Positions 1 through 39,990 of a DNA stretch of 39,990 nt are shown here, in pieces (within the stretch, counting starts at the first letter, position 1; each line of letters starts with the position of its first letter). The position numbers were made by a program, and so were the translations under genes. Source of the stretch: Gammaproteobacteria bacterium (GTDB lineage: Bacteria; Pseudomonadota; Gammaproteobacteria; Steroidobacterales; Woeseiaceae). The stretch is from positions 1 to 39,990 of the forward strand of contig JAACFM010000013.1 in assembly GCA_009937445.1 (NCBI GenBank). The letters are read 5' to 3'. The notes beneath the pieces are model-generated. The model saw nothing but the letters and a program-made list of their open reading frames with translations. It was not told where the DNA came from and made no database searches.

Positions 1-741
1 GTAATTCATGCAGAAGTAACTGCAGGTAATCAACAAGACGTTTCGATTCTTTAATGCAACTTTCCAACTGCCCTTCTCCGGCACTGAGCCTGATGGCGGC
101 CTGTCCGAGGCAATTCTGGAAAGCTCCTGCGTCGTAATCTTCGGATGATCCTTGGGGTCATTGGTCACGTACCAACGAAACAGGATGGCAATAAGAAAGC
201 CCGTTGGCGCTGTGATAAACAACGCAGACCGCCAGCCATACTCGCTCATTAGCCACACGATAATCGGCGCAGTGACCGCTGCACCCAGTGTTAGTCCGGT
301 ACTCGTCAGTCCGTTTGCCAATCCCCATTGCTTGACGGGAAACCAGGATGCGATGGTGCCGCCAATACTGACGGGGAAAAACGGTGCATGTGCCGCGCCC
401 ACCAGAAAGCGGGTAATTATCAGGGTCGTAACAATCGCGCTAACGGACAAGACGTCGGTGCCGGGAATCGCAGCGGTCACCAGCGTCAACACACCCCAGA
501 GCACCGCAATAGTGGTGATTGCAAATCGCGGCCCGAAACGATCACCAAAAATGCCGCCCGGCAATTGAAAAATCGCATATCCCGCGGCGAAGGCAGAAAA
601 GACCATGCCGAGCTGGACCTCGTTCATACCGAGGTCGTGCATCATCATCTCGCCGACAATGTTGAAGTTAGTCCGCAATATGTACGCAACGAAACTCGCC
701 AACACGATAATGGCAAGAACAATCCAGCGAATACCTTTCAC
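1..741 (-). CDS. MFS transporter, anion:cation symporter-like (3' end outside window)
   Basis: This is the N-terminal 247 codons of an inner-membrane major facilitator superfamily permease. The frame is open through position 1, so the C-terminal half lies outside. Reading the minus strand gives a first hydrophobic helix (IVLAIIVLASFVAYILR) and then NFNIVGEMMMHDLG. The loop after helix 2 is AIFQLPGGIFGDRFGPR, a good match to the MFS G-x-L-x-D-R-x-G-x-R signature. Several more hydrophobic segments follow. The style resembles the hexuronate/glucarate (ACS) branch that carries organic anions with a cation, but the substrate is not readable. I chose GTG at 741 because GGAG lies 8 bases upstream. 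Plus-strand open frames over this stretch are shadows. The gene diverges from the acylase gene across a short gap that must hold both promoters. Confidence 0.8.
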   Translation of the reverse strand, partial: MKGIRWIVLAIIVLASFVAYILRTNFNIVGEMMMHDLGMNEVQLGMVFSAFAAGYAIFQLPGGIFGDRFGPRFAITTIAVLWGVLTLVTAAIPGTDVLSVSAIVTTLIITRFLVGAAHAPFFPVSIGGTIASWFPVKQWGLANGLTSTGLTLGAAVTAPIIVWLMSEYGWRSALFITAPTGFLIAILFRWYVTNDPKDHPKITTQELSRIASDRPPSGSVPEKGSWKVALKNRNVLLITCSYFCMNY

Positions 742-837
742 TTGGGCTTCTCCATTGACGGCAGCCAGCCAATTGCTACCGCTGTCGGAGTCTGACAGAC
801 TGAATCCATGCAAACAAACTTGCGAACGGTAGCCCAC

Positions 838-3024
838 ATGCCGACTAAATGGTCCTCAATCCTGATCGTCGCCCTGATCTTTCCAGCACTGCTGATCAGC
901 TGCTCTCAACAAACCAGCGACCCTGAATACGAACGCCTGAAAGCACGTGCGCAGAACGTCACCATTATCAGGGACGATTTTGGCGTACCGCATGTGTATG
1001 CAAAAACCGATGCCGACGCAGTCTTTGGGATGCTGTACGTCCAAAGTGAAGATGATTTCAACCGCGTAGAGCAGAATTACATCTGGGCAACCGGACGATT
1101 GGCAGAGGTGGAAGGTGCAGATGCCCTGGTCAGTGACTTGCGAGCCAGACTGTACATGACGACCGACGAAGCGAAAGCGGCGTACCAGTCAGCGCCCGAA
1201 TGGTTGCGGCAATTGTGCGACGCGTTCGCCGATGGCATTAACTGGTACCTCGCCACGCACCCAGAGGTTAAGCCGCGACTGCTCACTCGCTTCGAACCCT
1301 GGATGCCGATGTTTTTCAGCGAAGGCTCTATCGGCGGCGACATCGAACAAATACCACTGGACGGCATTGACGCGTTCTATAACCGGGATGGAGCCGCCGC
1401 CCTTGTCGCTGACACCAGTCGAACATTCAAGGAGCCCGGTGGATCAAACGGTTTTGCAATATCGGGTGAGTTGACGGAATCCGGCAACGCGATGCTCTTG
1501 ATCAATCCACACACATCATTCTTCTTTCGCGGTGAGATTCATGTCGTCAGCGAGGAGGGTCTGGATGCCTACGGTGCCGTCACCTGGGGGCAGTTCTTTG
1601 TCTACCAGGGTTTCAATGCAAACACCGGCTGGATGCACACGTCCACCTACCTTGATTTTATGGACGAATTTGTTGAAGACGTTTTCGAAGATGATGGCAA
1701 GCTCGTCTATCGCTACGGCGACGAAGTGCGTCCTGTGCAAGTGTCTGAAGTGACGCTCAAGTACAAAGACGGCGACAGCATGTCGGAGAAGACGTATCCG
1801 ATGTACCACACCCATCATGGACCCGTTACACACACACTGGATGGCCGCTGGGTATCGACCAAAATCAACTGGGATCCGGTCAACGCCTTAAGTCAGTCAT
1901 TCACCCGCACGAAACTCCGTGACCATGACGAGTTTCGCGACATGATGGACATTCGCACCAACTCCTCCAACAACACGGTATATGCAGATTCGAGTGGCAA
2001 TATTGCCTACTACCATGGCAATTTCGTGCCCCGACGCGATCCATCGTTTGACTATTCAAAACCTGTAGACGGCAGTGACGTCGCAACGGACTGGCAGGGA
2101 GTTCACGACGTCGAAGAGATCATCACCGTTTTGAATCCCCCGAACGGCTGGATTCAAAACTGCAATTCGACACCGTTCACGTCGGCCGCCGAATTCAGTC
2201 CGAAGCGTGAGGACTATCCAGTTTACATGGCCCCGGACCCTGAAAACTTTCGTGGCATGCATGCGGTTCGCGTTCTGACCGGTATATCGAACCTGACCCT
2301 CGACGGACTGATCGAGCTTGCCTACGACCCGCAGCTCCCGGGTTTCGAAAAGATTGTTCCGGCACTTGTTCACGCCTATGACTCGCAGGAACCACGATCA
2401 GGGGACCTGGGCGATGCGATTGACGAACTGCGCGATTGGGACCTGACTGTATCCACAGAATCGATAGCAATGACCCTGGCCCACTTCTACGGCACCGCAC
2501 TGTATGAGCGAGGGACCTTGCCCGAGGACATGGCAGCGGCATCCTTTATTGAGAAAATAACGGCTTTGAGTACGCTCGAGCCGCAGGAACAAGTCCGAAT
2601 ATTCTCGGCAACCATCGAGATGCTGACCCGGGACTTCGGCCGTTGGGATGTGCCGTGGGGCGAGGTGAATCGGTATCAGCGTCTGACCGGTGATATCCGG
2701 CAGCCGTTTAACGACGACGCAGCATCAATACCCATTGGTATGGCCTCAGGAAACTGGGGCGCCCTGGCATCCTTCAAGGCCAGACGTTATGACGACACGA
2801 AGCGACTCTACGGGACCGCGGGCAACAGTTTCGTCGCAGTCGTCGAGTTCGGCGACAAAGTGCGGGCCAAAAGTATGCTGGCCGGTGGCCAGAGCGGCAA
2901 CCCTGAGTCGCCTCATTTTGACGATCAAGCGCAGCGATACGCTGATCGCTTGTTCAAAGAGGTGGCCTACTATCGCGAAGACGTCGAGGCCCGCGCGACC
3001 AGTCACTACCAGCCGGGGCTATGA
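838..3024 (+). CDS. Penicillin acylase family lipoprotein (Ntn hydrolase)
   Basis: A 728-residue member of the penicillin amidase/acyl-homoserine-lactone acylase family. These enzymes self-cleave into alpha and beta chains and hydrolyse an amide bond using the new N-terminal Ser of the beta chain. The likely nucleophile is Ser203 in GGSNGFAISG, followed by LLINPHTSFF, the equivalent of the family's N/D-P-H element. The early DDFGVPHVYA motif is also typical. The N-terminus (SSILIVALIFPALLISC) is a lipoprotein signal with lipobox LISC, so the enzyme should be lipid-anchored in the envelope. I prefer ATG 838 to the in-frame ATG 808, because it places a short basic start directly before the hydrophobic stretch; neither has a strong Shine-Dalgarno. 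Substrate (beta-lactam, acyl-homoserine lactone or other amide) cannot be told. Confidence 0.85.
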   Translation: MPTKWSSILIVALIFPALLISCSQQTSDPEYERLKARAQNVTIIRDDFGVPHVYAKTDADAVFGMLYVQSEDDFNRVEQNYIWATGRLAEVEGADALVSDLRARLYMTTDEAKAAYQSAPEWLRQLCDAFADGINWYLATHPEVKPRLLTRFEPWMPMFFSEGSIGGDIEQIPLDGIDAFYNRDGAAALVADTSRTFKEPGGSNGFAISGELTESGNAMLLINPHTSFFFRGEIHVVSEEGLDAYGAVTWGQFFVYQGFNANTGWMHTSTYLDFMDEFVEDVFEDDGKLVYRYGDEVRPVQVSEVTLKYKDGDSMSEKTYPMYHTHHGPVTHTLDGRWVSTKINWDPVNALSQSFTRTKLRDHDEFRDMMDIRTNSSNNTVYADSSGNIAYYHGNFVPRRDPSFDYSKPVDGSDVATDWQGVHDVEEIITVLNPPNGWIQNCNSTPFTSAAEFSPKREDYPVYMAPDPENFRGMHAVRVLTGISNLTLDGLIELAYDPQLPGFEKIVPALVHAYDSQEPRSGDLGDAIDELRDWDLTVSTESIAMTLAHFYGTALYERGTLPEDMAAASFIEKITALSTLEPQEQVRIFSATIEMLTRDFGRWDVPWGEVNRYQRLTGDIRQPFNDDAASIPIGMASGNWGALASFKARRYDDTKRLYGTAGNSFVAVVEFGDKVRAKSMLAGGQSGNPESPHFDDQAQRYADRLFKEVAYYREDVEARATSHYQPGL

Positions 3025-3110
3025 ATCCGGGTACATCCCACCCCATTTCTTGCTATTTATAGATTATGTATATTTGCAACTCTCTGTTTTAACTCAGTAT
3101 CGATGACTTT

Positions 3111-3139
3111 TTGATTTAACTTCTATAAGTCTATAGAAT
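3111..3139 (+). promoter_or_regulatory. Sigma-70-like promoter of the tetR-cysC-sat unit
   Basis: TTGATT (3111-3116) and TAGAAT (3134-3139) are separated by exactly 17 bases and match the sigma-70 consensus at 4/6 and 5/6 positions. Transcription would begin near 3146, about 23 bases before the GTG of the TetR gene. An AGGG stretch before that GTG can serve as ribosome binding site. A perfect palindrome overlaps the spacer and -10 box (separate entry). The match is by eye only. Confidence 0.55.
3121..3138. promoter_or_regulatory. Probable TetR-family operator (perfect 7-4-7 palindrome)
   Basis: TTCTATA-AGTC-TATAGAA is a perfect inverted repeat of 7-base arms with a 4-base centre. It fills the promoter spacer and most of the -10 box in front of the TetR-family gene. 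An operator in this position would block RNA polymerase, as in autoregulated TetR-type systems. That it binds the neighbouring regulator is inferred from position and symmetry. Confidence 0.6.
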
Positions 3140-3168
3140 TTTGCCCTTAATCATTCAGGGCCATCCAC

Positions 3169-3768
3169 GTGACCAGTAGCGGCACACGCAAATACGAGCA
3201 GCAGCGGCAGTCAGCAATTCGCTCAGCCGCCGCTGTGTTTGCGGAGAAGGGCTTCCATGGTTCTTGCACCAAAGATATCGCTGAGCACATGGGGATAAAG
3301 CAAGGCAGCCTGTACTACTACTTCAAATCGAAGGAAGAAGCCCTCGACGAGGTCTGCCTCTACGGCATACAGGACTACGTCCAGCACATGGAGAAGATCG
3401 CCGACGGTGATCAGACTTTCGAGGCCAAGTTGATCGCAACTGTCACGTCTCACCTGAGCAGCTACCGGGAAAAAAACGAAGCGCTTAAGGTCTACAACGA
3501 CGAACGGCTGTATCTGCCATCGGAACGACGACGACGGCTGAAGAAGCTGGGCAGCGATTACCGGCAACGCCTCGAAGGAATATTTGAAAACGGCAAGGAA
3601 AGCGGTGCGATCAAGCAATCAGTCGATTGTCATTTCGCTGCCCAGGCCGTCATCGGAATGTGCAACGCGTGGGGCGACCTGATCGTCCGCGATCCTGACC
3701 TCGATCTGTTTGAGGTCATTCAAAACTGCACGGACCTGTTATTCAACGGATTTACAAACAAATCATAA
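3169..3768 (+). CDS. TetR/AcrR family transcriptional regulator
   Basis: A 199-residue protein with the N-terminal TetR helix-turn-helix. AAVFAEKGFHGSCTKDIAEH is followed by MGIKQGSLYYYFKSKEEAL, so recognition falls at about residues 31-53. The remainder is the variable ligand-binding and dimerisation part. The start is GTG at 3169 with AGGG upstream. It lies 15 bases before cysC, so it is probably the first gene of a tetR-cysC-sat operon. A palindrome over its own promoter suggests autorepression, so this protein may control sulfate activation as well as itself. The ligand is not predictable from sequence. Confidence 0.9.
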   Translation: MTSSGTRKYEQQRQSAIRSAAAVFAEKGFHGSCTKDIAEHMGIKQGSLYYYFKSKEEALDEVCLYGIQDYVQHMEKIADGDQTFEAKLIATVTSHLSSYREKNEALKVYNDERLYLPSERRRRLKKLGSDYRQRLEGIFENGKESGAIKQSVDCHFAAQAVIGMCNAWGDLIVRDPDLDLFEVIQNCTDLLFNGFTNKS

Positions 3769-3783
3769 AGCTGGAGTTTCAAA

Positions 3784-4431
3784 GTGGCGAATCAAAAAGC
3801 AACCAACGTTACGTGGCAAGACGGCGAAATTTCGCGCGAAGATCGTTTCAACATTCTGAGCCAGCGCGGCGCAACGATCTGGTTCACCGGACTATCGGGC
3901 AGCGGCAAGAGCACCATTGCAGTCGCACTGGAACGTGCTCTGTACAACATCGGCAAGCTGTCCTACCGGCTCGATGGCGACAACGTTCGTCTCGGTATCA
4001 ACAAGAACCTCGGGTTTTCAGAAGCAGACCGGAAAGAGAACATCCGCCGTATCGGGGAGGTAGCAAAGCTGTTTGGCGATTCCGGTGTCCTTGCATTATC
4101 CAGCTTCATTAGCCCCTATAGAGGCGATCGCCTCGAGGTTCGGGAATTGCACGAACAGTCCGGCCTGGAGTTCATAGAAGTCTTCGTTGACTGCTCACTC
4201 GCTGAGGCCGAAAAACGTGATCCGAAAGGCCTGTACAAAAAGGCCCGTGCCGGTGAGATCAAGAACTTTACGGGTATCGATGACCCTTATGAGGCACCAA
4301 AGAATCCGGAAATCCATCTGAGGTCCGACAAGATGACGCTCGAAGAGGAAGTGCAGATCATTCTTGACCATCTCGAGCAAAATAATTTCATCATGAGTGA
4401 CGACCTGGCCGTTGCAGGTGCAGCTTCTTGA
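3784..4431 (+). CDS. cysC: Adenylylsulfate (APS) kinase
   Basis: Phosphorylates APS with ATP at the 3' position to give PAPS, the sulfuryl donor for assimilatory reduction or sulfotransferases; cytosolic. The 215 residues carry the P-loop GLSGSGKST (36-44), DGDNVR (64-69), the LGFSEADRKENIRR segment (76-89), SSFISPYRGDR (106-116), and the C-terminal DPKGLYKKARAGEIKNFTGI block characteristic of APS kinases. Length is normal for a stand-alone enzyme. GTG at 3784 has GGAG upstream. The stop overlaps the TTG start of sat by four bases, which suggests translational coupling so that the poorly favoured ATP sulfurylase reaction is pulled forward by the kinase. Confidence 0.95.
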   Translation: MANQKATNVTWQDGEISREDRFNILSQRGATIWFTGLSGSGKSTIAVALERALYNIGKLSYRLDGDNVRLGINKNLGFSEADRKENIRRIGEVAKLFGDSGVLALSSFISPYRGDRLEVRELHEQSGLEFIEVFVDCSLAEAEKRDPKGLYKKARAGEIKNFTGIDDPYEAPKNPEIHLRSDKMTLEEEVQIILDHLEQNNFIMSDDLAVAGAAS

Positions 4432-5630
4432 TCCAGCCACACGGCGCCGACACCCTTAATCCGTTACTCGTAACGGACGCAGTCGAACGTGATGATCTGA
4501 TCACAGAAGCAGCCACCCTGCCCTCGCTGCTGTTGACCTCAGCAGCGGCGGCTAACGCCGTCATGCTGGGCGGCGGCTACTTCACCCCGTTGTCAGGCTA
4601 TATGAATGTTGCGGATGCACTCAGCGTCTCGCAGAAAATGCACACCGTTGATGGTTTGTTCTGGCCGGTACCGGTGCTCAACCTGACCGACGACATTAGT
4701 GGCATCGAAGGCGCGACGCGCATTGCTCTTCGCGACCCGAACGTGGACGGCGCACCGGTGATCGCGATCATGGACGTCGACGCCATTGAGGAAATATCGG
4801 CAGAACAAAAGGAAACCATGACGGAACAGGTTTTCGGCACGCTCGACTCATCGCATCCTGGCGTTGCCGTATTTCAGGCAGAAGGCAAATACTGCGTTTC
4901 TGGTCCCATTCAGGTCCTGAATCTCAGCTACTTCGAATCTGAGTTTGCGGGCACCTTCCAGACAGCCGTCGAAATACGCGATGACATCGCAGCACGAGGC
5001 TGGGAAAAGGTCGTCGCATTCCAGACGCGCAATCCAATGCACCTGGCGCACGAAGAATTGTGCCGCATGGCCATGGAAAGACTGAACGCCGACGGCATCG
5101 CGATTCACATGTTGCTTGGCAAGCTCAAAGCCGGCGATATTCCGGCCTCTGTCCGTGATGCCTGCATCCGCAAGATGGTCGACGTGTACTTCCCCAAGAA
5201 CAGTGTTTTGGTGTCCGGTTACGGCTTTGACATGCTGTACGCTGGTCCTCGTGAAGCGGTACTGCATGCCGTATTTCGCCAGAACATGGGGGCGACTCAC
5301 CTGATTGTTGGTCGTGACCATGCTGGCGTTGGCGACTATTACGGTCCGTTTGACGCTCAGGCTATTTTTGATGAGATCCCGGAAGGCGCACTGGACATCG
5401 AAATATTCAGCGCAGATCACACCGCCTGGTCCAAGAAACTGAATAAGGTCGTCATGATGCGTGAAGCACCAGACCATGAACCCGGTGACTACGTATTCCT
5501 GTCGGGCACCAAGGTTCGCGAAATGCTCGGTGACGGAATTGCCCCTCCGCCGGAGTTCTCACGGCCTGAAGTCGCGCAGATTCTGATGGATCACTATCGT
5601 TCAGATGGGACGGAAGCCGCTAAGGCGTAA
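4428..5630 (+). CDS. sat: Sulfate adenylyltransferase (ATP sulfurylase, single-chain type)
   Basis: Forms APS and pyrophosphate from sulfate and ATP. It is the monofunctional Sat/PUA-type enzyme, not the CysDN heterodimer of enteric bacteria. Diagnostic motifs are QTRNPMHLAHEE (199-210, with the HxxH nucleotidyltransferase signature), GRDHAG (295-300) and FLSGTKVREML near the C-terminus. YFTPLSGYM (51-59) belongs to the N-terminal PUA-like domain. Length of 400 is typical. The only start giving full length is TTG at 4428, overlapping the cysC stop (TTGA). A strong hairpin terminator follows 22 bases after the stop, closing the unit. No APS or PAPS reductase is in view, so the fate of PAPS is not shown. 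Confidence 0.95.
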   Translation: MIQPHGADTLNPLLVTDAVERDDLITEAATLPSLLLTSAAAANAVMLGGGYFTPLSGYMNVADALSVSQKMHTVDGLFWPVPVLNLTDDISGIEGATRIALRDPNVDGAPVIAIMDVDAIEEISAEQKETMTEQVFGTLDSSHPGVAVFQAEGKYCVSGPIQVLNLSYFESEFAGTFQTAVEIRDDIAARGWEKVVAFQTRNPMHLAHEELCRMAMERLNADGIAIHMLLGKLKAGDIPASVRDACIRKMVDVYFPKNSVLVSGYGFDMLYAGPREAVLHAVFRQNMGATHLIVGRDHAGVGDYYGPFDAQAIFDEIPEGALDIEIFSADHTAWSKKLNKVVMMREAPDHEPGDYVFLSGTKVREMLGDGIAPPPEFSRPEVAQILMDHYRSDGTEAAKA

Positions 5631-6564
5631 AGAAGCAGAACTTGCAGGTCCCAAAAGAGTCCACAATCAGACGATGATTGTGGACTCTTTTTTTTCTATC
5701 GCCCTTCTTGCGGCGACCTTGACTATCGAGATCCGACAGCCTGTCGATGATCAAAAGGCGGCGGAACTCACTGAATGGGTTCAAACAACCGCCGACACCA
5801 TCGAACTGGTCTACGGCCGCTTTCCCAACCCAAAAGCCAAAATAATCGTCATTCCCTCATCTGAGAATTCGTGGGGCAGTGATGCGCCCGTAATTTTCGG
5901 TCGGGTGACACGCCGCGACGGCGAAACAGTTGAGTTGTTTGTCGATCCGGAACGGCCCATCGAAGATTTCTACACAGACTGGACCGCGACGCACGAGTTC
6001 AGTCATCTGATGATGCCTTTGTTGAGCCAACGCTATCGCTGGATCTCCGAAGGCTTCGCCACTTACTACCAGAACATACTCATGTCGCGTGCGCAGCGAT
6101 ACACGCCCGAGCTCGCGTGGCAACGTTTGAGCGAAGGTTTTGTGCGCGGTCAGGAGTCGCGCCCCGACCTTTCACCGAACGCGGCGGCGGCCGGCGGCAT
6201 CCGCCACGCGAGAATGAAGGTCTACTGGAGTGGCGCAGCGATAGCTCTCAAGGCCGATATCACGCTGCGACAGCGATCAAATGGCGCGGAGTCACTCGAC
6301 AGGGTTCTGGGACAGTTGCAGGCGTGTTGTCTGCCGTCAGGACGCCGATGGTCGGGTCCACAATTATTCAAGAAACTGGATACCTTTATCGAATCGCCGG
6401 TGTTCATGCCGCTTTACCGAAAATACGCCGATGAAGAAGGTTTCCCCGACATCGCTCGACTCCTGTCCGACCTCGGTATTGAAACGAATCAGGATGGCAC
6501 CGTCAGTCTCGACGATGGCAAAACGTTAGCCAGTATTCGAAAAGCGATTTCAGACCCGCAATAA
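5605..6564 (+). CDS. Predicted exported gluzincin-type metallopeptidase (start uncertain)
   Basis: The frame carries a zinc peptidase motif: ATHEFSHLMMPL with His130, Glu131 and His134, then RWISEGFATYYQ with Glu149. The HExxH plus W-(I/L)-S-E-G-(L/F)-A-x-Y pattern is that of peptidase MA-like proteins. SFFSIALLAATLTI (28-41) looks like a signal-peptide core. Starts are ambiguous. ATG 5605 overlaps the end of sat by 26 bases and gives a long basic leader (MGRKPLRRKE). ATG 5674 lies inside the sat terminator hairpin. Neither has a clear Shine-Dalgarno. With the first start, residues of the leader and signal core are encoded by the terminator. The 3' end overlaps the end of convergent rraA by 15 bases. 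Function is predicted from motifs only; the substrate is unknown. Confidence 0.7.
   Translation: MGRKPLRRKEAELAGPKRVHNQTMIVDSFFSIALLAATLTIEIRQPVDDQKAAELTEWVQTTADTIELVYGRFPNPKAKIIVIPSSENSWGSDAPVIFGRVTRRDGETVELFVDPERPIEDFYTDWTATHEFSHLMMPLLSQRYRWISEGFATYYQNILMSRAQRYTPELAWQRLSEGFVRGQESRPDLSPNAAAAGGIRHARMKVYWSGAAIALKADITLRQRSNGAESLDRVLGQLQACCLPSGRRWSGPQLFKKLDTFIESPVFMPLYRKYADEEGFPDIARLLSDLGIETNQDGTVSLDDGKTLASIRKAISDPQ
5653..5695 (+). terminator. Rho-independent terminator after sat
   Basis: AAAAGAGTCCACAATCA (5653-5669) pairs perfectly with TGATTGTGGACTCTTTT (5675-5691) around the 5-base loop GACGA, and T's run on to 5695. It ends the tetR-cysC-sat transcript. The right arm lies inside the open frame of the following gene and contains one of that gene's possible start codons (ATG 5674). 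Confidence 0.9.
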
Positions 6565-7035
6565 GTCCTTGGCCGCGACGATGACGCCATCCTGGTCACA
6601 ATAGACGAACTCGCCCGGCCGAAAATGGGTCCCGGCAAACTCAAGCTCCACGGCTTCCTCACCTTGGCCGCGTTTCTCACTTTTCCTCGGGCAAGTGGCC
6701 AGTGCGCGGATTCCAATGTCGCAACGCTCAATCTCATGCACATCGCGAATGCAGCCATTGATCACCAGACCCGCCCAACCATTGCTGGCCGCGAGTTCGG
6801 CCAGATTGCCACCTAACAACGCACACCGTGTGGAAGCGCCACCGTCGACGACCAGCACAGCGCCGTCACCGGCGCCGGAAAGGGCTTCTTTCACAAGAGA
6901 GTTGTCCTCAAAAACGCGCAGCGTACGAATCGGACCGCCGAAGGTGACCCGACCACCAAAAACAGAAAACACCGCTTCGGTCGTGCGGACCAAGTCTTCA
7001 TTGGCATCGCAAAGATCGGCTGTATAGAAGGACAT
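6550..7035 (-). CDS. rraA: RraA family protein
   Basis: 161 residues, the same length as the E. coli regulator of ribonuclease E activity A. Family landmarks are VVDGGASTRCALLGGNLAELA and GLVINGCIRDVHEI, which form the ligand pocket. In E. coli RraA binds RNase E and dampens its activity. Closely similar proteins elsewhere are 4-hydroxy-4-methyl-2-oxoglutarate/oxaloacetate aldolases using the GGN and RD residues, and both groups of residues are present here, so an enzymatic role remains open. The start ATG 7035 has AGGAA upstream. The 212-base AT-rich region ahead of it probably holds its promoter. It is transcribed toward the metallopeptidase gene. Confidence 0.88.
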   Translation of the reverse strand: MSFYTADLCDANEDLVRTTEAVFSVFGGRVTFGGPIRTLRVFEDNSLVKEALSGAGDGAVLVVDGGASTRCALLGGNLAELAASNGWAGLVINGCIRDVHEIERCDIGIRALATCPRKSEKRGQGEEAVELEFAGTHFRPGEFVYCDQDGVIVAAKDLLRV

Positions 7036-7247
7036 AGAAAGATTCCTGGTTAATTTTGCATTAATTAAGTATTAACTTATTTAAGCAGTCACTTATATTA
7101 AGATGATGCCACAGCGCTGCATCTTTGCCTGGGGGCGGAGTTCTTAATCCGGCGTCGGTTCGGGATAGCGGCAGCCCTGCGCCGAGCTCTAGTCGTTTGG
7201 CCTGGTTACCTGACATTGTCAGTCAGATCAGATGCCAGCCATCACAG

Positions 7248-7697
7248 CTAGTCACTCTTCCATATTTCAACGCTGTCACCGGTCGAATCTTCGACGATAA
7301 TGTCACCAATCCTGCAAGGCACGACGTTGGCTGTCTCATCACAGGGCATGAGTTGCTCAAGTCGCTCGTTATGGTCTTTGCTGACCGCAGCACGGCGAAT
7401 GTCATTTTCGCCCGGTGCAAGCCAGCCTGACGTGTCACTGTGGGCTGCGTTAATGGCATCAAGGCTCGGATACGCATCAGTTTCCACCGCAGTCGGTGCG
7501 CAACGTGATTTCTGACGATTGACAATGACATGCTCAGCTTCGCCTTTCATGGCGATCAGTTGTTCGAGCGCGTATTGGCAATCGGCCTTGGTCAGAAACT
7601 GCAATTCAAACTGCTGCTCCTGACAAACCGTCTTGCCCGCCGGGGCGACGCACTCGGCGAAAGTTAAGATAAACACCTGTATCCATGCTGTTGCCAT
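7248..7697 (-). CDS. Small Cys-containing protein of unknown function
   Basis: I do not recognise this 149-residue protein. It starts with MATAWIQVFILTFAEC, a possible short signal sequence or membrane-proximal helix. It has six Cys residues (about 16, 25, 40, 66, 118 and 127), which would suit disulfides if exported. The rest is mostly polar. GAGGAG before ATG 7697 is a good ribosome binding site. It begins only 12 bases after the stop of the fadJ-like gene on the same strand, so the two are probably cotranscribed. No link to beta-oxidation can be read from the sequence. It is supported as a gene by the ribosome site, spacing and lack of a competing frame. Confidence 0.6.
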   Translation of the reverse strand: MATAWIQVFILTFAECVAPAGKTVCQEQQFELQFLTKADCQYALEQLIAMKGEAEHVIVNRQKSRCAPTAVETDAYPSLDAINAAHSDTSGWLAPGENDIRRAAVSKDHNERLEQLMPCDETANVVPCRIGDIIVEDSTGDSVEIWKSD

Positions 7698-7709
7698 GGC
7701 GCTACTCCT

Positions 7710-9671
7710 CTATTGCTGGTCCGCGTAGAACATCGGACCGCCGCGGGAAGCCGGAAATCCATACCCATAAATGTAAACCACATCGATATCGCTGGATCGC
7801 TGCGCGATTCCCTCTTCCAGTATCTTACGCCCTTCGTCAACCAGCGCCGAGACCAATCGATCGACAATTTCATCATCGCTAATCTCGCGGCGTTCGATAC
7901 CCAGTTCTTCAGCAGCTTTCTGAATCATCTCGTCGACAACCGGATCCGGCGTCGGTTTGCGATTTTCGTCGTAGACATAAAAACCCGACCCGGATTTTTG
8001 TCCAAGCCTGCCTGCCTCCACCAACAAGTCCGGTACGCGGTAGGTCTTCGGATCGCCCTTCTGCTCATTCGACAATGCCTCGCGAGCTTTGTAGCCAATA
8101 TCCAGCCCCGCGAGATCGAAAACGCGCAGCGGACCCATTGCCATACCCCAGTTCTCCATCGCCGAGTCGACCTGCTGCGGCGACGCGCCTTCGAGCAACA
8201 GCAATTGTGTGGTCTTGCCGTAGGGCCGCAGCATCCGATTGCCTATGAACCCATAGCAGACGCCGGATACAACCGCGACTTTGCGGATCTTCTTTGCCAG
8301 CGCCATCACCGTCGCCAGCACATCGTCGGCGGTCTTTTCGCCACGAACGACTTCCAGCAGTTTCATGATGTGTGCGGGACTGAAGAAGTGCATGCCAATG
8401 ACGTCCTCCGGGCGCGCTGTAACCGCCGCGATGGCGTCGACATCCTGGTAGGAGGTATTTGTCGCAAGAATGGCGCCGGGTTTGCAGACCGCGTCCAGCT
8501 GCGTGAATATCTTCTTCTTGAGATCCGGATCTTCGAACACGGCTTCGATGACCAAGTCGACGTCAGCCAGGGCCGCGTAATCGGTTGAGCCGGATATCAA
8601 ACCCCGGCAGGCCGCCGCTTTCTCCTCGCTGATTTTGCCGCGCTTGACGCTGCCAGCATAGTTGCGTTCAACGATCGATAACCCACGTTGCAGTGCCTCA
8701 TCACTGATCTCGATCATGGTGACGGGAATTCCGGCGTTGGCGAAGCTCATCGCGATACCACCGCCCATCGTCCCGCCGCCTATGACACCGACACTGTCCA
8801 CTGGTCGCCTGGGCGTTGCCTTCGACAAGCCGTCAACTTTGGATGCCTGCCGCTCGGCGAAGAAAATATGCCGCATTCCCGCTGACTGCGGGCTCTGCAT
8901 ACATTCCATGAAAAGTCTGCGCTCAACGGCTAGCCCTTCATCGAACGGCAGTGTCGCGGCCGCTTCAACCGCGGACACGATATGCCCGGGAGCCATCTGT
9001 CCTCGAGCACGCTTTGCGAGAGTTCGCCGATACTCATCGAATATCGACGGATCATAGTCAGGCACTGCCTGCTCGCTGCTGCGACGAATCGGCGCGTTTT
9101 CGCTAACCAACGCCTTAGCCCATGCCAGGGCGCCATCGAGCAAATCACCGTCAATGATTTTATCGATGAGCCCAATACCCTGTGCCTGCCCTGCCGGAAT
9201 CGGCGCCCCGCTGACAAAGAGGTCCAGTGACGCTTTGACGCCAGCGAGACGAGGTGTCCGCTGCGTTCCCCCGGCACCTGGCAACAGGCCTAATTTCACT
9301 TCCGGTAATCCGACCTTCGCCGATGGGAGCGCGCATCGATAATGCGCTGCCAAAGCCGTTTCGAAACCGCCGCCCAGCGCAGTGCCGTGAAGCGCTGCGA
9401 TGACGGGCTTCGGGCATGCCTCAATCGTATTCAGCAGGTCGGGTAATCCGGGTGCCTTGAACGGCTTGCCGAATTCCTTGATGTCAGCACCGGCGATAAA
9501 TGTCCGGCCGGCGCAAAAAATCACGACCGCGTCGGACTCATCGCGTGTCGCCTGCGTGATCGCATCGAGAAGCCCCTGGCGCACAGCCTGTGACAACGCA
9601 TTCACCGGCGGATTATCGACCGTAATTACGCCAATATTGTCCTGAAGCTCATATTGCACGGGTGATGACAT
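7710..9671 (-). CDS. Bifunctional enoyl-CoA hydratase / 3-hydroxyacyl-CoA dehydrogenase
   Basis: Catalyses two consecutive beta-oxidation steps: hydration of 2-enoyl-CoA and NAD-dependent oxidation of the 3-hydroxyacyl-CoA. The crotonase domain (about 1-190) has the oxyanion segments FIAGADIKEF and ALHGTALGGGFETA, and the two catalytic Glu (Glu104 in GGGFE, Glu124 in GLPEVKLG). The dehydrogenase domain starts with the Rossmann motif VGVIGGGTMGGG (294-305) and holds the catalytic MHFFSPAHIMKLLEVV block. A duplicated C-terminal dehydrogenase domain follows. At 653 residues it is shorter than enteric FadB/FadJ (about 715) and resembles peroxisomal-type multifunctional enzymes, so I give no symbol. 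An AAGGA ribosome site precedes ATG 9671. The neighbouring CoA ligase and importer fit a catabolic role. Confidence 0.92.
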   Translation of the reverse strand: MSSPVQYELQDNIGVITVDNPPVNALSQAVRQGLLDAITQATRDESDAVVIFCAGRTFIAGADIKEFGKPFKAPGLPDLLNTIEACPKPVIAALHGTALGGGFETALAAHYRCALPSAKVGLPEVKLGLLPGAGGTQRTPRLAGVKASLDLFVSGAPIPAGQAQGIGLIDKIIDGDLLDGALAWAKALVSENAPIRRSSEQAVPDYDPSIFDEYRRTLAKRARGQMAPGHIVSAVEAAATLPFDEGLAVERRLFMECMQSPQSAGMRHIFFAERQASKVDGLSKATPRRPVDSVGVIGGGTMGGGIAMSFANAGIPVTMIEISDEALQRGLSIVERNYAGSVKRGKISEEKAAACRGLISGSTDYAALADVDLVIEAVFEDPDLKKKIFTQLDAVCKPGAILATNTSYQDVDAIAAVTARPEDVIGMHFFSPAHIMKLLEVVRGEKTADDVLATVMALAKKIRKVAVVSGVCYGFIGNRMLRPYGKTTQLLLLEGASPQQVDSAMENWGMAMGPLRVFDLAGLDIGYKAREALSNEQKGDPKTYRVPDLLVEAGRLGQKSGSGFYVYDENRKPTPDPVVDEMIQKAAEELGIERREISDDEIVDRLVSALVDEGRKILEEGIAQRSSDIDVVYIYGYGFPASRGGPMFYADQQ

Positions 9672-9713
9672 CTTGATTCCTTATTTTCTGTTTACGTAGG
9701 TTATACTGGTCGG

Positions 9714-10094
9714 ATGTACCGTCAACTTACAGATCAGGCCGAAACCTATCTCCTGTCTCTCTATAAACAGGACGATATCGCAGGCGAACTGAAACGCAAG
9801 CTCGCAGACCTGATGGCCTCTGGTGAAGCCAACGCTGATGCCGCCTGCCGCGCATTGAAACTCAGTCGGCGTACCTTGCAGCGACGTCTAAAAGCGGAAA
9901 AAACGAGCTTCCAGAAGGTTTTGCAGGAGGTGCGAGCCGTTCTCGCCGTCAATTATCTGAGTGACGAGCGACTGAAATCGCTCGAAATCGCGATGTTGCT
10001 CGGCTACTCAAATATCAGCACGTTTACCACGGCCTTCAAATCCTGGTACGACATGCCGCCGGCGACTTACCGGCAGAAAATACTCGGCGTCTAA
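9714..10094 (+). CDS. AraC-type DNA-binding protein without a sensor domain
   Basis: Only 126 residues: a short helical lead and then the two helix-turn-helix units of an AraC regulator. These are ADAACRALKLSRRTLQRRLK (about 41-60) and SLEIAMLLGYSNISTFTTAF ending in the signature FKSWYDMPPATYRQK. Family members normally have 250-350 residues with an N-terminal effector domain, which is missing. The frame has a stop at 9666-9668 and no alternative start between it and ATG 9714, so the missing part is not just mis-annotated. TATACT at 9702-9707 would place transcription almost at the ATG, hinting at a leaderless message. It diverges from the fadJ-like gene by 42 bases and overlaps the livK stop by 4 bases. 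Either a small regulator of the flanking genes or a remnant. Confidence 0.75.
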   Translation: MYRQLTDQAETYLLSLYKQDDIAGELKRKLADLMASGEANADAACRALKLSRRTLQRRLKAEKTSFQKVLQEVRAVLAVNYLSDERLKSLEIAMLLGYSNISTFTTAFKSWYDMPPATYRQKILGV

Positions 10095-11278
10095 TACGGC
10101 ACCGATTCGGCGACCGTTACCCATTTCCCGTCCCTGGCCTGGTAGAGATTCAGCGAATCGCCTCCCATGTGCTTTTGCGGACTAAACGAAATCGTGGGTC
10201 CGCCAAACGGGTTGTCGTAACGATCTATCCCTTCCAAAGCACCCAGCACTTTTTCGATTGTGACGTCCGGGCCAACCGCCTCCAGTGACTGGATAAGCAG
10301 ATCGGCCATCACGTAGCCGATCACAGACTGCGCCGCAGGCTCTTCGTTGTATTTACGAACGTAATTCGCGTGCCATGCGGACACCCATTCATCTTCGATC
10401 GCGGCTGAAAAGTCCGGTACGAAAAAGGGTGCTGCCGCATAGAGTCCGTCCATTGCTCCATCAGCGGCCATCGGAATTTCCGGCAGATAAGGAACCATGT
10501 TGGCCATGACGGTACCTTCCCATCCGGCATTTCTGGCTGCGGTATACAACTGGATCGTGTCTTTGATAATCGGCCCAAGCACCAGCAATTCGCAACCGGA
10601 GTTCTTGATACTGGTGACAGTGCCGGTAAAGTCGATATCGGAGGCTTTGTGACGACCCTCGTAAACCACGTCCAGACCATTTTCCTCCACCGATTGCTCG
10701 AAACCCTTGGCGACTTCCGCGCCGTAGTCTGTGGCGAGACTTTGAACACAGACCTTCTCATAGCCGTGTTTGTCGATGAGATACTTCATCCCACCGCGAA
10801 TTTGATCCCGGTAGCTGACAAAAAAACTAAACTTCATTGGGTGCAGGGGTTCGTACATTGATACCGCTGCGGTCAGCGGAAACAAGCTTGGCACATTCGC
10901 CGCAAACATCGTTTCGAATACGGCATTGTTATGCGGCGTCCCCATGGCACCAATCATCGCGAATATCTCGTCGAGATTGATCAGCTTGTTCGTCGCCTTC
11001 ACAGCGAGGGGCAATTGGTACTGGCTGTCTTCAACGACGAAATCGATGGTCCTGCCATGCACCCCGCCAGCTTCTGCCAGCTCATCGAAGCGCTGCCGCA
11101 AGCCATTGGTCATCGGCACGCCCCACATCGCCAGCACCCCGGATAAATCGGTGTGTGAGCCAATCTTGATGGAGTCGGCAGTCACACCGCGCGGAAACTG
11201 GGAATCCGGTGACTCACTGCCGCAGCCGACGATAGTCAATATCATCGACAATGCCAAAGCTGAAATAAATCTTTTCAT
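10091..11278 (-). CDS. livK: Branched-chain-type ABC importer, substrate-binding lipoprotein
   Basis: 395-residue periplasmic binding protein of the Leu/Ile/Val-receptor (type I fold) family. MKRFISALALSMILTIVGC is a lipoprotein signal with the anchor Cys at 19, unusual for enteric LivK, which is soluble, but common in other proteobacteria. The mature start IKIGSHTDLSGVLAMWG and then GLRQRFDELAEAGGVHGRTI match the family's first lobe. A GAGGA site precedes the ATG. It is the last gene of the liv operon, 30 bases after the acyl-CoA ligase. The binding pocket is not readable; such proteins bind amino acids, amides, or aromatic and aliphatic carboxylates. The ligase in the operon favours a carboxylate. 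The symbol denotes family only. Confidence 0.9.
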   Translation of the reverse strand: MKRFISALALSMILTIVGCGSESPDSQFPRGVTADSIKIGSHTDLSGVLAMWGVPMTNGLRQRFDELAEAGGVHGRTIDFVVEDSQYQLPLAVKATNKLINLDEIFAMIGAMGTPHNNAVFETMFAANVPSLFPLTAAVSMYEPLHPMKFSFFVSYRDQIRGGMKYLIDKHGYEKVCVQSLATDYGAEVAKGFEQSVEENGLDVVYEGRHKASDIDFTGTVTSIKNSGCELLVLGPIIKDTIQLYTAARNAGWEGTVMANMVPYLPEIPMAADGAMDGLYAAAPFFVPDFSAAIEDEWVSAWHANYVRKYNEEPAAQSVIGYVMADLLIQSLEAVGPDVTIEKVLGALEGIDRYDNPFGGPTISFSPQKHMGGDSLNLYQARDGKWVTVAESVPY

Positions 11279-11308
11279 CCAAACGTCCTCGGTTAACAGT
11301 TGCGCTGG

Positions 11309-13138
11309 CTAGGCACCGTACATGCTTTCAATAAGATTACTGTATTTTTCGTTAATGAAGCTACGTTTGAGCTTCATTGTCGGCGTTAATTCGTCGTCCT
11401 CTGCCGTAAGCAATACATCGATGAGGCGAAACTTCTTGACGGTCTCGACAGATGAGAATTCCTCATTTACTCGCGCCACCTCACCATCGATCAGGGCAAC
11501 GATATCCTTATTCGCGCACAGCGACTTGTAGTCTGTAAACGGTATGGCGTGAGTTTGGGCATAGTGTTCAACATTCTCCTGGTCAATCATGATCAGGCAG
11601 GTCAGATACTTGCGCTTGTCGCCAATGATGACTGCATCCGAAATATACAGCGAAAATTTCAGCTCATTCTCCATGACGGACGGTGTGATGTTCTTGCCAC
11701 CCGCTGTGATAATGATGTCCTTCAGTCGATCGGTAATCGACAGGTTGCCTTCTTCGTCCAGTTCACCGACATCGCCGGTGCGAACCCAGCCATCGACAAG
11801 CGTCTCGGCTGTCTTCTCGGGTTGATTAAGGTATCCGGAAAAGTTGCCTTGTGATCGCAGCAACACTTCACCTGCATCTGAAATCCGTATATCCACGCCC
11901 GCAGCAGCCGGACCAACCGTTCCAAGGCGGAACACGCCTTTTCTTGTTGCCGTAACGACGCCAGCTTCAGTTTGTCCATAGGCCTCATCAACCGGTATGC
12001 CCATCGCCAGATACCACTTCAACAAAGCTGTCGAAATCGGCGCCGCGCCGGATACCAGGCCGTGTACCCGGTCGAGACCCAGCAACTTTTTGATATTTCG
12101 AAACACCACGCGGTCTGCGATCTGGAACATCACCTTGTTCACCGTGGTCTGAGACTCGCCAGCGAGCAACGCGTCGGCTCGTCGCATACCGACTCGCATA
12201 GCCAACTCGAATGTTTTTCTGCCGATCCAGGTTGCTTCCGACATTGCCGTCGTGACTTTTGAGTAGAATTTTTCAAGCACTCGCGGTACGGCAAACATGT
12301 AGGTCGGTGAAAGCTCGACCAGGTCTTGCGCGACGGTTTCCGGGCTTTCTGCAAAGTTGATTGTCGCACCGGTCGCAAGAGGCGCCCATGCTGAAAATAT
12401 TCGTTCGGCGACATGACACAAAGGCAGGTAGGTCAGCAGCTCATCGTCTTCCTTTTGCCGAATCGTATCCGGTGTCAGGTTGATCTGAAACATGATGTAG
12501 CGCTGCGAAATCATCGACCCTTTCGGCATGCCGGTGGTGCCCGATGTGTAGATCAGGATAGCCAGGTCGTCAGGGCGGCTGTCGGCAACGATTCTGTCTA
12601 CGCGGTCCGGGTGCTGCTTTGAGTAAGCTCGCCCCGCCTCATACAGGTCTTCAACGGGCGCAACCTTCTCGTGCTCAAAGCCGCGCAGGCCTTTCCAGTC
12701 AAACACGAACACCTTCTCGACGTCCGGCATCCTGTCTTCGATCTCCAGAAACTTGTCGAGTTGCTCTTCGTCTTCGACAAACAGAAAACGGCAGCTGGAA
12801 TCGGTCAGCGCGTGCTCAACCTGACGGGACTGATAGGTGGGGTAGACACCATTGACCACGCCACCCGCCAGAAGACCGCCGAGATCGGCGAATAACCATT
12901 CCTTACAGTCTTCGCTCTGGATGGAAATCACGTCGCCTCGCTGCAAACCAAGCGACAGCAAACCGTTCGCGATCGCCAAAGCGTACTCACGATAGTCACT
13001 CCATGAATAGCTTTGCCATATACCGAAGTCCTTTTCCCGCATCGCAATGCGGTCACCGCGTTCAGCGCTCACCTTCATGAACAGCTTCGGCACGGTATCG
13101 CAGCCGTGTGACGTGACTTCGGTGCCGTTCAACGCCAT
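11309..13138 (-). CDS. AMP-forming acyl-CoA synthetase, long-chain type
   Basis: Activates a carboxylic acid to its CoA thioester through an acyl-adenylate. The P-loop-like motif is IYTSGTTGMPKG (196-207). YLPLCHVAERIFS, VDEAYGQTEAG and the hinge/C-domain block LSITDRLKDIIITAGGKNI follow, all typical of the FadD15/FACS branch. 609 residues is the usual size. The first ten bases overlap the end of livF, and livK follows, so the ligase is embedded in an import operon. This suggests the imported compound is a carboxylate trapped as its CoA ester. The substrate could be a fatty, cyclic or aromatic acid; the sequence does not decide. Confidence 0.92.
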   Translation of the reverse strand: MALNGTEVTSHGCDTVPKLFMKVSAERGDRIAMREKDFGIWQSYSWSDYREYALAIANGLLSLGLQRGDVISIQSEDCKEWLFADLGGLLAGGVVNGVYPTYQSRQVEHALTDSSCRFLFVEDEEQLDKFLEIEDRMPDVEKVFVFDWKGLRGFEHEKVAPVEDLYEAGRAYSKQHPDRVDRIVADSRPDDLAILIYTSGTTGMPKGSMISQRYIMFQINLTPDTIRQKEDDELLTYLPLCHVAERIFSAWAPLATGATINFAESPETVAQDLVELSPTYMFAVPRVLEKFYSKVTTAMSEATWIGRKTFELAMRVGMRRADALLAGESQTTVNKVMFQIADRVVFRNIKKLLGLDRVHGLVSGAAPISTALLKWYLAMGIPVDEAYGQTEAGVVTATRKGVFRLGTVGPAAAGVDIRISDAGEVLLRSQGNFSGYLNQPEKTAETLVDGWVRTGDVGELDEEGNLSITDRLKDIIITAGGKNITPSVMENELKFSLYISDAVIIGDKRKYLTCLIMIDQENVEHYAQTHAIPFTDYKSLCANKDIVALIDGEVARVNEEFSSVETVKKFRLIDVLLTAEDDELTPTMKLKRSFINEKYSNLIESMYGA

Positions 13139-13902
13139 GTTTTTCTCTTCTTCCAGCGACGCTGTCCGCGAATACCTTCCTCTTTTTTACCAAGGTAAAA
13201 CTCTTTTATGTCCTCGCTGGCCAAAAGATCGTCACTGGCACCGTCCATCACCATGCCACCCACTTCCATGACGTAACCCCGTTGCGAGACGCGCAACGCG
13301 ACGTTGGCGTTTTGCTCGACAAGCAGGATGGTAAGACCTTGCTCACGATTAAGGCGCGTGATTATTTCAAATATTTCTTCAACCAGGGCCGGTGACAAAC
13401 CCAGTGAGGGTTCATCCATTAACAGCAGCCGGGGTTTCGCCATGTAGCCACGACCGATTGCCAGCATTTGCTGCTGTCCACCGGAAAGATAGGCGGCCAT
13501 CTTGCCCCGCAAATCTCGCAGCACCGGAAAATAGCCATAAACCGTTTCGACATCGGCCGCGATAGCCTGCTTGTCGCTGCGGTTGTAGGCCCCCATCGCG
13601 AGATTTTCGGCGACATTGAGGAAAGGGAACACTTCCCTGCCCTCCGGTACATGCGCCAAACCCTGGCGAGCGACCCAATCAGGGTCCCGGTTCTGAATTT
13701 CCTTACCGTCAAGAAAGACCTGTCCCTTGCTGGCATCAAGCGCACCGGACGCCGTCTTCAACAGCGTCGTCTTACCCGCGCCGTTCGCACCGAGAACCGT
13801 CACTATTTCGCCTTCATTAACGACGAGACTGACGCCACGAATCGCCATTATTGGTCCGTAATACGTCTCAATATTTCGCATTTCGAGCAACGGCACCGTC
13901 AT
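13129..13902 (-). CDS. livF: Branched-chain-type ABC importer, ATP-binding protein LivF
   Basis: One of the two cytosolic ATPases of the importer. Walker A is GANGAGKTT (38-46), the signature is LSGGQQQML, Walker B is LLLMDEPSLGLSP, and the D/H-loop region is ILLVEQNAN. QGLAHVPEGREVFP is characteristic of LivF as opposed to LivG. At 257 residues it is about 20 longer than usual because of a basic tail (KKEEGIRGQRRWKKRKTWR) that overlaps the start of the ligase gene by 10 bases. Its start overlaps the livG stop by 4 bases, so the two subunits are probably made in step. Confidence 0.95.
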   Translation of the reverse strand: MTVPLLEMRNIETYYGPIMAIRGVSLVVNEGEIVTVLGANGAGKTTLLKTASGALDASKGQVFLDGKEIQNRDPDWVARQGLAHVPEGREVFPFLNVAENLAMGAYNRSDKQAIAADVETVYGYFPVLRDLRGKMAAYLSGGQQQMLAIGRGYMAKPRLLLMDEPSLGLSPALVEEIFEIITRLNREQGLTILLVEQNANVALRVSQRGYVMEVGGMVMDGASDDLLASEDIKEFYLGKKEEGIRGQRRWKKRKTWR

Positions 13903-14672
13903 GGAGAAACTCCAAGATAGGCCTGTTGAACTTCCGCGTTCTCGCGCACCTCTTCGGGCGTGCCAATCGTTATCAGTCGTCCGTCGTTGATCGCCATAAC
14001 GCGGTCGGCGATAGAGCCAACCAGGTTCATGTCGTGTTCAACCATGACCAGTGTGACGCCGAGGTCGTGTTTTATATCTTCAAGCCAGAATCCGACATCA
14101 TCTGTCTCTTCGTTATTCAGACCGGATGCGGGTTCATCGAGCAGCAGCAACGACGGTTCCGCACACAAAGCCCGCGCGAGTTCCACATTCTTGCGCGCTC
14201 CGTAGGACAGATCGGAAATGCGTTCATCACGATACTGCGCGATCTCAAGAAGGTCGATAATGTCTTCGACTTTCCGCCGGTGCTCCAACTCCGAGCGCTT
14301 CACACCCGGCAGGAAAGCGAAATCCGTCAGCGGGTTGCCCGATGAATGGCTGTGACGACCAACCAGAAGATTTTGCAGTACGGTCGCCTGTTCGAACAGT
14401 TCGATATTCTGAAATGTTCGAGCGATCCCTGTCTTCACTATCTTGTGCGCGGGCAACTTGAGCAAATCGTGTTCACCGTAGTGAATGGAACCGTTCGACG
14501 GTTCGTACAAGCGTGAAATCAGATTGAATATCGTGCTCTTTCCGGCTCCGTTCGGACCGATGATGGCGAATATTTCGCCCGGATTAACGTCAAACGAAAC
14601 GTCCTCGACTGCATGCACGCCACCAAACATGATCGACAGGTTACGAACAGATAAGGTTGCTGCTGCGCTCAT
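13899..14672 (-). CDS. livG: Branched-chain-type ABC importer, ATP-binding protein LivG
   Basis: The second ATPase of the importer, 257 residues. Walker A is GPNGAGKST, followed by the LivG-specific GIARTFQNIELF. The signature motif is LSYGARKNVELARAL, Walker B LLLLDEPASGLN, and the His-loop LVMVEHDMNLV. The C-terminal LITIGTPEEVRENAEVQQAYLG is the standard LivG ending. The start overlaps the livM stop by 4 bases and the end overlaps livF by 4, forming a tightly coupled block. Confidence 0.95.
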   Translation of the reverse strand: MSAAATLSVRNLSIMFGGVHAVEDVSFDVNPGEIFAIIGPNGAGKSTIFNLISRLYEPSNGSIHYGEHDLLKLPAHKIVKTGIARTFQNIELFEQATVLQNLLVGRHSHSSGNPLTDFAFLPGVKRSELEHRRKVEDIIDLLEIAQYRDERISDLSYGARKNVELARALCAEPSLLLLDEPASGLNNEETDDVGFWLEDIKHDLGVTLVMVEHDMNLVGSIADRVMAINDGRLITIGTPEEVRENAEVQQAYLGVSP

Positions 14673-15745
14673 CGCATGCGCTCAGTTTTGAGATAGCTCT
14701 TCTGCCGAACGAAAGAAGACTTTCGGTAATACGGGAAGGTTTCGAAGAAGAACCTGATTTTCATCCACCGGCCATAGATACCCTGCGGCTCGAAGACAAT
14801 GAAAACGACAATGATCAGTCCAAACAGCAACGGCTCAAGACCGGCTTGCTGGCCGACCGCCGGTGGCAAGACATCTCTCAGAAAACTAATCGCGATAGGC
14901 AACAACGAGATCAGAATCGCGCCGAATATCGCACCCAGAATACTGCCCAGACCACCAACGACGATCATGAGCATCAGCTTGAGCGATTCCAGCACGCCAA
15001 ATACTTCCGGCGACAAATAGCTCAGATGGTGTGCCAGGAGAACGCCCGCCAGTCCGGTAATCGCTGCACTAACACCAAAGGACTGAATCTTCACCCATTC
15101 GACACTGACACCCAGACTTCGTGCTGATAATTCCGAATCTCTTACCGCCAGAAAGGAGCGACCGGTTGGTGTTCGAAACAGGTTGGCAGCGCCGAGAACG
15201 ACGACAAACACGAAAAATAAATCGAGATAGTACTGCTGCCACATAGCCTTCAGGGGTATTCCAAACAGCTTCAGGGCCGGCACCTTGAATCCCGCATGTC
15301 CGCCGGTCACGGCCTCCCATTCGCCGAGGAAGGTTTCGACCAGAATCAGGAATGCGAGCGTCGCTATGGCGAGATAGAACCCGTGCATTTTGGAAGCGGA
15401 TCTACCAAGCAGCATGCCAATCACGCCTGACAGGGTCACGGTCAGGACGACAGAAACTGAAAATGGCACGCCGTGCGAAATCAAGATGGAGTGGCAATAC
15501 GCGCCGATAGCAAGAAAGGCTGCGTGACCAAAACTGACCTGTCCGGTGTGCCCCGTCAGAATCATCAGCCCAATTCCGGCGATAGCGTAGACCAGCATCA
15601 ACCCGAGTTCTGCCAGATAGTAATTTTGCAGAAAAAGGGGTGCCGCGATCAGCAACAACACGACCAGGCCGACGCGAATTTTCTCACCGGTTTTGGCGAG
15701 AAAATGTATATCGTCTTCGTAACGCGTTTTGAACAAAACCTGCAT
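14669..15745 (-). CDS. livM: Branched-chain-type ABC importer, permease LivM
   Basis: 358-residue inner-membrane permease of the LivHM pair. It has many hydrophobic helices and the family landmarks GLMILTGHTGQVSFGHAAFL and YLAIATLAFLILVE. A long cytosolic coupling region contains GRSFLAVRDSELSARSLG, and LLMIVVGGLGSILGAIFGA follows. The C-terminal tail after the last helix is basic. It starts three bases after the livH stop and ends in a 4-base overlap with livG. Confidence 0.93.
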   Translation of the reverse strand: MQVLFKTRYEDDIHFLAKTGEKIRVGLVVLLLIAAPLFLQNYYLAELGLMLVYAIAGIGLMILTGHTGQVSFGHAAFLAIGAYCHSILISHGVPFSVSVVLTVTLSGVIGMLLGRSASKMHGFYLAIATLAFLILVETFLGEWEAVTGGHAGFKVPALKLFGIPLKAMWQQYYLDLFFVFVVVLGAANLFRTPTGRSFLAVRDSELSARSLGVSVEWVKIQSFGVSAAITGLAGVLLAHHLSYLSPEVFGVLESLKLMLMIVVGGLGSILGAIFGAILISLLPIAISFLRDVLPPAVGQQAGLEPLLFGLIIVVFIVFEPQGIYGRWMKIRFFFETFPYYRKSSFVRQKSYLKTERMR

Positions 15746-15748
15746 TTG

Positions 15749-16627
15749 CTAGACCTTCTTCTGAAAGGTCTGGGAAATCAGACCCTCGGGCTTGACGAAC
15801 AAGACCAGCAGCATGACAACGTAGGCGGAAACGCCTTTGATGGCTGGGAAGTAGAAATCGGCGAAGGGTTCTATGATGCCAATCAACAAACAGCCCAGCA
15901 GCGCACCCGGAATGGAGCCGAATCCGCCGACGATAGCCCCCGCCAATGCCTTGATACCGAGAAAGCCGATCGTCGTATCAATTTGAGTAACGGGCGCGAG
16001 CAGTGCTCCGGCGGCAGCGGCGATCATGGCTCCAATCGCCCAGGTGACAGACACGAGGCGTTTGACCGGAATGCCCATATAGAACGCAGCCAGCTGATTC
16101 TGCGATGCTGCCTGCATCGCCACACCGAATCGTGTTCTTGAAAAGAACAGGTACAAAACACCGCACAGGATTGCCGTAGCCGCCACGATTGCGATTCGAT
16201 CATGGCTAATCGACAAGCCCTCGGCAATCACGACCTTGCCATCAAACGGCGTATTCAACGACAGTGTCTGCCAGCCCCAGATCATTCCGGCCAGCGAACG
16301 AAAAATAAAGCCGAACGCGACCGTCAGGATGAAAATGCTGGCGGACGACTGACCGATAATACGGCGCATGATTTGTGCGTCGATCAGATACCCTACGACG
16401 CCGATCGACAGGCACCCCAGGACAAAAGCAGGCCAGAAACTGCCGCCCAAGGCCTCTGAAAACGCCAGCACCGCAAACGCGCCGAGCATCATGAATTCGC
16501 CGTGCGCGAAGTTGACGACTTCCGTCGCCTTGTAGATAAGCACAAACCCGAGTGCGATCAGACCGTAGGCACAGCCCTGTGCCAGACCGGTCACAGCGAG
16601 ATGAATAATATCATTCACCTGCAGCAT
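15749..16627 (-). CDS. livH: Branched-chain-type ABC importer, permease LivH
   Basis: 292-residue permease and first gene of the livHMGF-ligase-livK operon. Signature segments are GLAQGCAYGLIALGFVLIYK, ATEVVNFAHGEFMMLGAF and GAIVGGFGSIPGALLGCLLI. The start ATG 16627 has a weak GGCGA upstream. The 179-base divergent region shared with the aldehyde dehydrogenase gene is AT-rich on this side and should carry the operon promoter. I could not pick a convincing -35/-10 pair there. The product pairs with LivM to form the translocation channel. Confidence 0.93.
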   Translation of the reverse strand: MLQVNDIIHLAVTGLAQGCAYGLIALGFVLIYKATEVVNFAHGEFMMLGAFAVLAFSEALGGSFWPAFVLGCLSIGVVGYLIDAQIMRRIIGQSSASIFILTVAFGFIFRSLAGMIWGWQTLSLNTPFDGKVVIAEGLSISHDRIAIVAATAILCGVLYLFFSRTRFGVAMQAASQNQLAAFYMGIPVKRLVSVTWAIGAMIAAAAGALLAPVTQIDTTIGFLGIKALAGAIVGGFGSIPGALLGCLLIGIIEPFADFYFPAIKGVSAYVVMLLVLFVKPEGLISQTFQKKV

Positions 16628-16806
16628 CAGAGATCGCCTATTTTATATATAAGTATCAAGCAGTTAAACTCCGAACCATTATTATTTTTTGCATGTCCGA
16701 GCCGCTATTGTGGCATTGATACCATCATCCTTGCCAATGTCCCATTTGTGCGAGCCGAAAAGCCCGAATTACGTTATGATGCGCGGCTGATTTCCGGAGG
16801 ACTGAA

Positions 16807-18234
16807 ATGCTCGAAAAACTGCAATTCTACATCGACGGCCAGTGGGTTAACCCGGCCGAACCGCGCACCATGGATGTCGTCAATCCGGCCACCGAAGCGG
16901 TATACGGTCGAATCAGCATTGGCTCGGCTGCCGACGTCGACGTGGCTGTCGCCGCGGCCGCACGTGCGTTCGAAACATTCTCGCAAACCAGCCGTGAAGA
17001 TCGCATCAACCTGCTGCAGTCAATTCTGGATGTTTTTGTTCGCCGTGCTGACGAAGTCGCGGAAGCGATTATGGACGAAATGGGCGCGCCCTGGGGCCTC
17101 GCCAAGTACGCCCAGGCGGCCAGCGGCACACAGCACATCGCCGCGGCCCTCGAAGCGCTAAAGAGCTATGAGTTTGAGGAGAAGATCGGTTCAACCCTGG
17201 TTGTGAAGGAACCGATCGGCGTTTGCGGGCTGATTACGCCCTGGAACTGGCCCATGAACCAGATCGCGGTCAAAGTTGCACCAGCGATTGCAGCGGGCTG
17301 CACCATGGTTTTGAAACCGAGCGAAATTGCACCGTTCGATGCCATATTGTTTGCCGAAATACTCGATGAGGCCGGGGTACCGGCAGGCGTTTTCAATCTG
17401 ATCAATGGTGATGGCCCGGGCGTCGGCACGGCATTGAGTCAGCACCCGGGTATTGCGATGGTGTCCTTTACAGGATCAACCCGCGCCGGTGTTCTGGTTG
17501 CACAAAACGCGGCACCGAGCGTCAAGCGAGTCGCCCAGGAACTCGGTGGCAAGTCAGCCAACATTATTCTTGATGATGCCGATCTCGAGGCAGCCGTTAC
17601 CGATGGCGCGAAAGGAATGTTCGAAAACACCGGACAATCCTGCGATGCCCCTTCGCGCATGCTCGTACCCAGAGACAAGATGGACGAAGCGGCAGCGATC
17701 GCGGCAAAAGTCGCGGCGGCGACGGCTGTTGGCAATCCGCGGGAAAAAGGCACGCGCGTTGGGCCAGTGGTCTCCGAATTACAATGGAACAAGATTCAGG
17801 GCCTGATCCAGAAGGGTATCGATGAAGGCGCAACGTTGGCGGCCGGCGGCACCGGGCGTCCGGACGGCCTCGACACGGGTTATTACGTGAAACCAACCGT
17901 ATTTTCGAATGTCAACAATGACATGACCATCGCACGTGAAGAGATTTTTGGTCCGGTACTTTCGATCATCCCTTACGACGATGATGACGAAGCGATTCGA
18001 ATTGCGAATGACACACCGTACGGTCTGTCGGGCTACGTCTCGTCAGGCGATCTTGACAGAGCCCGTCGTGTTGCATCACGCATGCGTACCGGCATGGTGC
18101 ATATCAATGGTGCTGACCTCGAAGCGCTGGCCCCATTTGGCGGCTACAAGCAATCGGGGAATGGGCGCGAATGGGGTGCGCACGGAATGGATGAATTTCT
18201 TGAAGTGAAGTCGGTTTACGGCTACGAAAAGTGA
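16807..18234 (+). CDS. NAD(P)-dependent aldehyde dehydrogenase
   Basis: Oxidises an aldehyde to its acid through a thiohemiacetal on the catalytic Cys. Catalytic Cys279 sits in FENTGQSCDAPSR, and the general base Glu245 in QELGGKSANI. The cofactor-binding ITPWNWPMNQ (143-152) and FTGST (221-225) elements are present, and the C-terminal PFGGYKQSGNGREWG is typical. 475 residues is normal. A strong GGAGG precedes ATG 16807, and a TATGAT (16775-16780) could be its -10 box. It diverges from the liv operon, so the two may share control, and it overlaps or abuts the lipoprotein gene downstream. The substrate is unknown. Confidence 0.93.
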   Translation: MLEKLQFYIDGQWVNPAEPRTMDVVNPATEAVYGRISIGSAADVDVAVAAAARAFETFSQTSREDRINLLQSILDVFVRRADEVAEAIMDEMGAPWGLAKYAQAASGTQHIAAALEALKSYEFEEKIGSTLVVKEPIGVCGLITPWNWPMNQIAVKVAPAIAAGCTMVLKPSEIAPFDAILFAEILDEAGVPAGVFNLINGDGPGVGTALSQHPGIAMVSFTGSTRAGVLVAQNAAPSVKRVAQELGGKSANIILDDADLEAAVTDGAKGMFENTGQSCDAPSRMLVPRDKMDEAAAIAAKVAAATAVGNPREKGTRVGPVVSELQWNKIQGLIQKGIDEGATLAAGGTGRPDGLDTGYYVKPTVFSNVNNDMTIAREEIFGPVLSIIPYDDDDEAIRIANDTPYGLSGYVSSGDLDRARRVASRMRTGMVHINGADLEALAPFGGYKQSGNGREWGAHGMDEFLEVKSVYGYEK

Positions 18235-18242
18235 ACAAATTG

Positions 18243-19610
18243 ATGAAACGAACTTTTGTATTAGTAACGCTGGCCGCAGCACTTTTTCTCGGCGCTTGCG
18301 GCGGCGAGTCGAGTCTGCCCGAAGCGACCGGCAAAGCGAGTATCAGCGCTATCAACGCTGTGAAGACAGCTCCCGAAGTTGCGTTTCTGATTGAGAAGCG
18401 AAGTCTTGGCACAGCAGCCTATACCAGGGCTACTTCCGCAACTCGCTTTGACGACCTTAGCTATAACTTCAATTTCGAATTGTCTTATCCCGGCGAGACA
18501 GAGAGAAGAAACCTTGCCAGTGTCTCCCAGGACATTGTGAAAGATACGGATTACATTTTCGTCTTGACCGGAACGCTCGCCGACGCATCGGTGCTGGTTT
18601 GGGAAACTCCGGAGCGCGAGTTCACGGGTACCGAGACGTTTTTTGAAGCAAGATTTGCACATACCGCTGATTCGCTTAAAAGCCTGGGCAGCGTTGACTA
18701 CTATTTCGCCGCACCGGGTGTTGCGCCTGCCGCTGACAATGCGGTCGGTACGCTGGCCTTTGGTGATGTGCTGACCCCGGGCGATTTCGAGGCTGGCGAT
18801 TACGTACTGACGATCACTGCGGCGGAACTGCCGGGCGACGTTCTTTACCAATCGGCGACCACCACATTTGTGGCTGCGACCCAATACATCATGACCTCAT
18901 TTGATGGCGACGCGAGTACTTTCGCACCGATTATTGCCCGGGCCATTGTTTCGGGTACCAGCTCAGCAGGCGGCTCGTTAAGAATGCCGGATGCCAACTA
19001 CCCATCTACCGTTCAGTTCGTCAACGGCTCGCTAGCCATCGATACGGTGGACATTTATGGGGACGCATTACTCACCTCTCAACTCGTCGCCGGCCATGCG
19101 TACAAGGACATCTCTGCCGAGTTCGAACTTGCGGCGGGAGATAATCCGGTTCTCTACACACCGACTACCCTGCTGTCACCTGTACTGATTGACGATACCC
19201 TGAATTTCGCCCTCGGATTGCGCGGCCGAGCTGTCGCCTATGGATCAGCCGATAGTTTTGAGCTCAAAACCTATCTTCCCGATCGCCGTTCTGTCGAGTC
19301 ACAGGCTGGATTACAACTTTTCAACGCGGCGACCAACTTTGCGTTAATCAATATTTATGTCGTGGACACCGGCACGACGATCATAGACAAAATTGCCGCT
19401 CGTACGGCTGTTCCTAGCGGCATCGCCTTACCAGTGATCGGTTTGGCGGCGGGAAGCTTCGATATTTATATTACGCAGATTGGTGAAACCGACATACTGG
19501 CAGGACCAATTCAGATCGACGTTGAACGGGGCGATATGCTGGAAGGCATGATCTTCGATACTGTCGACCCGGCAACGCTGGAAATCAACTTTTTCCCGAA
19601 CAATCCCTGA
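18243..19610 (+). CDS. Lipoprotein with DUF4397-like repeats
   Basis: A 455-residue predicted lipoprotein. MKRTFVLVTLAAALFLGAC has a clear lipobox with Cys19. The mature part reads as repeated beta-rich units. ISAINAVKTAPEVAFLI and VQFVNGSLAIDTVDIYG and LQLFNAATNFALINIYVVDTG each start a similar block, as in DUF4397 proteins, whose function is unknown but which are often surface-located. I prefer ATG 18243. The alternative GTG 18231 overlaps the aldehyde dehydrogenase stop by four bases and would put extra residues before the signal. Cotranscription with the dehydrogenase is likely from spacing. It converges on the cyclase gene with a 22-base gap in which I see no terminator. Confidence 0.8.
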   Translation: MKRTFVLVTLAAALFLGACGGESSLPEATGKASISAINAVKTAPEVAFLIEKRSLGTAAYTRATSATRFDDLSYNFNFELSYPGETERRNLASVSQDIVKDTDYIFVLTGTLADASVLVWETPEREFTGTETFFEARFAHTADSLKSLGSVDYYFAAPGVAPAADNAVGTLAFGDVLTPGDFEAGDYVLTITAAELPGDVLYQSATTTFVAATQYIMTSFDGDASTFAPIIARAIVSGTSSAGGSLRMPDANYPSTVQFVNGSLAIDTVDIYGDALLTSQLVAGHAYKDISAEFELAAGDNPVLYTPTTLLSPVLIDDTLNFALGLRGRAVAYGSADSFELKTYLPDRRSVESQAGLQLFNAATNFALINIYVVDTGTTIIDKIAARTAVPSGIALPVIGLAAGSFDIYITQIGETDILAGPIQIDVERGDMLEGMIFDTVDPATLEINFFPNNP

Positions 19611-19632
19611 CATTATTTCCTGCTAGCCGAAA

Positions 19633-21552
19633 TTACGAGGCGGTCGCGGCATCCACATAGGCGGCGCAATCATTGGACGCTTCGTCATCCGGAATACGCT
19701 TCGCTTTGTACATCGCTTCATCCGCGACGCTCAACAGGTGCCAGAGCTCTTCGCCGTGTTTTGGCATCAGCGCGATACCAACACTTGCGGTGCACTGTAT
19801 CTCCTGCCCCTGGATGATGTAGGCCTCTGACGCCGTTTGCACGAGGCGTTCAGCGATATGCTTGACGTCGTCCACGGGCACTCCTGGTAATACGATCGCG
19901 AATTCGTCGCCACCAAGGCGTCCCAGGATATCCTCTGGCCGCAGGCAGAACTCTAGACGATGGCCGAATGCCTTTAACAGTGCGTCGCCGGCCTGATGGC
20001 CGAAACGATCATTGATCGATTTGAACTGATTCAGGTCCAGATACAAGACCGCGCCGACACTGCTGCGACGAATGCAGGAAGCACCCTCCTGTTCGAATCC
20101 GCGTCGATTCAGTATGCCCGTTAGCGGATCTCGTAATGCGTCCGCGAGCATCTTGTCTTCAGTTTGCTTACGTTGCGTTATGTCGATCAACGTAACTGAA
20201 AAATCCTCGCCAACCGGCTCACCGATTATTCGCAACCAGCTCTCGCCTTCCTCGGCTTCCGCCGAGACTTCAAAGGTCACCTGCGCAGTCGCTGTTGTAT
20301 CACCATCGAAATGGTCAGAGAGTTTGCGCGGACTTAATTGTTCCAGTTTATCCAGCGGCATACCGACAAGCGTTCCACTGCCTTCGCCGACGAACGACTC
20401 CGCCGCCCGGTTCGCGAAGACACAGCGGAACTTTCGACCAGCATCATTATTGTCGCGAGCGAATCGTAAAATTCCGTTGGACGAGGTTTCGATCAGCGTG
20501 CGTATCAGATGCTCACTGTCGGCCAGTTTACTCAAGGCCGTGCGTCGTTCGGTCACATCGCGACACACCACCACCATGCCCATATTTTGCCCTTTGGGTC
20601 CTGCCAGAGGGCCTACGCTCACCTCGTAGATATTGCTCGCGTCCATTCTGAGGGTCTGAGTCAGATCCAGCTCTTTTGCCTGCTCAAGAATCGCACGGGC
20701 TGCTGGAAAATCTTCCCACAACTTGCGTCCGATAAGCTCTTTCTCTTTTCCTTCCAGCAGATGCTGCGCAGCCTTGTTCGCACAAATGATGCACTGCTCA
20801 TTGTCGACGACAAAAATTGGGTCACGCACATGATCGAACAGTGTCTGATACGCAAGCGGACTGAATTCGTGCACCCTTAACTTAAGGCTCGCGTAAGCAA
20901 AGAACGGCCAGACGCATGCGAGTGCAGTCGACGTAAATGGAAAGTCGGCCGGCCCCACGCCGAGAATATTATTCACGATGCTAATAGCGAATGGCAACAA
21001 CGCGCATATCAGTAACAACGAAATCGTCTTGCGGTGCGCAGGTGCGATTGTCGGCAAACGCCCTATGAGCGCAATCGCCGAAAAGGCGAATAAGCCGTAC
21101 GTGAATGGAGCGTAAATCTTGCTGTACCAGTAGTGGTCGGAAACGTTGCTGAAGCTGATACCTGCTGCGGTTTCATTGACTACCCAGATCATGCCGTGCA
21201 TCGAGTTGGTCAAGCACAATCCCATCGTAACCATAGGAACAATGCTGAGTATCACGATCGTCATGGCGTGCGGCGGACCCGCCGTATAGTTGCGGTAAAT
21301 GGTGTAGAAAACGACCGGAATAAAACCAGCAGAAAAAAACGTGAGGGTACGACCGACGCCGTACAGAGTTACGTCAGTTGCTGCATAAGAGAATGACGAG
21401 CCAGCCAGCATGCCGCCGATCAGCAACAAAAAGAAGCTAACCATGCTATTAGCGTACTGTGGACCAGAGCGAGATACGCGCACAGCCAAAACCACGTAAG
21501 CAACTGCTCCGAGCGCCAGAAATGGCGTAAGTAAAGGGCTTAGCATCGACAT
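19633..21552 (-). CDS. Membrane diguanylate cyclase (7TM-PAS-PAS-GGDEF)
   Basis: Makes cyclic di-GMP from two GTP. Residues 1-225 hold about seven hydrophobic helices in the manner of the histidine-kinase 7TM sensor region. Two PAS-like domains follow (about 235-340 and 345-462; each ends in a VTERR/ITQRK-like junction). The GGDEF domain (about 470-625) has LGRLGGDEFAIVLPG with an intact GGDEF at 547-551. RPED at 538-541, five residues before it, is a product-inhibition I-site. All catalytic features are intact. It is probably the last gene of a minus-strand group that also includes a GGDEF/EAL protein. The signal sensed by the 7TM part is unknown. Confidence 0.9.
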   Translation of the reverse strand: MSMLSPLLTPFLALGAVAYVVLAVRVSRSGPQYANSMVSFFLLLIGGMLAGSSFSYAATDVTLYGVGRTLTFFSAGFIPVVFYTIYRNYTAGPPHAMTIVILSIVPMVTMGLCLTNSMHGMIWVVNETAAGISFSNVSDHYWYSKIYAPFTYGLFAFSAIALIGRLPTIAPAHRKTISLLLICALLPFAISIVNNILGVGPADFPFTSTALACVWPFFAYASLKLRVHEFSPLAYQTLFDHVRDPIFVVDNEQCIICANKAAQHLLEGKEKELIGRKLWEDFPAARAILEQAKELDLTQTLRMDASNIYEVSVGPLAGPKGQNMGMVVVCRDVTERRTALSKLADSEHLIRTLIETSSNGILRFARDNNDAGRKFRCVFANRAAESFVGEGSGTLVGMPLDKLEQLSPRKLSDHFDGDTTATAQVTFEVSAEAEEGESWLRIIGEPVGEDFSVTLIDITQRKQTEDKMLADALRDPLTGILNRRGFEQEGASCIRRSSVGAVLYLDLNQFKSINDRFGHQAGDALLKAFGHRLEFCLRPEDILGRLGGDEFAIVLPGVPVDDVKHIAERLVQTASEAYIIQGQEIQCTASVGIALMPKHGEELWHLLSVADEAMYKAKRIPDDEASNDCAAYVDAATAS

Positions 21553-21633
21553 AACGCTATGCTAACGAGGTAGGGCTCTACATAATGCGACCTGTGCCGC
21601 ATTCCGGAAACTCACGCGCGAACCAGGTCACGT

Positions 21634-22770
21634 TTACAGCCCTTCGGCGGTGTCTGCGATCAAAGTATCGACGACAGATTTCAAACTATCCTCAACGCTG
21701 GCACCATTCGCTCGCTCCAGCTCGAAATCCTTCAGTTGCCGATGAGCGCTGGTACCGCGCGAGAGAATCTCGTGAATGTGGGCAATCTCCTTCTCGCAGC
21801 CCAACGCCCTCGCATCCTCGATGACCAGCGACAACATTTCATCCATCAACTGCTCGAACGGTACGATGGCGCCTTTGGCCAGATCGATCATGCCCTCATC
21901 AAAACTGTAGCGCATCGCGCGCCAGCGGTTTTCCCGAATCAACATCGGCGTGTAGATGCGCCAGCGCTGATTGCGCCTGCGTAGCCGATACAGCATGCGC
22001 AATATACAGACCAGCAATGAAACAAGAGCGATTGTGTCGTCCAGTCGAGTACACACATCCATAATGCGTGTCTCTATCGTCGGGAATCGCGCGCTTGGAC
22101 GCAGATCCCACCAGATCTTCGTGGAGTCCTCGATCAGCCCCGCCTCCATGAGAATATTGATGTGGCGCTGGTACTCGGCCCAACTCGCGAAGCGCTCGGG
22201 CAGACCCGTGCGCGGCAGTGCGTCAAAAATAGTCAAGCGATAGCTTTTGAGGCCGGTATCCCTGCCATTCCAGAATGGTGACGAACAGGAAAGTGCCAGC
22301 AGATGCGGCAGGAAATACGACAACTGGTTCATCAGGTCGATGCGCAATTCGTCGTCATCTATTCCAACGTGAACGTGCATCCCGCAAATGACCAGGCGTC
22401 GGGCCGCACCCTGCATTTCGTGCGTGAGCTCGTTGTAACGGTCTTTCTGCGTATGCTTTTGCTCGGTCCAGCTGGAAAACGGATGCGTCGAGGCGGCAAT
22501 GGGAGCGAGACCGTGACGGTCAGTTACCTCGATAATATTGCGGCGCAGTCGGGACAAATCGGCGCGCGCTTCCTGAACGTTATTGCAGACTTTGGTACCC
22601 ACTTCGAGCTGCGAGCGCAGTAACTCGGTTGTGACCTGCGGGCCACATTTCTCTTCCGCTTCCTGCATGAGTGTTTGCGGTGGATCAATAACGAGAGCGC
22701 GAGTCTCTTTATCGACTAACAGATATTCTTCTTCAACACCGATCGTGAACGCTGGCTCGTTGCCGCTCAT
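21634..22770 (-). CDS. ybdK: YbdK-type carboxylate-amine ligase (GCS2 family)
   Basis: 378-residue member of the glutamate-cysteine ligase family 2. FTIGVEEEYLLVDKETRAL is the family's N-terminal metal/ATP-binding start, and QLEVGTKVC, ICGMHVHVGIDD and FPTIETRIMDVC are further conserved segments. These enzymes ligate a carboxylate, often glutamate, to an amine with ATP. E. coli YbdK has only weak glutamate-cysteine ligase activity and its true substrate is not settled. ATG 22770 has a GGGGG stretch upstream that lies inside the amidohydrolase gene, so the two genes overlap by 38 bases in different frames. The tight pairing suggests the two enzymes act on one metabolite. Confidence 0.88.
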   Translation of the reverse strand: MSGNEPAFTIGVEEEYLLVDKETRALVIDPPQTLMQEAEEKCGPQVTTELLRSQLEVGTKVCNNVQEARADLSRLRRNIIEVTDRHGLAPIAASTHPFSSWTEQKHTQKDRYNELTHEMQGAARRLVICGMHVHVGIDDDELRIDLMNQLSYFLPHLLALSCSSPFWNGRDTGLKSYRLTIFDALPRTGLPERFASWAEYQRHINILMEAGLIEDSTKIWWDLRPSARFPTIETRIMDVCTRLDDTIALVSLLVCILRMLYRLRRRNQRWRIYTPMLIRENRWRAMRYSFDEGMIDLAKGAIVPFEQLMDEMLSLVIEDARALGCEKEIAHIHEILSRGTSAHRQLKDFELERANGASVEDSLKSVVDTLIADTAEGL

Positions 22771-23584
22771 CCATTACCCCCATTTCTTCCAATCGTTTCG
22801 GTATCGAGTCGATGATTCGATGCATCACCGCTGCAATTTCATCAACGCCTTTTTCATCGTCAATCAGATCGTGGCGAATCTCAATTCCAATATGCGGCAG
22901 TCCGATCTCTTCCGCGTGATGGTCTATCGTAAAATCTTGCGGCGCCTTTCCCGAGTACGGCTCATTGTCTCCAACGAAGTACCCTGCCGCCGAGAAATCT
23001 GCGAGGAAAATATCCCGCAGCCGTGTATCGGTATCCCAGAGAACACCCATCTCCCATGGGCGTGTCTCACCGTTCATTACGGGGGTGAAACTGTGAATAG
23101 CGATAAATGCGGGCGCCGGACCGATACTTTGCAATCGCTGTACCTGGTTGTCCACTGCCTGATGATAGGGATGATAGAGCGCATTGGCTCTAAGGTCCTT
23201 CTCTTCCTGATGAAGATTTCGATTGCCCGGCACCAGGATACCGTCGCCAAATTGCAGGAATGCGCCGGGATCCATCAGTTGGCGATTGCAGTCCACCACG
23301 AGTCGTGAGTACTGCGCCAATATCGCCGTGACTTCGAGACTGGCCGCCAGTCTTTCGGTCAACGGCCCGGCGCCGATATCAACAGCGAGGTGACAGCGAC
23401 GTGCAAATGGATCAAGGCCCATGTCACCCAAAGACCTCGGAAAACGGCAGCTGGCGTGGTCACAGACCAGGAGAATGGGCAATTCAGCTAATGGATTCAG
23501 CACTGCGAAAGGCCCCGGCTCATCCGCTGACAGCAGTTGCGGTGTGGCCTCTGAACTGTTTTCGGAAATAGAGCTTTTGGACAT
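22733..23584 (-). CDS. N-formylglutamate amidohydrolase family protein
   Basis: A 283-residue protein of the N-formylglutamate amidohydrolase (HutG-like) family, zinc enzymes that remove a formyl or related acyl group. Visible landmarks are LLVCDHASCRFPRSLG, DIGAGPLTERLAASL, SRLVVDCNR and FIAIHSFTPVMNG, which supply the usual metal and carboxylate ligands. No other histidine-degradation gene is near, so a Hut role is unlikely. I chose ATG 23584; a GTG at 23629 would add 15 residues without conserved features. It follows the GGDEF/EAL gene by 57 bases and overlaps the YbdK-type ligase gene by 38. Confidence 0.85.
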   Translation of the reverse strand: MSKSSISENSSEATPQLLSADEPGPFAVLNPLAELPILLVCDHASCRFPRSLGDMGLDPFARRCHLAVDIGAGPLTERLAASLEVTAILAQYSRLVVDCNRQLMDPGAFLQFGDGILVPGNRNLHQEEKDLRANALYHPYHQAVDNQVQRLQSIGPAPAFIAIHSFTPVMNGETRPWEMGVLWDTDTRLRDIFLADFSAAGYFVGDNEPYSGKAPQDFTIDHHAEEIGLPHIGIEIRHDLIDDEKGVDEIAAVMHRIIDSIPKRLEEMGVMDERQRASVHDRC

Positions 23585-23641
23585 CCCAGCAGTGTACCGT
23601 ATCGGCGGCGCTACGCCACCCGTGGACACTGCGGATAGCTC

Positions 23642-26600
23642 CTATGCAATTAGCTGATCGGCCTTCTTTTCCCAGGGCATAAATGACTGCACAGAAGCCG
23701 GTCTTGCAATGTAGTAGCCCTGTGCAAACTCGATACCGAGCGCTCCCAGCTTATCAAGCACCTGCTTGGTCTCTACGCGCTCCGCGATGGTCTCGATCCC
23801 CATGGCATGGCCGACTGAGCTGATGGCTTTGACCATGCTCTCATCGACGATGTCCTCAGCGACGTTGCGAATAAACTGGCCATCGATTTTCAGATAGTCG
23901 ACAGGGAGGTTCTTGAGATAGGTAAACGATGACAGGCCGCTGCCAAAATCATCCAGAGAGAATTTGACCCCGAGTTTCTTCAAGGTCTGCATGAAATGCA
24001 CAACGCGCGACAGATTTGAGATCGCAGCTGTTTCAGTGATTTCGAAACAAATTGCCCCGTCCGGTAATTTCTGTTTCTTCAGTTCATCGATGACAAAGTC
24101 GAGGAAGCGATCCTCGCTCAGCGAGGTACCGGATAAATTGATCGCCAGCATGTAACGCGCGTCGCCGTCGTCGTTGCGATCGGCCAGTTCGGTCAATGCC
24201 TCGTGAATGACCCAACGATCCAGAGTGGACATCAGATTATAACGTTCGGCCGCCGGAATGAATTGGTCAGGACCTACAAGCTCGCCCTTCTCATCCCGCA
24301 TCCGTAACAGCAGCTCGTAATGATCACGGCGGTTTCCGTGCTTTTCACCAATCCCGATAATCGGTTGGAAAAACAGCTCGAAGCGTTCTTCCTCGACAGC
24401 ATTTGTTATTCGCGATACCCACTTCATCTCTTCGTGGCGCAGCGACGCATCACTGTCCCGGTAGAGGTGGACCTGGTTGCGCCCCATGTCCTTGGCGGAA
24501 TAGCACGCCACATCAGCAGAGCTCATGACGCTCGCGACATCGGCGTTTTCGCTGTTGATCATGACGATACCGATGGAACACCTCACCGTCGTGAACGAAT
24601 CTTTCCATTCGAATCGATACCCTTCAATCGATCCTCGAATATCTTCTGCGACCTCGATCGCACGTTCATCGCTGCAGCGCTCGAGAAGAATGCCAAACTC
24701 ATCGCCGCCCAGTCGGGCCAGCAAGTCGGTGGAGCGTATATTCGCTTGTATCAACTCGGTCAGCTGTCGCAGCAATGCGTCGCCCGCTGTGTGACCGAAG
24801 GTGTCATTGACCACCTTGAACTGATCAAGGTCGACGTACAGCAGTGCGTGAGACTCCTCGTCATTGTCGCGAGTTTTCTCGAGAGCGCCGATCAGAGAGT
24901 TTTCGAATTCACGCCGATTGATCAGTCCTGTCAAAGGATCATGCGACGCCTGATAACTGAGTTGACGGAACAGGCGAGACTCTTTGCTCACATCGTGGAA
25001 TACCATCACGGAACCGATGATGTTGCCGATGCGATCGCGTATCGGCGCGGCCGAATCCTGAATGGGAATCTCATCGCCGTTGCGGGTAATCAATACTGAA
25101 TTCTCGGCGACCGTGATAATGCGCCCTTCCTTGAGGCATCGTATGACCGGGTTTTCTACGCTCGCCCGTGTGTGTTCGTTCACGATCATCATAAGATCGG
25201 TGACCGGCGTATTCCGCGCGCTGCGCATATCCCAGCCGGTCAGATCCTGTGCTACCGGATTGATGTAGTCGACGACGCCCTCAGCATCAGTCGTGATGAC
25301 GCCGTCACCAATTGATTGCAAGGTTACCTCTGCCCGTTCTTTTTCCTCGAAAACCCGGGTTTCGGCTCGCTTACGATCGGTAATATCTGTAATCGTGCCT
25401 TCATGCGCGACGATGCGGCCGGTGTCATCCTTGATCGCGCGTGAATTCTCCAGCACGACAATTGTGCTGCCATCTTTGCGGCGCAAACGGTACTCAAAGT
25501 TTTTCACCACACCCTCTGCCTCTAGCCGCGCAAATACGCGGTCTCGGTCTATCGGGTTGACGTACAGCACCGTCGTTTTACCGGCCAATTTCATATCTTC
25601 GACACTGTCGTATCCCAGCATTTCAACGAGCGCCGGATTTGCCGTAATGATTTCGCCTTGTCGAGAAGCTATATAAACACCGTCGACAACGTTTTCGAAC
25701 AAGCCGCGGTATCGCGCTTCGCTGTTACGCAGCTTGTTCTCGTCCTGCTGGCGTTTGATTGCGATACCCGCCAGCCTGGCCATGCCGCTGAGCTTGTCGA
25801 GTTCGTCCGTCGTCGGCGCACGCGGCTCGTCGACATACACGTCCAACGTACCGATGATGCGTCCGGCTGCTCCGTGTATAAGGAAAGACCAGGCGGCTTT
25901 GACGCCATGATCTTGTAGCACCTTGCGACTGCCTTCCCACGCTGGATCTTTGGCAATGCTCATCGTGATGCGATCTTGCGTGTGATAAACAGCGGAGCCG
26001 CACGTGAGACTGTCCGGAGCCACTTTAATGAAATCAAGACACAGCTTGAGTTTATCCGGCAGGCTCGGTGCCTGTTCGACTGACAGCGTCTGACTCTTCG
26101 TATCCAGCAACATGATCGCGCACTTCAATCCACCGCCGAGTTTCTCAACAAATCGACAGATGGCTCGCAGCGTGCGGTCATGCGGCGCACTGGCAGCGAT
26201 CATCTCAAGTACTTTGTTTTGTGCGTAGGACAGCGCTTCTTCGCGTTTGCGTTCGCTGATGTCTGTGATGCTGACCCGGATCAACTTGCGGTCATCGGAC
26301 GGCAGCTGACTGAAACGCACTTCACACGGAAATTCCCGTCCGGCCGAGTCCTGGTGCAACCACTCGAAAGTCGGATGTTCACCATTGAACACGCGATCAA
26401 CATAGCCACGACGGACGCCGAATGACGGCGTGCCATCAGGCTGTACTTTCGGGCTGATGGCTTCCGGGCCGACCGTCAACAGACGGGTTCTTGACAGGTT
26501 GAACAGGGTGCACGCCTTGTCATTTGCGTCCGTGAATCGATTCTTATCAACGTCAAAAACGATGATTGCCTCCGGCGCATTCTCCACCAGCGCACGGTAG

Positions 26601-27154
26601 CGTCCTTCGTTTTCGCGCAGTGCGCTTTCCGACTCTTTCCGATAGGTGATGTCGCGCAGACTGATCACATAAATGTCACCACTGCCGGCCCTAAGGCGGC
26701 TCGCGTTGATCTCTGCTGTGAATCGGTCACCGTCAGACCGCAAGGCATCAACCTCACCGTCGACAAGATTGATATTGGTATCGTCGAGATTGGAGACATA
26801 GGGCTCGAGAAACGCTGCTAGCGATTGCTCTGTTGCGCTCGGCAGGATATTAGCTATTTTCGAGCCAACGAGCTGGTCCTTGGTCAGCTTGAAATATCGC
26901 GTGCAGACCTTGTTGCAGTTTCGAATAACGCCGTCTGTGTCGACCGACAAAAGCGCCTCTGTAACGCTGTCGAAAATAGCTTCTATGGGGTTCCCGGTAT
27001 CGGCCAGGGTTGCGGTGCGAATCGACTGGGTGATCGTCGCTTCCATCTTGTCATAATGCTGATCGATTAATGACAGGAGCTCGATGAAGTCCGGCTTCTT
27101 CATGCCGGACGCCTCAGTCGCCACTCGTATCTTGTTGCGTAAATCCGTTTGCAT
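23642..27154 (-). CDS. Multi-sensor cyclic di-GMP enzyme (PAS-PAS-GAF-PAS-PAS-GGDEF-EAL)
   Basis: A 1170-residue cytosolic protein without membrane segments. My reading of the order is PAS (about 52-172), PAS (182-303), GAF (305-470), PAS (482-597), PAS (605-725), GGDEF (728-898) and EAL (910-1160). The cyclase motif LARLGGDEFGILLER is intact (816-820), with an I-site RSTD at 807-810. The phosphodiesterase has ELL in place of EAL (947-949), keeping the Glu. EITETAA, SLDDFGSG (1066-1073), KIDGQF, ETIAERVE and QGYYIARP are all present, so hydrolysis is probably retained. Which activity dominates cannot be predicted. It heads a minus-strand series with the amidohydrolase, ligase and membrane cyclase. 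Confidence 0.93.
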   Translation of the reverse strand: MQTDLRNKIRVATEASGMKKPDFIELLSLIDQHYDKMEATITQSIRTATLADTGNPIEAIFDSVTEALLSVDTDGVIRNCNKVCTRYFKLTKDQLVGSKIANILPSATEQSLAAFLEPYVSNLDDTNINLVDGEVDALRSDGDRFTAEINASRLRAGSGDIYVISLRDITYRKESESALRENEGRYRALVENAPEAIIVFDVDKNRFTDANDKACTLFNLSRTRLLTVGPEAISPKVQPDGTPSFGVRRGYVDRVFNGEHPTFEWLHQDSAGREFPCEVRFSQLPSDDRKLIRVSITDISERKREEALSYAQNKVLEMIAASAPHDRTLRAICRFVEKLGGGLKCAIMLLDTKSQTLSVEQAPSLPDKLKLCLDFIKVAPDSLTCGSAVYHTQDRITMSIAKDPAWEGSRKVLQDHGVKAAWSFLIHGAAGRIIGTLDVYVDEPRAPTTDELDKLSGMARLAGIAIKRQQDENKLRNSEARYRGLFENVVDGVYIASRQGEIITANPALVEMLGYDSVEDMKLAGKTTVLYVNPIDRDRVFARLEAEGVVKNFEYRLRRKDGSTIVVLENSRAIKDDTGRIVAHEGTITDITDRKRAETRVFEEKERAEVTLQSIGDGVITTDAEGVVDYINPVAQDLTGWDMRSARNTPVTDLMMIVNEHTRASVENPVIRCLKEGRIITVAENSVLITRNGDEIPIQDSAAPIRDRIGNIIGSVMVFHDVSKESRLFRQLSYQASHDPLTGLINRREFENSLIGALEKTRDNDEESHALLYVDLDQFKVVNDTFGHTAGDALLRQLTELIQANIRSTDLLARLGGDEFGILLERCSDERAIEVAEDIRGSIEGYRFEWKDSFTTVRCSIGIVMINSENADVASVMSSADVACYSAKDMGRNQVHLYRDSDASLRHEEMKWVSRITNAVEEERFELFFQPIIGIGEKHGNRRDHYELLLRMRDEKGELVGPDQFIPAAERYNLMSTLDRWVIHEALTELADRNDDGDARYMLAINLSGTSLSEDRFLDFVIDELKKQKLPDGAICFEITETAAISNLSRVVHFMQTLKKLGVKFSLDDFGSGLSSFTYLKNLPVDYLKIDGQFIRNVAEDIVDESMVKAISSVGHAMGIETIAERVETKQVLDKLGALGIEFAQGYYIARPASVQSFMPWEKKADQLIA

Positions 27155-27271
27155 TGACCAGCGTGTCCTGCAGCTTGGTCAATAACTCTAATTTTTTGCC
27201 CTGATTGGGTCTGTGACGCAGATTCAGTTTTGAAAATTATTTTGGGAATTTTTTCCCTTTTTTCTTACCCT

Positions 27272-27311
27272 GTAGGAGCGGCTTTATGCCCTTTGGGTGC
27301 CCAGGCCGCGA
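27272..27311 (+). repeat. REP element, long-loop class, copy 1
   Basis: 40 bases with the GTAGGAGCGGC head and GGCCGCGA tail of the window's REPs, but a larger centre (TTTATGCCCTTTGGGTGCC) that can fold as CCC-TTT-GGG. It matches the copy at 36713-36752 at 37 of 40 positions. It is preceded by CCCT, as in the right-hand REPs of the inverted pairs. It lies between the start of the GGDEF/EAL gene and the end of a lipoprotein gene. Confidence 0.85.
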
Positions 27312-27330
27312 CCGTCCCCGCACCCACCCC

Positions 27331-27894
27331 TCAATCGTTACTCAACACCCTTACCGCCTCACCATCCTCATCAAACTGCACCTCACCATTTTCCTGCAGT
27401 TCGCGGGACCCGGCGCCAACCTGGATCGGAATGGCGGTCACCGTGGAGGTTGTGCCGTTCTCGGTCTCAAACGACGCGCTGACGTTCAGATAAAAGCGAC
27501 CCTCGCGTTGCGGGATAACCGTCACCAACTGCTTGAATACCTTTTCGTTTGCCGCCGGCTCCATGCGTACACGCGCTGGCTGTGACTCCGCCAATACCAT
27601 TGACGACGCGTCGCGGATGCGGTAGTCGAGGTTAACCGGGTGCGGCCCTGCCAGAGACTCGACTTGCAGATCGACAGTAATCGGGCTGCCAACCACCGGC
27701 GTGCCGATGATTTGGTAACTCACCCGGTAAGGTGACCCCGGTGTAACGACGGCACCCGCAAGTTCCGGATCAGTTGATTTCGGGTCAGGGTCGGATGCAA
27801 TAACGGCCGCCGGTTCCCCTGTCTTGTCATTGCCACAGGCCGACAGTGCCAACATCGCCACTGCCAGAACCGTCAAATTTTTCGCTCGAGTCAT
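27331..27894 (-). CDS. Lipoprotein of unknown function
   Basis: 187 residues. MTRAKNLTVLAVAMLALSAC is a lipoprotein signal with the anchor Cys at 20. A Pro/Asp-rich linker follows, then a beta-rich domain (SYQIIGTPVVGSPITVDLQVE onward) that reads like an Ig-fold and ends with acidic residues. I chose ATG 27894 because AAGGTG lies just upstream. An in-frame ATG at 27921 overlaps the stop of the upstream peptidase gene by four bases, so coupled translation is possible. No enzyme motif is seen. Its place directly after the lipoprotein peptidase suggests a partner, substrate or inhibitor, which is inference only. A REP lies 19 bases beyond its stop. Confidence 0.78.
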   Translation of the reverse strand: MTRAKNLTVLAVAMLALSACGNDKTGEPAAVIASDPDPKSTDPELAGAVVTPGSPYRVSYQIIGTPVVGSPITVDLQVESLAGPHPVNLDYRIRDASSMVLAESQPARVRMEPAANEKVFKQLVTVIPQREGRFYLNVSASFETENGTTSTVTAIPIQVGAGSRELQENGEVQFDEDGEAVRVLSND

Positions 27895-27917
27895 ATTAAT
27901 CACCTTGTGATCAGCGG

Positions 27918-30011
27918 TCATCGCGCCGTCATGCTTACATCAAAACAGATTTGGTCGGGAAAATCAGATGCTGCGTCCGGATCTTCATAGCGCCACTCGT
28001 GCAGGTCCGCCACGTAGACGTCTGCAGGCAGATTCTGCGTAGTAAATGTTTCAACATCATCGTCGCCGCTAACGCCAGCGGCGACAATCCCCCCATTCAG
28101 ATAAATATACATATCCGGATCGCTGCGGTCTCGAGTAACATCGGGATCCGGCGCATCCGTTGACGGTGGCGGCACCGGGTTGGGCACGATAGTCACATCG
28201 TAGCGTGCTGACCGCGTCGTCGTGATTCTAAGATATCGATATTCCGCGGGCTTGTTGCCGTCACCGTCCGGATCCTGATCATTATTGACACACACGCCTG
28301 TCAGGACCGAACCGTCAGCCGCATAGTCAATATACAACGGCAATACGTCCCGTGCGTTGTTCGGATAAACGTCGATATTCGCCTGTTCAGTGGCCCAGAT
28401 ATCAAGGCCGTCGGTCTCGATATTTTCGGCCCTCAACAAGGCATCCAGAAAGCCCTGCTGCGGCGCGTCCAGTTTGGTACGCAGCAGCGTCGCGAACGAA
28501 AACAATGTGGTAAAGGCCTCGGTTCTACGCTGCTCGTTGGTCATGACATCGTAAATGGGCCCAAATCCGATGGAAGCGTTATCGACACCGTCGTCATCGG
28601 TGTCGAACAGGTCGAGCAGCAGCGTGGCAACCGAGATTTCGTTGTACCAGCCCTGGTGACCACCGTTGTAGGTTTCAACGTTGAACCCCCAGCTTCCGGC
28701 GCCGTTTGCCGCACCCGTATTGCAGGCCATGGGATTACCGGAGGCCATAGCACCAAAGCCGGTACCCCAGCCTTCTCCAAAGGAGACCCGGGCGTCCACC
28801 GTGCCACCGATGTAATGCGTACCGCCAACGCTGTCCGAGCGTGAGAAATTGTCTTCGAGGTAGTGGCCCCATTCATGCAAGGTCACGTAGTAGTCAAATT
28901 CACCGGTGTCGACACTGGCGTCGCCCATGATGAACAGGGCATCGTTGGTCCCGCCGATGTAAAACGACCCTCCGAGTTCACCGCTGTCGATGTCGGTTGG
29001 ACTGCCCTCGGTCTTGGTGTTGTTGACACTCCAGTAGGCGTCCAGCGGAGAAAAGTTCGCATCAGGATCTTCGCTGAGGACAAGCTTCATTCCGGTATAG
29101 ATATCGTCCAGGATCGCGAACGGCGCCGCCGCGCGAGTGCCGCTGTAAGAAGTGCCTCGCCAACCGGTTTCAGCCGTGATGTCTTGGTCCGTTATGTTGC
29201 TGACGCCGGTATTGAACGTTGCAGAGTCGAATGCGTACAAAGGCCGAAAGCGCAGTGCCGGAGGATTCGGCGACAAGTCAACGTTGTCGCGCACCTGCAC
29301 GTCCCAGTTCGGCAGCGCACCGTCATTTTGTAATTCTGCAAGCACCCGGACCCGCACATCCGTGCTTGCTGCAATATTGGCAAATGAATATGAACCATCG
29401 TCGCCCGACACCGTTTCGCCCAGAACTTTGTCGTCTGAGTCCAGCAATTGAACCGTCGCAGCACGAATCGGCCGCGCCGCTGTACCGGCAAAATTGAGGC
29501 CGAAGCAGGTATTGGAATTGTGATTCGTCGGCACATATTCAAAGCGCAAGACGCCCGACACGTTGACCTGACTCTGCCCTTCCTGAACCGCAATAACGAC
29601 TGAATCCACTGCAGTATCGATACCGTCGTCAACCGTCAGCTGGAAGTTAAGTGTGGTGGTCGTACCGGGCGCGACAGCAGGTGCGATGAACGTCGGTTGT
29701 ACAACGTTCGACGCACTCAGCGTTACCAGCGGACCCGCGGTCTGTGACCAGGTGTAGGTCAGAACATCGCCAGAATCCGGGTCAGTTGAGAGCCGCCCAT
29801 CAAGCGTTACGCTTTCAAATTCGCTAACGTTTTGGTCGACGCCCGCATTCGCCGTGGGCTGCGAATTCATCGGCGGTGAATTCGATTGTGTTACGGGAGG
29901 GGCAGAACCCTCCGACTCCGTCAAACAAGCGGACACAGTCAGCACGCCAACGAGCAGTGTCGCCAGCCTGCATTGCTTAACTGTGTCCATTACTTCCATG
30001 ATCTTGCCCAT
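27918..30011 (-). CDS. Predicted lipoprotein zinc metallopeptidase with PKD-like domain
   Basis: A 697-residue secreted protein. The signal CRLATLLVGVLTVSAC has a lipobox with Cys29. Residues about 48-145 form a PKD/cadherin-like beta domain (ANAGVDQNV, LDGRLSTDPDSGDVLTYTWS). Residues 150-225 resemble a carboxypeptidase regulatory beta domain (GETVSGDDGSYSFANI). The catalytic part carries TLHEWGHYLEDNFS (HEWGH 379-383) and, 30 residues on, SFGEGWGTGFG with Glu413 as a plausible third zinc ligand. Later QDPDGDGN looks like a calcium loop. The family is not one I can name with certainty. Possible starts are ATG 30011, 29999 and 29990; all leave the signal peptide intact. It is probably cotranscribed with the next lipoprotein gene. 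Confidence 0.82.
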   Translation of the reverse strand: MGKIMEVMDTVKQCRLATLLVGVLTVSACLTESEGSAPPVTQSNSPPMNSQPTANAGVDQNVSEFESVTLDGRLSTDPDSGDVLTYTWSQTAGPLVTLSASNVVQPTFIAPAVAPGTTTTLNFQLTVDDGIDTAVDSVVIAVQEGQSQVNVSGVLRFEYVPTNHNSNTCFGLNFAGTAARPIRAATVQLLDSDDKVLGETVSGDDGSYSFANIAASTDVRVRVLAELQNDGALPNWDVQVRDNVDLSPNPPALRFRPLYAFDSATFNTGVSNITDQDITAETGWRGTSYSGTRAAAPFAILDDIYTGMKLVLSEDPDANFSPLDAYWSVNNTKTEGSPTDIDSGELGGSFYIGGTNDALFIMGDASVDTGEFDYYVTLHEWGHYLEDNFSRSDSVGGTHYIGGTVDARVSFGEGWGTGFGAMASGNPMACNTGAANGAGSWGFNVETYNGGHQGWYNEISVATLLLDLFDTDDDGVDNASIGFGPIYDVMTNEQRRTEAFTTLFSFATLLRTKLDAPQQGFLDALLRAENIETDGLDIWATEQANIDVYPNNARDVLPLYIDYAADGSVLTGVCVNNDQDPDGDGNKPAEYRYLRITTTRSARYDVTIVPNPVPPPSTDAPDPDVTRDRSDPDMYIYLNGGIVAAGVSGDDDVETFTTQNLPADVYVADLHEWRYEDPDAASDFPDQICFDVSMTAR

Positions 30012-30185
30012 GACAGACTAAATAATAGCGGCGCCTCCTGAACGCGAACCCAACCGCCGGCGTTCGGTGACCCAACGGATTGCGATCCAGGTCCGTACTC
30101 CGGTGGCAAGTATTGTTAAACTTTGTCCACTGAAATAGCGGGCGGTTCACACTTCCGTCACTTTTACCTCTGGAAAAGATAAAAC

Positions 30186-31199
30186 ATGAGTAAAAACAAG
30201 AAGATATTGGTAACCGGCGGCGCAGGCTACATTGGCAGCCACGTCGTACGACAGCTGGGGCTGGCGGACGAAGACGTCGTGATCCTCGATAATTTGTCGA
30301 CAGGCTTCGAAGCGGCAGTAACATTTGGCGACTTTATAAACGGCAACACCGGCGATGCGGTGTTGCTGGAAAAACTATTCAGCGAAAACGATATCGACAC
30401 CGTCATGCATTTTGCGGCGCATACGATCGTCCCGGAATCGGTGAGTGATCCGCTCAAGTACTATCGAAACAACACGTCCTCCAGTCGCACCTTGCTTGAG
30501 GCGGCTACCAGGCATGGCGTCAAAAACTTTGTCTTCTCATCGACGGCTGCTGTCTACGGCATTCCCGATGGCGGCAAGGCCTCGGAAGAGTCGGCGACAC
30601 AGCCTATAAACCCGTACGGCACCTCCAAACTCATGACAGAGTGGATGCTAAGAGACCTGTCGGCGGCCGGCGGACCCACTTACGTTGCGCTGCGCTACTT
30701 CAACGTCGCTGGCTGCGATCCGACGGGGACGATCGGACAATCGACGCCAAAAGCCACGTTGCTCGTCAAGGTCGCTTGTGAAGCGGCGACCGGTCGCCGC
30801 CCTGGCGTATCCATTTTCGGCACAGACTTCCCCACCCCGGACGGCACCGGGCTGCGCGACTACATTCACGTAGAAGATCTCGCCACAGCTCATCTGGATG
30901 CATTGCAGTATTTGCGTGCGGGTGGCGAATCAACCGTACTGAATTGCGGCTACGGGCACGGCTACAGCGTCCGTGAAGTGCTGGCCGCGGTGGAACGGGC
31001 AAATGGCGAGAAGTTGAATATTGCCGAAGAACCGCGTCGCGCCGGCGACCCGCCTGAACTCATCGCCGTAGCGAACCGCGTTCGTGACGTCCTGGGGTGG
31101 GTACCACAGCACGACGACCTTGAAACGATCGTTCGAACGGCTCTGGAGTGGGAACGAAAAATTGCCGCCCGGGACCCGAGCGCCTATTGGGCATCCTGA
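30186..31199 (+). CDS. galE: UDP-glucose 4-epimerase
   Basis: Interconverts UDP-glucose and UDP-galactose with tightly bound NAD, feeding cell-surface polysaccharide synthesis. The Rossmann start is ILVTGGAGYIGSHVVRQL. VMHFAAHTIVPESV, FVFSSTAAVYGIPDG and the catalytic pair NPYGTSKLMTEW (Tyr and Lys of YxxxK) follow, then RYFNVAGCDPTGTIGQ. LRDYIHVEDLATAHLDAL is the substrate-binding region of GalE. 337 residues is standard. The 174 bases upstream, shared with the divergent peptidase gene, should hold both promoters. It lies 35 bases before glrK on the same strand; cotranscription is possible but not shown. Confidence 0.93.
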   Translation: MSKNKKILVTGGAGYIGSHVVRQLGLADEDVVILDNLSTGFEAAVTFGDFINGNTGDAVLLEKLFSENDIDTVMHFAAHTIVPESVSDPLKYYRNNTSSSRTLLEAATRHGVKNFVFSSTAAVYGIPDGGKASEESATQPINPYGTSKLMTEWMLRDLSAAGGPTYVALRYFNVAGCDPTGTIGQSTPKATLLVKVACEAATGRRPGVSIFGTDFPTPDGTGLRDYIHVEDLATAHLDALQYLRAGGESTVLNCGYGHGYSVREVLAAVERANGEKLNIAEEPRRAGDPPELIAVANRVRDVLGWVPQHDDLETIVRTALEWERKIAARDPSAYWAS

Positions 31200-31234
31200 G
31201 GAGATTACCGGTCACTCGGTGCTAGACTTTCGAC

Positions 31235-32701
31235 ATGAACCTCCCACGCCCACGATCGCTTAACGGACTGATTCTGGTCGGCTTCGGGCTGGTCGCCCTG
31301 CCGCTGCTAATCGCCGTGGTCTGGGCACTGGTCAACCTTGATCGGGTCGCAGAACAGAGCGAACAACTGGTATTTACTGGCGTAACCGCAGCCGAGAGTA
31401 ATCGACGCATTAATGAACAGCTCAGTTCGCTTGAGCGGGTCGCGCGGCAGTATCAAATTCTGAAAAATCCCGACAGCCTGCAATTGATGACGCAGGATCT
31501 GAAGACATTCGAAGACCTGCTGGTTGATATGGCGCCACTGGTCGATGAGGTGGACGCGACGGCGTTGTCCGCGGCGCTTGGGAAAGAGGCTGGCGAGATC
31601 ATAGCGGTCCTGTCAGACACGAGCGCGGACGACGCGACGCTGACCACGGCCATCGAGAGGTTTGCGCCGCTGCGGCAGGACGTGGGGCGCTTGACGGCTA
31701 TTTTGACGGCCTACGTAGACACAAAATTATCCGCGCTGCAGGAAACGGCCCGAACCGCACAACGTGTATCGGCCTGGCAGGTTGCGGCGCTTGTTCCGGG
31801 CACCCTGTTTCTTATCCTTGTTTTTACGTTGCTGGTCGCCCGTCCGATTCGCCAGATCGATCATGCGATTGGACAACTGGGTGAAAGCGGTTTTTCGAAG
31901 CCTATCGAAATCAAAGGTCCAACCGACCTGCAGCGACTAGGCCGGCAGCTCGAATGGCTGCGTTTGCGGCTCCTCGAACTTGCTCAGGAAAAGAACAAAT
32001 TCCTGCGACACATGTCTCATGAACTGAAGACACCGCTGGCGAATATTCGCGAGGGTACCGAGTTGTTGCTGGACGGTTCGGTCGGTGACCTCGATGCTCC
32101 GCAACGCGAAGTCACCGATATTTTGCGTATGAATGGGCTAAAACTGCAGCAACTTATTGAGAACCTGTTGAGCTTCAGCGCCTGGCAGACCAAAAGCGAA
32201 GTATTGACACTGGCCGATTTTGAGCTCCGGAAACAGGTCATTTCAGTCGCAAAGGCGCAGCGACTGGCGCTGAAAGCGGCGAATATCCAGCTGAAACTGG
32301 AAGTCGATGACATTATTGTGAACGCGGATCAGGACAAGATCCGGACGGTGCTGGATAATCTCCTGTCAAACGCTGTCAAATTCACGCCAAGGGGTGGACT
32401 GATTACGATCCGAGCACAACGTCTGCCGAAAAGTTTCGTCATGGAATTCGGCGACACGGGTCCCGGCATACCGGAGGAAGAGAGCCCCAGAATTTTTGAG
32501 GCGTTCTTCCAGGGACGACGTGAACAAGGTGGCCAGGTCGGCGGAACGGGTATAGGACTGTCGGTTGTACTTGAGTGCATTCAGGCACACGATGGCTCAG
32601 TTGAACTAGTCGACTCGGATGAATTTCCGGGCGCGCATTTCAGAATTCACATTCCGCAAAAGCGGGAAACAGAGCAACAGAAGCTGGCAGCAAATGGTTA
32701 A
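31235..32701 (+). CDS. glrK: Sensor histidine kinase, GlrK/QseE type
   Basis: 488-residue inner-membrane kinase. A first membrane helix (about 11-33) and a second (about 184-203) enclose a helical periplasmic sensor of about 150 residues. A HAMP segment and the dimerisation domain LRHMSHELKTPLANI follow, with phospho-acceptor His262. The ATPase domain has DNLLSNAVKFTPRGG (N box), EFGDTGPGIPEE (G1) and GGTGIGLSVV (G2). Identification as GlrK rests on the gene order kinase - lipoprotein - sigma-54 regulator, which is that of E. coli glrK-qseG-glrR. Its stop overlaps the start of the qseG-like gene by eight bases. Confidence 0.88.
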   Translation: MNLPRPRSLNGLILVGFGLVALPLLIAVVWALVNLDRVAEQSEQLVFTGVTAAESNRRINEQLSSLERVARQYQILKNPDSLQLMTQDLKTFEDLLVDMAPLVDEVDATALSAALGKEAGEIIAVLSDTSADDATLTTAIERFAPLRQDVGRLTAILTAYVDTKLSALQETARTAQRVSAWQVAALVPGTLFLILVFTLLVARPIRQIDHAIGQLGESGFSKPIEIKGPTDLQRLGRQLEWLRLRLLELAQEKNKFLRHMSHELKTPLANIREGTELLLDGSVGDLDAPQREVTDILRMNGLKLQQLIENLLSFSAWQTKSEVLTLADFELRKQVISVAKAQRLALKAANIQLKLEVDDIIVNADQDKIRTVLDNLLSNAVKFTPRGGLITIRAQRLPKSFVMEFGDTGPGIPEEESPRIFEAFFQGRREQGGQVGGTGIGLSVVLECIQAHDGSVELVDSDEFPGAHFRIHIPQKRETEQQKLAANG

Positions 32702-33314
32702 CGGCAAACTGACAAGAACCGGACGCGCACTTGCCATGACCATACTGGTTATTGCGGGATTGTCCGGTTGTGGTCAGACCACCGACTGGATCAAGGGCCG
32801 TATTAATTCCGGGCCGGAAAAAACCGGCGAATCTGGCGTGCAGGAAGTCGACTCCTATATTACTGAGCTCGGCCAGATCGCCTCCGGCGACCCCGCGGCG
32901 CAGGCTGAAATATTCGCGGACGCTTCAGCCGCCGCGCAGCTGACCCCCAGTCCCTCAACCAACCTGCGATTTGGGCTGGTGCTGGCCATTCCAGGGCATC
33001 CGGAGTCGGACCCCGAGCGTGCGCAAAGCATTTTGCGCGAAGTGCTCGCACAGACCATTTTACTGACACCCGCCGAGATCTCATTGGCGACCATTCACCT
33101 CAATAATGCGCAGCGGCAGATTGTTGCGGACTCCGAAGCACGCCGACTGCGCAGCTCGACCTCGCGCGCGACAGAAACACAGCAACAGGCCCTGAGACAG
33201 CGCCTGACTTCGGTCGAGGCGGAGAATCTTCAGCTTCGTCAGGACCTTGAAGAGGCCGAAAAGAAGCTTGAGGCCATCACCAATATCGAGCGCTCGATTC
33301 GCGAGCAAGAATGA
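32694..33314 (+). CDS. qseG: QseG-like lipoprotein
   Basis: 206 residues. MVNGKLTRTGRALAMTILVIAGLSGC is a lipoprotein signal, anchor Cys26. The middle is helical, and the C-terminus (about 150-206) is a heptad-rich coiled coil (VEAENLQLRQDLEEAEKKLE). In E. coli the lipoprotein QseG sits between the kinase and the regulator genes and helps control kinase activity at the envelope. Sequence similarity to QseG is not obvious by eye, so the symbol rests mainly on position, size and lipoprotein nature. I prefer ATG 32694 over the ATG at 32619, which would overlap the kinase gene by 83 bases and bury the signal peptide. Confidence 0.72.
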   Translation: MVNGKLTRTGRALAMTILVIAGLSGCGQTTDWIKGRINSGPEKTGESGVQEVDSYITELGQIASGDPAAQAEIFADASAAAQLTPSPSTNLRFGLVLAIPGHPESDPERAQSILREVLAQTILLTPAEISLATIHLNNAQRQIVADSEARRLRSSTSRATETQQQALRQRLTSVEAENLQLRQDLEEAEKKLEAITNIERSIREQE

Positions 33315-33358
33315 TCTAACCTATGCGGATAAGCCTATCCCGCGCGATATAAAACACT

Positions 33359-34711
33359 ATGGTGAACAAGAAATCTCAGTCCAATGGCAAGATCCTGCTC
33401 GTTGATGACGATCCGGGGCTATTGCGTCTGTTAAGCATTCGTCTGCGCGCCGAGGGATTTGACGTCGAGGCTGTTGAGTCGGCGCATAACGCGTTGGCTG
33501 TTCTGAACCGTTTCACCCCGGATCTGGTCATCACTGACCTGCGCATGGACAAAATGGATGGCATCGGGCTGCTCAAGGAACTGCAGACCCGCTCACCTGG
33601 ATTGCGCGTCATCATCATTACCGCCCATGGCACGATCCCGGATGCCGTCACAGCAACCCAGCACGGCGCATTCGGCTTCCTGACCAAACCCATCGACAAG
33701 GACGAACTCCTGTCGCTGGTTGACCGCGCCCTGAAAGTGTCCGGCAGCGCTTCGGTGGACGAGGACTGGGCGTCCAAAATCATTACCCGCAATCAGGCAA
33801 TGAAAGAGGTTTTGCAGCAGGCCAAAATGGTTGCCGCAACCGATGCGCGAGTATTGATCACCGGTGAGAGCGGCACGGGTAAAGAACTGCTCGCGCAGGC
33901 GATTCACAAGGCGAGTGACCGGCGCAACAAACCGTTCGTAGCGATCAACTGCAGTGCGATGGCTGAAAACCTGCTCGAGTCCGAATTATTCGGGCACGAG
34001 AAAGGCGCTTTCACGGGTGCAACCCGAAGTCACGATGGTCTGTTTCAGTCTGCCGAAGGCGGCACCCTGATGCTCGATGAGATTGGCGACATGCCGATGC
34101 GTTTGCAGGTCAAATTGCTGCGTGTTTTGCAGGAAAGTCAGGTCCGTCCGGTTGGCAGTACGGAGGCCAAAAAAATCGACGTTCGCGTCATTTCAGCGAC
34201 TCACCGGGATTTGCAGAGCTTCATGGGTCAGGGTCGCTTTCGAGAAGATCTGTATTACCGATTGAACGTCGTCAACATCAAGCTGCCGCCATTGGATGAT
34301 CGCCGCGAGGACATCCCGCTGCTGGTTGCTGACTTTCTTCAACAGATATCTCGTGAGTCGGATCAGGAACGAAAAGTCTATGCTCCGGAAGCCGTAGAAA
34401 TGCTCGTCACCGCCGATTGGCCCGGTAATGTACGGCAGCTTTATAACGTTGTTCGACAAAACGTGGCGCTGTCGCGATCGCCTGTCATCAGCGGCGAACT
34501 GGTGCAGCAGTCACTGGGAGAGCACGCAGGCAAGCTGGCATCGTTCTCCGATGCGCGCGACGAATTCACGCGCAATTATCTGTCACAAATTTTGCAGATA
34601 ACGATGGGCAACGTAAGCCAGGCGGCACGCCTCGCAAAACGCAATCGCACCGACTTCTACAAACTCCTGGCCCGCCACGACCTGAACCCCGACGCCTTCA
34701 AAACAAGGTAA
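33359..34711 (+). CDS. glrR: Sigma-54-dependent response regulator, GlrR type
   Basis: 450 residues with three domains. The receiver (about 11-125) has phospho-acceptor Asp60 in DLVITDLRM and KP at 110-111. The AAA+ domain (about 140-375) has Walker A GESGTGKE (169-176), the sigma-54 contact loop GAFTGA (216-221) and Walker B MLDEIGDMP. A Fis-type helix-turn-helix closes the protein (QITMGNVSQAARLAKRNRTDFYKLL). The arrangement and its place after glrK-qseG make it the cognate regulator. In E. coli GlrR activates the small RNA gene glmY from a sigma-54 promoter; no such site was found in this window. The stop lies 11 bases before a REP. Confidence 0.92.
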   Translation: MVNKKSQSNGKILLVDDDPGLLRLLSIRLRAEGFDVEAVESAHNALAVLNRFTPDLVITDLRMDKMDGIGLLKELQTRSPGLRVIIITAHGTIPDAVTATQHGAFGFLTKPIDKDELLSLVDRALKVSGSASVDEDWASKIITRNQAMKEVLQQAKMVAATDARVLITGESGTGKELLAQAIHKASDRRNKPFVAINCSAMAENLLESELFGHEKGAFTGATRSHDGLFQSAEGGTLMLDEIGDMPMRLQVKLLRVLQESQVRPVGSTEAKKIDVRVISATHRDLQSFMGQGRFREDLYYRLNVVNIKLPPLDDRREDIPLLVADFLQQISRESDQERKVYAPEAVEMLVTADWPGNVRQLYNVVRQNVALSRSPVISGELVQQSLGEHAGKLASFSDARDEFTRNYLSQILQITMGNVSQAARLAKRNRTDFYKLLARHDLNPDAFKTR

Positions 34712-34722
34712 CCGCCCCCCCC

Positions 34723-34745
34723 GTAGGAGCGGCCCAAGGCCGCGA
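34723..34745 (+). repeat. REP element, left copy beside RAYT gene
   Basis: A 23-base imperfect palindrome. GTAG at the foot, then GGAGCGGCC, a three-base loop CAA and GGCCGC, then GA. It faces an inverted partner at 35300-35323 across the RAYT gene. Preceding CCG and following AA make it the same subtype as the left half of the REPIN at 39164. It begins 11 bases after glrR and may act as its transcript end. Confidence 0.9.
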
Positions 34746-34826
34746 ATCACCTTCAACCACCAAATCTCAACACTTAGCCCCCAATAACGCGAATCATCCT
34801 CTCACCCCGCCAGTCATCATTAACTG

Positions 34827-35279
34827 ATGAAAGGCCATTACCAACTTCGCAAAGGTCGCTGCAGTCTCCAGAATCAGATCTACCACGTATCTACAGCGAC
34901 CCACGGGTGGCAACCATTGTTCCAAAGTTTTCGATGTGGACGGGCTGTCGTCGATTGCATGCGGCATGAACACGACGCTGGACACGTTAAGTCGTTAGCG
35001 TTCGTGGTGATGCCCGATCACCTTCACTGGTTGTTTTCACTAACGGGATCCCGGTCGCTGAGTGAATCCATCAAAAATGTGAAAGCCTTTTCAGCTCGTC
35101 GTATCAACGAGATCCTGAGATCGAAGGGCGCGATTTGGCAGCCTGCATTCTATGACCGGGCGATACGCCGAGAAGAAGACCTGGAAGGAGTCGCACGATA
35201 CATCGTAGCGAACCCCCTGCGCGCGGGTATTGTGCGGACTATCAAGGAGTATCCCTTGTGGGATGCTAATTGGGTCTGA
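34827..35279 (+). CDS. REP-associated tyrosine transposase (RAYT, Y1/HUH family)
   Basis: 150 residues of the IS200/IS605-like Y1 transposase family. QIYHVSTATHG opens the fold. The HUH metal motif is HLH in VVMPDHLHWLFS, and the catalytic Tyr is probably that in GVARYIVANPLRAGIV. The C-terminal YPLWDANWV is the usual RAYT ending. RAYTs are single-copy, cut and bind single-stranded REP hairpins with a GTAG foot, and are thought to spread REP and REPIN elements. Here the gene lies between inverted REPs (34723 and 35323), with no second IS gene and no visible target duplication. Both motifs are intact, so it is likely functional. No strong ribosome site is seen before ATG 34827. Confidence 0.92.
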   Translation: MKGHYQLRKGRCSLQNQIYHVSTATHGWQPLFQSFRCGRAVVDCMRHEHDAGHVKSLAFVVMPDHLHWLFSLTGSRSLSESIKNVKAFSARRINEILRSKGAIWQPAFYDRAIRREEDLEGVARYIVANPLRAGIVRTIKEYPLWDANWV

Positions 35280-35299
35280 TTGGTTTGCGTCGGGGGCTG

Positions 35300-35323
35300 T
35301 CGCGGCCTTGGGGCCGCTCCTAC
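35300..35323 (-). repeat. REP element, right copy beside RAYT gene (overlaps prsR stop)
   Basis: A 24-base REP on the minus strand: GTAG, GGAGCGGCC, a slightly longer centre (CCAA) and GGCCGCGA. It has the CCCT lead and CGCGAC tail also seen in the right half of the REPIN at 39197-39220. Its foot GTAG supplies the TAG stop of the PrsR-type gene (35320-35322). Confidence 0.9.
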
Positions 35324-36702
35324 AGGGATGTTTTCTTTGAGTACGAGTCGGCGCTCAAACCGTATTTGTTCAGGAGGTCGTACAAGGTCGGCCGGGTTAC
35401 GCCCAGCAGGTCAGCCGCCTTGGAAATGTTGCCGTAGCATTTGGTGAGTGCCACGCGGATCGCTTTTGTTTCAGCCTGTTGTCGCACCTCACGAAGATTT
35501 AGCAACTCTTCTACCGAACCCCCGTCGGCGATGCCGAGGTCAGCTGCCGTCAGCATTTTGCCGTCCGTCATGATGACAGCACCTTTGATCTTGTTCTCGA
35601 GCTCGCGGACATTGCCGGGCCAGGCATAGGCCTCGATAGCCGTGACAGCATCGTCGGCAAAACCGTTGATCGCTCTTTTTTGCAGTTTGGCGTATTTGGT
35701 GAGTAAGGTGCGGGCCAGTATCAGGCGACCTTCCTCTCGATCCCGCAGCGGTGGAATGTTGATCGTGATCTCACTGACGCGGTAGTACAGGTCCTCGCGA
35801 AACAGCCCCTCCTTGATCAGAATCTCCGGACTCTGATTGGTGGCGCAGACGACGCGCACGTCGACCGGAATTTCCTGCCGGCCACCCACGCGTTCTATGA
35901 CACGTTCCTGCAGGAACCGCAGCATTTTTGCTTGCAGTGCGATCGGCATGTCGCCGATTTCATCAAGGAACAAGGTGCCGCCGTTGGCCAGCTCAACTTT
36001 ACCAATCGCTTGCTTGTGAGCACCTGTGAACGCGCCTTTCTCGTGACCAAACAACTCGGACTCAAGCAGGTTTTCAGGAATCGCCGCGCAGTTAATCGCA
36101 ACGAAGTTTTGCTCGGCGCGCGGACTCAGTCGATGCAGCGCCCGGGAGAGCAGTTCCTTACCGGTGCCACTCTCACCGAGGAGCAACGTCGTTACGTCCG
36201 TCGGCGCGACTTTTTCGATCATGCGACAAACGGCGAGCATGGCCGCGCTCGCCGCGACGATACCGTCGAGTGGTGACTCGTTGACCTGGCTCTGCAGTCT
36301 CCGATTTTCGGCTTCGAGTTCGGAAATATTGAACGCACGATTGACAAGCAGTTTTAGGGTATCGGTGTCGACGGGTTTTTCATAAAAATCGTAGGCGCCC
36401 TGCGCTACAGCTGTGAGCGCGTTTTGCTGATCGCCATTGCCCGTGACGACGATGACTTTTGTATGCGGTGCAATTCTGACCGTCTCGGCCAGCGTGGCGA
36501 GTCCCTCTTCGACGCCCTCCGGTTTCGGCGGCAATCCAAGATCCTGCAACACGACGGCCGGCTCGTGGCGACGCAGCTCAGCAATAGCCGCCTCGCGATC
36601 TTCGGCCGTGTACACGTCGTAATCCTCAAAACACCATTTGAGCTGTTTTAGGAGACCGGGGTCGTCTTCGACGATAAGAAGTTTTCTTGCGTGCTCGCTC
36701 AT
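35320..36702 (-). CDS. prsR: PrsR-type sigma-54 response regulator (PEP-CTERM-box family)
   Basis: 460 residues. The receiver has Asp54 in VVLQDLGLPPKPEGVEEGL, whose long loop after the Asp is typical of the PEP-CTERM-box regulator family. The AAA+ domain carries GESGTGKE (176-183), GAFTGA (223-228) and LFLDEIGDMP, with the family phrase MIEKVAPTDVTTLLLGES before Walker A. A Fis-type helix-turn-helix ends it (CYGNISKAADLLGVTRPTL). PrsR proteins, with the kinase PrsK, control exopolysaccharide/exosortase loci; neither kinase nor exosortase is visible here. ATG 36702 is chosen; the frame continues upstream only through a REP. The C-terminal codons and stop run into the right REP of the RAYT locus. 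Confidence 0.88.
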   Translation of the reverse strand: MSEHARKLLIVEDDPGLLKQLKWCFEDYDVYTAEDREAAIAELRRHEPAVVLQDLGLPPKPEGVEEGLATLAETVRIAPHTKVIVVTGNGDQQNALTAVAQGAYDFYEKPVDTDTLKLLVNRAFNISELEAENRRLQSQVNESPLDGIVAASAAMLAVCRMIEKVAPTDVTTLLLGESGTGKELLSRALHRLSPRAEQNFVAINCAAIPENLLESELFGHEKGAFTGAHKQAIGKVELANGGTLFLDEIGDMPIALQAKMLRFLQERVIERVGGRQEIPVDVRVVCATNQSPEILIKEGLFREDLYYRVSEITINIPPLRDREEGRLILARTLLTKYAKLQKRAINGFADDAVTAIEAYAWPGNVRELENKIKGAVIMTDGKMLTAADLGIADGGSVEELLNLREVRQQAETKAIRVALTKCYGNISKAADLLGVTRPTLYDLLNKYGLSADSYSKKTSL

Positions 36703-36712
36703 AGGTTCAACT

Positions 36713-36752
36713 GTAGGATCGGCTTTATGCCCTTTGGGTGCCATGGCCGCGA
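36713..36752 (+). repeat. REP element, long-loop class, copy 2
   Basis: 40 bases matching the copy at 27272-27311 at 37 positions; differences are GGATCGG for GGAGCGG and CATGG for CCAGG. It lies directly ahead of the PrsR-type gene, within its 5' leader or promoter. The first change breaks one pair of the outer stem, so this copy may be decaying. Confidence 0.82.
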
Positions 36753-36837
36753 CAATACCGCAATGGTGCCACGAAGCGCCACGCGTTGGCAGTAGGTGGT
36801 TCACACTAGCGAGCGTGCATGGGTCTTGGATGTGCAC

Positions 36838-36869
36838 GTAGGAGCGCGCCCTCCCGGGCCGTTGCCGCT
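36838..36869 (+). repeat. Degenerate REP-like sequence
   Basis: GTAGGAGCG is followed by CGCCCTCCCGGGCCG, which can fold as GCCC-TCC-CGGGC with a displaced centre, and lacks the usual CGCGA end. The GTAGGAG foot supports kinship with the other REPs, but it could be a chance match or a third subtype. Confidence 0.45.
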
Positions 36870-36888
36870 ATATAAGTAAGTATTAAAC

Positions 36889-36907
36889 GCAATTGCGAAT
36901 CATTCTC
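36889..36907. promoter_or_regulatory. Fur-box-like site before the TonB-dependent receptor
   Basis: The 19 bases GCAATTGCGAATCATTCTC match the classical Fur consensus at about 13 of 19 positions, with the right half AATCATTCTC matching 9 of 10. It lies 50 bases before the receptor ATG, in an AT-rich stretch suited to the promoter. Iron repression of the receptor is inferred. Confidence 0.5.
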
Positions 36908-36956
36908 ATTTCGATTAGTGTGGCTACATTCTAGGGAAAACAACGCTTTAACGATC

Positions 36957-39161
36957 ATGAAACCAACCATCGCACGACTCGCAGGGGCTTCAACCGTCCT
37001 TTTTCTCATTCCTCTGATGGCATCGGCTCAAGAGAGCAGAGATAACTCGGAAGTCATTGATACTGTTACGATTATCGGCAAACGTACTGATGTGGCGGAC
37101 ATACCCGGTTCGGCACATGTCGTGGACGCGGAAGAATTGGCCGAGTTTGCCCAGTCTGACATTTTGCGAGTTTTACGCACGGTTCCCGGGGTCTACGTCC
37201 AGGAAGAAGAAGGATTTGGCCTGCGGCCAAATATCGGCATTCGGGGTTCGGGGCTCGATCGTAGCGCCCGAATCGCACTCCTCGAGGACGGCGTGCTGAT
37301 CGCTCCGGCCCCTTATGCCGCCTCTTCTGCGTATTATTTTCCGACACAACGTCGTATGAGTGCGGTTGAGGTGCTGAAGGGCCCTGCTTCAGTTGCGGTT
37401 GGCCCACGCACCACCGGCGGTGCGATGAACATGATCTCGACACCGATTCCCGATGCGATGGGCGCCAACGCTGATCTGCGTATCAGCGACAACAGCACGA
37501 CGGATGCACACGTCAACGTCGGCAATCGCGGCGAACGTTTCAGCTGGTTGCTCGAAACCGTGCAGGCGAAAAGCGACGGCTTCAAGACCATTGAAGGACC
37601 CGTCGGTGGCGATAGCGGTTTTGATGTCCAGGACTACGTCGCCAAGTTGCAACTCGACAACGACCCAACGAGTCCGATTTACCAGAGCTTGCGAGTGAAG
37701 CTCGGCTACACCGATCAGCTCTCCAACGAAACCTACCTCGGGCTTACAGATGCCGATTTCGCAGTGGCTCCCTACAATCGTTACGCAGCATCGGCAAACG
37801 ACAAGTTCGTTAGTGAGCATGAGCAATACCAGGCAACCTACGTCATCGACGCCGACAAGAACTGGCGCGGTGAGATCACCGCCTACCGCAATGACTTCTC
37901 CCGAAACTGGTACAAGGTGCAGTCGGTCGGCGGCGAAAGTACCAGCAACGTTCTCGCGGACCCAATCACCTACGCGACCGAGTACGGCTACGTGACCGGC
38001 GAGACAAGTGCGGACGACGCGATCCAGATACGCGCAAACAACCGCGACTACTACTCGCAAGGCGTGCAGGCCAAGATCGAATGGGATCTCGGATTCGGCG
38101 ACACCGACGTATCGCTGAACACCGGCATTCGGGTACACAAGGATGAGGAAGATCGTTTTCAGCATCAGGACGGCTACCGCATGCAAGACGGAAGCTTGAT
38201 TCTCACAACCGCGGCGGCCGGCGGCTCACAAACCAATCGAGTATCGGACGCGAACGTCACGTCCTATTTTGTCGATTCAGAGATTCGAACCGGAGACTGG
38301 ATCTTCACACCGGGGTTACGTTTCGAAGACATCGACATGACCCGTTACGACTATTCAACCGCGGACCCGACGCGCGCACTGGGACCGACAAGAGTCCGTA
38401 GCAATTCAGTGCAGGTATTTATTCCCGGCGCCGGTGCGTTGTATCGCCTGAACCAGGAATGGCGACTGCTGGCCGGCGTTCACAAAGGCTTTAATCCGCC
38501 GGGACCGGGCAGCTCGGCAGAAGAAGAGTCCAGCATTAATTTCGAAGCCGGTTTTCGCTTCGACAACGACGCGTTGCGCGTCGAATCAATCTACTTCAGA
38601 AATGATTACGACAACCTCGTCGGCACGGTGACAGATTCGACCGGCGGTGGCGGTGACATCGGCGATCAGTTCGACGGCGGCGAAGTACTCGTCAGCGGAC
38701 TGGAGCTGAGCGGCGATTACAGTTTCGGATTCGGCTCGTTCGATGTTCCTGTTGCTCTGCAATACACCTGGACGAACGAAGCGGAATTCAAAAACGCCTT
38801 TGACTCAGGGTTCGATCCCTGGGGCGAAGTGGCAGTGGGCGACGCCCTGCCCTACATCCCGGAGCATCAATTGCGTCTGAGCGCCGGGCTGCAAAACGAA
38901 CACTTCCGCATAAACATGGCTGCGAACTACGTGGGCAAGATGCGTACAAAGGCAGGACAAGGCGCGTATGACCCGCTGGAGACTGTGGAATCACACGTCA
39001 TGTGGGATGCGATCGCGACCTGGGAATTCACGGAGAGCTTGTCAACCTACATTAAGGTCGACAACCTGTTCGACGAGACCTACATCGCCTCGCGCAGACC
39101 GTCGGGTGTTCGTCCGGGGCTGCCGCGAACAGCGTACGTAGGATTTACGTTCCGACTCTGA
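36957..39161 (+). CDS. TonB-dependent outer-membrane receptor, FecA-like
   Basis: A 734-residue outer-membrane importer. Signal peptide 1-24 (LFLIPLMASA, then QES). TonB box DTVTIIG at 35-41. The plug domain has RTVPGVYVQEEEGFGLRPNI, then GIRGSG, ALLEDGVLIAPAPYAAS and VEVLKGPASVAVGPRTTGGA, very close to the ferric-dicitrate receptor FecA. The beta-barrel ends in AYVGFTFRL with the C-terminal aromatic-x-x-L pattern. The N-terminal signalling domain of FecA is absent and there is no fecIR pair, so transcriptional signalling is not expected. A Fur-like site lies upstream. ATG 36957 is chosen over GTG 36918, which would precede the signal peptide. Ferric citrate or another ferric carboxylate is a reasonable guess. 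Confidence 0.93.
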   Translation: MKPTIARLAGASTVLFLIPLMASAQESRDNSEVIDTVTIIGKRTDVADIPGSAHVVDAEELAEFAQSDILRVLRTVPGVYVQEEEGFGLRPNIGIRGSGLDRSARIALLEDGVLIAPAPYAASSAYYFPTQRRMSAVEVLKGPASVAVGPRTTGGAMNMISTPIPDAMGANADLRISDNSTTDAHVNVGNRGERFSWLLETVQAKSDGFKTIEGPVGGDSGFDVQDYVAKLQLDNDPTSPIYQSLRVKLGYTDQLSNETYLGLTDADFAVAPYNRYAASANDKFVSEHEQYQATYVIDADKNWRGEITAYRNDFSRNWYKVQSVGGESTSNVLADPITYATEYGYVTGETSADDAIQIRANNRDYYSQGVQAKIEWDLGFGDTDVSLNTGIRVHKDEEDRFQHQDGYRMQDGSLILTTAAAGGSQTNRVSDANVTSYFVDSEIRTGDWIFTPGLRFEDIDMTRYDYSTADPTRALGPTRVRSNSVQVFIPGAGALYRLNQEWRLLAGVHKGFNPPGPGSSAEEESSINFEAGFRFDNDALRVESIYFRNDYDNLVGTVTDSTGGGGDIGDQFDGGEVLVSGLELSGDYSFGFGSFDVPVALQYTWTNEAEFKNAFDSGFDPWGEVAVGDALPYIPEHQLRLSAGLQNEHFRINMAANYVGKMRTKAGQGAYDPLETVESHVMWDAIATWEFTESLSTYIKVDNLFDETYIASRRPSGVRPGLPRTAYVGFTFRL

Positions 39162-39163
39162 CC

Positions 39164-39220
39164 GTAGGAGCGGCCCAAGGCCGCGAAATGAAAAGGTCGC
39201 GGCCTTGGGGCCGCTCCTAC
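39164..39220. repeat. REPIN: inverted pair of REPs between convergent genes
   Basis: Left REP 39164-39186 (plus) and right REP 39197-39220 (minus) are inverted copies separated by 10 bases (AATGAAAAGG). Together they can form one long hairpin of over 20 pairs. It starts two bases after the receptor stop and its right foot contains the stop of the SDR gene, so it fills the whole gap and may end transcripts from both sides. The halves match those that flank the RAYT gene. Confidence 0.92.
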
Positions 39221-39990
39221 AGGGTTCTTGAGCTCGCGACGATGCCACCGTCAACCGGTATCACCGCGCCTGATACGTAGGCGCCCGCCTTCGATGCCAG
39301 ATAGATTGCAGCGCCCGCCATGTCCGCCGGTTCGCCCCAGCGTTTCAGCGGCACGCTCGCGGTAATCTGATCACCAAATGCCGCTTTAACGCCCGCCGTC
39401 ATCTTGCTCGGGAACGGACCGGGCGCAATCGCATTGGCTGTGATAAAGCGATCTGCAAGGTGAGATGCCAGCGTGCGCGTCAGGTGATGGACAGCCGCTT
39501 TGCTGGGGCCGTAGGAGTACGTGCCCATATTGCTGACGTTGAGCCCGTCGATCGAGCCTACATTGATGATTCGAGCGGGGTCTTCGGCCGACGCTGAGGC
39601 CTCGAGTAACGGCAGCAAGGCCTGCGTCAAAAAGAACGGGCCCTTGACGTTGATGTTCATGACCTTATCCCAGGCCGCCTCCGGAAACTCCTCTATCGGG
39701 GCGCCCCAGGTGGCACCCGCATTGTTGACGAGAATATCCAGTTGGCCCTCGCGCGATTTGATCTCGTCGGCCAGCGCCTTAATACCTGCGGAGGTCGAGA
39801 GGTCGGCGGGAATCGAGATGCACTCGCCCTGTTCCGATAATCTCGCAGCCGTGGCATCGCAGGCGTCTGCTTTGCGCGCGGAGATATAGGTCTTGACACC
39901 GTTCGCGACAAAGCCTGCAGCGATCATCTCGCCGATACCCCGCGAACCACCCGTTACCAGAGCGACTTTGCCGCTCACATCGAATAAATT
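39217..39990 (-). CDS. Short-chain dehydrogenase/reductase, RhlG/3-ketoacyl-reductase-like (5' end probably outside)
   Basis: A classical SDR. The NAD(P) motif TGGSRGIG, NNAG, INVGSIDGL (catalytic Ser region) and YSYGPSKAAVHHL (catalytic Tyr and Lys of YxxxK) are present. NAIAPGPFPSKMT after the active site is typical of RhlG-like reductases acting on 3-ketoacyl substrates. GTG 39978 could start a 253-residue protein, but the frame is open to the edge and encodes NLFDVSGKVALVTGG, the usual SDR beginning, so the true start is probably just outside. The C-terminal Leu codon and TAG stop lie in the REPIN. The substrate is unproven. Confidence 0.85.
   Translation of the reverse strand, partial: NLFDVSGKVALVTGGSRGIGEMIAAGFVANGVKTYISARKADACDATAARLSEQGECISIPADLSTSAGIKALADEIKSREGQLDILVNNAGATWGAPIEEFPEAAWDKVMNINVKGPFFLTQALLPLLEASASAEDPARIINVGSIDGLNVSNMGTYSYGPSKAAVHHLTRTLASHLADRFITANAIAPGPFPSKMTAGVKAAFGDQITASVPLKRWGEPADMAGAAIYLASKAGAYVSGAVIPVDGGIVASSRTL

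Follow-up and report, generated by a model that had tools for sequence, protein, structure and literature searches.

REPs are very common bacterial repeats, and both their persistence and their siting behind genes call for explanation. The described systems closest to the one considered here consist of one RAYT (REP-associated tyrosine transposase) gene flanked by opposed REPs, together with inverted REP pairs (Nunvar 2010, PMC2817692; Bertels and Rainey 2011, PMC3116915), and Table 1 of PMC2817692 lists GTAGGAGCG-type repeats from Xanthomonas and P. putida W619. According to the available text of PMC8266576, RAYT enzymes cut at CT, and GTAG can serve as a guide that selects this CT; the term "stop codon" has no occurrence in the main text of that article. 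That the termini of GTAG REPs "often provide" TAG stop codons was stated by Di Nocera, De Gregorio, and Rocco (2013, PMC3733652); in its available text, additional files aside, no tally of such stops was found, nor any test of frame, comparison of orthologues, or empty site. Neither a count, a frame test, nor a mechanism for stops in GTAG feet was found in the available texts of the literature searched. The REPs of E. coli also occur near stop codons, within 15 nt, and the effect described in the available text of PMC12306157 is on the translation of the upstream gene, with no mention there of a REP-supplied stop.

We analysed a stretch of 39,990 nucleotides (the window), which is contig C71 of G000, a 3.29-Mb draft assembly of 175 contigs. 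Like the RAYT/REPIN systems, it has one RAYT gene flanked by opposed REPs, as well as inverted REP pairs; unlike those systems, as they are presented in the available parts of PMC2817692 and PMC3116915, the copy number in G000 is fairly low (43 exact sites of GTAGGAGCGGC and 28 of CTGTAGGAG, some of the latter being also among the former). Stop-providing REPs are known in kind. To this we add an estimate of how large the effect is, evidence that the proteins are mostly unaltered, an empty site, and a reading of the junction CT/G TAG (the slash marks the insertion point), for which we propose a coding meaning. Relative to the available text of Di Nocera 2013, the present data also add a strong dependence of these foot stops on the genome.

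REPs and gene ends in the window

The REPs of G000 are short palindromes capped at one end by GTAG (the foot), and they form a dispersed multicopy family, the reversed GTAGGAGCGGC pattern having six sites in the assembly. Inverted pairs form REPINs, as between the two convergent genes near the end of the window (Table 1) and in 46-bp elements of the relative G020. The earlier note had claimed that the SDR gene ends AGA ACC CTG TAG, with its TAG in the right GTAG foot of the REPIN, and that an independent minus-strand gene ends in the same way; both statements were confirmed from the sequence. The SDR open reading frame, the N-terminus of which lies near the contig end, closes with TCA AGA ACC CTG TAG (TAG at 39219-39217), and the plus strand at this junction reads ...GCTCCTACAGGGTTCTTGAG.... 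On the other side of the REPIN, the TonB-dependent receptor gene has its own TGA (39159-39161), 2 nt ahead of the left foot. The second gene is that of the response regulator, which ends AAA ACA TCC CTG TAG with the TAG in a REP foot. Its TIGR02915 profile begins at residue 53, and the true start is therefore probably downstream of the listed start. A REP-like sequence (36711-36753, 93% like 27270-27312) within the first codons of the listed frame is probably situated in the 5' region of the regulator gene, the true start being downstream.

Table 1. Repeats and genes considered in the window.
Feature	Coordinates	Strand	Remarks
REPIN	39164..39220	.	57 bp foot to foot; fills gap of two convergent genes
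Left REP of REPIN	39164-39187		GTAG foot on + strand
Right REP of REPIN	39196-39220		GTAG foot on minus strand (39220-39217)
SDR oxidoreductase gene	39217..39978	-	Pfam adh_short_C2, E 1.5e-53
TonB-dependent receptor gene	36918..39161	+	Convergent neighbour of SDR gene
REP	35299..35323	-	GTAG foot 35323-35320 contains response regulator stop codon
Sigma-54 response regulator gene, PEP-CTERM-box response regulator family	35320..36837	-	TIGR02915, residues 53-494
RAYT gene	34827..35279	+	NF047646, 139.9 bits vs cut-off 80
REP on other side of RAYT gene	34723..34746	+	
REP with CCCTGTAG foot	27268..27312	+	Not a gene end; internal comparison

The regulator and RAYT genes lie approximately 4 kb from the SDR REPIN. 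The RAYT gene, bracketed by REPs of opposite orientation, was the sole Y1_Tnp match (E up to 0.001) in the assembly, which is approximately 90% complete, and its translation contains HLH and YIVANP stretches, which we take to be typical of such transposases. The sequence CCCTGTAG occurs three times in the window against 0.49 expected, a count of three being reached in one of 100 shuffles, and all three copies are REP feet. At the copy in 27268-27275, the preceding frame is open for only 13 codons and no gene ends there. The SDR and regulator cases represent one REP family, and the RAYT encoded nearby is its likely transposase.

Foot stops are frequent and frame-specific in some genomes

The GTAGGAGCGGC pattern leaves the bases before the foot free and is independent of CT. 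When open reading frames were scored by a codon model for which 130 long frames served as the training set (so that the gene calls are not curated annotation), the TAG of the foot was the stop codon of a coding-like frame at 13 of the 43 sites in G000, one of which (L011) lacked the simple palindrome end used as the REP test. At four further sites, the stop was made of TA and the G of the foot. The remaining sites had stops scattered over other offsets, no gene facing the foot, or read-through, the last at two of the 43 (a dnaQ-like gene with the repeat in a linker, and a site without REP structure). The earlier note had predicted a genome-wide excess of genes whose stop codon is the TAG of a REP foot, and such an excess was present.

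In the offset counts for G000, G020, G013, and the other taxa, repeated contexts and any foot preceded by <200 nt of DNA were removed. The G000 set is slightly different here: GTAGGAGCGGC is present in 37 of the 43 feet (12 of them foot stops), and the others came partly from a CT-containing search. Foot stops made up 14 of these 43 feet, compared with 25 of 1,034 other GTAG tetramers in the same DNA (Fisher p = 2e-11). For the relatives G020 and G013 and the mixed taxa below, the patterns likewise left the bases ahead of the foot free. Foot stops numbered 12 among 30 feet in G020 (taken from the first 30 of its 103 sites) and 11 among 30 in G013 (first 30 of 32 sites), and the Luteimonas genome G040 had 15 among 28 feet (drawn from the first 30 of 52). 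The spike was weak in mixed taxa, with 14 of 196 feet among the matches listed versus 135 of 3,693 other GTAG tetramers, a twofold difference (p = 0.017), and in Pseudomonas, the loci of which formed part of that scan and had two foot stops in 48 feet among the matches listed.

Apart from the foot TAG, no single offset held more than five stops within a set (G000, G020, G013, and the other taxa among the matches listed), and offsets -20 to -3 held 0.2 to 0.9 feet each versus 11 to 14 at the foot TAG (Poisson P < 1e-11 against neighbouring offsets in each of the four sets; CT-pattern sites of G023, G020, and G014 were excluded). The excess was also specific to one frame, in line with the prediction: in the five sets pooled, 66 feet ended a gene in the TAG frame and 12 were read through in the other two, where chance would give 1:2 (p = 1e-20). 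The contrary outcome named in the earlier note, a lack of excess of in-frame REP stops, was therefore not seen. As a control, 59 GTGG feet of a P. putida genome (of 76 sites) were taken: none was open in the foot frame, the two remaining frames gave four read-throughs, and one foot had a stop within 17 nt. This control does not separate the two types of foot, the GTAG feet of the Pseudomonas loci themselves giving the low count above; the mixed loci offered 18 GTGG feet, too small a number.

Read-through of a REP was observed as such in the dnaQ-like gene of G000 (L013 and L071; contig C48, second REP, from position 1501 of L013), in which the repeat in the linker is translated in frame. REPs inside replication and repair genes have been reported (PMC3733652, available text).

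Protein ends are mostly unchanged and the TAG appears generally to come from the repeat

The foot-ended proteins, as judged from their sequences, presumably include those of hslU, crp, aspS, purF, and rnhA, among others. Fifteen foot-ended genes of G000 were compared with 68 orthologs not ended by a foot, their stops lying outside GTAGGAG (some of them still carry a REP in another part of the spacer, G014 at the SDR gene being one), after orthologs with <58% identity, an alignment ending >30 residues early, or no stop in the stretch were dropped; three of 18 foot-ended genes (L024, L037, and L049) were without such an ortholog. Protein length was identical to that in G000 in 48 of the 68. Eight orthologs were shorter by one residue, four longer by one, three shorter by five, and five longer by 3 to 9, the three shorter by five belonging to an lspA-like gene, at which the G000 protein is the longer. 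The protein ends thus compared are mostly unchanged by foot stops. The proposal of the earlier note that insertion at gene ends is nearly harmless agrees with these unchanged ends, but together with random insertion it fails to explain why the stop is so strongly favoured over the first bases behind it. In Luteimonas, 56 orthologs of 14 G040 genes were compared without filtering for feet (at least one follows GTAGGAGC), those with <50% identity being dropped and gene L415 having none. Equal length was found in 22, whereas 24 were longer and 10 shorter; by this comparison, some tails have been cut and conserved ends are kept exactly.

The stops of these 56 orthologs were TGA in 35, TAG in 13, and TAA in eight. 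In the home genus, TAG ended 29 of the 68 orthologs without a foot stop; among 242 comparison ends from the fetched loci, mostly of relatives but including some G000 loci, it ended 90, a similar share. The corresponding numbers for G-TAG were 13 of 68 and 24 of 242, not a clear increase (gene-level interval, 0.08-0.36), and both TAG and G-TAG were raised in the orthologs relative to ordinary gene ends of G000 (38 and 6 of 177, respectively). As far as the ortholog comparisons reach, the TAG appears generally to be supplied by the repeat.

By its sequence in four genomes, the rnhA-dnaQ junction is the cleanest case of a repeat-donated stop inserted after CT. The empty site in G012 and G020 (L493 and L358) is GAACT/ATGAGAC, and the junction in relatives reads GAACTATGAGAC, in which the TGA of rnhA overlaps the ATG of dnaQ. 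The filled site in G014 and G000 is GAACT(GTAG...)ATGAGAC, with the repeat in parentheses, so that rnhA now terminates GAA CTG TAG and the TAG of the repeat replaces the displaced TGA. The SDR gene of the window is different in this respect: its orthologs in G014, G002, and G006, the three whose stop carries no foot, all end SSRTL with (C/T)TG TAG. Because the TAG stands at the same residue in all of them, the SDR stop may be native and older than the repeat, and the SDR case is therefore not evidence of donation.

In the rpoS-like gene L113 of G014, the protein ends LDW, one residue past the LD of its orthologs, which looks like an entry of GTAG into a TGA stop (TG/G TAG), and joining the flanks restores GAT TGA.

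Tight junctions and dependence on the repeat

Among 33 junctions that lack a foot stop, 15 had a spacer of ≤10 nt between the genes, and the spacers of the remainder measured 15 to 387 nt, some with other palindromes. Gene names here are our assignments from the sequences: presumed ogt-like and PNPOx-like genes are separated by -6 to -4 nt, presumed crp and rpe by 0 nt in G021, and presumed rpoS and a DUF498-like gene by -4 nt in G002. In REP-rich species, some REPINs occupy the whole gap and provide the stops of both flanking genes with their two feet, namely six 46-bp REPINs in G020 and elements of 20 and 29 bp in G014.

When the flanks of 48 foot-ended REPIN cases were joined across the repeat (CT-pattern sites of G023, G020, and G014 included, and some REPINs counted at both ends), a stop followed within one codon in two cases and within three codons in nine, with a median run-on of 20.5 codons. 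Both cases in which the stop was restored at once are rpoS-like (L113 and L106), and in them the native TGA returns. By this in silico removal, most joined flanks no longer contain the native stop, and the repeat is now needed there. Simple insertion into a native stop was considered for the REPINs and rejected on the same count; with a stop regained at once in only two of 48, most cases require that the native stop was replaced or subsequently lost.

The earlier note had also proposed that a built-in stop favours retention of the repeat at gene ends. Seventeen genes with foot-type ends and 15 others were entered in a comparison of G000 with G014, two being without a G014 ortholog; L025 (no G014 ortholog), L074, and L052, L054, and L055 (stop in a decayed foot 11 nt upstream) were omitted from the count. 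A REP foot was present in G014 at 14 of 16 gene ends where the G000 foot is the stop versus 6 of 14 where it is not (p = 0.019). Recounts gave 14 of 16 versus 7 of 15 with L074 (p = 0.023), 15 of 19 versus 7 of 15 with L074, L052, L054, and L055 (p = 0.075), and 15 of 16 versus 10 of 15 when decayed repeats were judged by eye (p = 0.083). The foot itself served as the stop in G014 at 12 of 16 versus 5 of 14 gene ends (p = 0.063), the latter five being genes whose REP is not the stop in G000. Better retention of foot stops is therefore suggested by the sequences of this one species pair, but the other countings leave p at 0.02 to 0.08.

Proposed insertion after CT and alternative explanations

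The account that we consider moderately probable is that a GTAG REPIN inserts after the CT of a last codon to give CTG TAG, by which the protein end is kept and the repeat becomes the stop codon. The repeat would belong to a GTAG-type REPIN family mobilised by the RAYT gene situated 4 kb from it, which we infer to be active; by analogy with other RAYT systems, GTAG would act as the guide and the putative transposase would cut after CT, with the new copy reading ...CT/GTAGGAGC.... The cleavage at CT adjoining a GTAG guide described in the available text on TnpA-REP biochemistry (PMC8266576) matches the CT/GTAG seen at gene ends. Where CT forms the first two bases of the last codon, the junction would be CTG TAG, or leucine and stop, which would preserve the protein end and let the repeat take over as the stop codon. 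An insertion in either of the remaining phases would let translation continue into the repeat; copies of this sort are rarely seen and would have been removed by selection. Where junctions are so tight that a gene end overlaps the next stop or start, the built-in TAG would allow the copy to survive, and once the native stop was lost, clean removal would no longer be available and the repeat would stay longer.

In keeping with insertion after CT, 38 of the 68 orthologs have leucine as the last residue, compared with 38 among 242 other gene ends, although six genes account for 36 of those 38 orthologs. Codons other than CTG precede five of 12 foot stops in the CT-independent G000 set, and CT is absent before the foot in 28 of the 48 REPIN cases; feet without CT would be accounted for if the element is asymmetric and needs CT at one end only. 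The last codon is CTN in only 10 of 177 ordinary gene ends of G000, and neutral insertion alone therefore cannot place a third of the feet on stops. Insertion after CT accounts only in part for the placement of feet on the stop itself instead of in the bases that follow.

One unlikely alternative is that the REP lands just past the stop and that small deletions then take away the native stop together with the spacer, so that the last codon finally fuses to the foot, as an end state of compaction. It would fit the five of 14 genes with a non-stop REP in G000 that use the orthologous REP as a stop in G014, the many joined flanks without a native stop, the frequent spacers of ≤10 nt, and the many G040 proteins that are shorter than their orthologs. 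However, the state before capture, with the stop abutting the foot at offset -3, was found at none of 299 feet (those of other taxa among the matches listed) and at none of the 28 in G040, offsets -6 to 0 were empty at all 196 feet of other taxa among the matches listed, and rnhA-dnaQ looks like a clean insertion with nothing lost. The empty offset -3 argues against such deletions as the sole cause. Positive selection for a hairpin right behind the stop, through translation control or protection of the mRNA 3' end, is quite improbable. REPs within 15 nt of the stop are said to lower translation in E. coli (cited in PMC12306157, available text), but a benefit of this kind needs neither single-base precision nor one reading frame, and the sparse occupation of offsets -20 to -3 next to the spike at the foot TAG speaks against it.

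That the transposase instead prefers an existing (CT)GTAG, so that genes with a native TAG are struck and the TAG is their own, is rather improbable too. The SDR orthologs favour it, as does crp, which ends CTG TAG without this REP in G014, G010, and G023, and the frequency of G-TAG in the orthologs points the same way. Against it, the gene-level interval for G-TAG spans the background of the loci, TGA or TAA ends the orthologs of rnhA (4 of 5), an hisI-like gene (7 of 9), and aspS (5 of 6), as well as 43 of the 56 orthologs in the G040 comparison, and the LDW TAG of rpoS in G014, where its orthologs have LD TGA or LD TAG, looks as if GTAG had entered a TGA. A native GTAG as the general target was rejected, the G-TAG excess not being clear and the rnhA empty site contradicting it. 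Chance overlap or a gene-calling artefact, in which REPs are simply common at 3' ends and some of their TAGs fall in frame, could draw on the uncurated gene calls, the two foot stops in 48 feet of Pseudomonas, and the merely twofold excess in mixed taxa (both among the matches listed), but it is very improbable given the spike in each of the four sets and the many foot-ended proteins that look conserved, with ends kept in relatives.

Building on insertion after CT, we tentatively suggest that the transposition code (CT and GTAG) coincides with leucine and stop, so that REPs may enter last codons or overlapping gene ends without a change in the protein and then become the only stop, sometimes for both convergent genes. 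If true, this stop-codon addiction would help to explain the long persistence of REPs and their crowding at 3' ends in compact genomes. If a third to half of the feet in some genomes are indispensable stops, harmless arrival and harmful departure would partly explain the siting and persistence of REPs. The idea of stop donation also predicts where REPs can or cannot be lost, and its consequence for annotation is that quite a few genes of such genomes terminate inside a mobile element.

Other repeats at gene ends

The REPs of G000 and G014 share many gene ends, and their palindrome arms mostly differ (GGCC type in G000 and GCGC type in G014), which suggests repeated insertion or replacement in place. 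The crp-rpe junction (L040 and L120-L138) carries REPs in G000, G020, G016, G013, and G015 and other long palindromes in G010 and G023, which may make the region behind the crp stop a hot spot for small elements. Tandem feet and head-to-tail REPs occur in G000 at L009, L025, L033, and L052 (e.g., GTAGGAGCGGCCCTGTAGGAGC) and are consistent with insertion beside the CT that precedes an existing foot. In G023 (L080-L093), a further GTAGGAGCG family, GTAGGAGCGCCCCCAGGGCGCGAAGCGA, has the stop of the upstream gene approximately 114-179 nt before the foot at seven sites, an arrangement that may represent a gene end adjoining a larger element.
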